Shown piece by piece: positions 1 through 51,631 of a stretch of 51,631 nucleotides of DNA. The notes beneath the pieces are model-generated. The model was not told where the DNA came from. It did no database searches and saw only the letters and a program-made list of their open reading frames with translations. This DNA is from Myxococcales bacterium. Lineage in GTDB: Bacteria > Myxococcota > UBA727 > GCA-2721815. The DNA lies in NCBI GenBank assembly GCA_002721815.1, contig PBLQ01000010.1, positions 17,594 to 69,224 of the forward strand. The letters are read 5' to 3'. The position numbers and the translations under genes are program-made. Position 1 is the first letter of the stretch. Each line of letters starts with the position of its first letter.

Positions 1-78
1 GACGCCCAATTAGAAAACGCCTTCACCCATGAAGAAGAAGGCATTCAATGGCTCAAAGAGAAGATTGAAAAAGGTTAA
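1..78 (+). CDS. C-terminal end of an unknown protein (partial)
   Basis: The first 25 codons of the window read open in frame 1 and stop at TAA 76-78. The visible residues are charged and helix-like (ending KEKIEKG). The gene starts before the window, so no family can be named. It converges on the HD-GYP-like gene on the minus strand, and the two stop codons overlap, which suggests a real gene end. Nothing else can be said from this fragment. Confidence 0.5.
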   Translation, partial: DAQLENAFTHEEEGIQWLKEKIEKG

Positions 79-1379
79 CCCAACTGAATGGTATGCTCGC
101 CTTCCATCACCTGCACCGGTTGGATGGCCATCACTTTCATGAACACCTTAAGCAAAAACGGATCGAATTTATATTTGAGATCGTGAATCATTAAACACAT
201 GGCCAACTCTGGACCATAGGCTTCTCGGAACGGTCGCGCAGAGGTGAGCGCGTCATACACAGAAGCAATAGCAATCATTCTGCCAAACAACGACAACTCG
301 ACCTTTGGGGTGAGCAATTGCACTTCACCATCGGCTTTTTTCATGGGTCGCGAGTAATCCACTTTGGATTCATAAGCCGCCACCACACGCTGTACAGTTT
401 CTTGATCCAAGCCCCGACCTGAGAGCAACGTTTTTACCGTATGCAAAGGAAACAAATCAATTTGTCGCCGCTGCTCTGCGGTCAGGGGACCTTCTTGGTT
501 TAAAATAATTTGTGAGACCTCTACCATGCCCACATTATGAAACAGGGCCGACATCCCCAGCTGGTGCAGTTGCTCACGAGACATCTTAAGTTCTTGTCCA
601 AAGATGACTGAAATGAGACAGGTGTTCACCGAATGGTACTCCTGATACTCTTCAATGGATTTTGTTGTGGTCAATCCCAAAAAGTGCGAACGGTTCTCTG
701 ATGCAATATCCACAAAATCTTGCACCAATCGCGAGGCGGTCTGAAAATTAGGCAGATTACCTTTATTGCGAAGGGCCTCTAGGAACTTGCGCATGAAGTA
801 AATGGCTCGGGCATACACGGTTAAGGCATATTTTTTTCGATCGACATTTTGCTGCGCTTCGAGAGCAGCATCTTCCATGTTTTCTAACTGCTCGAGAATT
901 TTCCCGTATTTCCCCACTTTGATGTTTGTGAGGCGATGCCCCTCCATACCGTCTTCACCAGAGCTGGACCCGTCGTTAGAGGGGGAGAACATCCATACAA
1001 AGTCTCGCAACTCAGATATTTTGATCGGGCGGGTTAAGGTAAACCCGCCCACGTCTCGCTCTTTGAATTGCTCGGTCAAATAGCGAACGTTATCCATAGA
1101 CGAAAAATCAAGCTGCAACTGCTCGTTGTTCAAATAGACGCTGGTGTTCACTGCCTTGAGGGCGTATTGGCCCGCGGAGGAAATGATCGCATTAATATCT
1201 GCACATAAGTTATCCAAAGGCTGAGCAAAAATCTCATTATCCGGTGCATACATGCGAGCGTTACGAACGAGCATGTAAAGCGTCGACACCGAATTCTTTC
1301 CCAATAACTGAAGCTTGCGGCTCAGCCCTTTGCCTTTGGGTCCTTCTTGGCTGGTGTTATATGACGCCTGATCGTTCAT
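75..1379 (-). CDS. Degenerate HD-GYP-type signalling protein
   Basis: A 434-residue protein. The C-terminal half (about residues 245-415) has the helical pattern of the HD-GYP family, which hydrolyses cyclic di-GMP: first His at H249, the metal-binding doublet region at 280-285, a later His at 313 and the SVYDALTS stretch at 373-380. Two hallmarks are altered. The HD doublet reads His281-Asn282 (ALFHNVGM), and the HHE...GYP loop is replaced by AAYESKVDYSRP. It is therefore probably a catalytically weak or dead sensor or scaffold. The N-terminal 200 residues match no domain I recognise. The start follows the HEAT-repeat gene by 16 bp, so the two are probably co-transcribed. The ATG at 1379 is chosen because it is the first in-frame ATG after that gene; the upstream AGGAA is a weak ribosome site. 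Confidence 0.7.
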   Translation of the reverse strand: MNDQASYNTSQEGPKGKGLSRKLQLLGKNSVSTLYMLVRNARMYAPDNEIFAQPLDNLCADINAIISSAGQYALKAVNTSVYLNNEQLQLDFSSMDNVRYLTEQFKERDVGGFTLTRPIKISELRDFVWMFSPSNDGSSSGEDGMEGHRLTNIKVGKYGKILEQLENMEDAALEAQQNVDRKKYALTVYARAIYFMRKFLEALRNKGNLPNFQTASRLVQDFVDIASENRSHFLGLTTTKSIEEYQEYHSVNTCLISVIFGQELKMSREQLHQLGMSALFHNVGMVEVSQIILNQEGPLTAEQRRQIDLFPLHTVKTLLSGRGLDQETVQRVVAAYESKVDYSRPMKKADGEVQLLTPKVELSLFGRMIAIASVYDALTSARPFREAYGPELAMCLMIHDLKYKFDPFLLKVFMKVMAIQPVQVMEGEHTIQLG

Positions 1380-1395
1380 AAAATCAATGTTCCTG

Positions 1396-3198
1396 CTATT
1401 TGCCTAAAAGTTTCGATTTGACGATCAATGCCGCCCTATTGGCTTTGACCCTTATTTCGGTGCTCTGTTTCTTTTTGTCTTGAGCCACTTGGGCCAACAG
1501 CTGCAAACCGGCCATACTCGGCGCATGCTCGAACGCCTCGATGGCCAGTTCTTTCATTTCTTCAACGCCTTTTTGGGCCAACAAACCTCGCTTGGTGGTC
1601 AACACCTGCTTGAGAAACGCATTGGTTTCTTTGGCCTTGATTTTTCCCACCGCTGCGAAGATGGCTTTTCGTTCAGGTAACTCTTTTTTCATTAACAACT
1701 TGATATCCTGGATCATGTCCAAGATCATGGGCAGCGCCATCTCCTTGTCATAATTGGGTAAAGCTCGAATGGCTACATTTCGAAGTTGAAGATCTTCGGA
1801 ATGCGTCACGGTTTTCTTGATGTATTCAAAACACTCTTTTGATGGGTTTCTGCCGATGGTCTGCAATACCTCCATGCGCAACACGGGGCTGGGATGGCTC
1901 AGCACTTTCGCAAACAACTCAAATTTATTGGGTGGGTCAATGCGGTCCACCACCTCGAGCATGTCTTTAATCAAAGTGGATTCTGGATCTGAGAAATGCT
2001 GTGCAAACGTGTCTACTTTATTCTCACCTACCTTCGCCAAAACTTCGGTCAACAAAGAGCGATTTTCGGGTAACTCGACGCCTTCCAGCATGGCCATAAT
2101 TCGGTCGATGGCCGTTTCGCCCAAACAAACCAGATAGGCCTGAATGCTTTCGGCATCTTCGGGAATCCGGGCATTCAAATACTGTCCCAACATTTGAAGA
2201 CGCTGCGTTTCTCCCATTTTGGTTTTAAACATTTGTCCACAGGCGGCAATCTGCTCCTTTTGCGCTTCGTCTAAATAACTTTTTCGAGGGGCCAAATCGA
2301 ACTGCTCGGTCAAGGACACGATCGTCGCATAATCTTCTTTGAAGATGAGCACATCAAGTAATTGCACAAACGCCTGACTAATATCTTCGAAGTTTTCTTG
2401 GGTGGTCCCGATTTCAAGCACCTGAAACAGAATCAGAACCATTTTCTGAAACACCACTTGTTGCTCGTGGTGGATCATGGTCTGCGCTTTGGAGACGTCG
2501 GCAGAAGAGGCCGTCACCCCCTGTACCACCAGTCCTCGCACTTGATCGACATTGTTCAATTCCAGATCGAAATCATCCACGGTCACCCGAGCAAAACGCA
2601 TGTAATCTTCTGAGTTCGATTGAAGCTGGCGGTACAAATAGGCCACCACCTTATCCACTTCGATTTCCACTTCCTCTGCGTCTTCGTCGGGTAGCACCTG
2701 GAAATTTTCGATGACGATGTACTCGATGTGACGAAAATCAGCCCGCCACAATTGCGTGAGAATGTCCAACTCTGCCACCGCAGCGCTGTCATCACGTAAA
2801 GGCAGCATTAAAAACCGCAAAAGTTCCTCTTGACTCAAACCTTTTTTGAACATGAACAGTCGAACGCCCATTTGCCAAAAAGGATAGACCATGTTGTTTT
2901 CGCGGTTGTCATCTTCGAAGACCAACGCGCTTTCATATTTAAAGCCCAAAGCTTCCACTTTTAAGGAAAGCGTTCCATGACGCTTGAGAAAATCCACCAG
3001 TGCCAGGTAAACCGGCTCTAGGTATTCGCTGTAGCGCTCTTTCATGTGGCGATACAATGCGATTTGTTTCAGCACGCGTTTGAGTCGCTCAAAAATTGCA
3101 CGAACTTCAGCAATGGCAGCCTCTTTATCTCGTTCGTTTGCTCCCCCGCCTTTTACGGTGCCCGGGGGGGGTTGTAGATCTCCGGGTGCGTTCGCCAT
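1396..3198 (-). CDS. HEAT-repeat protein, function unknown
   Basis: A 600-residue, mostly helical, soluble protein without signal peptide or membrane segment. The C-terminal half carries HEAT-like helical pairs, for example around HPSPVLRMEVLQTIGR and SEDLQLRNVAIRALPNY, which usually serve as protein-binding scaffolds. The N-terminus is Pro/Gly-rich and followed by a charged helical region. The start ATG at 3198 has a good GGAGG ribosome site about 4-5 bases upstream on the minus strand. It lies 16 bp before the degenerate HD-GYP gene, so the two probably act together, perhaps as a scaffold and a nucleotide-sensing partner. That role is inference; no enzymatic motif is visible. Confidence 0.75.
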   Translation of the reverse strand: MANAPGDLQPPPGTVKGGGANERDKEAAIAEVRAIFERLKRVLKQIALYRHMKERYSEYLEPVYLALVDFLKRHGTLSLKVEALGFKYESALVFEDDNRENNMVYPFWQMGVRLFMFKKGLSQEELLRFLMLPLRDDSAAVAELDILTQLWRADFRHIEYIVIENFQVLPDEDAEEVEIEVDKVVAYLYRQLQSNSEDYMRFARVTVDDFDLELNNVDQVRGLVVQGVTASSADVSKAQTMIHHEQQVVFQKMVLILFQVLEIGTTQENFEDISQAFVQLLDVLIFKEDYATIVSLTEQFDLAPRKSYLDEAQKEQIAACGQMFKTKMGETQRLQMLGQYLNARIPEDAESIQAYLVCLGETAIDRIMAMLEGVELPENRSLLTEVLAKVGENKVDTFAQHFSDPESTLIKDMLEVVDRIDPPNKFELFAKVLSHPSPVLRMEVLQTIGRNPSKECFEYIKKTVTHSEDLQLRNVAIRALPNYDKEMALPMILDMIQDIKLLMKKELPERKAIFAAVGKIKAKETNAFLKQVLTTKRGLLAQKGVEEMKELAIEAFEHAPSMAGLQLLAQVAQDKKKQSTEIRVKANRAALIVKSKLLGK

Positions 3199-3399
3199 TT
3201 CGCCTCCATGCGCTTAGGTCCCAATTTTTCCCAATCTTGATGAAAAAACGAGGAATTTTGGTGTTTTTTTTCGACCGGGCCCCCCTGGGACACCCTAATT
3301 TTTACCCAAAAGCAGCCTTTTTACCGGTTGAGATTCACCAGAGGACCCCTTAAAGAGGGAACCATCAAGTTTGGACCCCGGTCAGGGGAGGACACAACC

Positions 3400-6048
3400 A
3401 TGCAAATCTACACTTTTGGTAACGGTGAAGCACAGGGTCGCGCCCACATGAAAGAAACCCTTGGCGGCAAAGGCGCAAACTTGGCAGAAATGTGTCGTTT
3501 GGGACTGCCCGTGCCCCCTGGCTTTACCCTGCCCACCGAAGCCTGCCATTCCGGTTTTCAAAATGGTGCCTTGACCGAAGAATTAGACACCTTGCTCACC
3601 CAAGGCCTCTCGCACATCGAACAAATGTTGGATCGAAAGTTCGGTGAGCCCACAAAGCCGCTCTTGTTGAGTGTGCGGTCGGGTGCACCCGTGTCCATGC
3701 CCGGCATGATGGACACCATTTTGAATCTCGGCTTGAACGATGAAGTGGCGGCCCAGCTGGCTCAAGAAACACAAAACGAGCGGTTCGTTTACGACGCTTA
3801 CCGACGCCTGCTGCAAATGTATGGTGACGTTGTTTTAGGCGTTCGGCCTGAAAATGTGTTGGCAGAAGATCCGTTTGAACATTGCCTCGAACAGAAAAAG
3901 GAAGCCTACGACGTGGTGGAAGACATCGATCTTCCCGGGCCCGCTCTCAAAGAATTGGTGGAGGAATTCAAAGGCATTATTCAGGATGCAGGCAAAACAT
4001 TTCCCCAAGACCCCAGGGCCCAGTTGGTGGGCGCGGTCTCCGCAGTTTTTACGTCGTGGAACAACGATCGCGCGGTGACCTATCGTAAATTGAACCAGAT
4101 TCCCAGCCATTGGGGCACTGCTTGTAACATCCAAGCCATGGTGTTCGGTAATCTGGGACAAGACTGCGGCACCGGTGTGGCTTTCACCCGCAACCCGTCC
4201 ACGGGGGAGACAGGCAGATTCGGTGAGTACCTCATCAACGCCCAAGGTGAAGATGTGGTGGCAGGCATCCGTACCCCTGAGCCGATTTCGGCCCTGCAAG
4301 ATGAAATGCCCACCATTTACGATGAGCTCATGGAAATGTTTGACCAACTGGAACGCCATTTTCGCGACATGCAAGACATCGAGTTCACCATCCAAAATAA
4401 CAAGCTGTGGCTGTTGCAAACCCGAGGCGGTAAACGCACGGCGAAAGCCGCGGTGCGCATCGCAGTGGAAATGGTGGAAGAGCAGCTCATCACTCGAAAT
4501 GAAGCCATTTTACGCGTGGCCCCAGACTCATTAGAGCAACTGTTGCACCCCACCCTTTCACCTGCTGCCAAAGCCAAAGCCGCTCAAGAAAATCGCCTGC
4601 TGGGACGCGGTCTTCCCGCATCACCTGGTGCTGCGTGTGGCCTTATCGCCTTCAGCGCCGAAGAAGCCCAAAGACAAGTGGCCAATGGTGAGAAAGCAAT
4701 TTTGGTGCGCGTGGAAACCAGTCCCGAAGACATTCAGGGCATGCATGCGTCCATGGGCATCTTGACCGCCCGAGGCGGTATGACCTCTCACGCGGCCGTG
4801 GTGGCCCGTGGCATGGGGAAATGTTGCGTGGTGGGCTGTGATGCCCTTCGCATTGATTACAACACCCGTTCCATGCTGGTGGGCACCACCGAACTCAAAG
4901 AAGGTGAGCGCATCACTTTGGACGGGAGTACGGGTGAGGTCTTTTTGGGCGAAATCGCCACCGAGCCGCCCCAAATGGACGACACGCTCGAAATCTTTAT
5001 GGGCTGGGTCGACGAAGCCAGAAGTCTCAATGTGCGTGCCAATGCTGATACCCCGAACGACGCCATAACGGCTCGCAACAACGGTGCAGAAGGCATTGGG
5101 CTGTGTCGCACCGAACACATGTTCTTTGCCCCCGAACGTATTTTGGCCATGCGCGAAATGATCTTATCTCAAACCGCGGAACAGCGCGCTCATGCACTGG
5201 AAAAATTACTTCCCATGCAACGCGGTGATTTTGAGTGGCTGTTTAAAGCCATGGATGGCCTTCCCGTGACCATTCGTTTGCTGGATCCCCCTTTACACGA
5301 GTTCCTTCCTCAAGCAGACAAAGACATCGAAGCGGTGGCACAGGAACTTGGCGTGGACAAAGAAACATTGCGCATCAAGACCCTTCAACTTCATGAATTC
5401 AACCCCATGTTGGGGCATCGCGGTTGCCGTCTGGCCATTACTTATCCGCAAGTGGCACGCATGCAAACCAGAGCCATTATTGAAGGGGCACTGTCGGTGC
5501 AACAGGCCGGACATTCGCCGAAAGTCGAAATCATGGTACCACTCATCGCGCACGAAAAAGAGTTGGCATTGCTGAAAGCCGAGATCCAAAATGAAGCCGA
5601 CCTGGTGTTTGCTGAGCAAGGACAACGTATCGAATATATGGTGGGGACCATGATTGAACTTCCCCGCGCCGCCCTGACCGCCGATGCCATCGCGCACCAT
5701 GCAGAGTTTTTCTCTTTTGGGACCAATGATCTCACCCAAACCACTTTCGGGCTGTCTCGCGATGATTCAAACGGCTTTTTGCCGGCCTATGTGGACAAAG
5801 GCATTCTCGAAGAGGACCCTTTTGTTTCCCTCGACCAAAGTGGCGTGGGCCAGTTGGTGGCCATGGCTTACGAAAAAGGCAAGCAACAGCGACCTGATAT
5901 CAAAGTGGGTATTTGTGGCGAGCATGGGGGTGACCCAAAGAGCGTGGCCTTTTGTCATGCGTTGGGTCTGGACTATGTATCTTGCTCGCCGTTCAGAATT
6001 CCCATCGCCCGACTGGCTGCCGCACAAGCAACCCTCATGGGAAAATAA
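3400..6048 (+). CDS. ppdK: Pyruvate, phosphate dikinase
   Basis: An 882-residue cytoplasmic enzyme that reversibly converts ATP, Pi and pyruvate to AMP, PPi and phosphoenolpyruvate, linking glycolysis and gluconeogenesis. The order is standard: N-terminal nucleotide-binding domain (GGKGANLAEM near residue 24, RSGAPVSMPGMMDT near 110), central phosphohistidine domain with the swivelling His in GGMTSHAAVVARG, and C-terminal PEP/pyruvate barrel with GTNDLTQ and the catalytic Cys in GICGEHGGDP. Length is typical (about 870-890). The frame is open from 3328, but ATG 3400 is preferred: it has a strong GGGGAGGA ribosome site 8 bases upstream and starts at the usual MQIYTFG position. It is convergent with the kinase gene, with almost no gap. 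Confidence 0.97.
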   Translation: MQIYTFGNGEAQGRAHMKETLGGKGANLAEMCRLGLPVPPGFTLPTEACHSGFQNGALTEELDTLLTQGLSHIEQMLDRKFGEPTKPLLLSVRSGAPVSMPGMMDTILNLGLNDEVAAQLAQETQNERFVYDAYRRLLQMYGDVVLGVRPENVLAEDPFEHCLEQKKEAYDVVEDIDLPGPALKELVEEFKGIIQDAGKTFPQDPRAQLVGAVSAVFTSWNNDRAVTYRKLNQIPSHWGTACNIQAMVFGNLGQDCGTGVAFTRNPSTGETGRFGEYLINAQGEDVVAGIRTPEPISALQDEMPTIYDELMEMFDQLERHFRDMQDIEFTIQNNKLWLLQTRGGKRTAKAAVRIAVEMVEEQLITRNEAILRVAPDSLEQLLHPTLSPAAKAKAAQENRLLGRGLPASPGAACGLIAFSAEEAQRQVANGEKAILVRVETSPEDIQGMHASMGILTARGGMTSHAAVVARGMGKCCVVGCDALRIDYNTRSMLVGTTELKEGERITLDGSTGEVFLGEIATEPPQMDDTLEIFMGWVDEARSLNVRANADTPNDAITARNNGAEGIGLCRTEHMFFAPERILAMREMILSQTAEQRAHALEKLLPMQRGDFEWLFKAMDGLPVTIRLLDPPLHEFLPQADKDIEAVAQELGVDKETLRIKTLQLHEFNPMLGHRGCRLAITYPQVARMQTRAIIEGALSVQQAGHSPKVEIMVPLIAHEKELALLKAEIQNEADLVFAEQGQRIEYMVGTMIELPRAALTADAIAHHAEFFSFGTNDLTQTTFGLSRDDSNGFLPAYVDKGILEEDPFVSLDQSGVGQLVAMAYEKGKQQRPDIKVGICGEHGGDPKSVAFCHALGLDYVSCSPFRIPIARLAAAQATLMGK

Positions 6049-6056
6049 GCATAACG

Positions 6057-8387
6057 CTACTTGGCTTGAGACGTTTTACCGGGTTGAACTCGCACTTTGA
6101 GCACCCGAGCTACGCCGTTCTCGGTCACCTCGACACTGTGATTGCCGGGGTAGACTGAAAAATCAGCCAAAGGGGTTTTACCCAATAATTTGCCGTCCAC
6201 TTTGACGGTGGCCCCTGGGTTAACGTTGTTGAACCCAATTTTACCCGTGGAAATACGAACCTGTTTTTTAAATACTTGATCGGCTTCAATTTGGACGACC
6301 AAATCCATGACGATGCCCATTTCAGGGTTCGATAGCTTGAGGGTGTGCTGCCCCACCTTCAGTTTCTTTTTGATAACAGGGGTATCTCCAAGGATACGGT
6401 TGCCCAAACGAACGGTGGTCCACGGTTGGGTGTTTAAAGTTAAAAATCCGAAGCCGCTGGCAGGTGTTGCGGAGGTTGCGGCAGGTTGGTTTTTGTTGCT
6501 GACGTTGGACGCCGCAGCGGGCACATTGCGTGGTTGTTTGGAAGCGGACTTGTCACGGCGCGAACCGGAAGTGGCACTTCTGGTTCTTTTTTTACTTTTT
6601 GCTTCTACTTTTTTGAGCGTCGCCTTCAGGGTGATGGGTTGCCCGGGTCTTGGCGTTACGCGCTTACTCCAAATATCGAATCCGTCTTTTTTGACGGTCA
6701 CGTTGATGGGCTTGTTATCCTCTTTAGATAACGTCACGTCCAACGGTGCCGCGCCCTTAAGAACCTCATCGACATACACCAATGCGCCAGAAGGTTCGGA
6801 TTCCACCTGAAGCTTGATTGCCCCCGAAAAGCTGAGATTGACGGCCTCGCCGGGAGTGATGGGTACCGTCTTTTCCTGCAAAGGCTCTCCTGGAAAACTC
6901 ACCCCCACCCGGACGCGTTCTCCTGAGACTTCCTGAGTCACGGGGCTTTTACCGACTTCACTGCCGTTGATCAGTATCGCAACGCCCGCGGGATTGGTTA
7001 CCACATTCACTATCGCCGCATCGGTTCCCAGGCGGCCCGTTGAAAACAGGAAAATAGCCCCCAACAACAACAATAAAACAACGCCGATGACCAGCTGAGC
7101 CGCTTTGCTTTTTTGTGTGGTGGCCACTGCCACATTGGCGTTCTCCGTGGCGACCATCGGCATTTGAACCGGTTTTATTTCTTCGGTGGCTTCCCCCAAA
7201 ATCATGTCGGTGGATACTTCTTGCGTGTATCCAGACTCTGCGGAGAACGTGTTAACGTCGAGGGCCACTGTTGCTTCGTCCATGCCCGCAGGCTCGACCA
7301 TATTGCTCTTTTTAGAGGCCGTGGTCACCGCTGCGTTAAATGAGCCCGTAGCGGGTGTTCGCCCAACGTTGCCAGGTAAATCACTTGATTGCGCCCATTG
7401 ACCTGATAGCCCCGAGCTTTCACCCGTGCCTTTTTTTCGTTTTTTAATGGTTGGACCGATATCAGGCGCGTTGTCCTGGATCCAGTTCGCCAGCTGTTTT
7501 TTACCGCCAGTATGGTTGTTGAGTAACAACCACTTGTCCAGCTCATGTGAGAACTCAGCCATCGACTGAAAACGTTCACTGGATGCTTTGGCCAGCGCCT
7601 TCAGGCAAATCTCGTCGAGTGCAGAATCGATTTCAGCATTGAGTGCAGAAGGTGTTTTGGTCTGTTCTTGCGTGATGCGCGTCATGATTTGCAGATCACT
7701 TTTTTCTTTATAAAGCCGTCGACGGGTTACGAGCTCGTACAGACAAATGCCCAAAGCAAACACATCGGTTCGGCTATCTACCTTATCGGCCAAGCACTGC
7801 TCGGGCGACATGTAAGCCACTTTCCCCTTAATGATGCCGGTACGTGTTTTGGTATGTTGTACTTCTGTTTTTGCCACGCCAAAATCAGTAACTTTAACGT
7901 CGCCATACTTGGAGATGAGAATATTTTGGGGTGAAATATCGCGATGCACGATATTCATGGGCTCCCCGGTATCGGGATGATGTGCTTCATGGGCAAATCC
8001 CAAACCTTCTGCTGCCCTGGCAACAATCCAAACGCACATGGGCAAAGGAAGAGGCGAGCCTTGTCGTAGAGAATGAGCAAACAAAGAACCCAAATGGGGA
8101 CCGTCAATGAACTCCATGGCCATGAAATAGGCATCATTGAGTTCGCCCAAGTCGTAGACTTGCACCAAATTGGGGTGGTTGAGATTGGCGGCCAACCGGG
8201 CCTCATCCAAAAACATTTCTACAAAATCGGGACGCACACTCAGTTCGGGCAGCATTCGTTTCACCACCACATTGCGGGCAAACCCCTGCACCCCCACCAA
8301 GCGGGCGAAAAAGATTTCGGCCATGCCTCCAGCCGCGATTTTGTCTAACAGTTCATACTGCCCAAACCGTTCACTCATAGTGCTCAC
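6057..8387 (-). CDS. Membrane Ser/Thr protein kinase with C-terminal PEGA repeats
   Basis: About 776 residues. Residues 10-285 form a eukaryote-type kinase with all key residues visible: glycine loop AAGGMAEIFFA, Lys43 in VVVKRM, Glu62, catalytic HRDISPQN (148-155), DFG (168-170) and SPEQ (194-197). A Ser/Thr-rich linker is followed by one membrane segment at about 430-450. The outer part holds about four PEGA-type beta domains (around 460-525, 533-595, 650-715, 718-775), the last ones separated by a Lys/Arg-rich linker. This is the usual bacterial one-pass receptor kinase, probably with PEGA domains in the periplasm. Start is ambiguous: GTG 8387 (AAGGG five bases upstream) or ATG 8378, three codons later. 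It is divergent from the envelope genes beginning at 8558. Confidence 0.93.
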   Translation of the reverse strand: MSTMSERFGQYELLDKIAAGGMAEIFFARLVGVQGFARNVVVKRMLPELSVRPDFVEMFLDEARLAANLNHPNLVQVYDLGELNDAYFMAMEFIDGPHLGSLFAHSLRQGSPLPLPMCVWIVARAAEGLGFAHEAHHPDTGEPMNIVHRDISPQNILISKYGDVKVTDFGVAKTEVQHTKTRTGIIKGKVAYMSPEQCLADKVDSRTDVFALGICLYELVTRRRLYKEKSDLQIMTRITQEQTKTPSALNAEIDSALDEICLKALAKASSERFQSMAEFSHELDKWLLLNNHTGGKKQLANWIQDNAPDIGPTIKKRKKGTGESSGLSGQWAQSSDLPGNVGRTPATGSFNAAVTTASKKSNMVEPAGMDEATVALDVNTFSAESGYTQEVSTDMILGEATEEIKPVQMPMVATENANVAVATTQKSKAAQLVIGVVLLLLLGAIFLFSTGRLGTDAAIVNVVTNPAGVAILINGSEVGKSPVTQEVSGERVRVGVSFPGEPLQEKTVPITPGEAVNLSFSGAIKLQVESEPSGALVYVDEVLKGAAPLDVTLSKEDNKPINVTVKKDGFDIWSKRVTPRPGQPITLKATLKKVEAKSKKRTRSATSGSRRDKSASKQPRNVPAAASNVSNKNQPAATSATPASGFGFLTLNTQPWTTVRLGNRILGDTPVIKKKLKVGQHTLKLSNPEMGIVMDLVVQIEADQVFKKQVRISTGKIGFNNVNPGATVKVDGKLLGKTPLADFSVYPGNHSVEVTENGVARVLKVRVQPGKTSQAK

Positions 8388-8557
8388 ATACCCTTTTCCG
8401 CGAGGGAAATACAGGTTTTGGAGGTTCGAAACACTGGTTTTTTGGTGGTTTTTTGCATTTGCAGCTCCATCTCAACCCAAAGGACCAACTTCTGTACATT
8501 TACTCCGAAAAAGAGTTAAAACTCGGGAAGGTGGACGATCTCCAATTAGGCAAGCGA

Positions 8558-9607
8558 ATGACCCGTTACTTTATCATTTTGAACGTTTTGGTATGTGTTT
8601 TTCTTCATTCACATTCGCTTTCCGCCCAGATGATGAACCCCCATTTAGGCAACGCCAAAGCCATGGAAAATGAGCTCAACTACGAACAAATCCCGGCTGA
8701 GCTCACTGTCGCTCTGGCCCAACCTGGTAATACTCCCACAGAACTCGTTGAAATATATAGACTTTGGGGTATCGCCCATCTGGTCTTAGGCGAAAACGAC
8801 AAGGCTCGGTATGGATTTCTTCAGTTGCTTTCCCTGATGCCGGACTACCAAATGCCTTCTTTTTACAACCCGCGTTTTCGAAAGGCATTCGGCGATATCA
8901 AGGCCGAATTCGAAAGAGATGGGCAGCTCATCGTACAGCACACCGCTTTGCCATCGAAATTCAACGATGCCAATGATGCGCCCAATCGAATATCCCTCCA
9001 ATTTGTGGTTGAAGACAAATTCGAGCGGGTCACCCTCGCACAAGTGAGCACCACCTTTACGGTCAACGGTCAAAGTGGCGAACCGACGCTGACCGATCTC
9101 AAGCTTGCGAACCGTGAAAACGGCGTTTCCACCTACGAGGGCACCTTGGTCAACCCTGCGGCCACCTTCCCGGCGGGCACATTTTCCTACTATGAACTGA
9201 CCTACGAGCTGAGACTGAGCAACGCCGTTAATCGTTCTCTCGACAGCAGCCCGCCCTTTGAACCCGTCAATATTCAGGTGGGGGTACCGCTTCCGCAACA
9301 ACCCGCACCCGCGCCCACTGGGCCAAGTCCCAAGCTGCTTCAAAAAGAAGCCAAGATTATTCCTCCCTCTAAGATCATCACAGAAGGCGCCAAAGACACC
9401 GAACAACCACCGGGCACCATTGCACAAGAACCGCAAAGTTCGAACTCAATGGTGATCACCGGTATTATCGTGGGTTCTCTCATTCTGGTTGGTGGCGGCG
9501 TACTCACTTATTTCTGCGTGGTAGAAAAAGCCTGTGGGGGTGAGCCTCAGCCCGATGCACCCGAGATTGGCAGCCTCGACGTTATAGTTAGCCCGGAGGG
9601 GTCATGA
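8558..9607 (+). CDS. Secreted/anchored protein with C-terminal membrane segment, unknown
   Basis: A 349-residue protein. The start at 8558 gives a clear signal peptide (residues 1-23, ending near LSAQ); the upstream open frame lacks one. The first half is helical and TPR-like (GIAHLVLGENDKARYGFLQL), followed by a beta-rich region, a Pro/Ala-rich stretch (PQQPAPAPTGPSP) and a membrane segment near residues 300-325 (MVITGIIVGSLILVGGG). Similar layouts, a small TPR domain plus Pro-rich linker and one membrane helix, occur in envelope proteins of myxobacterial type. It overlaps the next lipoprotein gene by ATGA, so they are co-translated. No enzyme motif is seen. Confidence 0.75.
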   Translation: MTRYFIILNVLVCVFLHSHSLSAQMMNPHLGNAKAMENELNYEQIPAELTVALAQPGNTPTELVEIYRLWGIAHLVLGENDKARYGFLQLLSLMPDYQMPSFYNPRFRKAFGDIKAEFERDGQLIVQHTALPSKFNDANDAPNRISLQFVVEDKFERVTLAQVSTTFTVNGQSGEPTLTDLKLANRENGVSTYEGTLVNPAATFPAGTFSYYELTYELRLSNAVNRSLDSSPPFEPVNIQVGVPLPQQPAPAPTGPSPKLLQKEAKIIPPSKIITEGAKDTEQPPGTIAQEPQSSNSMVITGIIVGSLILVGGGVLTYFCVVEKACGGEPQPDAPEIGSLDVIVSPEGS

Positions 9608-10362
9608 TGCGTAAATGGAGCCTCATTGTATGCTGTATCATTGGCCTCATGAGCTGTGGCCCTAAAACCGCAAACATCTCTGCCGGGACGGTCTCCGTTC
9701 AGTTGAAGGGGCTCGATTCGACCATTTTTGATAATATTGAATCAGTGGTCTTTTTGCCCTTCGAAGCGACCACCCAAGCCGATTGCCTCAGCCTTCAAGG
9801 GGCCACTTTGGAACAGATGAGCGACCTTGATTCCAGCCTGGAGTTTATCGCGGCTCGCAAATTGGATACCAGCTTGGCCGGTATTGAACACCCTGAGAGG
9901 CTCTTAGAGCAACAGGAAGCCTGCGCAGAAGAGACGGGCGACCCCGACTCTTGTCCTGTGCCCTATTTTCGCTACAGGTTTGGCGCCTTAGAGCCCGGGC
10001 CCTTCACCCTCATCGCCTGGGGGACCACTGAACCTGTTTCGCCTGAAGAGGCGGAATATGGGTACTTCAGCTCTGGAACCATACAAACACCCGATGGTGG
10101 TTCGTCTGCTGATAATGAAAAACTGATTTTTCTGGAGCGATTTTACCCGCGAATGACGGCCGCTGCCTGTCTGCAATTTCAAATCATCGCAGGCGTGGAC
10201 GAGGTGAAAGAAATGGAGCTCTTCCCGGTGGGAGCTTGCTGCGATAATGGGCGGTGCGAGCTTACGACCTACACCGATTGCGATGGGTCATGGCACGATT
10301 CCAACTGCGACGATGCCACGATTTGTGCCGAGACGGACACCGAGTCCGAAACCGCCCCTTAG
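9604..10362 (+). CDS. Putative lipoprotein, unknown
   Basis: A 252-residue protein beginning with a lipoprotein signal (hydrophobic run ending GLMSCGPK, so lipidation at about Cys18). The rest is acidic and beta-rich with several Cys pairs; the C-terminal part has a dense Cys cluster (VGACCDNGRCELTTYTDCDG) that probably forms disulfides outside the cytoplasm. ATG 9604 overlaps the previous stop by four bases; ATG 9607 directly after it is an equally possible start. It belongs to the envelope set that continues with the TonB-dependent receptor 130 bp downstream. I do not recognise the family. Confidence 0.7.
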   Translation: MMRKWSLIVCCIIGLMSCGPKTANISAGTVSVQLKGLDSTIFDNIESVVFLPFEATTQADCLSLQGATLEQMSDLDSSLEFIAARKLDTSLAGIEHPERLLEQQEACAEETGDPDSCPVPYFRYRFGALEPGPFTLIAWGTTEPVSPEEAEYGYFSSGTIQTPDGGSSADNEKLIFLERFYPRMTAAACLQFQIIAGVDEVKEMELFPVGACCDNGRCELTTYTDCDGSWHDSNCDDATICAETDTESETAP

Positions 10363-10422
10363 GGCCCCCCAACCGATGCTCCAAAAAAGTGTTTGATTTG
10401 GGACTCTAAGAGGAATAACGCC

Positions 10423-10449
10423 ATGATTACCATTGTTTACCTTATTTGA
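10423..10449 (+). other. Possible 8-residue leader ORF before the TonB receptor
   Basis: ATG 10423 is preceded by AGAGGA eight bases upstream and encodes only MITIVYLI before TGA. It lies in the 130 bp gap upstream of the receptor start at 10494. A good ribosome site in front of such a short frame may be chance, or may mark a leader peptide or a start-site decoy. Low confidence. Confidence 0.2.
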
Positions 10450-10493
10450 CAGTGGTATCAACAACCGTGAATTAAACGAGATTTTTGACCTTG

Positions 10494-13229
10494 ATGAATG
10501 CTGCCCGAACAACCTTAATATTTGGCCTCAGCCTGCTCCTATGGACGTGGGGGACAGTCGGACATGCACAGCTCGAACCGCAACCCGGCGAACGAAAGCT
10601 TCAAGAGGCGGCTGCACCAGTGGTGACCAAAAACCCTGAGTTGCTGGAATCGGCAGCCCCTGAATACCCCCAAGAAGCACAAGACAAAAACATTGAGGGG
10701 GTGGTCACGCTGAAAATCGTCTTGGATGCCTCTGGTTTTGTTGAGGATGTCACCATTGAAAAAGGCGTCGATCCACTCATCGATCAAGCCGCCGTCGAAG
10801 CCGCCTATAATTTGGTGTTCTCCCCCGCGGAGGTGGACGGTCAACCTGCCCCCATCGCTTTGTTGTTCAGTTTCACTTTTGAAATGGCCGAACCGCCACC
10901 GGAGGCGATTGAAGCCGCAGAGAAAAAACCGGTGGTCAACTTCGAAGGGTTGGTACGGCAAGCCGGCAGCAAGAAACCCCTCGAACTGGCAGAAGTGACC
11001 GTGGAGCGGATCCCTGCAGAAGGTGAAGACATCAATGACGAGGACCTCTTACTGGCCGAAGCCTACAGCGATATCGAAGGTCGATTTGAAATTGCCGACA
11101 TTCCCATCGGGAAGCACTTGGTTAAAATTGCCATTTCAGGGCACGAAACTTTTCAAACGTTCGAGACTTTTGAAGAAGGTAAAAAAACCCAACTCATCGC
11201 TTACGTGCGGCCCACTGAAACAAACCTCTTTGAGACCATTGTACGTAAACGCAGAACCCTGAAAGAAGTTTCTCGCATTACCCTCTCTCGCGAAGAAGTG
11301 AAAAAGATACCGGGTACATTTGGAGACCCCATTCGGGTTTTAGAGAACCTTCCCGGCTTGGCGAAGTTACCTCTTTTCGGAGGCGCGCTGCTCATTCGTG
11401 GTGCCAACCCAGCCGATTCAGGAATCTATTTTGATACCGTGGGCATCCCGGTGCTTTACCATTTTGGGGGGCTCACTTCGGTGGTCAACCCTGAATTTCT
11501 TGAAACCATCGACTTCTTCCCGGGTGGGTTTGGGGCGAAATACGGACGCGCCATCGCTGGGGTGGTCGACGTCAATTCCCGAGACCTGGACTTCGAAGAT
11601 TTCCAAGGCAGCGCTGAGGTAGACCTCATTGACAGTGGCTTTTTCCTCGGGGGTCCCATCAAACTCCCCGGCGGCAAAGACTTGCAAGTGGGTTTCGCCG
11701 CGAGACGCTCTTATCTCGATGCACTGCTTCCCCTGGTTTTCGATGCCATCAATACCGGGGGGACCAACATCACCGCTGTTCCCGTGTACTGGGATTACCA
11801 AGCCAAGTCAGAGCTGCGCTTGGGCAACCATCGCGCCTCAATTTTTGGATTCGGCTCCAGCGATAAACTGTCAGTGATTTCCAATGATGAAAACGCCGAC
11901 TCCAGTGCGACCTTTGGTACCGACACCGTTTTTCACCGCCTCATCGGTAAAGTAAAATCCAAATTCGGCAAACAACTGAGCAACTCCTTTCAGGTTTACA
12001 GCGGAACCAATATCCAAAATTTCGGCGCCGCCAGTAGCGCTGGAATCAACTTGGACATCGAGGCCATTCGCGACACGCAGGGCACCCGAAACGCGCTGGT
12101 TTATCAGCCGAAGAAATGGCTGATTTGGGAGAATGGTTTTGAAGCGATTCAGTCCCAATACCGATACAAGTTCGATGTCCCGGTCTTTACGGGGGTGGGC
12201 GAGTTTCCACGGGTTGAACCGCCGTTGGACCAAGCTGAAAATCAAATCCTGGAAAGCGATGGAAACGCTGGCGCCTATGCGGCGTATACGGAGTTGCAGC
12301 TGGGGCCCATTTCGGGACTCACCATGATCGCCGGTCTGCGCGCCGAACACCTCTTCTTCCGTTACATTGACGAACAAGACGGCGATAAAGAAAAAGAGAG
12401 TACCTGGGATTACATCAACCCCAGATTCACGTTGCGCTACAGTCCTTTCGACAGCACGTCGTTCAAGGGCGCATTTGGGATTTATAACAACGCGCCCACC
12501 CCTCAACAGTTGTTGCCCGCATTGGGCAATCCCAACCTGGGTTTGACCCGAGCCTTTCAATGGATTGGTGGCTTCGAGCACCGTCTCACCGATATCATTA
12601 ACGTCAACCTGCAATGGTACTACACCCAACGCGACCAACTGGTCCAGAACTCCTCCTTGGCCATCGAACAAGACGATGGCACTTTTGAAGTGGAAAACTA
12701 CAGTAATGACGGGTACGGCCAAAGTTTCGGATTAGAATTGTTGGTCCGTCATGAGCTCACCAAGTACTTTTTCGGCTGGATTGCGTACACCCTTTCAAGG
12801 TCAGAAAGTGACACCAGCGAAGACGAGAAATATATGGTGGAAAACACCTTCGATCAAACGCACATTCTAACGCTGGTGGCCCAAACCAAACTCCCCTGGG
12901 AACTCACTTTTGGCGGCCGGTTCCGGTTGGTTTCTGGCTCTCCTGAGACGTTGCCTTTTAGCTCAATTCACGACCTTGACACCGATGATTTTAGCCCAGT
13001 CCAGTCTCGTTATATCCGTCCCCGCAAACCTGCTTTCAACCAGTTAGATTTGCGGATTGATCGAAAATTCACCTTCGATGCTGGTTCATTGACCGCTTTT
13101 CTAGACTTGCTCAACGTCTACAACCAGCAAAATGTAGAATTTTGGCAAGAAGATTACCGTTACCGGGAGCGTGCCCCCATCACCGGGCTCCCCATCTTAC
13201 CGGTGATTGGTCTTTCAGGAGAGTTCTAA
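10494..13229 (+). CDS. TonB-dependent receptor with N-terminal TonB-C-like domain
   Basis: A 911-residue outer-membrane receptor. Order: signal peptide (1-25); TonB C-terminal-like domain (about 54-131, APEYPQEAQDKNIEGVVTLK then the FSPAEVDGQP region); carboxypeptidase-regulatory-like beta domain (about 148-240); plug (about 248-365, RVLENLPGLAKLPLFGG, LLIRGANPADSG); 22-strand-type barrel to the C-terminus. Receptors of this type import large or scarce ligands using TonB energy; the ligand cannot be read here. A TonB-C-like domain inside the receptor itself is unusual outside myxobacterial-type genomes. ATG 10494 is chosen because it starts the signal peptide; an upstream TTG is less likely. 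It overlaps the next lipoprotein gene (TAATG), so they form a unit. Confidence 0.92.
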   Translation: MNAARTTLIFGLSLLLWTWGTVGHAQLEPQPGERKLQEAAAPVVTKNPELLESAAPEYPQEAQDKNIEGVVTLKIVLDASGFVEDVTIEKGVDPLIDQAAVEAAYNLVFSPAEVDGQPAPIALLFSFTFEMAEPPPEAIEAAEKKPVVNFEGLVRQAGSKKPLELAEVTVERIPAEGEDINDEDLLLAEAYSDIEGRFEIADIPIGKHLVKIAISGHETFQTFETFEEGKKTQLIAYVRPTETNLFETIVRKRRTLKEVSRITLSREEVKKIPGTFGDPIRVLENLPGLAKLPLFGGALLIRGANPADSGIYFDTVGIPVLYHFGGLTSVVNPEFLETIDFFPGGFGAKYGRAIAGVVDVNSRDLDFEDFQGSAEVDLIDSGFFLGGPIKLPGGKDLQVGFAARRSYLDALLPLVFDAINTGGTNITAVPVYWDYQAKSELRLGNHRASIFGFGSSDKLSVISNDENADSSATFGTDTVFHRLIGKVKSKFGKQLSNSFQVYSGTNIQNFGAASSAGINLDIEAIRDTQGTRNALVYQPKKWLIWENGFEAIQSQYRYKFDVPVFTGVGEFPRVEPPLDQAENQILESDGNAGAYAAYTELQLGPISGLTMIAGLRAEHLFFRYIDEQDGDKEKESTWDYINPRFTLRYSPFDSTSFKGAFGIYNNAPTPQQLLPALGNPNLGLTRAFQWIGGFEHRLTDIINVNLQWYYTQRDQLVQNSSLAIEQDDGTFEVENYSNDGYGQSFGLELLVRHELTKYFFGWIAYTLSRSESDTSEDEKYMVENTFDQTHILTLVAQTKLPWELTFGGRFRLVSGSPETLPFSSIHDLDTDDFSPVQSRYIRPRKPAFNQLDLRIDRKFTFDAGSLTAFLDLLNVYNQQNVEFWQEDYRYRERAPITGLPILPVIGLSGEF

Positions 13230-14434
13230 TGAAACGACTTGGATTCATCTGCTCTTTGTTGCTTGCGTCCACGGGATGCTCCATGTTCGATGCACAGTTC
13301 GAAATTAATGATCTGAGGATTCTTGCGGTACAAACCGAACCCGCTGAAATTCTCTATTCACCCCTATTTTTGTTTCCCGACGAGGCGCTGCCACCAGGCT
13401 TCACCAAGCCCACCACCGAAGTTAAGGTGACGGTCTATGCGTACGATCCACGTGGCAACGAAGTAGACACACGCTTACAGTTGTGCCCTGCCGAACTCAT
13501 TGACGAAGAAGATGGGTGCTTGGATTACGACTACTATGAGAAAAAGGATGAACACCCCTTTCCCGAAATCACGCGCCCAGTGACCGACACCATTACCACC
13601 GCTGAAGGTGCATCTGGAAAATTAGAGGCCTTTGAGTACACCTTTAATATTGCCCCAGAAGATTTCTTCACCTTCTTGCCAAAAGACGAGCTGGGCAACC
13701 TATTCCCCTCGCTGTTTCCCACCTACTTGATTTTCGACATCAAAGTAATGCCCAAAGATGGGCCTAAAGAAGAGGGCGAACGTGCCTACAAACGACTGCC
13801 CATGTACTTTGATTTTGCCAATCCCATCACGCCTCCCGACCTCGCTGATGCCGCCTCTGAAGCGCTGGGCCAGCGATTTTGTACGCCTCAAGATAACATC
13901 GAAGAATTTGCTCCGGGCTCCAATGCCGAATGCATTTACCCTAAAGTCCCCAATGCCAATCCAGAACTCTTGGGGTTTGATGTGGATTTGTCAGAAGTTT
14001 TTCCGTTGGAACTGGTGACGGGTGAAACCATTGATGATGTGGGTTTCCAGCTCGAAGAAGTCATCGACGTGCGCCCTGGAGACAAATTGCTCATCAGCCC
14101 GGTGGTCACCGCTGAAAGCGTAGAGTCATATCAAGTTTTTAGCTTCGATTTGAATACCGGTGAAATCCCTGCCATCAACCGTGAGGAGTCGCTGCGCGTG
14201 GAGTACATCATTACCGGTGGTGGTTTTTTTGACGGCCCGCCCTTTGGGAGTATGCAATTTTCCTCCAACGGGCACATCTCAACCATTTGGACCCTGCCCA
14301 ACGATAGAAAAAAAATGGAAGAAGATGTGATTATCGCGGTGATTCGTGACCAAAGAGGCGGTACCACCGTGAGTGAACTGACCGTGCGTTACGTGGAAGA
14401 CGGCGACCCCGAGGCCAGTGCTTTCGGGTTTTAG
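13229..14434 (+). CDS. Putative lipoprotein linked to the TonB receptor
   Basis: A 401-residue protein with a lipoprotein signal (LLLASTGC, lipidation at about Cys17). The body is acidic and beta-rich with no recognised catalytic motif. ATG 13229 shares its first base with the receptor stop codon, so translational coupling is likely; the frame is open further upstream but that part lies inside the receptor gene. A lipoprotein directly after a TonB-dependent receptor often serves as the surface ligand-binding partner, as in SusC/SusD systems, but the sequence does not look like SusD. Its role here is inference from position. Confidence 0.75.
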   Translation: MKRLGFICSLLLASTGCSMFDAQFEINDLRILAVQTEPAEILYSPLFLFPDEALPPGFTKPTTEVKVTVYAYDPRGNEVDTRLQLCPAELIDEEDGCLDYDYYEKKDEHPFPEITRPVTDTITTAEGASGKLEAFEYTFNIAPEDFFTFLPKDELGNLFPSLFPTYLIFDIKVMPKDGPKEEGERAYKRLPMYFDFANPITPPDLADAASEALGQRFCTPQDNIEEFAPGSNAECIYPKVPNANPELLGFDVDLSEVFPLELVTGETIDDVGFQLEEVIDVRPGDKLLISPVVTAESVESYQVFSFDLNTGEIPAINREESLRVEYIITGGGFFDGPPFGSMQFSSNGHISTIWTLPNDRKKMEEDVIIAVIRDQRGGTTVSELTVRYVEDGDPEASAFGF

Positions 14435-14703
14435 GACAGCGCTTTATCCAGGCCTTTTTCAATGCCCTCAGCAATTTTGCCTTTGATCAGCTTAACGGCC
14501 AAACCTAATTTGACTTCAATATCGATGCTCGATTCTGAAACCCGAATGGCACCCTTGGCCGGGCCGCTGAACTGGCCCTGATCGCCAGACCAAGCCACTT
14601 TGAGCTTCAGACGATCTTCCATTTTTTGGGTCATGTCTTGAAGCCGGGTAATGGTTTCTTCTTTGGAATAAGGATTTGCTCTAGAAATCTCGATATCGGC
14701 CAC
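14431..14703 (-). CDS. PHA-system (PHA_gran_rgn-like) small protein
   Basis: A 90-residue protein starting VADIEISRANPYSKEE and containing DMTQKMEDRLKLKVAW and a helical C-terminus. This resembles the polyhydroxyalkanoic acid system protein family, small proteins often found near granule genes and also widely in bacteria without them. The GTG at 14703 is chosen because AGGAG lies five bases upstream and the family begins with (M)ADI; the frame runs 23 codons further upstream without a better signal. No PHA synthase is present in this window. The 3' end overlaps the end of the receptor-linked lipoprotein gene. Confidence 0.75.
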   Translation of the reverse strand: MADIEISRANPYSKEETITRLQDMTQKMEDRLKLKVAWSGDQGQFSGPAKGAIRVSESSIDIEVKLGLAVKLIKGKIAEGIEKGLDKALS

Positions 14704-14798
14704 ATGCACTCCTAAAAAGCTGGTGGTTATAAAATTCATTGTGATAGAACTGAGAGACTCTAGCAGACCCACATTGGCCGTCGCAAGGTTTGAGGGAC

Positions 14799-15551
14799 AT
14801 GGTTGAAAAAAAGCGTTTAGATGTCCTTTTGATTGAAAAAGGGCTTGAAGAAAGTCGAAGTAAAGCGGCAGCCCGTATCATGGCGGGCCAGGTGGTGGTC
14901 AACGATCAAATGATCGACAAACCAGGCACCCAGGTCAAAGCCGATGCACACATACGTCTCAAGGGAAAAGGACTTCCCTTTGTCTCCAGAGGCGGTCTCA
15001 AAATTGAAGGTGCTTTCGGCCATTGGCCCATACCCACCGAAAACCGCATCTGTTTAGATGTGGGCGCATCCACCGGCGGGTTTACCGACTTTCTCCTCCA
15101 AAAAGGGGCACAGAGGGTCTTTGCCGTTGATGTGGGCTACGGGCAGCTTCATTGGAAATTACAAACCGATGAACGGGTCACCAACATGGAACGTACCCAC
15201 ATTTTAAAAACCACGCCTGACGATTTCGATGAAACGCCTGACCTATGCGTGATGGACGTGAGTTTCATCTCTGTAGCTAAAATTTTACCTCATCTTCAAA
15301 CCCTTTTGGCCCCCAAGGCTGAACTGGTCATTTTGGTGAAACCACAATTTGAACTAAGTGCTGCCGAGGTAGGAAAAGGCGGTATCGTGCGCGATGCTGA
15401 AAAAAGACAAAAAGCATTGAAAAGTATTTGTGACAAGGCCACTGAATTAGGATTGGAAATTGTCGGGCACATGGAAAGTCCCATTCAAGGGGCGGAGGGC
15501 AATATTGAATTTCTCCTCTATTTGAAACACGATGGGGAGATTTCGGTATGA
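14799..15551 (+). CDS. tlyA: TlyA-family rRNA (cytidine-2'-O)-methyltransferase
   Basis: A 250-residue protein. Residues 1-65 are an S4 RNA-binding domain (KRLDVLLIEKGLEESRSKA, AGQVVVNDQMIDKPG). The remainder is an FtsJ-like Rossmann methyltransferase: SAM loop DVGASTGGFTDFLLQKGA, then DVGYGQLHWKL and the KPQFEL catalytic region. Members methylate 2'-hydroxyls of ribosomal RNA; some were first named hemolysins. ATG 14799 has GAGGG just upstream; an in-frame TTG at 14790 is a less likely start. It overlaps the next gene by ATGA and is divergent from the PHA-system gene. Confidence 0.93.
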   Translation: MVEKKRLDVLLIEKGLEESRSKAAARIMAGQVVVNDQMIDKPGTQVKADAHIRLKGKGLPFVSRGGLKIEGAFGHWPIPTENRICLDVGASTGGFTDFLLQKGAQRVFAVDVGYGQLHWKLQTDERVTNMERTHILKTTPDDFDETPDLCVMDVSFISVAKILPHLQTLLAPKAELVILVKPQFELSAAEVGKGGIVRDAEKRQKALKSICDKATELGLEIVGHMESPIQGAEGNIEFLLYLKHDGEISV

Positions 15552-16846
15552 AATTTTATGTATTGCGCACCGGTCACAAAATCGCCCCCTTCAATGAAAA
15601 CCTCGACGACCTGCCCTTTGCCGAATCCAGTTTTAGTGCAGAAAGAGAACGCATTGCCCAACGACTGGGTTTATCCTTAGAAGATGTTCCCCAAGAATCG
15701 CGCACCACCCTGCAATCCCCATGCGTGGTGGTGAGCGAAAACTGTTTTATCAGTGAAAAGGCCCTCACAGATTTCCTCAAACGGGCAGCAGGGTCTCAAA
15801 GTATTGCCCAGTTGGCATTAGCACAAACCCCATCTTCAGATTACACACGCCCAGTGTCGTCAGTCATGGTCGATGCGCTGGAGCCTTCTGGTTTGGGCGC
15901 CAAAGCCAAAAATGCAAAGGGGCCGGAGGCCGATGCCACCCATCGTGTGAGGGTCCATTGTTATTATGTTCCTCCCGAACAATCGGCCGAAACATTCGAC
16001 GGCATTCTCGATCACTTCCAAGATGAAGCACAGCCCGTTGTGGTGCCCAAAAGGGAAATATTGATTCCATTGCAACTGCCCTTATGGGGCGCTGAGGTGG
16101 ACCGCACCTTTAACTACCCCATTACATCCACCGTCGCTTGCCACGTGGATCACTGGGTCAATTTACTTTGGCTCAACCAGCTGGCATTTGCCATTCGCTG
16201 GAATGAAACGGTTCGTGCTCACCCCATTTGGGCCATGGCCAAGGTTTTGCGCGCGGGTTCTTTGAAACCCGAAAAAATTCTGCCACGCCTCAACCGTTTT
16301 GGTCGTGCCTGCAAAGTGCATCCCACTGCCTATGTGGAGGGTTGTATCCTGGGTGACAACGTTTCCATTGGCGCCAAAGCCACCCTGCGCAATTGCATCG
16401 TGGGCAACAATGTCACCATAGAAGATCATGCCAATGTGCTTTCATCAGTCTTGGCCAACGATGTTTACGTTACCCCAAAGACATTTGTCATTTGGTCTTT
16501 GGCCGACCGTGGCGCTGTAATTTCCAACTACAAATTACAGGTCTCGATTCTGGGGAAAAACGCCGCCACTTCCACCTGGGCAGGGTTGATCGACGCCAAA
16601 CTCACGGGTGATGTGGATATTTTCCACGAAGGTCATAAAGTAAGCACAGAGCGACAATTCCTAGGGTCGTGTATTGGGCATAACGCTTATATTGGCGCAA
16701 AAGTTTTGATCATGCCAGGTCGGGCCGTGCCCAATGATGCCTTCGTGGCCATGCGCTCCGATGAACTCATATCAACCATTCCCCATGAAATGCCCGCAGG
16801 GGTCCCTCATATGCGGGACGGCGGTACATTGGTTCCCATCAAATAA
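15548..16846 (+). CDS. Left-handed beta-helix (hexapeptide-repeat) protein
   Basis: A 432-residue protein. The C-terminal half (about 250-410) is built of hexapeptide repeats (VHPTAYVEGCILGDNVSIGA, NNVTIEDHANVLSS) as in GlmU and related nucleotide-sugar acyl- or nucleotidyltransferases. The N-terminal 240 residues do not show the GlmU-type nucleotidyltransferase fingerprint and I do not recognise them. An acyltransferase or sugar-modifying role is possible but not demonstrated. It is translationally coupled to tlyA by an ATGA overlap, which says little about function. No signal peptide or membrane segment is seen, so it is probably cytoplasmic. Confidence 0.75.
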   Translation: MKFYVLRTGHKIAPFNENLDDLPFAESSFSAERERIAQRLGLSLEDVPQESRTTLQSPCVVVSENCFISEKALTDFLKRAAGSQSIAQLALAQTPSSDYTRPVSSVMVDALEPSGLGAKAKNAKGPEADATHRVRVHCYYVPPEQSAETFDGILDHFQDEAQPVVVPKREILIPLQLPLWGAEVDRTFNYPITSTVACHVDHWVNLLWLNQLAFAIRWNETVRAHPIWAMAKVLRAGSLKPEKILPRLNRFGRACKVHPTAYVEGCILGDNVSIGAKATLRNCIVGNNVTIEDHANVLSSVLANDVYVTPKTFVIWSLADRGAVISNYKLQVSILGKNAATSTWAGLIDAKLTGDVDIFHEGHKVSTERQFLGSCIGHNAYIGAKVLIMPGRAVPNDAFVAMRSDELISTIPHEMPAGVPHMRDGGTLVPIK

Positions 16847-16884
16847 ATAGACATATAATTTTTAATGGGTGATACGGCTTCGTT

Positions 16885-17505
16885 TTAGTGTTTGCCCGTG
16901 TTGTCGGGCGTCCAATCTGCCCAACCCATCACCTTAAAAAACCGGTCGACAATATAGGCGGTCAACCCCCAAACCGGCCAATTGCCGGCATCAAATACCG
17001 GAATGGCCAGATTGCCCGTTCGATAATATTGGGTGGTTCGTTGGGTGTCATCATCGAGTTCGCCAAACGAGAGGGTAAACACCGCTTCGATCTCATCTTC
17101 CGAAAAATCGAGTTGGTTCACAGCCGGTAAATCTTCACAAAAGCCCACCACGGGAGTGACGGGTACGCCGGTGATTGCAATGGCATCATGAAACAGACCT
17201 AACACCTGCACCACCGATGCCTTCAGGCCCAGCTCTTCTTCGAATTCGCGCAGTGCAGTGGCAGTGGCATTTTCATCTTCTGGGTCCTCCATGCCACCTG
17301 GGAAACTGACTTGGCCTTTATGGGTGCCCACCTTTTCACTGCGTTTGGTGAAGACGATGGAAGGCCGCCCATCCACATTGGCGAAAAGAATCAGCACGGC
17401 GGCTCGACGGCCCGGACGGCTGACTCTTTCTCGGGTGAGGGACGCCAAAGCGGTTTTGACCTTCGCAGCCCAAGCAGCGTCCAAATATGAGGGCATGTCA
17501 TTCAT
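16885..17505 (-). CDS. Nudix hydrolase, CoA pyrophosphatase type
   Basis: A 206-residue cytoplasmic protein. It has the CoA-pyrophosphatase signature before the Nudix box (VFTKRSEKVGTHKGQVSFPG) and a Nudix box with TALREFEEELGL, whose Glu residues bind metal. Family members (NudL type) cleave CoA and its derivatives to 4'-phosphopantetheine and 3',5'-ADP. Start ATG 17505 (MNDMPSY) is chosen over the longer open frame because the upstream part overlaps the uppP promoter region and is not family-like; ATG 17496 is also possible. Divergent from uppP. Confidence 0.88.
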   Translation of the reverse strand: MNDMPSYLDAAWAAKVKTALASLTRERVSRPGRRAAVLILFANVDGRPSIVFTKRSEKVGTHKGQVSFPGGMEDPEDENATATALREFEEELGLKASVVQVLGLFHDAIAITGVPVTPVVGFCEDLPAVNQLDFSEDEIEAVFTLSFGELDDDTQRTTQYYRTGNLAIPVFDAGNWPVWGLTAYIVDRFFKVMGWADWTPDNTGKH

Positions 17506-17602
17506 GGCGGTATTATGGAAGGATTCGGCCAAGGTGTAAAGACACCTTTTCTTGTTTACCGGCCTAAAAAAAGATAAGGGAAGACTTCGAACGAAGGGTG
17601 TC

Positions 17603-18421
17603 ATGGATTTACTTCAAGCGACGATACTCGGGGTGGTTCAAGGGGCCACCGAATATCTGCCGGTGTCTTCCAGCGCGCACTTGGTGTTGGTCCCTGCCTT
17701 TTTGGGTTGGGAGAAACACGACGAGCAAATTCATTTTCTGTTCGATGTCTTGGTGCAACTGGGCACCCTGATCGGCGTCTTCGTGTATTTTTGGAAAGAC
17801 CTCATGGAAGTCTTACAAGGCATGCTCCACGGCATAAAAAGTCGTGATTTTGTCCAAGACCCCGGAGCACGCCTGGGCGTTCAATTGGTCATTGCCACCC
17901 TCCCTGCCGTGGTCATCGGATTGTTGTTCAAAGACCATCTGGAGGCTTTCTTTTCTGACGCAAACGCAACTTTGTACTTTTTACTATTTACCGCGGCCAT
18001 GCTTTTTTCTGCCGAATGGGCGGGCAAAAACAACAATGAGGCCGTCTCACTCACATGGAAAACAGCATTTATCATCGGACTGGCACAAGCGCTGGCCTTG
18101 TTCCCTGGGGTCAGCCGATCTGGCTCCACCATTGCCGCGGGCATGTTTCTTGGCCTCACCCGAGCACAAAGTGCCCGCTTCTCGTTTTTGATGTCCATTC
18201 CCGTTTTACTCGGGGCATCGATTCTGGCGGGCAAAGATCTGTTGGCCCACAGTGAGCTTTTGGACACGCTCTTGGTGCCCTTAATTTTGGGTTTCATTAC
18301 CTCGGGCATCACGGGCTATTTGGTCATTAAATGGTTTTTGGCGTATTTGAAAAACCGAAGTCTTTGGGCATTTGGCCTGTATTGCGTTGGCGTCTCAATG
18401 CTCGGCTTGGTTCTTTTGTAA
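17603..18421 (+). CDS. uppP: Undecaprenyl-diphosphatase
   Basis: A 272-residue polytopic inner-membrane enzyme that removes one phosphate from undecaprenyl diphosphate, recycling the lipid carrier for peptidoglycan and other wall polymers. Both family motifs are present: QGATEYLPVSSSAH near the N-terminus (usually EG.TE.LPVSSSGH, so Gln replaces Glu and Ala replaces Gly) and PGVSRSGSTIAAG in the second half. Seven to eight hydrophobic helices are visible. ATG 17603 places the first motif at residue 13, as usual for the family. Gram-negative and Gram-positive bacteria both use this family (BacA). Confidence 0.95.
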   Translation: MDLLQATILGVVQGATEYLPVSSSAHLVLVPAFLGWEKHDEQIHFLFDVLVQLGTLIGVFVYFWKDLMEVLQGMLHGIKSRDFVQDPGARLGVQLVIATLPAVVIGLLFKDHLEAFFSDANATLYFLLFTAAMLFSAEWAGKNNNEAVSLTWKTAFIIGLAQALALFPGVSRSGSTIAAGMFLGLTRAQSARFSFLMSIPVLLGASILAGKDLLAHSELLDTLLVPLILGFITSGITGYLVIKWFLAYLKNRSLWAFGLYCVGVSMLGLVLL

Positions 18422-18684
18422 TTTCTCGACATCTCCGCCTGCGAACCCAACCGTGCAATTGCGTATTCCGGGCCGCACCGCTCTGCTTTTGAATTGCAAC
18501 AACCAAATAAAAACCCATCAATAAAACAAAGGCTTAAGTTAAGCTATGGGCATGGCTCATCTGTTGCACCGCAGGTAAAGTCACGGGGTCGCGCATGGGC
18601 CCTTAACGCGTTAATTTATGGACGCAGACTTTGGGGTCTGACGGGCCAAGTGTTAGGCTTTCACGCAGGGTTTCAGGGAGTTAT
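18422..18684. other. Intergenic region upstream of the DUF2330 operon
   Basis: About 260 bp without a convincing gene. It contains the odd palindrome GCTTAAGTTAAGC (18532-18544) and the perfect palindrome TTAACGCGTTAA (18603-18614, about 70 bp before the first start codon). Either may be a transcription-factor site. No clear terminator with a T-run for uppP was found. Confidence 0.4.
18603..18614. promoter_or_regulatory. Perfect 12 bp palindrome, candidate operator
   Basis: TTAACGCGTTAA is fully self-complementary and lies about 70 bp upstream of the first DUF2330 start codon, where a repressor or activator site for the operon would be expected. The regulator is unknown. Confidence 0.3.
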
Positions 18685-20226
18685 ATGCAACACTTTTTCG
18701 TCAGCTTAGTGGTATTTGCTGCCAGCTGGGTCGCTGCCGCACCCGCCGCAGCTTTTTGTGGTTTTTACGTGGCCGGTGGCGATACGTCTTTATTCAATGA
18801 TGCCACCCAAGCCGTGCTCATGCGCGAGGGCAATCGCACGGTTTTATCCATGCAAAACAACTACGATGGCCCACCCGAGGATTTTGCCATGGTGATTCCG
18901 GTCCCAGTGGTCCTCCAACAAGAAAATGTCAAAACCTTGGACGAAGCGCTTTTCACCAAATTAGACCGCCTCACCGCGCCTCGCCTGGTGGAATATTGGG
19001 AACAAGACCCTTGTGAATCGCTCGGTTTTTCCGACATGGGCGATGGTATGGCGGCGGAGTTTGCATCGGTGAATGACGATCGCGCAGAGGGCTCTGTGGA
19101 GGTGGAAGCCGAATTTTCCGTGGGCGAATACGACATTGTCATTTTGAGCACCGATGATGCCACGGCCCTTGAAGGTTGGCTGGAAACAAACGAATACAAC
19201 ATACCCGATAATGCGTCCCCCTATTTGAACCCCTATGTGGAAGGCGGCTCCTACTTTTTCGTCGCCAAAGTAGATCCAGACAAAGTCACTTGGGCAGCGG
19301 AAGATGACATGAGTACAGGCGCGGTGTTGTCTCCCCTGCGTTTTCATTATGACGATGACGTTTTTTCTTTGCCCATTCGCTTGGGGCTCATCAACTCCCA
19401 AGGCGACCAAGACCTGATCGTGTACACCCTGGCTGAAAATCAGCGTTACCAAGTGGCGAATTACGAAAACGTGACCATTCCCACCAACATCGAAGTGGTG
19501 GATGACGTGCGGCACTCTTTCGGTGAGTTTTTCACCACACTCTATGATGCCGTCTTGGAGTCCACCCCAAATGCCGTGGTCACCGAGTACAGCTGGGACG
19601 CCAGCTCTTGTGACCCCTGTCCGGGTCCAACCCTAGATCAAAGCGACTACCAAACCTTGGGCGCCGATGTTTTGTACAGCGAAACAGGCGAAAATCAGTG
19701 GCGATCTTTCGTCATCACCCGCCTTCACGCCCGTTACAACGCGGATAACCTGGGTGAAGATCTCATACTGGAAGAAGCCGGTCCCATTGCCGGTGGTCGC
19801 GAATTTGTTCAAGATGATGGCATCCTCGAACAGGGCGCCCAAAATTCCAGTATCAACAATTTTCAAGGTCGCTATATTATCCGACACGCCTGGGAAGGCG
19901 CGGTGATGTGTGCTTTTCCTGAATGGGGGCAATGGGGCGGCCCGCCAGAAGGGGGTGATGCTGAAGTCTTAGGTGCACTCAGTCCCAACAGCGAAGGCAC
20001 ATCAGTGAATGCAGAAGGCGACGATGACCTTTCCGATGATTTGAATGACTTGGTCCTAACCCCCATTCCCGAATTGGGCATCACCGGTAATCAAGCACCC
20101 GGCCTTTTTGGTGGCGCGGGTTGTGGCTGTGATGCCACTCGAGCATCACACAGTGGCTTTTGGCTGCTGGGTGCAGGCCTTTGGTTTGTGATCGCACGAA
20201 GAAGAAAAGAAAGAGGATACGAATGA
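18685..20226 (+). CDS. DUF2330 protein with MYXO-CTERM-like tail (first copy)
   Basis: A 513-residue exported protein. Signal peptide 1-24 (ending AAPAAAF), then the DUF2330 core starting CGFYVAGGDTSLFNDATQ and VLMREGNRTVLSMQNNY, with the conserved CDPCPGP Cys pair about two thirds along. The C-terminus has a short Cys motif (GAGCGCD), a hydrophobic segment and an Arg-rich end (RRRKERGYE), the layout of MYXO-CTERM sorting tails processed to anchor proteins at the cell surface. The function of DUF2330 is not known. ATG 18685 has CAGGGAG seven bases upstream; the frame is open earlier but has no signal peptide there. It overlaps the paralogous next gene by ATGA. Confidence 0.9.
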   Translation: MQHFFVSLVVFAASWVAAAPAAAFCGFYVAGGDTSLFNDATQAVLMREGNRTVLSMQNNYDGPPEDFAMVIPVPVVLQQENVKTLDEALFTKLDRLTAPRLVEYWEQDPCESLGFSDMGDGMAAEFASVNDDRAEGSVEVEAEFSVGEYDIVILSTDDATALEGWLETNEYNIPDNASPYLNPYVEGGSYFFVAKVDPDKVTWAAEDDMSTGAVLSPLRFHYDDDVFSLPIRLGLINSQGDQDLIVYTLAENQRYQVANYENVTIPTNIEVVDDVRHSFGEFFTTLYDAVLESTPNAVVTEYSWDASSCDPCPGPTLDQSDYQTLGADVLYSETGENQWRSFVITRLHARYNADNLGEDLILEEAGPIAGGREFVQDDGILEQGAQNSSINNFQGRYIIRHAWEGAVMCAFPEWGQWGGPPEGGDAEVLGALSPNSEGTSVNAEGDDDLSDDLNDLVLTPIPELGITGNQAPGLFGGAGCGCDATRASHSGFWLLGAGLWFVIARRRKERGYE

Positions 20227-21785
20227 AAAAACCTGGATTGTTTATTTTGGGCCTAGCCGCCTTCGCATTTGCCCTTCCCCAAAATCTCTATGCTTTTTGT
20301 GGGTTTTATGTGGCTGGTGGCGATGCCAGCCTTTTTAACAATGCCACCCAAGTGGTACTCATGCGCCATGACAACCGCACGGTGCTGTCCATGCAAAACA
20401 ACTACGACGGCCCCACCGATGATTTCGCCATGGTGGTCCCAGTGCCGGTGGTGCTGCAGGAAGCCAATGTGCAAACTTTAGACGCCGAGCTTTTCAACAA
20501 AATCGACCAACTCTCCGCACCACGACTGGTGGAATACTGGGAACGGGATCCGTGCAACCCTTGGATGGATATGCTGGAAGACGGCGCCGTTAACGCGGCC
20601 GGCGGCGAGCCCCCAAACACGGATGACGTGACGGTGGAAGCCGAGTTTCAAGTGGGCGAATATGACATCGTGATTCTCAGTGCCAATGATGCTTCCAGCC
20701 TGGAAACCTGGCTCACCTCCAACCAATACAATATCCCAACCGGCGCGGCCGAACACTTCACGCCGTATATTGAGGCAGGTGAGTATTTCTTCGTGGCTAA
20801 AGTAGATGCGACGAAAGTCACCTTTGAAGATGGCAAAGCAGTGCTGTCTCCCTTACGCTTCTATTATGACAGCGAGACGTTTTCCCTGCCCGTCAAATTG
20901 GGACTCATCAATTCCCAAGGCACCCAAGACATTATCGTTTATATTTTAGCCGTCGACCAACGTTACGAAGTGGCCAACTACGATAATGTGTTTATTCCCA
21001 CCAACCTGGCGGTCACCGAGGATGTCAAAGAGAACTTTGGTCCCTTTTATACCTCGCTTTTTGCTGAGACCATCAATCAAGCCCCCAACAGCGTTGTCAC
21101 CGAGTACAGCTGGAACGCTTCCACCTGCGATCCGTGTCCGGGCCCAACCTTAGATGCGACAGACTACGCCACTTTGGGCGCAGATGTAGCCGGCGCACCG
21201 GAGAACAGTCGCAATTGGGTCCTCACCCGTTTGCATGCACGGTACGAGGCCGACGGCTTGGGACAAGACCTGGTCTTTCAAACCGCCGACCCCATCGTGG
21301 GCGGACGCCAAATGTACACCTGGGATGGCGAAGAGCGTGGCGATCTGGAACAGGGTGCCCAACCAGGCAACGTGAACAACTTTCAAGGGCGGTACATCAT
21401 TTACCATCCGTGGGACGGCGAACTCACTTGTGATGAAGGCCAAGAACCCGTCTACGGCGAATGGGGCGGCCCCGATGGTGATGAAGCCAGCGGCACAGCC
21501 GGTTCGGCCATGTCCCCTAACAGTACAGGAGAGGACGTTCCTCAAAGCAATTCGGACAATCATGTGACCGAGCTTTCTTCGTGGCTGGTGAATGATTTGC
21601 CCGAACTCAATATCGTGGCCAATGGCGGCAATGCCGGTAATAACGCGGTAGGCGGCACCAACATTGAGCCAGGCCAGCAAAGCCAAGCCTGTGCATGCCG
21701 TGAGAGTGGGTCCCAAACGACCACCGGCTTATGGGGACTTGCTCTTTTGTTCATGGGGCTCTTGGGTTTCAAACGACGCGACTAA
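20223..21785 (+). CDS. DUF2330 protein with MYXO-CTERM-like tail (second copy)
   Basis: A 520-residue paralogue of the preceding gene: signal peptide 1-22 (ending LYAF), CGFYVAGGDASLFNNATQ, VLMRHDNRTVLSMQNNY, the same CDPCPGP motif, then a Gly/Asn-rich linker and a tail of CACRESG, a hydrophobic helix and FKRRD. The two copies align over nearly their full length and share most blocks, so they arose by tandem duplication with later divergence, chiefly in the linker before the tail. Coupled to the first copy by ATGA overlap and to the pentaheme lipoprotein by a one-base gap. Role unknown; probably surface-exposed. Confidence 0.9.
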   Translation: MKKPGLFILGLAAFAFALPQNLYAFCGFYVAGGDASLFNNATQVVLMRHDNRTVLSMQNNYDGPTDDFAMVVPVPVVLQEANVQTLDAELFNKIDQLSAPRLVEYWERDPCNPWMDMLEDGAVNAAGGEPPNTDDVTVEAEFQVGEYDIVILSANDASSLETWLTSNQYNIPTGAAEHFTPYIEAGEYFFVAKVDATKVTFEDGKAVLSPLRFYYDSETFSLPVKLGLINSQGTQDIIVYILAVDQRYEVANYDNVFIPTNLAVTEDVKENFGPFYTSLFAETINQAPNSVVTEYSWNASTCDPCPGPTLDATDYATLGADVAGAPENSRNWVLTRLHARYEADGLGQDLVFQTADPIVGGRQMYTWDGEERGDLEQGAQPGNVNNFQGRYIIYHPWDGELTCDEGQEPVYGEWGGPDGDEASGTAGSAMSPNSTGEDVPQSNSDNHVTELSSWLVNDLPELNIVANGGNAGNNAVGGTNIEPGQQSQACACRESGSQTTTGLWGLALLFMGLLGFKRRD

Positions 21786-21786
21786 T

Positions 21787-23943
21787 ATGAACATAGGGTT
21801 ATTTCACCGAAGCGGGCTGTGGTTATGGCCCGCTTTTCTTTTGTATTTGGGGTGTCCCCGTGTGGTTGCCCCGCCACAAGTGTTGGTGCCCATCGACACG
21901 GGCCCATACGGCCCCAGCTTGACCCAGGTTCAGGGCGATGAAGGGCCTATAGACTTTCAGCAAGCGCCTGCCGCCTGTGCGTCCTGCCATAAAGAACAAA
22001 CGCGTGATTGGCAGCAAAGCATGCATGCCTTCTCGTCGTTCAACAATCCTTTTTACCGGTTTAATTTTGACAACTATGTGGATGAAAAAGGGTTCGACAA
22101 AGGACCTTTTTGTGCGGGCTGCCACGACCCGGCACCTTTGCTCTCGGGTGAACTCAAACAGAAGATGCAACCACAATCCATCAATGCACACGTGGGGATT
22201 AACTGCATCTCTTGTCACCTCACCCAACATGCCGACTTTGATGGTAATGGGTCTTACACCTTGAACGCCGCTTCTTTGCTGCTGCCACAGGGCGAAAACC
22301 CTCAAAAGCTAAATGCGCATCGAGCTCAAATGGCATCACCAAAGCAACTGGGTAATGCACTGTGTGTTTCTTGTCACCGCGGGTTTTTGTCCCAAGAAAC
22401 CGGACACGATATTTTTATCCCCGCCCTGGAAGACTGGGTGCCGTTTCGACACTCGGGGTATAACCAACAAAAAGGAACCCGTGTGGACGAGCCCGCCCAG
22501 GCCCATCAATGCATTGACTGCCACATGCCGCTAAAAACCTTGCCCAATGGACAGACGGTTCACGACCATCGTTTTGTTGGCGGTCACACCGCATTTAGTC
22601 ACATGGCCCAGTTGGATGTTCAACACCAAAAGAACAAAACCTTATTACAGAACGGTGCGAAACTTTTTGTCCCCATCGTGGGGTTTGACCAAAAGAAGGG
22701 CCAAACATTCGAAGAAAGTCTTCAGTGGCAAGAAGCCAACAATATTTTCTTTGATGTGGTTATTTTCAATGCCAATACAGGTCACCATTTCCCAGGCGGC
22801 GCCAAAGACATCAAAGACACCTGGCTCGAAGTACGTATCACCGATGAAAACGACAACCTCGTGGCGCACAGTGGCATGGCCCATGAAAAAGAAGCACATG
22901 ATTTAGACGCACACCGCTTGGGCGTGGTTCAAATTGACGAAAAAGGCCAACCGGTCCTAGAGCACCGCGTGGCTCACTTTCGAACGGCGGCGTTTGATCA
23001 CACCATTGGCCCCCGAGACGCACGGGTCATCCGGTACGCATTGGACCTCCGGCAATACCCGAACGCCAAAGGCAAAAGCCTCACGGCCCGTGTTCGGTTA
23101 CGTTACCGGCGTCTTCTGCCTTCTTTTTATGAAACATCTTGTGAGGCCTCCCAAACCGAGCGAGGCCAAGCCTTTTTGGCGGCCACTCAAAAATATAATG
23201 GGGTCACACTCAACCCATGTTCTCCCCAACCCGTGATTGACTTACATGAAACCGTCTTTTCATGGATCACACCAGACGCCCCCATTCAACGGGTGGTCAG
23301 TCCCCAGGCGCTGTGGGCCCATGGCCTGGGAATGCTGCACGCCCTCAACGAAAAGGTCTTTTTGGCCCGACACTCTTTCGATTTGGCAAAGGCGACCGCC
23401 ACCCGGTTCAATCAGTTGGCGCAATGGGAAAGCCGGCTGGCCTGGGCCCAAGCCACCGTCTCTGGCAAACAGGGACGCTCCGACGAAGCCATCTCTCTTT
23501 TTGATGCCGAACTGAAAAAAAATAAAAATCATCCCGCTTTATTGATGGGTGCCGCCCAAGCCCATATTCGCACCTGGCGGTTTAAAGAGGCCATCCCCTA
23601 TTTGGAAAAAGCCTTTAGGCAAGCCCCCCAAGATGCCCGGATCGCAGTGGATCTGGCACGTTCTTACGCGGCAAATCGCCAATACCCCCGAGCCCTCCAA
23701 ACGGCTCAAGCCGGATTAAGGTTCGCACCGAGAAACCCACACCTTCTTCGCCTGCAGGCCATCTCTTTAGAGCGAACGCATAAAAATTCCGATGCCGCAC
23801 GACAGGCACGGCAAGCCTTTTTGAAATACAAAAGGGATGAATTAGCGCCCGCCATTCAAGGTCGGTGTCAAGACCAGAACCCCTTCTGTAAAAGAGAACG
23901 TTTGGGATTTCACACCCATTGGCTCACAGCGCCCAAAAATTAA
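21787..23943 (+). CDS. Pentaheme c-type cytochrome lipoprotein with TPR-like C-terminus
   Basis: A 718-residue protein. Lipoprotein signal with LYLGC (lipidation at about Cys23). Five CXXCH heme sites follow: residues 64-68, 109-113, 140-144, 193-197 and 242-246. Many additional His residues can act as distal ligands. After a beta-rich middle region, residues about 560-680 form TPR-like helical repeats (LLMGAAQAHIRTWRFKEAI, DLARSYAANRQYPRALQ). It is therefore an envelope electron-transfer protein, with partner-binding repeats. The redox partner and direction are unknown. ATG 21787 begins one base after the DUF2330 stop, so all three genes form an operon. The frame is open earlier but only inside the preceding gene. 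Confidence 0.9.
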   Translation: MNIGLFHRSGLWLWPAFLLYLGCPRVVAPPQVLVPIDTGPYGPSLTQVQGDEGPIDFQQAPAACASCHKEQTRDWQQSMHAFSSFNNPFYRFNFDNYVDEKGFDKGPFCAGCHDPAPLLSGELKQKMQPQSINAHVGINCISCHLTQHADFDGNGSYTLNAASLLLPQGENPQKLNAHRAQMASPKQLGNALCVSCHRGFLSQETGHDIFIPALEDWVPFRHSGYNQQKGTRVDEPAQAHQCIDCHMPLKTLPNGQTVHDHRFVGGHTAFSHMAQLDVQHQKNKTLLQNGAKLFVPIVGFDQKKGQTFEESLQWQEANNIFFDVVIFNANTGHHFPGGAKDIKDTWLEVRITDENDNLVAHSGMAHEKEAHDLDAHRLGVVQIDEKGQPVLEHRVAHFRTAAFDHTIGPRDARVIRYALDLRQYPNAKGKSLTARVRLRYRRLLPSFYETSCEASQTERGQAFLAATQKYNGVTLNPCSPQPVIDLHETVFSWITPDAPIQRVVSPQALWAHGLGMLHALNEKVFLARHSFDLAKATATRFNQLAQWESRLAWAQATVSGKQGRSDEAISLFDAELKKNKNHPALLMGAAQAHIRTWRFKEAIPYLEKAFRQAPQDARIAVDLARSYAANRQYPRALQTAQAGLRFAPRNPHLLRLQAISLERTHKNSDAARQARQAFLKYKRDELAPAIQGRCQDQNPFCKRERLGFHTHWLTAPKN

Positions 23944-25514
23944 GGACTCTCTTCGGTGCCAAAACCGCCGCCGCCAGGGGTTTGTATCTGCAGTTTTTCG
24001 CCGGGAAAAAATGTGAGGGTGAACGAATCGGGCAACGGCTCTGTCTCTCCCTTAGAGTTCACCTTGCTCTGGTTGCCCACCTGACCCGGCGCCCCGCCTG
24101 TCAGCCCATAGGGCGCCTGTCGCCTTCTCGAAGAAAACAATGTTACAAACGCCTCCTTTTCGAAGACGTAAGTACGGGCCAGGCCATCTCCACCCTGATA
24201 TTTTCCCATACCACCACTGTTTTCGCGCAACGCATAAGTTTCAATCCAAAAAGGATACGCTTGCTCCAAAGCTTCGATGGGGGTGTTCCGCGTGTTGGTC
24301 ATATGGGACTGACGGCCTGACAGGCCTTCGCCCAAGGCATGTGCCCCATGCCCGCCCCCAATGGTCTCATAATAGGTGTAGGGATTGCCATCGTGATCCA
24401 AACCGCCAATGGTCAAATTGTTCATGGTGCCCTGGCTGGCCGCCGGGACTTTTTCGGGTAACAGTTGGGCAAAAGCGCCGTAGAGCACATCGACAATACG
24501 TTGTGATGTTTCAACATTGCCACCCACCACGCCCGCTGGCGATCGCGCGTCCAACAGCGAGCCCTGTCGCGTTTTGATCTGCACCGGACGGTGTGCGCCG
24601 CCATTATGGGGAATGGATGCGGGCCACAAAGTGCGACAGACATAAAACACGGCAGAGTCGACGATGCTTTTCACCGCATTAATGGGACCCATGACTTGGT
24701 CGTCCGTACCGGTAAAATCGACCACGATACCCGACGCATCAATGCACAGATGGCAATGAATGGCTGCGGATTTTGACGTCCCCGGAATGGTAATGTTGTC
24801 ACTGAAGGTGGCCTCTCCTTTGGGCCAAGCGCTTAAAGCGGCACCAACCTTCTCTTCAGCGTAGTCGAGAAGTACTTTGGCCATCCGTTTCAACTGTGGG
24901 TAACCGTCGGCGGCAATGAGCTGCTTGAGCCGGGTGCCTCCAATTTCATGGGCGGCAAGCTGGGCATTCAGATCGCCCTGCCGCTCGTGGGGCGTGCGGG
25001 TGTTTTTTAAGATCACCTGAAACAGGGCCTCATTGCGTTGCCCCTCCTCAAATAATTTCACGGGCGGTAAAATCAAGCCTTCTTGAAACACCTCGGTGGA
25101 CAAAGGCATCGAGCCGGGCGTCATGCCACCCACATCCGAATGATGTGCGCGAGACACCAAGAAAAACGCCAACTCTTTCTCATGGAAAAAGGGCGACACC
25201 AAAGTGATGTCAGGCAAATGGGTCCCTCCAGCGTAAGGGTCGTTCACGATCACCACATCACCGGGTGCAAAATCTTTTATCCTCGCCCGGACCGCATTCA
25301 GTGTGGCGGGCATGGCCCCCAGATGAACGGGGATGTGCGCTGCTTGTGCAATCATTTCGCCTGCGTGATTGAACAAAGCACAAGAATGGTCTTCTCTTTC
25401 TTTGATGTTTGCAGAAAAGGCAGATCGCTTGATGGTCTCGCCCATTTCTTCGGCCACTTGTCGAAACCGGTTCTGATACAAGGTGATGGCAATGCCGTCG
25501 GTGGCTTCACTCAT
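23940..25514 (-). CDS. hyuB: Hydantoinase B / oxoprolinase beta-type subunit
   Basis: A 524-residue protein of the HyuB family, the partner of HyuA in ATP-dependent hydrolysis of cyclic amides such as 5-oxoproline or N-methylhydantoins. Visible landmarks: SANIKEREDHSCALF, NDPYAGGTHLPD, SRAHHSDVGGMTPGSMP, and GGGHGAHALGEGLSG near the C-terminus. Its start ATG 25514 overlaps the hyuA stop (TAATG), the usual arrangement; the open frame continues upstream within hyuA but is not HyuB-like. Length is normal for the family. The substrate cannot be read from sequence. Confidence 0.93.
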   Translation of the reverse strand: MSEATDGIAITLYQNRFRQVAEEMGETIKRSAFSANIKEREDHSCALFNHAGEMIAQAAHIPVHLGAMPATLNAVRARIKDFAPGDVVIVNDPYAGGTHLPDITLVSPFFHEKELAFFLVSRAHHSDVGGMTPGSMPLSTEVFQEGLILPPVKLFEEGQRNEALFQVILKNTRTPHERQGDLNAQLAAHEIGGTRLKQLIAADGYPQLKRMAKVLLDYAEEKVGAALSAWPKGEATFSDNITIPGTSKSAAIHCHLCIDASGIVVDFTGTDDQVMGPINAVKSIVDSAVFYVCRTLWPASIPHNGGAHRPVQIKTRQGSLLDARSPAGVVGGNVETSQRIVDVLYGAFAQLLPEKVPAASQGTMNNLTIGGLDHDGNPYTYYETIGGGHGAHALGEGLSGRQSHMTNTRNTPIEALEQAYPFWIETYALRENSGGMGKYQGGDGLARTYVFEKEAFVTLFSSRRRQAPYGLTGGAPGQVGNQSKVNSKGETEPLPDSFTLTFFPGEKLQIQTPGGGGFGTEESP

Positions 25515-27493
25515 TACAAACCTTCCTTCGGCGTTAATATTAAAGCGCCGCTGGCGTGTACGTCTCCGCGCCATGCCTCGCTGATCCATAAGGTGGTGTC
25601 TTCTTGTAATACAATGGCAGGCCCTTCAATCGTGTTTTCAACGCTGCTGCGTTCAGCCACCAACACCTCCTGCCACTCACCATCAAACAACCGTCCCGAT
25701 TGTTCGGGGGAAGTTGCACCGGAAGCCTTCACCATCTTCACCCCTGGCTTTTTACATATGGCACGGGTCGTCAATGCAACCACCTCGGGCGCTTCATGTT
25801 TTTGCCAGCCATTCATTTCAAGATGACGCTGATGAAACATGTCTAGGCTGCCCCTCAGTTGCTGGGGAGCCTGAAGGGGCACACTGATTTCGTGACTTTG
25901 CCCCGCATACCGCAGGCTCAATTCCCATTCAAAATATACCTGTTCTTGTTCCTGCGCTTCAAAAGAATCTAAAAGGGTGGCCTTAGAAACAGCACAAAGC
26001 TTTTCGAGGCGGGAAATCAATGCCTCATCATCACCCTTGGCAAAAAGGCTTTGGATTTTATCCACCATGCGGTCGGCCAACAACAATCCCACCGCGGAGA
26101 AGACCCCGGGCGTGGGGGGAATAATGATCTTTTGAATGTTCAATTGTTCTGCCAGGGCGCACATGTGAATGGGACCTGCACCTCCAAACGGAACCAACAC
26201 AAAATCTCGAGGGTCAAACCCTTTTTGCACAGACACTTTTGAAAGCGCATGCACCATGTGCTCGTTGACCACATCTAAAATACCTTGGGCCACTTGTTCT
26301 GGAGGCAAGTGCATTTCGTCCGCCAAAGCCGATACCGCACGCACCACGGCCTGCTGCTCTGGTTCAATCTCGCCCTCCGTCCCCAACGCCCAATCCTGCC
26401 GCAAACGGCCCAAAAATAAGTTGGCGTCAGTCACGGTGAGTTGCGTGCCGCCGTGTCCGTAACAAATGGGCCCCGGTACTGCGCCAGCACTTTGCGGGCC
26501 GACTTGCAATGCTCCACCCGCATCCAAACGCACCAATGAGCCGCCGCCTGCCCCCACGGTGTGAATATCGATCACCGGCAAAGCCATGGGCATGCCATTC
26601 ATTTCATGATCTTGTGCGTACGGAATGGTGCCGGGGCACAATGCCACATCCGTGCTGGTCCCCCCCATATCCAAAGTTAACAGCTGCGGCGCATCGGTGT
26701 TCAAGACTTCTTTCGCCAAATGAAATGCAGCCACCACCCCACCGGCGGGTCCGCTCAATGCCAAACGAATGCTCTGCGCTTGCGCCTGTTGGGGCAGTAA
26801 GGTGCCACCGTTGCTTTGCATTAAATACAGAGGGCGTGAGCCCAATCCGTCACTTAATTTTGAAATGTACTCGGATACTTTTGGTGTCACGGATGCATTC
26901 ATGGCCGTGGTCATCAATCGTTCTACTTCGCGAAAAACCGGCAACACGGAACTGCTCAAAGAAATGGGCACGCCAGGCAGATGCTCATTCAAGATGGCAC
27001 CCACTCGTTTTTCATCCTCATCGCAGGCATAGGCATGCAGAAAACCCACGGCCACGGCTTCAACATTTAACCGTTGTAGTTCTTTGGCTAAGGCTATGAC
27101 TTCGTGTTCATTAAGTTCTTGGTGTATTTCGCCTTGGGCATTGCGACGCACCCTCAACCCAAAGCATAACTCTCGTGGGATGAGGGGTTGTGGCAGTTTG
27201 GGATGACTCGCGTAGAGCTCGGGGCGATCTTGACGCCCGATGAGTAAAACATGGGTCAACCCTGCATTGGTGACCAAAGCTGTCTTGGCCCCTTTGCGTT
27301 CCAAGATGGCGTTGGTGGCCACAGTGGTCCCATGAATCACCTGTGTTTCTTCATTCATGACCAACAAGAGCGTGCCTTGCAAGATGGCCTCTGCCGGGTT
27401 GGCGGGTGTGGATGGAATCTTAGCGATTTGAATCGCTCCGTTTTTCACCGCGACAAAGTCGGTGAACGTCCCACCGGTATCCACCCCCAGCAT
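25514..27493 (-). CDS. hyuA: Hydantoinase A / oxoprolinase alpha-type subunit
   Basis: A 659-residue protein of the HyuA family, with an actin-like ATPase fold: phosphate-binding GVDTGGTFTDFVAV at the N-terminus, GTTVATNAILERKG, and the second nucleotide motif LDMGGTSTDVALCPG with GAGGGSLVRLD downstream. Acts with HyuB; the pair probably opens a cyclic amide, for example 5-oxoproline from glutathione turnover or protein N-termini. Starts one base after the nth stop codon and overlaps hyuB, so murB, nth, hyuA and hyuB appear to form one transcript. Confident for family, not for substrate. Confidence 0.93.
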   Translation of the reverse strand: MLGVDTGGTFTDFVAVKNGAIQIAKIPSTPANPAEAILQGTLLLVMNEETQVIHGTTVATNAILERKGAKTALVTNAGLTHVLLIGRQDRPELYASHPKLPQPLIPRELCFGLRVRRNAQGEIHQELNEHEVIALAKELQRLNVEAVAVGFLHAYACDEDEKRVGAILNEHLPGVPISLSSSVLPVFREVERLMTTAMNASVTPKVSEYISKLSDGLGSRPLYLMQSNGGTLLPQQAQAQSIRLALSGPAGGVVAAFHLAKEVLNTDAPQLLTLDMGGTSTDVALCPGTIPYAQDHEMNGMPMALPVIDIHTVGAGGGSLVRLDAGGALQVGPQSAGAVPGPICYGHGGTQLTVTDANLFLGRLRQDWALGTEGEIEPEQQAVVRAVSALADEMHLPPEQVAQGILDVVNEHMVHALSKVSVQKGFDPRDFVLVPFGGAGPIHMCALAEQLNIQKIIIPPTPGVFSAVGLLLADRMVDKIQSLFAKGDDEALISRLEKLCAVSKATLLDSFEAQEQEQVYFEWELSLRYAGQSHEISVPLQAPQQLRGSLDMFHQRHLEMNGWQKHEAPEVVALTTRAICKKPGVKMVKASGATSPEQSGRLFDGEWQEVLVAERSSVENTIEGPAIVLQEDTTLWISEAWRGDVHASGALILTPKEGL

Positions 27494-27494
27494 G

Positions 27495-28190
27495 TTAACG
27501 GCCCGCCCTTTTTGACGCTTTTTTACGTGTGGCAGGGGCGTTCATTTTTGCTTCTTCTTTTTTGCGTTTTTCAGTGGCCGCCCAAGAGCAAATGGGACAC
27601 GTGGTCAAATCGTGGTACCGTGCTGGGCAATACTCCCGACCAAAGAAGATGATTTGCAGATGCAATTTGTTCCAGGACTCCCTCGGAAACAGCGCCTTAA
27701 GATCTTTTTCAGTTTGTTCCACATTTTTGGCATTGGACAAACCCCACCGCGCCGCCAGTCGGTGGATATGGGTGTCCACCGGAAAAGCAGGCACCCCAAA
27801 AGCTTGAGACATGACCACCGAGGCCGTCTTATGCCCAACACCAGGCAAAGCTTCCAAATCCTCAAAGGATTGTGGGACCTCGCCACCATGTTTTTCAATG
27901 AGGATCTCGCTCAGCCGATGAATGGCCGCACTCTTTCGGGGTGCCAGCCCAATTTGTCGGATCAGCGTTTTGATTTCATCCACCGAGCGCTTCACCATGT
28001 CATAGGGGTTGTCTCCGTTGTGGAAAAGGGCCGGCGTGACTTCGTTCACTTTTTTATCGGTGGTTTGAGCGGACAGCAAAACGGCCACCAACAATGTATA
28101 GGGGTTGGTGTGGTCCAACGGAATGGGCGTGGTGGGGTAAAAGCCCTCCAATTGCTCATGGATTTTAATCGCCTTATCGCTGCGCTTCAT
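27495..28190 (-). CDS. nth: Endonuclease III-type DNA glycosylase with atypical Fe-S region
   Basis: A 231-residue helix-hairpin-helix glycosylase/AP lyase of base-excision repair, removing oxidised pyrimidines. Residues 116-142 carry the hairpin with catalytic Lys121 (LPGVGHKTASVV) and Asp139 (PVDTHIHRLA). The C-terminal region that normally holds a [4Fe-4S] cluster (C-x6-C-x2-C-x5-C) has only C188, C198 and C201 (C-x9-C-x2-C) and no fourth Cys in the next residues, so the cluster may be absent or use another ligand. I recall related deltaproteobacterial/planctomycete sequences with the same pattern, so this may be a subfamily trait. Overlaps murB by four bases. Confidence 0.92.
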   Translation of the reverse strand: MKRSDKAIKIHEQLEGFYPTTPIPLDHTNPYTLLVAVLLSAQTTDKKVNEVTPALFHNGDNPYDMVKRSVDEIKTLIRQIGLAPRKSAAIHRLSEILIEKHGGEVPQSFEDLEALPGVGHKTASVVMSQAFGVPAFPVDTHIHRLAARWGLSNAKNVEQTEKDLKALFPRESWNKLHLQIIFFGREYCPARYHDLTTCPICSWAATEKRKKEEAKMNAPATRKKASKRAGR

Positions 28191-29263
28191 GGTGCTTGCT
28201 CCATCAAAGGGTGGGGATCAAACCCCCAAAACTGCGGCTCAGGAATGAGCAAAATCTGCCATCGATCCCAGACTTTTGCCTGAATGACCTTGGCCAAATG
28301 AACAATCTCTGCGGATGATGCGTTCCCTTGATTGGTGATGGCCAAGGTATGCTTGGAAGACAGCGCGGCCGCCCCTAAGGCGAATCCTTTTTCAAAACCA
28401 GCTTGCTCAATGAGCCATGCGGCAGATGTTTTATATCGATCCCCGTAGGGATAAATGGGTGGCGCACCCTCAGTCTTTTGCAGTAATTGCGTGCGCCCCT
28501 CTTCATCCAAAATTGGATTGGTAAAAAATGATCCTGCACTCTGACCATTGGGATCTTTGTCTTCGAGCAACATGCTTTTATTGCCTCGAATGCGCAGCAC
28601 CGCATCTCGCACATGTTGCAGTTCGGGGGCCTGGCCACTGGATGCAAAATCGGCCTGAAGATCTCGATACTGGACCAATCCCTCATTTTTCTTTTTAAGC
28701 TTAAAGGTAACCGACACCACGGCTTTGGGTGTGGCCTTGTTTTTTTTGAACGCGCTGCTTCGGTAAGAAAACTGGCATTCCGAATTAGAATAATTCTCAA
28801 AGCGCCCCGTGTTTAAATCCAACACCTCTACCTGTTCAATCACGGACGCCACTTCTTGACCGTAGGCACCGATGTTCTGAATGGGCGCTGCCCCCACCCA
28901 TCCAGGGATGCCACTCATGCATTCCACACCCGCCCATTGGTTGTTGACCGCGTGCGCCACAAAATCATCCCAAACCTCACCGGCGTTCACACGAATGCGA
29001 ATACCCTCGGCGGTTTCTTCAAGAATGGTTTGGCCCTTAATGGCCACCTGCACCACAGTGCCATTCACGCCTTCATCGGCCACCACCAAATTCGAGCCCC
29101 CACCCAGCAAGTAGATGCGACTGTTTTGCGCTCGCGCCTGGCGAACTTCAACTTGCAGACTTGTGCGATCGGTGACGCAAACAAAACGCCCCGCATGACC
29201 GCCAACACCCAAGCTGGTGAGGGACGCGAGAGAGATGGATTCGCCTGTGGTTTGCGTTGACAT
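28187..29263 (-). CDS. murB: UDP-N-acetylenolpyruvoylglucosamine reductase
   Basis: A 358-residue FAD enzyme that reduces UDP-GlcNAc-enolpyruvate to UDP-N-acetylmuramate, the second step of peptidoglycan synthesis. FAD-binding motifs GGGSNLV and IPGWVGAAPIQNIGAYGQE are present, then FSYRSSAFK and the catalytic Ser in SAGSFFTNP. It looks like the E. coli-type (type I) enzyme. ATG 29263 (MSTQTTGES) is chosen; an in-frame TTG at 29293 lies in the terminator of the upstream tRNA gene and is less likely. The 3' end overlaps nth by ATGA. Confidence 0.95.
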   Translation of the reverse strand: MSTQTTGESISLASLTSLGVGGHAGRFVCVTDRTSLQVEVRQARAQNSRIYLLGGGSNLVVADEGVNGTVVQVAIKGQTILEETAEGIRIRVNAGEVWDDFVAHAVNNQWAGVECMSGIPGWVGAAPIQNIGAYGQEVASVIEQVEVLDLNTGRFENYSNSECQFSYRSSAFKKNKATPKAVVSVTFKLKKKNEGLVQYRDLQADFASSGQAPELQHVRDAVLRIRGNKSMLLEDKDPNGQSAGSFFTNPILDEEGRTQLLQKTEGAPPIYPYGDRYKTSAAWLIEQAGFEKGFALGAAALSSKHTLAITNQGNASSAEIVHLAKVIQAKVWDRWQILLIPEPQFWGFDPHPLMEQAP

Positions 29264-29291
29264 GGGCACGTTTTTAACGCTTTTCCCGGGC

Positions 29292-29322
29292 AAAAAGAAA
29301 GCGCCCGTAAAAAGGCGCTTTC
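29292..29322 (-). terminator. Rho-independent terminator of tRNA-Leu
   Basis: A 9 bp stem (GAAAGCGCC with GGCGCTTTC, 29297-29305 and 29314-29322) with an 8 base loop is followed on the minus strand by a T-run (complement of 29292-29296). It sits between tRNA-Leu and murB, so the tRNA is probably transcribed separately, with some read-through into murB possible. Confidence 0.75.
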
Positions 29323-29331
29323 ATAAAATAA

Positions 29332-29418
29332 TGGTGCCCAGGAGAAGACTCGAACTTCCACGGGGTTGCCCCCACTAGGACCTGAACCTAGCGCGTCTAC
29401 CAATTCCGCCACCTGGGC
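29332..29418 (-). tRNA. tRNA-Leu (CAG)
   Basis: An 87 nt tRNA read on the minus strand, starting GCCCAGGTGGCGGAATTGG and ending with an encoded CCA. The acceptor stem GCCCAGG pairs with CCTGGGC. The anticodon stem-loop CTAGG-TTCAGGT-CCTAG gives anticodon CAG, and the long variable arm (GGGGGCAACCCC) is typical of leucine tRNAs. The TTCGAGT T-loop is normal. Confidence 0.95.
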
Positions 29419-29428
29419 CCGAGTCAGG

Positions 29429-29457
29429 GTGTTAAATTGACATCAAAAAGCCGTCAA
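29429..29457 (-). promoter_or_regulatory. Promoter of tRNA-Leu (predicted)
   Basis: On the minus strand, TTGACG (29457-29452) is followed 17 bases later by TAACAC (29434-29429), placing the start a few bases before the tRNA 5' end at 29418. The -35 element is good, the -10 weak. Confidence 0.4.
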
Positions 29458-29503
29458 GTGGTCTGTTTCTTTGCGAAAGGCCCTGGTGGTTTCTGCTGCT
29501 TCT

Positions 29504-29511
29504 GCTAAAAT
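29504..29511 (+). promoter_or_regulatory. Extended -10 promoter of the Cys-rich lipoprotein (predicted)
   Basis: TGCTAAAAT is an extended -10 element about 36 bp upstream of the start at 29547; no good -35 lies at the expected distance. A perfect TTGACA at 29437-29442 has no -10 at 16-18 bp. Confidence 0.3.
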
Positions 29512-29546
29512 GTTTGAGCCTATTTTTTAGGGAGTTACCTCAGATC

Positions 29547-31403
29547 ATGAAAAACACACTCTTTTTGCCTCTTTTTGCCATTTCCCTGCTCATGAGCGGT
29601 TGTCCAGAGGATGGCGCTGGGACCGGTGATTCCGGTCAGCCCTGCCAATTGGCCTCTGACTGCCCGGAGGGCTCCTTTTGCAATGATGACGGTTTTTGCG
29701 AGGAAGGCTTCGCGGCGGGTACCTGCTCCGAAGACAGCGACTGTCCCGGAGAGGAAATTTGTGTGTTACCCGAAGGGGTGGAGCTCGGCAATTGTGTTTA
29801 CCCACACGATTGCGATGAAGATGCCGACTGCGATGACCCAGACAAGATTTGTGTGGATGCCGATGAAGACGGCTACCGCGATTGTGTCTACGATGGCTGT
29901 ACCGATGATGCCCAATGCGTGGAAGATTTAGACAACTGCCCCATCACTGAAGAACCACGCTGTATCGCCGGTGCCTGCGTGTGCCTCGATTACTGTGGCG
30001 CTCCTTGCGGCGAAGGCTTGGTGTGTTGCGCCCCACCCACCGATATCGCCCAATGTGTGCCCGACCCGGGCCCCTGCGCCACCCAAGAATGCGATATTGG
30101 CTTTCACGGTGAAGCCGTTGGCGACGTGGGAGACTATTCACCACTCGATTGTGATTACCTCGATACAGAATGCGGATGCGTCGAGAACGACCCACTGCCA
30201 CTCAGTAATTTTGGTTACCCTCATGTGCTGCTCAGAGACAGTGATGGGCAACAATACCTGCTTTCTTACAACATCTCTTACGGAGACCTGATGTTTGCCA
30301 AGAATGCGGGCAACGACACGGCCGACTACAGTTTTGTTTCTGGTGTTCCCGAAGCCACTGCAGAAAACGTGACGGGCTCATTAAACGGCCCCCGCGGCGG
30401 CGTCTCCGAACCAGGACCTGATGTGGGCAACTATGTAGACGCCATCATCGATGAAAATGATCGCATTCACGCCGTATGGCGCAATGCTGAAACCGAAAAA
30501 CTTGAATACGGCACCTATAAAGAAGGGGACAGCTGGAGCATTCAGGCGGTGGACAGCACCGACGACTGTGGTTATGAGGCCCAAATCGCATCGGATGGTG
30601 AAGGCAATATCGCAGTGGTCCATGTGTGCATCATCGACGCCTCTGGAACCAGCACCGCCAAGCTCTTTGTCTTCGATGCCGAAAATGGGCCCACCAACCT
30701 CGCCACCTACATGCCATTGTGGCGCTACGTCCCCGACGAGGGCGAATTGGTCACCCTCGAAGATCGCTTGGCCATCACTGAGCTGGAACTTACCATCAAT
30801 GATACCGGCCTTTTGCTATTGGGGCACAATCACGGCACCGATCAAATGGTGGCCATTCGCCAAACGGGCGGGAATCTCATGGGCGATGCGACCTTCGAAA
30901 CCGTTGTGGCCATTGATGCCGACACGGAAGGCGACCCAGGTCATAATCCGGATGTGGTTGGCCTTTCTGATGGATCCTACCTCATCGTTGCTTCTGATTA
31001 CGAACGCCGTGAATTAGTCCTTTTAGAAATGGCCACTGACGGAACCATCTCCGGTCCGGTCGTCCTTGACGATGGCTCAAGAGAAGAAGACGGCGGGGCC
31101 ATAAATCAACACCCCATGAACACGCCAAAGATGGTGCTCACAGACAACGGGGATGTCTTTATCGCTTATACCGATGGCAGCAACGGCAACCTCTACATGA
31201 AAAAACGACAGAGCAACGGCACCATCGATGCAGACCCCACCGTCCTTCTAGACGCCACGGATGCTGATGGTAACTTTATCGGGCATTACGGATTTCACGT
31301 GGACGGTCTGCTGGCCAATGGCAAAATTAAGTTCTCAGTGGCCCGCCTCAATGCTCAAAACGATCGATTCGCCGATATCATCGTGGTGGAAGTCACCCCT
31401 TAA
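29547..31403 (+). CDS. Cys-rich secreted lipoprotein with C-terminal beta-propeller-like region
   Basis: A 618-residue protein with a lipoprotein signal (LLMSGC, Cys18). Residues 20-220 are a dense Cys-rich, acidic region of short repeats (DCPEGSFCNDDGFCEEG, DSDCPGEEICV, DADCDDPDKICVDADEDGY), likely disulfide-bonded EGF-like modules. The remaining 400 residues are beta-rich with repeated Ile/Val-Asp-Gly motifs, compatible with a beta-propeller. No enzymatic motif is seen. ATG 29547 is preceded by AGGGAG (29529-29534), 12 bases away. A surface adhesion or ligand-binding role is plausible but not demonstrated. Confidence 0.8.
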   Translation: MKNTLFLPLFAISLLMSGCPEDGAGTGDSGQPCQLASDCPEGSFCNDDGFCEEGFAAGTCSEDSDCPGEEICVLPEGVELGNCVYPHDCDEDADCDDPDKICVDADEDGYRDCVYDGCTDDAQCVEDLDNCPITEEPRCIAGACVCLDYCGAPCGEGLVCCAPPTDIAQCVPDPGPCATQECDIGFHGEAVGDVGDYSPLDCDYLDTECGCVENDPLPLSNFGYPHVLLRDSDGQQYLLSYNISYGDLMFAKNAGNDTADYSFVSGVPEATAENVTGSLNGPRGGVSEPGPDVGNYVDAIIDENDRIHAVWRNAETEKLEYGTYKEGDSWSIQAVDSTDDCGYEAQIASDGEGNIAVVHVCIIDASGTSTAKLFVFDAENGPTNLATYMPLWRYVPDEGELVTLEDRLAITELELTINDTGLLLLGHNHGTDQMVAIRQTGGNLMGDATFETVVAIDADTEGDPGHNPDVVGLSDGSYLIVASDYERRELVLLEMATDGTISGPVVLDDGSREEDGGAINQHPMNTPKMVLTDNGDVFIAYTDGSNGNLYMKKRQSNGTIDADPTVLLDATDADGNFIGHYGFHVDGLLANGKIKFSVARLNAQNDRFADIIVVEVTP

Positions 31404-31424
31404 AAGGCCACTCACGCAGCGCCA

Positions 31425-32660
31425 CTATAAATCGGTCAGCGTTAGGGTGTAGGGCGCTGTGGCGCCGTTGTAACCGCTGATCACAATGATCTTGCTGCCG
31501 TTGCCTTCCCAGGTCTCGTTATCATCTGAAGAGGTGCCTCCAGCATAGTATTGTCCGTCGCGTTCAAATTCGCCGTTGGCACTGTCCCAGAGTAAAATAT
31601 CCAAATCACCCACGCTGTGCGTGAATTGCAGGTCAACACGCCAAGCCCCAGAGATATTAATCTGATAAAAATCCATGTCCGTCCCGCAGATGCCGCCAGA
31701 AAAAGTGCCGGCGGATATGGACGCGGCGGAGGCGGCCTCATCATTGGGTTCATAAGTCTCTTCGGTGGAATCATCGCAGTTGGAAGTGATTTCACCGCCC
31801 AGCCCCTGAAGAATACCGGTAAAGTTAAGCATGTATTGATCTTGGCTTTGGTCGGCAATCACCTTCATCGTACTGCGCTCAATGACGAAGGCAGTGGGCA
31901 CACCGTTGATAGAGGGTGAGTTATACACCGCGTTGGCCGTGGGGCGTGTTTCTCCGTCGCCCAGTCGTAAACCGGGCGCATTTCCGAGGGTGTCATTAAT
32001 GTAATCTCTGGCTTCCGCGTGGGTGGAAGGGCCATAGTCAGAGTTCTGGGCGGACATGTATAAAATATCAGCCCCCATGCTTCGCAGCGTCGCACTCTGA
32101 CCATTCACATAGTTCAAGTAATTGGGACAATTAGGGCACCATGCCGTGACCACCACCAAAACGATGGCCAACTTACTTTCATCGCAGTAAAAATCTTCAA
32201 AATCGTAATCTACAGTGTTGCCGTTTTCATCAAACGCATTGTTCCAAGACAAGGCTGGTGCCACACCGTTCATTTGTAAACTGGCGCCCGCGCTGGGGTA
32301 GACGCAGCCGGTATTGCCATTCGACCCAGAATTATTTCCACTGTTCCCGGTGCCACCGTTACCGCCACCATTGTTACCCGTGTTGCCGGTGTTACCCGTG
32401 CCACCATTGTTATTTCCATCCCCATTGCCCGTGGGAAGGGTGTCGCCATTTGAGCTTCCGGTACAATCGGACACGTTGGCGCAGCCGGGATCGTCACAAT
32501 CCGTCGTGCCATCTCCATCATTATCGATGTTATCTGTGCAATCGCCTAAGAGGTCGCCTTCTGGAATCGCAGCTCCGGAACCAGAATTGGAGTCGGCCGG
32601 GGCCAAACAAGAAATAGACAAGGCGGACAAAAACAAAGCAAACACAAACAACCGAAACAT
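31425..32660 (-). CDS. Thioredoxin-fold lipoprotein with low-complexity Gly/Asn linker
   Basis: A 411-residue lipoprotein (ALSISC, Cys18). Region 1: Cys-rich acidic segment (CTDNIDNDGDGTTDCDDPGC). Region 2, about residues 70-118: a Gly/Asn/Thr low-complexity stretch. Region 3: redoxin-like domain with AWCPNCP, the CXXC site of thioredoxin-fold oxidoreductases, and a cis-Pro-like GVPTAFVI. Region 4, about 320-411: a beta domain resembling pre-peptidase C-terminal (PPC) domains. This suggests an envelope thiol-disulfide enzyme on a flexible tether. The start is well supported: GGAGG lies five bases before ATG 32660. It converges with the Cys-rich lipoprotein gene. Confidence 0.85.
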   Translation of the reverse strand: MFRLFVFALFLSALSISCLAPADSNSGSGAAIPEGDLLGDCTDNIDNDGDGTTDCDDPGCANVSDCTGSSNGDTLPTGNGDGNNNGGTGNTGNTGNNGGGNGGTGNSGNNSGSNGNTGCVYPSAGASLQMNGVAPALSWNNAFDENGNTVDYDFEDFYCDESKLAIVLVVVTAWCPNCPNYLNYVNGQSATLRSMGADILYMSAQNSDYGPSTHAEARDYINDTLGNAPGLRLGDGETRPTANAVYNSPSINGVPTAFVIERSTMKVIADQSQDQYMLNFTGILQGLGGEITSNCDDSTEETYEPNDEAASAASISAGTFSGGICGTDMDFYQINISGAWRVDLQFTHSVGDLDILLWDSANGEFERDGQYYAGGTSSDDNETWEGNGSKIIVISGYNGATAPYTLTLTDL

Positions 32661-32773
32661 GGGGGCCTCCTGACCTCTGATGGCATTCAGTGTGTGCTGT
32701 TAAAAAATTTTCAAAAGGGGGCATTTGCCCGATGAGTCCTCTTTCGGTGGAAAATATTCCAATTCAGAAGGCA

Positions 32774-33481
32774 CTACGGGAAACCATCGGGCACCTTGCC
32801 CGCCAAGAGGCATGGGTCCTCAAGGTTGGTCACCACCCACTTCGCCCAAGCCGCGTAGGCCCTTGGGCTGGGATGAAATAAGTCCGGCGACAAATCACCG
32901 ATAGACGCCTGTTTTTGCATCATTTTTCCCATTTCGAGGTACCGCATGCCTCTGGACAACACCAGCTTTCTTAAGCTTTTATTAAACAAGTTTCTTTGCT
33001 GCATCAAAACCTCTGGAGAACCGATTCGCAGTGCCACGGGCGCCAAATGCCAGGCAGGCTGCGGAAATACCCAAATGCGATGGGCCGGAACCCCCTGACT
33101 GACCAGCTCATCCAAAATCGCCCCCACCCAATACAGGTATTCCTCCACCGACACGCCCAAACGAATGTCATTGGTGCCAACCCCTAGGCTGACCAAATCA
33201 GGTTTAATTTCGGCAATTTCTTTGAGCTGCTGGTGAAAAACCCCTCGAGCCGTTCGTCCCCCGCGTGCTTTATTGTGCAAATTAACCCGACAACCCAAGG
33301 CGGACCAATGTCGCACCAATACTTCAGGAAAAGCCTCATGCGGGCGCACGCCAACACCGCTGGTGTACGAGTCTCCCAATGCCAGGTAGGTCACTTTGGC
33401 ATGGGCCGCAGGGCTCACCACCATTAGAATCAGGGTTGTCGCCATCCACCCGTGCATTTGAAGTAAAAACCTTTTTTGCAT
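32774..33481 (-). CDS. Exported SGNH/GDSL-family hydrolase
   Basis: A 235-residue protein with a signal peptide (1-28, ending AAHA). The SGNH blocks are in place: catalytic Ser38 in LALGDSYTSG, Asn in GVGTNDIRLG and the Asp-His pair in DLFHPSPRAYAAW. Such enzymes are esterases, lipases or carbohydrate deacetylases; the substrate is not evident. Start ATG 33481 is the first in-frame ATG and gives the signal peptide. It is divergent from the HAD gene, with 44 bp between them. Confidence 0.9.
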   Translation of the reverse strand: MQKRFLLQMHGWMATTLILMVVSPAAHAKVTYLALGDSYTSGVGVRPHEAFPEVLVRHWSALGCRVNLHNKARGGRTARGVFHQQLKEIAEIKPDLVSLGVGTNDIRLGVSVEEYLYWVGAILDELVSQGVPAHRIWVFPQPAWHLAPVALRIGSPEVLMQQRNLFNKSLRKLVLSRGMRYLEMGKMMQKQASIGDLSPDLFHPSPRAYAAWAKWVVTNLEDPCLLAGKVPDGFP

Positions 33482-33525
33482 AACTTCAATCTACTGTATT
33501 TTGCAGGTGAACACGAGGAGCATCC

Positions 33526-34569
33526 ATGCTGGAATCCATGGGCTGGGCCCGATGTAACTTCCGTTTTCTACACCGGTGGCTGACGGAGCATCATGCCAAA
33601 AACCAACCTGAAGTCGCGGTCTTTGATTTTGATAACACCTGTATCTACCATGACATTGGTGAAGCAGTTTTGCGCTGGCAATTGGAGCACAAAGCCTTTC
33701 GGTTTGGAGCGGAGACTTTAAAAAGTATTCTCAGCCCACCTCCGGGCGCCCCCGCTTTCTTAAGCGACGGAACACCCGTGAATGAATTGCTCGATCAAAT
33801 GCAAGTGCAGTTTGATCTCATGAAGCGCGGCGCAACCGATGCCAAACATAATTTTTTGGTACTTTTGTTTCACTTGTACAACGAGGGCACAAACACCAAA
33901 GGACTGGGACCGCAATACACTTATTTGATGACCGCCCAAATGTTGGCCGGTTACTCTGCAGAGGAAATCGATAAACTCGTTCATTACGTTTTAGACCAAG
34001 AACGCATCCATTTTGGCAAAACCAAAACCTGGACCAAGAAAGACCCTGACTTGTTGGGCCCCAACCAAACATCCTACGACATGGGGCTCAAGCATCACCC
34101 CGAAATCATTAACTTGATGAAGGGGTTACAAAAAGCAAAAATCACCCCACACATCGTTACGGCCAGTGCCGAGCATTTGGTCGCACCGGTGACGCGTTTT
34201 TGGGATTACCCTGTTAAACGTGAAAACATCATTGGCGTCAGGCTCAAAATCGAAAAAGATTGTCTCACAGAAACACCTGACGAAGCACACCCGCAACCCA
34301 TCGCAGAGGGCAAACCCAAAGCCATTAAAAAATATCTCCAACAAGCGCCTGTCTTCGTGGCTGGAGACTCCTTTAATGATCAACCCATGCTGCTGGGCTT
34401 TGAAGAAACTCAGGTTCGCTTGCTCCTGCATCGGCCAGGCGCCGGCTTAGATTTTATGTACCGCTCGGCCATCCAAGATGGACAACCCGCACGAACCTTC
34501 CCCGTCACGGTATTGCAAGGGCGTGACAAAAACACCGGTAGCTTCAACAGAAACACCACCTGCTCCTAA
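33526..34569 (+). CDS. HAD-superfamily (phosphoserine-phosphatase-like) hydrolase
   Basis: A 347-residue cytoplasmic protein of the HAD superfamily with all main motifs: nucleophile Asp34 and Asp36 in VAVFDFDNTCI, motif II Thr/Ser in IVTASAEHL, and motif IV in FVAGDSFNDQPML. The helical cap inserted after motif I resembles subfamily I phosphatases. The physiological substrate cannot be told. ATG 33526 has GAGGAG six to eight bases upstream. Convergent with the LAS peptidase gene; inverted repeats lie across the shared 3' ends. Confidence 0.88.
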   Translation: MLESMGWARCNFRFLHRWLTEHHAKNQPEVAVFDFDNTCIYHDIGEAVLRWQLEHKAFRFGAETLKSILSPPPGAPAFLSDGTPVNELLDQMQVQFDLMKRGATDAKHNFLVLLFHLYNEGTNTKGLGPQYTYLMTAQMLAGYSAEEIDKLVHYVLDQERIHFGKTKTWTKKDPDLLGPNQTSYDMGLKHHPEIINLMKGLQKAKITPHIVTASAEHLVAPVTRFWDYPVKRENIIGVRLKIEKDCLTETPDEAHPQPIAEGKPKAIKKYLQQAPVFVAGDSFNDQPMLLGFEETQVRLLLHRPGAGLDFMYRSAIQDGQPARTFPVTVLQGRDKNTGSFNRNTTCS

Positions 34570-34609
34570 GGGAACAAGTGGTGTTAAGCATGACTTCCTG
34601 GATGAAGTC
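34552..34609. terminator. Inverted repeats between convergent genes (possible bidirectional terminator)
   Basis: AACACCAC (34552-34559) pairs with GTGGTGTT (34578-34585) across the HAD stop codon. GACTTC (34592-34597) pairs with GAAGTC (34604-34609) directly after the minus-strand stop. There is no good T-run, so termination is only a suggestion. Confidence 0.35.
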
Positions 34610-35944
34610 CTAGTGGTAAATGTGTGCCCGAGGATCGGATTGTGGGTCCACAGTGGCACAACCCGGCAAGAAACACTCAGGCCCTGCATTGGCACTTTGG
34701 AGACCGAAACCAGCGCCGCTCACACTGATGTGAAAGTGGTGATGGTGGAAATGATACCAACCATAACCATTGTCTGTGGTTTCATAGGTGACCTTCGGAT
34801 CGGTACAAGCCCCTCCTTGAATCCACCCAGCGGAACACATTTGGCTGATCGCAGTGGTGATTTGAACCCCTAACTTACCGTCCACACCGATGACTCTTAA
34901 CCTTGGATTGTCGTGCATCTTCGCCAAGAAGAGCGCAGTACGCCACAAGTCAAAATTGATGGGGTCAGAAGTACAATGGTATGCGTCCTGCCCGTTTTGG
35001 TAGTGCTCACACACAGCACGCAAATGATTGTCATCACCCGTGAGCTGATAATAAGCGATGTCCATATCGTGCCCGTTCACATGGGTGCCTTCCGGGTGGC
35101 CTGGCTGGCCTTCGCGAGTGCCAGGGATATCGCCATTGGCCTCGCTCATGTCGCCCAAGCCCAAAAGGTGGCCGTTCCCAAATTCCCAATTTTGAGACAT
35201 GCAAGCCACTGAAGCGGATGCGTATTTGATCAAGTTCCAAACGTCTTTTCGCACATAACTTCGGTATTGGTCGGTTCGGGTCTCACCGTTAAGGGGGTAG
35301 TTCCAATAACCATGCCCAAACTCAGGGTCAAAAGGCATCAACGTGGCGCAATCCATACCGATACAGTCCCACGCAGGGATACAGCAGGTGTTGTCTTCCA
35401 AACATTCTTCCGAGCTCAACACCGGACAATCCATCATGGGTGCTGGAGGCAAAATGCTGGGGTCCGCACGACAGTTGCCATCATTCCCACAAACCAAACC
35501 TTCTGCGCATGAATCAGGGCTGCAAGGAGGAATGATACATGTCCCACCAATACAGGCGGTCTCCTCGTCAAGGCATTCGGCATCAGCGGTACACATTTGC
35601 ACACAGCCGTCCGCGCTTGCATTTAAAGTATAACCGTCATCGCAGTAACACCCCTGCCCTGAAGGCGAAGAGTTGGGCGGACATCCCGTGCTGTAAGTGT
35701 CTTGCATGTATGCTTCGGGGATCTCCAGTTCACAAACCGACTCCGGAATCAATGTGCAATTATAGTTGTCGAGGTCTGCAGGGTTTTCCCATTCGTATCC
35801 TTCTTCACAGGTGGAAGAACCCGCCTCCGTATCGTAGACACAGTTGGCAGAAAGCTCACAGGGATGACCCTCACCTTCGCCGAAAGGCATGGCACAACCG
35901 GCCAACAATAAAACCGAAAAAAACAGGGGAGATTGCTTGTTCAA
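34610..35944 (-). CDS. Cys-rich lipoprotein with LAS-type (MepA-like) metallopeptidase domain (copy 1)
   Basis: A 444-residue lipoprotein (LLLAGC, Cys17). Residues 25-200 are Cys-rich EGF-like modules (CYCDDGYTLNASADGC). Residues about 205-415 form a peptidase-like domain with zinc ligands as in LAS murein peptidases: His288 and Asp295 (H-x6-D in GTHVNGHDMDIAY) and the H-x-H pair His403/His405 (HHHFHISV). The layout is closest to penicillin-insensitive murein endopeptidase (MepA), which cuts peptidoglycan crosslinks, but overall similarity is modest. It lies 9 bp after a paralogue on the same strand. A cell-wall or surface-protein substrate is inference. Confidence 0.8.
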   Translation of the reverse strand: MNKQSPLFFSVLLLAGCAMPFGEGEGHPCELSANCVYDTEAGSSTCEEGYEWENPADLDNYNCTLIPESVCELEIPEAYMQDTYSTGCPPNSSPSGQGCYCDDGYTLNASADGCVQMCTADAECLDEETACIGGTCIIPPCSPDSCAEGLVCGNDGNCRADPSILPPAPMMDCPVLSSEECLEDNTCCIPAWDCIGMDCATLMPFDPEFGHGYWNYPLNGETRTDQYRSYVRKDVWNLIKYASASVACMSQNWEFGNGHLLGLGDMSEANGDIPGTREGQPGHPEGTHVNGHDMDIAYYQLTGDDNHLRAVCEHYQNGQDAYHCTSDPINFDLWRTALFLAKMHDNPRLRVIGVDGKLGVQITTAISQMCSAGWIQGGACTDPKVTYETTDNGYGWYHFHHHHFHISVSGAGFGLQSANAGPECFLPGCATVDPQSDPRAHIYH

Positions 35945-35953
35945 AATAGCCTC

Positions 35954-37588
35954 CTAATGCGCACCCGAGCACATGACTCGGTTTTTGGGAATGTACAAAT
36001 AACGACGTGGGTCATAATCCACAGGAACGGCTTCACATCCAGGCAACAAACAGCTCATGCCTTGATTCGGATGGGTCAAGCCGTGGGGTGACGCCACAGT
36101 AGAGATATGAAAATGATGGTGGTGAAAATTGTACCAGCCTTGGCCTTGGTTGGTGGTTTCGTAAGCCACGGCCATGCTGTCACAAGCAGAGTTACCGGGC
36201 AGCCAACCAGCATCACACATTTGAGTGATGGCTGATTCGATCTGAGGACCTATTTTACCGTCGGCACCAATGACTCGAAGGTAAGGTGAGTCGTGCATCT
36301 TGGCGAAGAACAGTGCCGTCCGCCATACATCAAAATTATCTGGTTCACTCACACATCGGTATTGATCTTGTCCGTTTTGAACGTGATCGCAAACGGAACG
36401 CAGTTTATTATCGGTGCCAAAAAGCTGGTAATAGGCAATGTCCATATCGAAGCCGTTCACATGGGTGCCTTCGGGGTGACCCGGTTGGTTCTCTCGAGTT
36501 CCGGGGATATCGCCATTGGCTTCACTCATGTCGCCAAGCCCCAAAGGCTCGCCATTCCCAACGGTCCAGGCTGCGCCCATGCAGTTCACCGAAGCGGCGG
36601 CGTACTTGATGAGCATCATCACTTCTTTACGAATGTAACTGCGGTACTCATCACCCACAGATTCACCATTAAGATTGTAGTCCCAATACCCATCGCCGAG
36701 ATTGGGTTCAAAAGCCACCACGTCACCACAATCAGTGCCCGTACATTGCCAAGACGGGGCGTTACAGTTTGTGGCCGGTGCCGAAGGCAAAGAGCCCAAA
36801 TCCACCACGCAAACACCACTGTCGGAACACATCAACCCATCGTCACAAGACCCAGGGGTACAAGGTGGAACCCGACATTGGTTTTCGATACATTCATAAC
36901 CGTTGTCACAATCTGAGTTGGTGGTGCATTCGGGAACACAGCCCGTTTGGTCTTCGTTGACCACATAGCCTTCATCGCAATAACACCCACTGCCATCGGG
37001 TGCGGGGCTGGAGTTAGGTGGGCAACCGCCATTATCACCGGAACTGCCACCCGATTCCCCAGGAACGCAAGCCGTTCCGTCACTGTTCACCACATAGCCT
37101 TCATCGCAGTAGCAGCTGTCACCATCTGGGCCCAGTGAAGAGTTGGGTGGACAAGGATCGTCATCATCAGTGCTGCCATCGTTGGGGGTGTCGTTTCCGG
37201 GATTGCCGGTGTTGTCAGCAGCGCCATCTGCTTGACCGCCGGAAAGTTCACATCCGGTGCCATCGCTCGTGGCTTGGAAGCCGCTGTCACAAATGCATTG
37301 GGTTCCATCGGCGTTGAGGGTGCTGTTGGCGGGGCATTGCCCGCTTTGGTCTGGCGTCGCGGTTTGACCAGCACCCCGGATTTCAACGCAATTATAGTTA
37401 TTTACGTCATTTGGGTTCTCCCAAGTGTACCCGCTGGCACAGTTTGATTGGGCACGAACTTCATCGTACACGCAGTTGTTCACCAGCTGACACGGGTGTT
37501 CGTCCGCAGGGTTCGCGGGGCCCAAACAACCCACCAAACCACTGAAAATAAGGAGAGAAATCAAAGAAAAAAGTTGTTTTTGCAGCAT
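35954..37588 (-). CDS. Cys-rich lipoprotein with LAS-type (MepA-like) metallopeptidase domain (copy 2)
   Basis: A 544-residue paralogue of the downstream gene, with a longer Cys-rich repeat region (CYCDEGYVVNSDGTACV and similar modules, plus a Gly/Asp-rich linker). The peptidase-like part keeps the H-x6-D ligands (GTHVNGFDMDIAYYQ) and the HHHFHIS pair near the C-terminus, and the two genes share long identical stretches (GLGDMSEANGDIPGTRE). Lipoprotein signal with GLVGC at about Cys21. ATG 37588 is chosen over an earlier TTG because it begins the signal peptide. The pair probably arose by tandem duplication; different repeat numbers suggest different reach or target. Confidence 0.8.
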   Translation of the reverse strand: MLQKQLFSLISLLIFSGLVGCLGPANPADEHPCQLVNNCVYDEVRAQSNCASGYTWENPNDVNNYNCVEIRGAGQTATPDQSGQCPANSTLNADGTQCICDSGFQATSDGTGCELSGGQADGAADNTGNPGNDTPNDGSTDDDDPCPPNSSLGPDGDSCYCDEGYVVNSDGTACVPGESGGSSGDNGGCPPNSSPAPDGSGCYCDEGYVVNEDQTGCVPECTTNSDCDNGYECIENQCRVPPCTPGSCDDGLMCSDSGVCVVDLGSLPSAPATNCNAPSWQCTGTDCGDVVAFEPNLGDGYWDYNLNGESVGDEYRSYIRKEVMMLIKYAAASVNCMGAAWTVGNGEPLGLGDMSEANGDIPGTRENQPGHPEGTHVNGFDMDIAYYQLFGTDNKLRSVCDHVQNGQDQYRCVSEPDNFDVWRTALFFAKMHDSPYLRVIGADGKIGPQIESAITQMCDAGWLPGNSACDSMAVAYETTNQGQGWYNFHHHHFHISTVASPHGLTHPNQGMSCLLPGCEAVPVDYDPRRYLYIPKNRVMCSGAH

Positions 37589-37668
37589 ATTCTGACCATC
37601 CCGTAAAAAACCCAAAGCGTTTCTATCGAATCAAAAACCACCTCAGCCCCATGTAGGGCAATGAAGGT

Positions 37669-37686
37669 AAAGGTGTTCCCCTTTAT
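37669..37686. promoter_or_regulatory. 18 bp inverted repeat, candidate operator
   Basis: TAAAGG-tgttcc-CCTTTA has a perfect 6 bp half-site and lies between the divergent LAS peptidase and arginine operons. It does not obviously match an ArgR box. Role unknown. Confidence 0.25.
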
Positions 37687-37778
37687 GTACGGGCGACGGT
37701 CCAATTTTGGGGTGAAAACCCAACGAATGGCTGATTTTTGTGCGACTCAGGCCTCATGCAGGCTGTGTCTCGGAATTG

Positions 37779-37808
37779 TTGACCCCATCCCACCTCCGGT
37801 TTTAGCAT
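37779..37808 (+). promoter_or_regulatory. Possible promoter of the arginine operon
   Basis: TTGACC (37779-37784) is followed after 18 bases by TAGCAT (37803-37808). It lies about 85 bp before the argF' start. Weak, but the best pair found in this gap. Confidence 0.3.
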
Positions 37809-37850
37809 TCCCACCTGCAGCCCCGATGATTCCAAAAGGGATCTAACCCC

Positions 37851-37870
37851 TGGATTTCGATGGATTTCGA
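37851..37870. repeat. Tandem 10 bp duplication
   Basis: TGGATTTCGA occurs twice in succession, about 25 bp upstream of the argF' start. It could be a recent slippage event in the leader. Confidence 0.7.
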
Positions 37871-37893
37871 GCCAGATCAAAGGAACCGTTATT

Positions 37894-38886
37894 TTGCGAC
37901 ACCTCATCTCAACCGCCGACTGGTCCCGCTCAGATCTGCAAGCCATTTTGGATCACGCCAAAGCCCTCAAAGCAGATCCGATCCAGCCTTTGTTGCATCA
38001 AAAAAGCGTGGGTCTTTTGTTCTTCAATCCCTCAATGCGAACCCGCTCGTCATTTCAGCTGGGCATTCAACAGATGGGCGGTCACTTTGTGGCCTTGGCC
38101 CCTGGGAAAGACGCTTGGCCCATCGAATTCAATGAGCGTGAAATCATGGATGGCGAACCTGAGGAGCATATTGCGGAAGTGGCCAAAGTCCTGTCGCGTT
38201 ACTGTGATTTGTTGGCAGTCCGGGCTTTTCCCAAGTTTCAAAACTGGGAAGACGACCGACAAGACAAGGTCATACAAGCCTTCGCCAAGTACGCCACCGT
38301 CCCCGTGATCAACATGGAAACCATTACCCATCCCTGCCAAGAAATGGCATTGGCGCTGACCCTTCAAGAAAAATGGGGCGAAACCGACAACAAAAACTTT
38401 CTCCTCACCTGGACTTACCATCCCAAACCCCTGAACACGGCCGTGGCCAACTCAGGCTTGCTCATCGCCTCCAAAATGGGCATGAACGTCAAACTGCTCA
38501 TTCCCCACGAGGACTACCGACTCGACGAACGGTACATGAATTTGACCCAACAATTTTGCGAAGAAAATGGCCGAACCTTCGAAGTCACCACGGATATTGA
38601 AAGCGCGTATAGCGGGGCCAATATGGTGTATGCTAAAAGCTGGGGTGCCCTCCCTTACTTTGGCAACTGGGAAGCCGAAAAACCGATGCGCGAAAAATCC
38701 AAACACTTCATCGTAGACGAAACAAAAATGGCTCTCACGGATAATGGGTTTTTCTCCCATTGCTTGCCTGTTCGTCGCAACGTCAAGGTCACCGATGGGG
38801 TTCTCGATAGCGAAGCAGCCATTCACATCGACGAAGCGGAAAACAGAATTCATGTACAAAAAGCCCTCATGGCGGCGCTGGTCTAA
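37894..38886 (+). CDS. argF': N-acetylornithine carbamoyltransferase
   Basis: A 330-residue enzyme that transfers the carbamoyl group to N-acetylornithine, giving N-acetylcitrulline. It is not ordinary ornithine transcarbamylase: carbamoyl-phosphate site FNPSMRTRSSF, GKDAWPIEFN, HPCQEMA, and HCLPVRRNVKVTD with the Lys that is carboxylated in the Xanthomonas enzyme. The position that separates acetylornithine (Glu92 in Xanthomonas) from succinylornithine enzymes (Pro) is Glu90 here (DGEPEEHIAEV), so acetylornithine is predicted. Start is TTG 37894 with AAAGGA upstream; the TTG is the start that fits the family's N-terminus, and no in-frame ATG precedes it closely. First gene of the operon, 20 bp before argG. 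Confidence 0.93.
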   Translation: MRHLISTADWSRSDLQAILDHAKALKADPIQPLLHQKSVGLLFFNPSMRTRSSFQLGIQQMGGHFVALAPGKDAWPIEFNEREIMDGEPEEHIAEVAKVLSRYCDLLAVRAFPKFQNWEDDRQDKVIQAFAKYATVPVINMETITHPCQEMALALTLQEKWGETDNKNFLLTWTYHPKPLNTAVANSGLLIASKMGMNVKLLIPHEDYRLDERYMNLTQQFCEENGRTFEVTTDIESAYSGANMVYAKSWGALPYFGNWEAEKPMREKSKHFIVDETKMALTDNGFFSHCLPVRRNVKVTDGVLDSEAAIHIDEAENRIHVQKALMAALV

Positions 38887-38906
38887 TTTTTCTAAAGGAG
38901 TCTTTC

Positions 38907-39989
38907 ATGTCCAATCAACAAGTGGTCCTCGCATTTTCCGGCGGCCTAGACACCAGCTTTTGTGTCCCCTACCTCATGGACCAAGGCTACGAAGTCATTA
39001 CCCTCTTCGTGGACACGGGTGGGGTGACGCCAGAAGAACGCCAAGCCATCGCCGACCGCTCCAAAGAATTGGGGGCCAAAGAACACATCACTGAAAACGC
39101 TGGCGAGGCCATTTGGGATGAAGTGGTCAAACCCTTGTTGTGGGGTGGTCAACGCTACCAGGGTCAATACCCCCTCTTGTGCTCTGACCGTTACATCATT
39201 GTTCGCAAGGCGCTCGAATTGTGCACCGAAAGGGGCATCAAGATTTTCGCCCACGGCTGCACCGGTATGGGCAATGACCAAGTGCGCTTCGATCAAACCG
39301 TACGTTCTCTAGGTGATTTTGAAATCAAAGCACCCATTCGAGAAATTCAAAAAGAACACAAACAAGTTCGTGCCTACGAAGAAAGTTACTTGCGCGAACG
39401 CGGCTTCACCGTTGATTCCAAAACCACCAAGTACAGCATCAATGCCAACCTCTTGGGCGTCACCACTTCGGGCTCTGAAATCGACACCTTCGATGTTCCC
39501 GGGCCCGAAACCTACACCATCTCCAAACCGCGAGAACAGTGGCCCAAAGAATCGCTCCAAGTAAGGCTTTCATTTGAAGGTGGCGTTCCCACCGCGGTGG
39601 ATGGGGAAACTTTGGATGGCGAAACCATGATTCAAAAACTGAACGCACTCTTTGGTGGCTATGGCGTTGGACGCTTTATTTACACCGGAGACACCACCGT
39701 CGGCTTAAAAGGCCGGATCGTTTTTGAATGCCCAGCGATTCACGCCATGATGGTAGCGCATCAAGCGCTCGAAGAATCCATTCTGACCCAAGCCCAAAAT
39801 GCATTTAAGCCTGTCATTGCTCAACGCTGGGTAGAACTGGTGTTCAAAGGTCATTTTTATGAACCACTTAAATACGATTTGGAAGCCGCCTTGCAAAGCA
39901 GCCAATCTCACGTGAACGGGGATGTCATCCTCTACACCGACGGAGGCACCGTCGAAGCAGTGGCCATCGATTCCAAACACATTCTCTAA
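38907..39989 (+). CDS. argG: Argininosuccinate synthase, ending at a premature in-frame TAA
   Basis: Joins citrulline and aspartate with ATP to argininosuccinate. The nucleotide loop AFSGGLDTSF starts the protein; HGCTGMGNDQVRFD and IREIQKEHKQ are also present. As read it has 360 residues, while the family has about 400. The stop TAA (39987-39989) falls where Xanthomonas ArgG, as I remember it, has an Asn; the same frame then continues 39 codons with recognisable ArgG C-terminal sequence (next entry). The ATG at 38907 has AAAGGAG upstream. The missing tail normally helps form the tetramer, so the enzyme may be impaired unless the stop is read through or is an assembly error. Confidence 0.93.
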   Translation: MSNQQVVLAFSGGLDTSFCVPYLMDQGYEVITLFVDTGGVTPEERQAIADRSKELGAKEHITENAGEAIWDEVVKPLLWGGQRYQGQYPLLCSDRYIIVRKALELCTERGIKIFAHGCTGMGNDQVRFDQTVRSLGDFEIKAPIREIQKEHKQVRAYEESYLRERGFTVDSKTTKYSINANLLGVTTSGSEIDTFDVPGPETYTISKPREQWPKESLQVRLSFEGGVPTAVDGETLDGETMIQKLNALFGGYGVGRFIYTGDTTVGLKGRIVFECPAIHAMMVAHQALEESILTQAQNAFKPVIAQRWVELVFKGHFYEPLKYDLEAALQSSQSHVNGDVILYTDGGTVEAVAIDSKHIL

Positions 39990-40109
39990 AAGGCTGGGGC
40001 CGTTTACGCCCAAAGTGCAGATTGGAGCATGGAAGAGGTGCAAGGCTTCATTAAACTTTTGGGGCAAAGCACCACGTTATCCACCCAAATCAATCCACAA
40101 GGAAAATGA
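39990..40109 (+). pseudogene. argG: Detached C-terminus of ArgG after the in-frame stop
   Basis: The argG frame continues without a break past the TAA for 39 codons to TGA 40107-40109. The translation ([19 protein letters not shown], then [15 protein letters not shown]) matches in register the end I recall for Xanthomonas ArgG, including YAQSADW and GFIKL. An internal ATG (40029) could start only a 26-residue peptide, which is an unlikely separate gene. The full-length frame 38907-40109 would give 401 codons including the inner stop and end one base before the argE' start, the spacing expected in this operon. Confidence 0.8.
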
Positions 40110-40110
40110 G

Positions 40111-41232
40111 TTGATTCAAGACGCACTCGAACATTTAAAAGCCCTGGTGGCTTTCGACACACGCAACCCTCCTCGTGAAATCACCACCGAAGGCATCTTT
40201 AGCTATATTCGCGAACACCTCACCGATGATTTCGAGGTGGAAACCGTGGACTTGGGCGATGGCTGTATTTACCTGCACGCGCATCGCGGCACGCCAAAAC
40301 TCCTGATCAATGTACACCTGGACACCGTGCCCGTAGCCGATGGCTGGGAAACCGATCCGCATAAGTTAACCATCAAAGAGAACCGTGCTTACGGACTGGG
40401 CGCCGCAGACATTAAGGGCGCCGCCGCTTTGTTGCTTCAGGTCATTCACGAAACCCAAGGGGACATCGGTCTGCTGTTCAGCTCCGATGAAGAAGCAGGA
40501 CAAAGCACGTGCATTCGACAATTCACCCAACGTAAAAGTGATTTACCTTACGAAAAAGTAATGGTCTGTGAACCCAGTGAATGCAAAGCAACCATCGCCC
40601 ACCGGGGCATTGCCACCAGCCGTGGTTATTTCTCAGGAACCGCGGGCCACGCCTCAGAGGCCCGTGCGCTCAAAGACAGTGCGGTTCATCAAGCTGCTCT
40701 GTGGGCCACCCAAGCATTGAGTTGGGCCGAGCAGCGGCAAAAACCTTCGGTTCAAGAACTCAAAGGGCTGCCCTTCAATATCGGCAAATTCACGGGCGGA
40801 CAAAAAGCCAACATGATCGCCGATACCTGCGAAGTGCATTTTGGGTTTCGACCTTTACCGGGCCAAGATGCCGATGCACTTTTAGAAGAACTTTGGGCCT
40901 GTGCCGCAGACCCCAATCGCGCACGGTTTGAAAAAGGCTTTATGGCCCCACCTTGCCCGGCGCCAGTGATTGGAGACCCTGCTGCCACACAGCAACGATA
41001 TGACAACAACAAAGCCCTGGCAGAAGCCTTAGATATCCCCGTAGGGCCTGCCGTGAGCTTTTGGACCGAGGCTTCACTCTTCTCGGAAGTGGATTATCCT
41101 GTTTTGGTTTTTGGTCCGGGTGCCATCGCCCAGGCCCATACCGCTAATGAGTGGGTCTCTCTTGCGCATCTTGAAGATGCCTACCATACTTTTAAACGGG
41201 TGATTCAAAACACGCCCCTAAAGGAAGATTAA
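40111..41232 (+). CDS. argE': N-acetylcitrulline deacetylase (M20/ArgE-like)
   Basis: A 373-residue metallopeptidase-fold (M20) deacetylase that, in the Xanthomonas-type pathway, removes acetate from N-acetylcitrulline to yield citrulline. Metal-site motifs: VHLDTVP, GLGAADIKGAAA, SSDEEAG (general base Glu), and the C-terminal AQAHTANEW His. The N-terminus (LVAFDTRNPPREITTEGIF) closely resembles the Xanthomonas enzyme as I remember it. Start is TTG 40111, preceded by AAGGAA; the open frame runs further upstream but that part overlaps argG. It overlaps argB by one base. Confidence 0.9.
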   Translation: MIQDALEHLKALVAFDTRNPPREITTEGIFSYIREHLTDDFEVETVDLGDGCIYLHAHRGTPKLLINVHLDTVPVADGWETDPHKLTIKENRAYGLGAADIKGAAALLLQVIHETQGDIGLLFSSDEEAGQSTCIRQFTQRKSDLPYEKVMVCEPSECKATIAHRGIATSRGYFSGTAGHASEARALKDSAVHQAALWATQALSWAEQRQKPSVQELKGLPFNIGKFTGGQKANMIADTCEVHFGFRPLPGQDADALLEELWACAADPNRARFEKGFMAPPCPAPVIGDPAATQQRYDNNKALAEALDIPVGPAVSFWTEASLFSEVDYPVLVFGPGAIAQAHTANEWVSLAHLEDAYHTFKRVIQNTPLKED

Positions 41233-42578
41233 TGCCGTCGGAAGTCCAACCGGTCATCGTCAAACTGCTACGTAGCTTGGGTTCTCGTAAAGAGGTTGAG
41301 CAATACCTCAAGCAATACTCAGAAATCGAAGCCAAAAAATTCGCCATCATCAAAGTGGGAGGCGGAATTATTCAAGACGACTTAGACAGCCTGGTCTCGT
41401 CCCTCACTTTCCTACACCGAGTGGGCTTGTTTCCCATCGTGATTCACGGTGCAGGTCCCCAACTCAACGCAGCTTTGAGTGAAGCTGGCATCTCCACCGA
41501 GATCGTTGACGGCCAGCGGGTCACCTCTTCCGAAACATTAGAAATCGCACGCAAGGTTTTCCAAAAACAAAACCTTAAACTGGTAGAGGCCCTGGAGCGT
41601 TTGGGCACCCGGGCCCGCCCCATTACCAGCGGTATTTTTGAAGCCGATTTGGTTAACGAAGAACAACTTGGCTTAGTGGGACAAGTGACCAACATCCACA
41701 TCGATCCCATCGCATCGGCCATACGTTCAGGGCACTTGCCCATTTTGGCCTGCTTGGGCGAAACGTCGGGTGGGCAAATCCTCAACATCAATGCGGATAT
41801 TGCTGCCCGTCAATTGGCCCTTCGCATCGAGCCCTACAAAATTGTTTTTCTCACCCCCACGGGTGGGTTGCTCGATGAACAAAATCGAATCATCGAAACC
41901 ATTCATCTCGAAGAAGAGTTCGAGCATCTCATGGCCGCAGACTGGGTTTCAGGCGGCATGCAACTGAAGCTCCAAGAGATCAGAGACCTCCTGTATCAGC
42001 TGCCCTTATCCTCATCTGTTTCCATCACGTCGCCCGATCACTTGGCCAAAGAGCTGTTCACCTATAAAGGCTCCGGTACCCTTATTCGTCGGGGCGAACG
42101 AGTTATGGTGCACCAGTCCATGGACACCGTCGATCAAGCACAACTGTCTTCGGGCATTGCCTCTTGTTTTGGGCGTGAATTGGTGACTGACTATTTTCAA
42201 ACCAAAAACTTCTTTCGAGTTTACGCCACAGACTCCTACCGCGGTATGGCCGTTCTCACCGAAGAAAACGGTGTCCCCTATATGGATAAGTTTGCGGTCA
42301 CCAGCCAAGCCCAAGGGGAAGGACTCGGGGGCGCCCTGTGGGCCCGACTACTGGAAGAAAATCCCAAGCTTTTTTGGCGCTCTCGAAACAAAAACCCCAT
42401 CAACAATTGGTATTTTCAACAAGCCCAAGGCAGCTACCGTGACGACACCTGGACCATTTTCTGGGTGGGACTGGATAACTTCGAAGAGATTAAAACTTGT
42501 ATCGAGCACGCCAGCCAAATGCCGGCCACGCTCCAAAGCCATGTGATCGCCAATGCCAACTCAAAGGACGCGTCATGA
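41232..42578 (+). CDS. argB: Bifunctional N-acetylglutamate kinase / synthase
   Basis: A 448-residue fusion. Residues about 35-285 are an amino-acid kinase domain (KVGGGIIQDDLDSL, VIHGAGPQLNAAL, LNINADIAARQLA, WVSGGMQLK) for phosphorylation of N-acetylglutamate. Residues about 300-440 are a GNAT acetyltransferase domain (YRGMAVLTEENGVPYMDKF, GEGLGGALWARL) for acetylation of glutamate. This NAGS/K fusion is typical of Xanthomonas-type arginine clusters and supplies both first steps, so no separate argA is needed. Arginine inhibition is known in the family; not readable here. Coupled to argE' (TAATG) and argC (ATGA). Confidence 0.93.
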   Translation: MPSEVQPVIVKLLRSLGSRKEVEQYLKQYSEIEAKKFAIIKVGGGIIQDDLDSLVSSLTFLHRVGLFPIVIHGAGPQLNAALSEAGISTEIVDGQRVTSSETLEIARKVFQKQNLKLVEALERLGTRARPITSGIFEADLVNEEQLGLVGQVTNIHIDPIASAIRSGHLPILACLGETSGGQILNINADIAARQLALRIEPYKIVFLTPTGGLLDEQNRIIETIHLEEEFEHLMAADWVSGGMQLKLQEIRDLLYQLPLSSSVSITSPDHLAKELFTYKGSGTLIRRGERVMVHQSMDTVDQAQLSSGIASCFGRELVTDYFQTKNFFRVYATDSYRGMAVLTEENGVPYMDKFAVTSQAQGEGLGGALWARLLEENPKLFWRSRNKNPINNWYFQQAQGSYRDDTWTIFWVGLDNFEEIKTCIEHASQMPATLQSHVIANANSKDAS

Positions 42579-43519
42579 AAAAGAAAGTGATGGTCGTCGG
42601 CGGCCGAGGCTACGTGGGGCAAGAATTACTCCCATTGCTTAATCACCATCCAGATTTAGAAATTACGGCGGTGGGTTCGCGCATGCTCGCGGGAGAGCCC
42701 ATTCAAAAACACATCCATAAATTCACGGGCAATCTCAGTTTTACCTCACTGTCACCGGTACAATTAGCCAATAGCGAAGCCGATATCGCAATTTTAGCTT
42801 TGCCAAATCAAGAGAGCGCTAAATTTGTGGCAAAGCTCGATGAAGCCAACAACCCCATGAAACTCATCGACTTGAGTGCCGATTATCGGTTTAATGACAC
42901 GTGGCAATACGGACTCGTCGAACACCACGAACAAGACATCCGCAATAAAGATCGCATTGCAAACCCGGGCTGCTATGCAACCGGTGCGCAAGTGGGCATC
43001 AAGCCTTTCCTGCCTTTTATTAATGGGGTGCCTTCCGTCTTCGGCGTATCCGGTTTCAGTGGTGCGGGCACCACCCCTTCAGAAAAGAACGACCCCGAAG
43101 TCCTCTACGAGAACATTCTGCCGTACAAACTCACCGACCACATTCATGAAAAAGAGATCAGCCACCATTTGGGCACATCGGTCCGATTCATGCCTCACGT
43201 GGCCTTCTTTTTTCGCGGCATCATGCTCACCATCAACATCCCCGTAAAAGAAAAAATTCCGGCCATCGCTGCTTACCACCTCGTCCGTGACTTTTACGAA
43301 AACCAACCGGTCATTCAAGTCCAAGAAAAACCGCCTTGGGTCCGTGACAATGTGAGTCAGCACCAAGTGCATGTGGGTGGTTTCACTTCTAGCGCAGACG
43401 GCACCCATCTCACCGTGGTGGTCACTCTCGATAATCTATTGAAAGGGGCTGCGACCCAGGCCCTGCAAAATCTCAATCTGGCATTCGGCTGGGATGCCAA
43501 CAAAGGAATTAACCTGTGA
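42575..43519 (+). CDS. argC: N-acetyl-gamma-glutamyl-phosphate reductase
   Basis: A 314-residue NADPH enzyme that reduces N-acetylglutamyl phosphate to the semialdehyde. Rossmann motif VVGGRGYVGQELLPLL, LSADYRF and the catalytic Cys in NPGCYATGAQVGIKPF, followed by GVSGFSGAG. ATG 42575 overlaps the argB stop by ATGA; the longer open frame lies inside argB. Its own stop overlaps the argH GTG. Length is normal for the family. Confidence 0.95.
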   Translation: MKKKVMVVGGRGYVGQELLPLLNHHPDLEITAVGSRMLAGEPIQKHIHKFTGNLSFTSLSPVQLANSEADIAILALPNQESAKFVAKLDEANNPMKLIDLSADYRFNDTWQYGLVEHHEQDIRNKDRIANPGCYATGAQVGIKPFLPFINGVPSVFGVSGFSGAGTTPSEKNDPEVLYENILPYKLTDHIHEKEISHHLGTSVRFMPHVAFFFRGIMLTINIPVKEKIPAIAAYHLVRDFYENQPVIQVQEKPPWVRDNVSQHQVHVGGFTSSADGTHLTVVVTLDNLLKGAATQALQNLNLAFGWDANKGINL

Positions 43520-44808
43520 GCGTACTCTGGCAAAAAAACAGCACCAATATCGATGAACAACTCCAAGATTTCATGGCGGGCGAGGATGTCTTACTGGACC
43601 AGGTCCTCCTCCCCTTCGATATTCTGGCATCCATCGCACACGTCAATGGACTAAAAAATATTCAAGTCTTGAGTGAAGTAGAGGCGTCTCAGATCATCAC
43701 CGAACTCAACGCCCTCGCCCAAGAATTCGATGAAGACGAATTCCTACTAGACAATCGTTTCGAAGATGGACATTCCGCCATCGAGTTTTACCTCACTGAG
43801 AAACTGGGCGATGTGGGCAAAAAGGTACACACCGGGCGCAGTCGCAATGATCAAGTCTTGGTGGCATCACGGCTTTACATGCGACATCGGCTTGAAGAAA
43901 TTTTTGATGTCTGTGGCGAGATCATCCAATCCTTTCTCAATGCCGCCCACGCTGGTGAAAAGGTCGCGATGCCAGGGTACACGCACCTACAAAGAGCGGT
44001 GCCTTCGAGTGTGGGCATGTGGGCCGCCAGCTTCGCGGAAAGCTTTTTGGATAATGCACTGGGGCTGATGCAGTGTTTTGATATTATCAACTGCAGCCCT
44101 CTGGGCACCGCAGCGGGCTACGGCGTGAATCTACCTCTGGACCGTGAACACGTCGCTGAAGCGTTGGACTTTGATCGCTTACAGGTCAATCCCATGTATG
44201 CGCAAAACAGTCGTGGTAAATTTGAGCTGCAAGCCCTCAACGCGCTCAGTTTTTGTTTAATGGACGTTCGACGACTTTCGTGGGACTTATCTCTCTTTAC
44301 CACCGCCGAATACGACTTTGTCACACTGCCCAACACTTACACCACGGGTTCATCCATTATGCCTAACAAGCGTAATCCTGATGTGGTGGAGTTATTGCGT
44401 GCAGCAGTGTCCCCCTTGTTGGGCGCCACCAACGAAATCGCATCGTTGCTCTCTTTACCCAGTGGCTATCAACGCGACCTTCAAGGCACCAAAGGCCCCT
44501 TCATTCGCAACATGGAAAGTGGCCTTAAAGCATTGCGCCTCATTCCTGCCCTCGTCGACAACCTGGAGTGGGACAAAGAAAAAATGACCGCTGCCATTTC
44601 AGCTGACATGTACGCCACCGATCGCGCGGTGGAGCTCACATCTTCAGGCGTACCCTTTCGGGATGCCTACCGCCAAGTGGGTGATGAACTCGAGCAATTA
44701 GAAAAACGCGATCCCCAACAAAGTTTGGCCGATCGCGTTTCCTTGGGTGGCCCAGGTAATTTGGGCCTCGATATTTTACAAAATCGCTACAAAGAGCTTT
44801 TTGGTTAA
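43516..44808 (+). CDS. argH: Argininosuccinate lyase
   Basis: A 430-residue enzyme that splits argininosuccinate into arginine and fumarate, the last step of the pathway. Family signatures: DGHSAIEFYL, HTGRSRNDQVL, HLQRAVPSS, TAAGYGVNL and the signature loop GSSIMPNKRNPD. Start is GTG 43516, overlapping the argC stop; no ATG nearby fits better. Last gene of the operon; it converges with the aminomutase gene, and their ends overlap by four bases. Confidence 0.96.
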   Translation: MSVLWQKNSTNIDEQLQDFMAGEDVLLDQVLLPFDILASIAHVNGLKNIQVLSEVEASQIITELNALAQEFDEDEFLLDNRFEDGHSAIEFYLTEKLGDVGKKVHTGRSRNDQVLVASRLYMRHRLEEIFDVCGEIIQSFLNAAHAGEKVAMPGYTHLQRAVPSSVGMWAASFAESFLDNALGLMQCFDIINCSPLGTAAGYGVNLPLDREHVAEALDFDRLQVNPMYAQNSRGKFELQALNALSFCLMDVRRLSWDLSLFTTAEYDFVTLPNTYTTGSSIMPNKRNPDVVELLRAAVSPLLGATNEIASLLSLPSGYQRDLQGTKGPFIRNMESGLKALRLIPALVDNLEWDKEKMTAAISADMYATDRAVELTSSGVPFRDAYRQVGDELEQLEKRDPQQSLADRVSLGGPGNLGLDILQNRYKELFG

Positions 44809-46211
44809 ATGTAACGGGCTTTGGCAGTTTGCACCACGTCGTTAAGCATTTCTTCTCGCTTCACGGGGTTGTGCCAAGCTTCTTGGATATCTGGGTTCAG
44901 GCTTCGAAGTGGATCGAAGTACGTGAAGAATTCACCCTTTTTTACCGCGGGTGCCGTGTAAACAGAGATGCCCGTTTCACGATCATAATGCTCATAACTG
45001 TGAGCGTCACGCTTACCACCACCACCGGGGGCATCCACCACAAACAGTGGGGTGTTGAACCCTGCTGTGGCGCCGCGCACTCTTTTTTCAACCCGAATGG
45101 CAGTGGCCACCATGGTTCTCAAATCTTCGGTGCCTTGAACCAAATCGTGAACATAAACATAGTAAGGGTGGACGTTGATATAGCCCAGTCGTCGCACCAA
45201 CTCCGTCATTTGGTCAGGATCGTCATTAACACCTCGTTGAAACACCGATTGGTTTCGAACCGTAATGCCTCTTTCAAAAAGCAGATTCATCGCGTCCTGA
45301 GAAATACCGGTGACCTCATTGGCAGTGTTAAAGTGTGTGTGAATAACAACTTCTTTGTGCATCTTGCGACCGCGATCTGTCACTTCGGTAACCGCATCCA
45401 CCCAGTCCGTGTCCGTGAGGATTTTCATGGGCTGAATGGCCAAACCTTTGGTGGCAAATCGAAATCTACGAATGTGTGGAATGTCCAAAAGTGCGTGACC
45501 AATTTCTCGAATTTGATCTGGCTTGAGTCGGTACATGTCCCCACCACTGATGACGACATCCTCTAACTCTTTTCGTTCACGCATATATTTAAACGCAAGT
45601 GCCCAGCGCTCTTCATTCGCTTTGAGTTGCACCTTCTCAACGGTTTCAGTATCGAGGCCTACCGCATAAGAACGCGTACAAAAGCGACAATAAACGGGGC
45701 AGGTGTCCAAGGTCAGAAAAAGGGCTTTATCAGGGTAACGATGGGTCAACCCTTTGGTTGGCGAATCCTCTTGCTCGTGCAACGAGTCCAATGTGAGCAT
45801 GGGGTGATCGGGTTCCAACTGGGAGCCCACGGGCAAAAACTGCCGCCGAATGGGGTCGTTATAAGGATCTTCCCAATCGATAAGGGCCAAAGCATACGGA
45901 GAGATACGAACGGCCATGGGCGCGGCCGCAAAACCAGCTTTGACATCTTCGATAAATTCGGGCGAAGCGATGTCTTGAACCGCTTTAATGAGTTTCTTTG
46001 GATTGGTAATTGCGTTTCTTTCCTGCCACTTAGAGCTAATGAAAGTCTCGTAATCCACTTCTTTCCAACCAGGAATGTTCTGCCAAAACGCATCTCGGCG
46101 CAATTCCCGCCAAGTGATGCTTTCCTCGGCCACCTTTGGTCGTAAGTGCTTAATTGGGTCATCACCACCAATTTTAATGGTGCTGTCATCGATTTGGACT
46201 TCATTCATCAT
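44805..46211 (-). CDS. kamA: Lysine 2,3-aminomutase-type radical SAM enzyme
   Basis: A 468-residue enzyme. Radical SAM cysteines C171, C175, C178 (TCPVYCRFCTRS), SGGD motif after them, and the PLP site Lys in VVDAPGGGGK. The two Asp residues known to bind the lysine side-chain amine in clostridial aminomutase have counterparts (YVYVHDLVQG and FVVDAPGGGGK), which favours lysine as substrate and beta-lysine as product, for osmoprotectant or catabolic use. It is longer than EpmB-type proteins. ATG 46211 is preferred: GGAGG stands five bases upstream; the earlier open frame lacks a ribosome site and is Phe/Leu-rich. Convergent with argH. Confidence 0.85.
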   Translation of the reverse strand: MMNEVQIDDSTIKIGGDDPIKHLRPKVAEESITWRELRRDAFWQNIPGWKEVDYETFISSKWQERNAITNPKKLIKAVQDIASPEFIEDVKAGFAAAPMAVRISPYALALIDWEDPYNDPIRRQFLPVGSQLEPDHPMLTLDSLHEQEDSPTKGLTHRYPDKALFLTLDTCPVYCRFCTRSYAVGLDTETVEKVQLKANEERWALAFKYMRERKELEDVVISGGDMYRLKPDQIREIGHALLDIPHIRRFRFATKGLAIQPMKILTDTDWVDAVTEVTDRGRKMHKEVVIHTHFNTANEVTGISQDAMNLLFERGITVRNQSVFQRGVNDDPDQMTELVRRLGYINVHPYYVYVHDLVQGTEDLRTMVATAIRVEKRVRGATAGFNTPLFVVDAPGGGGKRDAHSYEHYDRETGISVYTAPAVKKGEFFTYFDPLRSLNPDIQEAWHNPVKREEMLNDVVQTAKARYI

Positions 46212-46227
46212 CAGGTCCTCCGTAAAT

Positions 46228-46256
46228 ATCATGCTAAAAAGAGTGAAAAGGTGCAA
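46228..46256 (-). promoter_or_regulatory. Promoter of the aminomutase gene (predicted)
   Basis: On the minus strand TTGCAC (46256-46251) and CATGAT (46233-46228) are 17 bases apart and lie upstream of the ribosome site. Directly upstream is the palindrome TTCGTACGAA (46265-46274), a candidate regulator site. Confidence 0.4.
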
Positions 46257-46493
46257 AAAAACCGTTCGTACGAATACGATGCGCTTTATAACCACTTGTT
46301 TTTTAGGGAATTTGTGGAAATCGCGCGCTAAGCGCGACGAACGTCGGGGGCGTGAAAAATGTTCGTATTAAACCACATAATAAGACTGTAGCGATGCTTC
46401 CTCGCACATGCAAGCCCTCTGGAGTGACACATTTGCAACCTTTTCAACGCACTGCACAAGCTAAAGTTATTGGCTTTTTGGCCGATTCAAGTC
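46257..46493. other. Intergenic region between kamA and tRNA-Asn
   Basis: No gene supported. Contains the palindrome TTCGTACGAA (46265-46274) and a small hairpin (TCGCGC-gctaa-GCGCGA, 46321-46337) without a T-run. Confidence 0.4.
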
Positions 46494-46522
46494 TTGACTT
46501 TATAAAGGAAAGTGGATTTATT
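46494..46522 (+). promoter_or_regulatory. Promoter of tRNA-Asn (predicted)
   Basis: TTGACT (46494-46499) and TTTATT (46517-46522) are separated by 17 bases and lie 14 bases before the tRNA 5' end. Confidence 0.55.
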
Positions 46523-46536
46523 CTGCGTTCTACCAA

Positions 46537-46612
46537 TCCGTCTTAGCTCAGTTGGTAGAGCAGCTGACTGTTAATCAGCGGGTCGCTGGTTCGAGCCCAG
46601 CAGACGGAGCCA
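46537..46612 (+). tRNA. tRNA-Asn (GTT)
   Basis: A 76 nt tRNA including encoded CCA. The acceptor stem TCCGTCT pairs with AGACGGA; D arm TTAGCTCAGTTGGTAGAGC; anticodon stem-loop CTGAC-TGTTAAT-CAGCG region gives anticodon GTT (Asn); T arm CTGGTTCGAGCCCAG. Confidence 0.95.
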
Positions 46613-46615
46613 TTT

Positions 46616-46650
46616 GAAACCCCCAGGCGAAAGCCTGGGGGTTTCTCTTT
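46616..46650 (+). terminator. Rho-independent terminator of tRNA-Asn
   Basis: A perfect 13 bp stem (46616-46628 with 46633-46645) closed by a GAAA tetraloop, followed by TCTTT. It begins four bases after the tRNA. Confidence 0.9.
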
Positions 46651-46954
46651 AACAGCCTCCTACGCGCAGCCTCTTTTCACAAAACCTCCGTAAGCCCCGT
46701 TTCTACAAGGGATTCCGGGGATCGCTCCGTGATCATCGAGGCGCCGTCCGCACAGGCCAGAGAACATCCGAGGGTGGGTTCGGGGGCGAAAAGCGCTCTA
46801 CCAGTGATCTTAGGGTCACGCTCTCGGGAGAGAACCGAGAGCGCAGTTAACAGCTTTCGGTTCGGGCGCGGGTTGAGGGGGTGCTGAAGTTAACAGCCGC
46901 CGTGCGGTCACTACGGAAGCCGCCCCGCTGGCCCTGAAGGTCCGAGACTCTCCC
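46651..46954. other. Gene-poor stretch with repeated TTAACAGC words and a hairpin
   Basis: No gene supported. TAACAGC occurs three times (around 46648-46657, 46846-46854 and 46889-46898), and an 8 bp perfect stem GCTCTCGG / CCGAGAGC lies at 46820-46842. It sits between tRNA-Asn and the transposase remnant and may be mobile-element debris. I could not identify it. Confidence 0.4.
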
Positions 46955-47452
46955 GTGAGCCGGTCAGCAGTCTGTGGACACCCTCCCTTGAAGGTCGTCT
47001 ATCGGCTGCGCCATCCTTGGCGCGATGGCACCACCGAAGTGGTCTTTGACCCATTAGATTTTATCGCGCACTTAGCGGCATTAATCCCGCCCCCACGTAC
47101 CAACCTGGTACGCTATCACGGCGTCTTTGCCCCGGCCGCCCGCTTACGATCGAAGATTGTCGGTCCTCAGAACCAAATTCTTGCCTCGTCCATGGGTCAC
47201 AAAGCGCCAGGCGTCAAAAAAAGACCGGTACGACGGAATTTGCTATGGGCTGAATTGATGAGCTGAGTCTTCGGCATCAACGTGCTCACCTGTCCTGAGT
47301 GTGGCGGTCAATGCCGAGTCATCGCCTGTATCGAAGAACCTGCTGTCATAGGAAAAATACTGAGCCATCTGGGGTTGCCGACTCAAGGCGTACAGCTAAA
47401 GGCTGCTCGTGGGCCATCGGACCGACGACTAGAGTTCGTCGACGCCATTTAA
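46955..47452 (+). pseudogene. IS91-family transposase remnant (C-terminal part, in-frame stop)
   Basis: Residues encoded from about 46985 (VVYRLRHPWRDGTTEVVFD, then LIPPPRTNLVRYHGVFAPAA) match the C-terminal part of IS91/ISCR-type rolling-circle transposases as I know them. The same frame is interrupted by TGA (47264-47266) after LLWAELMS and then continues VFGINVLTCPECGGQCRVIAC through GKILSHLGLPT to TAA 47450-47452, including the CxxCGG zinc-like motif. The N-terminal part with the catalytic Tyr residues is missing. It is a dead fragment. Confidence 0.8.
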
Positions 47453-47557
47453 TTAGAGCCATATCAGACTATTTTCAGCCTACGCCGAACCGCTGTGGGG
47501 AGGGGGCCCGTCTGCCTAACTTAGCGGCCCATGTCGCATAAGCAATGTTATGTGAAC
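46985..47557 (+). mobile_element. Decayed IS91-like element
   Basis: The transposase fragment followed by GTCGCATAA-gcaatg-TTATGTGAAC (47533-47557), an imperfect inverted repeat resembling a recombination-type end. Boundaries are guesses: no left end was found. Confidence 0.4.
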
Positions 47558-47807
47558 TCCAACATACTTGATAAGGGGGTTTGAACCTCCTATCCTCACC
47601 CAAGGCGATTAGTCAGACCTTTATTTTGTAACAAAAGCGAGATCGGTATCGAAAATGCGGATTTTTTCTCAAACGGTATGCAACTTATAAGTTAATAAAC
47701 CTCAAATTCACTACAGTCTCCAGTTGGTTATCAGAATTGCAGAAGAAGATGACCACTTATAAAACCACTTATGCCTTATGGCCTTGCCGCAAAAACCAGG
47801 AGAATCG
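47453..47807. other. Intergenic region before the metallopeptidase lipoprotein
   Basis: About 355 bp with no gene. It is AT-richer than its surroundings and contains the palindromes AACTTATAAGTT (47682-47693) and TTTTGT-A-ACAAAA (47624-47636), and a direct repeat ACCACTTAT (47752-47760, 47764-47772). These may be regulatory. Confidence 0.4.
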
Positions 47808-50351
47808 ATGCGTATATTCACGTGCCTTCACAAACCGCAACACTGGCTTGTACAATCCAACATTGGTCTCTCTATAATGCTTTTTGGTCTGCTGACAGCA
47901 TGTGATACAGACAAAAGTGCAGAAGAGAACACCATAGACACCGCAACTGAACAGCAAGATACAAATGAGACCGATGATACTGCACAAACGGATGACACCG
48001 GAGAAACTGACGATACGGGAGGCATTGGAGAACCATCAGAAGCGTGTGGGGACTTGACTATACAAGACAACGAACAGTGCGATGCCGGTGCCGGAAATGG
48101 TTTGGATGGGGTTGGATGTCGAGTGGATTGCACCCTACCCGTTTGTGGAGATGGCCATCGAGCACCCGGTGAATATTGTGATGATGGCAACACAACCAAC
48201 GGCGACGGTTGTGACGCCACTTGCCTTACAGAACATGCTCTTCCACGCCTGGTCGAGCCAAATGGGTCAACATATGAAATTATCGAACCAAATGCCACAA
48301 CGCTTTTCGGTGACCCGGTGGTCACCTTATCATCTTCAGAACACTTCGTGATACGGGTCACCTACGATGATGAATCCATTGTCGATCATCAACAACCAGG
48401 AGAACCATTATCCGCAGAAAACCTCGACGGGATCTTGTCTCGTTTAGAGGAAATTTGGGATGTGTTTATCGATGATTTTGGCTTTGCACCGCCCTATTAT
48501 GGTCAGCAAAACCTGTACAAAACCAACGCCCTTATCACCGATTATGGGTATTTATCGGGCGGAACATTCAATGAGGCCGGTTGGCCAGAAGGCCCGCATC
48601 CACACCTGCAGATGCATTTTGACGCGACGTCTGGATATCACGGCATGGCCCACGAGTTTACCCACTCATTGCAAAATATGGTAAATGCGGCAGATTGGTT
48701 TGAATACGGCGGATGGTTCTCCGAGTCGCATGCTGAGTTCATGGCCTACCAATTCAGTGGAGACGGTGTTGGCTGTTCAGAAGTCCTGGTCAATGCCCCA
48801 CACCAGCATTACGGAACGACCCGAAATCGATACTGCAATTGGCAGTTCTGGGACTATCTCTCGGAAAAGTTTTCCATCGCCGCCGTCAACGCCCTTTGGA
48901 GTGGAAGTATCGGCGGTCCTACGTTCGAGAATCCTTATTCGGAAGAAATCCCAAGCGTTTGTGGACAACTTGATGGTCCTTTTGCAACCTTGCAACGCAA
49001 TATGAATTGGAACATCGAGCAATTAAACGATTTATTTGGGCAATGGGCAATGGCCAATGTCAACTGGGATTATGCCCAGAAGGGAAGCATTTTCCGCGAC
49101 TCGTATGGGACATACGCAGAAGAATTGGATATCGGTCAACGCGGCCGCCTTACCCGTTTACAAGCGGTCGAGGATGGTGGATTGCATTATGTCCCGCCAG
49201 AGATTCTTGCTCCCCAACGATGGGGATACAACCTCGTACGACTAATTCCAGACGTGGGTAGTGATTCGGTTGTGGTGCGTTTTCGAGGGATCGTACAAAC
49301 GCAACCCGCACGTTCGCAAGCTTTTGGCTCTTACAACATGGAGCCCACCGAGATACCCGTTCCAGATTCTGGTTGGCGCTGGGGCTTGGTAGCCATCGAC
49401 GAGACCGGCTCATCCAGATACAGCGCCCTGCAAGCTGGAGCTCGCGCCAGTTTGCGATTTGACATGCAAGACGGAGATCAAGAATTGTATTTGATGGTGC
49501 TGGGAGCCCCCACTTCCCTGCACCAGATCTTTTGGGATCAGGTTTCCTACAGTATCTACCGCTATCCGTGGCGCATACAAGTTGACAATGCGGTTCCCCA
49601 AGGTTTTGAACCAGTGGTTTTTCCAACCGATATCGCCGGCGAAGCGCACGCAAACGGAGGCGGGTTCGTGGCCGCCACAGCCACCGTCTCGCAAAGTGCT
49701 TATGTCGGGCCAGGCGCACAGGTCTTGGGCTGGGCAGAAGTAACGGACGAAGCCAGAATAGAAGGAAGAGCAATCGTCAAAGGAGATGCCCGGGTATTTG
49801 ACCAAGCCGTTGTCAAAGATCATGCTCTGATCGCTGGACACGCTGAGATTTACGGTCAAGCCTTGGTCCATGGTTCGGCCCAAATAGAGGGCGGTCAAAT
49901 CTATGATTCAGCTGAGGTAGGTGGAATCACGTGGATAACGGGAAGCACACAAGTTTACGACTCCGCAAGGGTTTTGTCGACCAATATCGAACGACCGCTA
50001 CGTTCTGATTCTCAAATTTATGGTACCGCTCAATTGCTTGGCGATATCGAGATGAGTGTTCCTGATTTGGCGGCGGGCGTTTGGTATGGGTTTGTTCATG
50101 AAGAATTTATGGGCGACCCACTGTGGGGAGCCAATCGCACCGAGCCAGAAGTAGAGGTAACCCAATCAACCCAAACCATCGGTTGGGATACCGATGGAGC
50201 GGACTGCAGATATGTCCATGTTGGTTGTGCAGATGACGCCGCATGTGTTCAGGTAGGTGATGTATTTGAATGTGTGGTTGGAGAAACCGCCCCAGACTCA
50301 TACGAACGTCCACATTGGGATATTATCGCAGAATGCGTCTCACAGAACTAA
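47808..50351 (+). CDS. Large lipoprotein with HExxH metallopeptidase-like and beta-helix domains
   Basis: An 847-residue lipoprotein (GLLTAC, Cys32). Order: acidic Thr/Asp-rich linker (40-70); Cys-rich region with a DUF4215-like module (CGDGHRAPGEYCDDGNTTNG, about 108-139); a zinc-peptidase-like domain with His282-Glu283-x-x-His286 (GMAHEFTHSLQ) and possible third ligand Glu306 or Glu310 (WFSESHAEFMAY), resembling DUF6055-type proteins; a beta-rich middle; and about residues 635-745 a run of short repeats (AQVLGWAEVTDEARIEGRA, DQAVVKDHALIAGHAEIYG) typical of left-handed beta-helix or polymer-forming domains. Probably acts outside the cell on proteins or matrix. ATG 47808 has AGGAG five to six bases upstream. 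Base composition appears more AT-rich than the arginine genes, hinting at transfer; not computed. Confidence 0.8.
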   Translation: MRIFTCLHKPQHWLVQSNIGLSIMLFGLLTACDTDKSAEENTIDTATEQQDTNETDDTAQTDDTGETDDTGGIGEPSEACGDLTIQDNEQCDAGAGNGLDGVGCRVDCTLPVCGDGHRAPGEYCDDGNTTNGDGCDATCLTEHALPRLVEPNGSTYEIIEPNATTLFGDPVVTLSSSEHFVIRVTYDDESIVDHQQPGEPLSAENLDGILSRLEEIWDVFIDDFGFAPPYYGQQNLYKTNALITDYGYLSGGTFNEAGWPEGPHPHLQMHFDATSGYHGMAHEFTHSLQNMVNAADWFEYGGWFSESHAEFMAYQFSGDGVGCSEVLVNAPHQHYGTTRNRYCNWQFWDYLSEKFSIAAVNALWSGSIGGPTFENPYSEEIPSVCGQLDGPFATLQRNMNWNIEQLNDLFGQWAMANVNWDYAQKGSIFRDSYGTYAEELDIGQRGRLTRLQAVEDGGLHYVPPEILAPQRWGYNLVRLIPDVGSDSVVVRFRGIVQTQPARSQAFGSYNMEPTEIPVPDSGWRWGLVAIDETGSSRYSALQAGARASLRFDMQDGDQELYLMVLGAPTSLHQIFWDQVSYSIYRYPWRIQVDNAVPQGFEPVVFPTDIAGEAHANGGGFVAATATVSQSAYVGPGAQVLGWAEVTDEARIEGRAIVKGDARVFDQAVVKDHALIAGHAEIYGQALVHGSAQIEGGQIYDSAEVGGITWITGSTQVYDSARVLSTNIERPLRSDSQIYGTAQLLGDIEMSVPDLAAGVWYGFVHEEFMGDPLWGANRTEPEVEVTQSTQTIGWDTDGADCRYVHVGCADDAACVQVGDVFECVVGETAPDSYERPHWDIIAECVSQN

Positions 50352-50851
50352 TGCTCTCACACCGCTAAACCACTCGCCAAACAACGTCTATGCAACCACC
50401 TTTTGTCACCGGTGAACCATGATGTTGTCCTCTTCTCAGGCAAAGCCATTCGACCAAACTGCTGGGGTTTCACGTCGACTTAAAACCCCGGCTTAGCAGC
50501 GGATGTCGCACAACGGCGACCTACAGTTACGCGAGAGAACGCGTTTCGAGTCCGCCGAGATTCTCTTGAGAACGTGTTCGCAAGACCGCTCATTTGGGGA
50601 GCCAAAAAGGCCTTCGGGGCAACCCGAGGGTCTTTTTTTTTCGATGCATTTGAGCGCGTGGGAATTGACGCTTGCCAGCGCTTTCGGATTGGCTGAATTT
50701 TTCAAAGCAAAATACCAAGAACCCAGTTGGCCTACCTCTGTTGCGCCCCCTTCGAGATTTTTCTTTATTGCACGGAACAAAGACCGCAGCTGTACTCAGA
50801 GTCGAACTCTGGGTATAGGTACCCTCAACTTAATCAGAGGGAGTCGACATC
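50352..50851. other. Intergenic region with terminator
   Basis: No gene supported in this 500 bp. It holds a terminator (see next) and, near 50796-50824, two short inverted repeats (CAGAG-tcgaa-CTCTG and GGGTA-tagg-TACCC) upstream of the collagen-like lipoprotein, possible regulatory sites. A 141-codon open frame crossing it has no recognisable protein features. Confidence 0.4.
50608..50641 (+). terminator. Rho-independent terminator
   Basis: An 11 bp stem (AGGCCTTCGGG with CCCGAGGGTCT, two G-T pairs) with a GCAA loop is followed by a run of about nine T. It probably ends the transcript of the metallopeptidase lipoprotein. Confidence 0.8.
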
Positions 50852-51631
50852 ATGAAATGCCAACAAATCCTTGTTACTTTACTGTGCACCACCGTGCTTT
50901 CAACCTTTGCCGCTTGCACTGGCAATGACGGCGAAGATGGTGCACCGGGTAAGAATGGCGCTGACGGTGCCAATGGTACGAACGGTACCGATGGCACGAA
51001 CGGTACCAATGGCACAAACGGTACCAATGGCACGAACGGTACCAATGGCACGAACGGTACCAATGGCACGAACGGTACCGATGGCCACGAAGTACTTATT
51101 GTGGTCACGGACGTTGCGGCAGATCCAGACGCTGTCGATGGCGTGGATGGTTGTACTTTTGGTGGCAAACTTATCGAAACAGGTTTAGATGACGGCGAAG
51201 GAACGGCGAATAACGGCATTCTCGATGCCGATGAGGTAGATGAGAGCATCTACCTTTGTAACGGGAGAGATGGCAGCGCGATGCTGGCCGCCTCTGGCAC
51301 GATTGAGCCTGGCGCGTACCTGTCCCTTGACCTACCAGAAGATTCAGAAAATCTGAGCTATCACGCACAGGTACTGGCTAACGGGCAAGTCATTGATCAT
51401 GCGGATTACGGCCAGCGCTTCAGCCCACTTATCTCGCAAATCACCGTTGTCGATTCATTACACATCGCTGGCGATCTGGGCGTAACAGAACTCATCGATG
51501 GAAACTTTGCGCTTATTTTTTGCGGAACATCTTTGGACGCCGATCTGGAGAACACCGACTCAGAAGACTACGAACTCTATTTTACCGTTATTGACCCTGC
51601 TGGAGCGACCACAGTTGCTCCGAAAGTTCTT
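50852..51631 (+). CDS. Collagen-like lipoprotein (partial, runs off the window)
   Basis: At least 260 residues; no stop before the window end. Lipoprotein signal (STFAAC, Cys22), then a Gly-x-y collagen-like stretch (about residues 26-78) that is mostly GTN/GTD triplets, then a short domain with GVDGCTFGGKLIETGLDD and VDESIYLCNG of a type often found after such repeats, and a beta-rich C-terminal part. Probably a surface rod with a head domain. ATG 50852 has AGAGGGAG upstream. The repeat DNA is nearly perfect at 18 bp (next entry), so repeat number may vary between strains. Confidence 0.85.
   Translation, partial: MKCQQILVTLLCTTVLSTFAACTGNDGEDGAPGKNGADGANGTNGTDGTNGTNGTNGTNGTNGTNGTNGTNGTNGTDGHEVLIVVTDVAADPDAVDGVDGCTFGGKLIETGLDDGEGTANNGILDADEVDESIYLCNGRDGSAMLAASGTIEPGAYLSLDLPEDSENLSYHAQVLANGQVIDHADYGQRFSPLISQITVVDSLHIAGDLGVTELIDGNFALIFCGTSLDADLENTDSEDYELYFTVIDPAGATTVAPKVL
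50981..51088 (+). repeat. Six tandem 18 bp units coding the collagen-like stretch
   Basis: The unit AACGGTACCAATGGCACG is repeated six times in phase (50981-51088) with only a few base changes, coding Asn-Gly-Thr-Asn-Gly-Thr. Each unit contains GGTACC. Near-identity at the DNA level suggests recent expansion. Confidence 0.95.

Follow-up and report, generated by a model that had tools for sequence, protein, structure and literature searches.

We consider it moderately probable that the operon analyzed here, in a window of 51,631 nucleotides (the whole stretch of DNA under analysis) from a Myxococcales bacterium, exemplifies a conserved Myxococcota cassette: DUF2330 genes precede the gene of a pentaheme cytochrome that carries a TPR domain, and the encoded proteins are exported and become anchored together in the envelope. 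The DUF2330 genes are located directly before the five-heme lipoprotein gene, both here and in many Myxococcota, so that the encoded proteins very likely act jointly at the cell surface. The components come from known families, and the cassette is undescribed as far as the literature searched shows.

The three genes are tightly packed on the + strand and form one operon (Table 1). The first junction is an ATGA overlap and the second a 1-bp gap, just as the initial annotation had read them. A BacA/UppP gene lies upstream (Pfam). The gene downstream, encoding a hydantoinase-B subunit (Pfam), is convergent, and the cytochrome gene is therefore the last of the operon. The source genome has 4.6 Mb in 74 contigs. 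The perfect palindrome that had been pointed out upstream of the operon is real, but it was rejected as a candidate operator, since such sequences occur at chance level (7 perfect 12-mers in the window versus about 12.6 expected).

Table 1. Features of the operon and its upstream region, in window coordinates.
Feature	Position	Strand	Description
Perfect 12-bp palindrome TTAACGCGTTAA	18603-18614	.	upstream of operon
DUF2330-A	18685-20226	+	513 aa; signal peptide, DUF2330 domain, MYXO-CTERM-like tail GCGC...RRRKERGYE
Modelled mature DUF2330-A core	18754-19929	+	invariant C2, C87, C286, C289; AF2 model
DUF2330-B	20223-21785	+	520 aa; tandem paralogue of A; tail CAC...FKRRD
Pentaheme TPR lipoprotein	21787-23943	+	718 aa; signal peptide, five CxxCH, Ig-like domain, C-terminal TPRs

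A locus scan of 84,980 species genomes returned 80 Myxococcota DUF2330 loci (1.19 Mb in total), 10 of which are undecidable because they run off the contig. An orthologous five-heme gene was found directly downstream and on the same strand in 23 of the 70 decidable loci (the 23rd, L098, is a fragment with two CxxCH), a positive outcome for the survey of multiheme genes beside DUF2330 that the initial annotation had proposed. The 1.19 Mb contain 22 ORFs with at least three CxxCH, all directly downstream of DUF2330, when random placement would give about 0.2. These cassettes, with one to four tandem DUF2330 genes before the cytochrome, come from Nannocystaceae, Kofleriaceae, Sandaracinaceae, Polyangiaceae, and Archangiaceae/Myxococcaceae. 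The remaining 47 loci, each with at least 700 nt following, had no cytochrome. Since the majority of DUF2330 genes are without the cytochrome, the linkage marks a subset; genes of this kind had been named in advance as counterevidence, and they restrict the proposal to this subset while the cassette stands.

A second survey covered 174 genomes of the phylum, not picked for DUF2330, with the cytochrome called at E below 1e−90. The cytochrome was present in 14 genomes, all of which also carry this type of DUF2330, versus 17 of the 160 others (Fisher test; P = 1.7e−12, uncorrected for kinship; 12 of the 14 are one family group). The two genes are adjacent in 11 of these genomes and apart in 2 (G043 and G163, with separate contigs, C73 and C316, in G043); in G171, the contig stops too early to decide. 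The separation of the parts in G043 and G163 implies that co-transcription is not essential. Some genomes were included in both surveys (L096 = G094, L120 = G131, and L122 = G167), which makes these only partly independent of each other. When 58 relatives were considered, no multiheme gene was found beside the DUF2330 regions examined, save one in G002 (about 6 kb away and on the opposite strand), and the sole full-length cytochrome orthologue was that of G043, where both DUF2330 genes are on a different contig. The first view drawn from these relatives, that the link was unique to the source genome, was overturned by the scan of 84,980 genomes.

Among the neighbors of the DUF2330 loci, no specific family recurs at a fixed place as a third cassette member; the next commonest, Ser/Thr kinases, are scattered over 13 loci without a fixed position. 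In the DUF2330 tree, cassette members are spread over many clades (21 label changes versus a shuffled mean of 37), which suggests that the association either is old and was lost many times or has formed repeatedly. Two loci show particular arrangements. In G043 (L071:3522-6226), the gene after one DUF2330 gene encodes a Rieske-type iron-sulfur protein in the cytochrome's place, and a Kofleriaceae locus (L112:591-13315) has seven tandem DUF2330 genes, in an array that runs off the contig and beyond which a cytochrome may lie.

Both DUF2330 proteins are full members of PF10092 (189 bits for A and 192 for B; Pfam gathering cut-off, 24.7), in agreement with the initial annotation. Their cores are 62% identical, and the pair clusters with both G043 copies in the DUF2330 tree (support of 99). 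The motif CDPCPGP, which had also been noticed, is present in both copies, and its two cysteines are invariant across 117 relatives. The invariant cysteines of the mature core are C2 (117/117), C87, C286, and C289. An alanine directly precedes the sequence FCG in 116 of the 117 relatives and position −3 is occupied by a small residue in nearly all of them; together with the invariant cysteine, this predicts that signal cleavage occurs before FCG and that the mature protein begins with F-C-G (at 18754 in A and 20295 in B). The loop after C87 is hypervariable (27 to 40 aa in the relatives) and corresponds to residues 91 to 113 of the modelled core (AF2; pLDDT, 86; pTM, 0.86), where it is disordered. 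Sequence searches retrieved no significant PDB relative of DUF2330, the literature search found no paper naming the domain, and no homologues were confirmed in viral contigs. Within DUF2330 at large, the window proteins belong to a subset marked by MYXO-CTERM tails and by the cytochrome linkage.

The third protein matches Cytochrome_C554 (PF13435) in its N-terminal part and TPRs in its C-terminal part. Its five CxxCH lie between 21976 and about 22524, and it carries a lipobox-like YLGC (Cys codon at 21853), in agreement with its description as a five-heme lipoprotein with a TPR-like end. Exactly ten histidines are invariant across 18 full-length orthologues, five in the CxxCH motifs and five others (H55, H153, H236, H308, and H351, numbered from window base 21862), which predicts from sequence five bis-His hemes and suggests that none of them is open. 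The best PDB match of the AF2 model (pLDDT, 88.5; pTM, 0.90) in Foldseek was 5ze8 (E = 5.7e−11; TM of 0.66 on the target), the low-potential c552 of Thermochromatium tepidum, followed by TPR proteins; a profile of the cytochrome without its TPR part again ranked 5ze8 first (2.3e−11). The five-heme domain and the Ig-like domain after it are common to both proteins: the Foldseek alignment on 5ze8 spans 485 columns, and the c552 sequence aligns with the GH.FP histidine of the window cytochrome's Ig-like domain, where the sequence match is weak. The PHC family, defined by a pentaheme and an Ig-like domain, unites c552, Geobacter ExtKL, Gsu2801, and the cable-bacteria proteins (sPHC/lPHC) and is related to an archaeal cytochrome nanowire (PMC11976967). 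The window clade differs from these proteins by a C-terminal TPR domain, an invariant H351, two C-terminal cysteines, a lipoprotein anchor, and fixed DUF2330 neighbors. A distant TPR-containing pentaheme paralogue of 827 aa, with the H351 histidine, is found in G002 (L080:8737-11217), with no DUF2330 in the 20 kb examined.

MYXO-CTERM signals are defined by a Cys signature, a transmembrane stretch, and an Arg-rich end (PMC11980579). Both DUF2330 tails have this architecture of Cys motif, helix, and basic end, yet they miss the curated cut-off of TIGR03901 (14.5 bits for A and no match for B; cut-off, 20), so that the MYXO-CTERM-like assignment of the initial annotation holds for the architecture and not for the family model. 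A G043 orthologue passes it with 30 bits, and in the source genome about 19 further MYXO-CTERM matches exceed it. The myxosortase (MrtX) that such sorting calls for was also looked for: the genome encodes a single CPBP protease resembling MrtX, with the motifs EExxxR and HxxxN, although at 95.5 bits it is below the 180-bit cut-off. In four cassettes (L096, L114, L120, and L122), the cytochrome is without lipobox and all the DUF2330s are without MYXO tails, whereas in the others the cytochrome has a lipobox-like cysteine and at least one DUF2330 is tailed. The four anchorless cassettes lie in one clade of the DUF2330 tree, so the anchor loss is a single evolutionary event. This joint loss is consistent with products that share a common location. 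DUF2330s without MYXO-CTERM (L001, L004, and L007; L096:8439-9995) frequently have a Trp/basic motif at their C-terminus (LPWYKRIWGD, RPWWKFWGS, SFWDRLWGQ, and KRWWEFWK), which could be an alternative C-terminal signal.

The best-supported explanation of the cassette is an envelope complex of DUF2330 and an electron-transfer cytochrome, with the TPR domain as the likely dock. The DUF2330s would be anchored by their C-terminal MYXO-CTERM-type signal and the cytochrome by its N-terminal lipid, and the TPR domain may dock the latter onto the DUF2330s, forming a complex at the surface or outer membrane. The cytochrome, whose five hemes are predicted to be bis-His with no open site, would pass electrons rather than catalyze. 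The DUF2330s, which combine an exposed Cys2 at the N-terminus with a CxxC pair and a hypervariable loop, could be its client, its partner, or a scaffold. Of this picture, the gene order and how often it recurs, the number of hemes and ligands, the cytochrome's match to the c552 fold, and the joint anchor state are observed; complex formation, the direction of electron flow, and surface exposure are what we infer.

The initial annotation had seen in the operon a surface module for electron transfer or for the maturation and assembly of such proteins. This interpretation is supported in part: nothing was found in favor of maturation or assembly, and a surface-anchored module containing the multiheme cytochrome finds good support in the conserved linkage and in the joint anchor loss of one clade. 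Classical extracellular electron transfer, in which the cassette would be the surface end of a conduit reducing minerals or other cells, would account for a multiheme lipoprotein and surface-sorting tails, and PHC proteins such as ExtKL, to which the cytochrome is kin, have been discussed in this context (PMC11976967). We nevertheless regard it as unlikely, because in no lineage does the cassette repeatedly include a porin gene or a second multiheme gene, leaving the outer-membrane porin of MtrCAB-type conduits without a counterpart, and because the source genome has no match to MtrB/PioB (PF11854). To our knowledge, the combination of five hemes and TPRs is also unlike the known surface terminal reductases.

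A catalytic pentaheme enzyme, reducing nitrogen or sulfur oxyanions or peroxide with DUF2330 as the substrate-side partner, is suggested by other PHC proteins, which were grouped as potentially catalytic owing to a five-coordinate heme (PMC11976967). In the TPR clade, however, the five additional invariant histidines match the number of hemes, and H351 is specific to this clade: the ten TPR-less PHCs in the comparison carry W, L, or some other residue there, although they often have the histidine of an HxFW motif, which may replace it. Catalysis by the window cytochrome appears quite improbable.

The modelled DUF2330 core provides a lead of a different kind, a possible likeness to the baculovirus P35/P49 caspase inhibitors. 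P35 gave the only Foldseek matches below 1e−3 in the PDB (five chains; best, 1i3s at 3.0e−5 with a probability of 1.00; also 1p35 and 1i3p; next family at 0.17), and in the viral library BFVD p49 was on top (6.8e−5), followed by P35 (8e−3); no other family was matched significantly in either library. P35 acts through its N-terminal Cys2 and the cleavage of a reactive loop at D87 (PMC7863939), and it also inhibits gingipain (PMC3375223). The DUF2330s have a cysteine at predicted mature position 2 and an exposed variable loop near residue 87, and the same genome encodes a gingipain-like peptidase of family C25 that bears a MYXO-CTERM tail (G000:C61:240076-242616; L177). As a hypothesis, DUF2330s could be surface-displayed pseudosubstrate protease inhibitors of the P35 fold: on cutting the variable loop, a clan-CD cysteine protease, such as the gingipain-like C25, would be trapped with the help of Cys2, and the cytochrome would keep the thiols reduced or be an unrelated passenger. 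Several observations make this improbable. The TM-scores are just 0.23 to 0.40, with about 10% identity; Pfam P35 (PF02331) matches none of the 117 DUF2330s, which, unlike P35, are exported bacterial proteins; a P35 family search of 39 genomes, run without a positive control, gave no match; no C14 caspase-like peptidase was found in the source genome; Cys2 and Cys87 may merely pair in disulphides; and the loop has no conserved cleavage site. We hold it as a tentative possibility that DUF2330 represents the P35/P49 fold in bacteria, displayed on the surface and coupled in Myxococcota to a dedicated pentaheme-TPR cytochrome, in a redox-linked surface thiol or protease-inhibitor system without described parallel.

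A mere coincidence of neighborhood, with DUF2330 and cytochrome acting separately as their separation in G043 and G163 might suggest, is very hard to reconcile with the recurrence statistics, the strict order and orientation, and the joint anchor state.

The cassette pairs DUF2330, a widespread domain of unknown function, with a specific redox partner that is conserved, and its cytochromes define a pentaheme clade set apart by a TPR domain and a complete complement of predicted bis-His ligands. The function of both partners can thereby be tested directly in relatives available in culture (Plesiocystis, Enhygromyxa, and Nannocystis). Should the likeness to P35 be borne out, it would also point to relatives of a viral inhibitor fold in cellular organisms.
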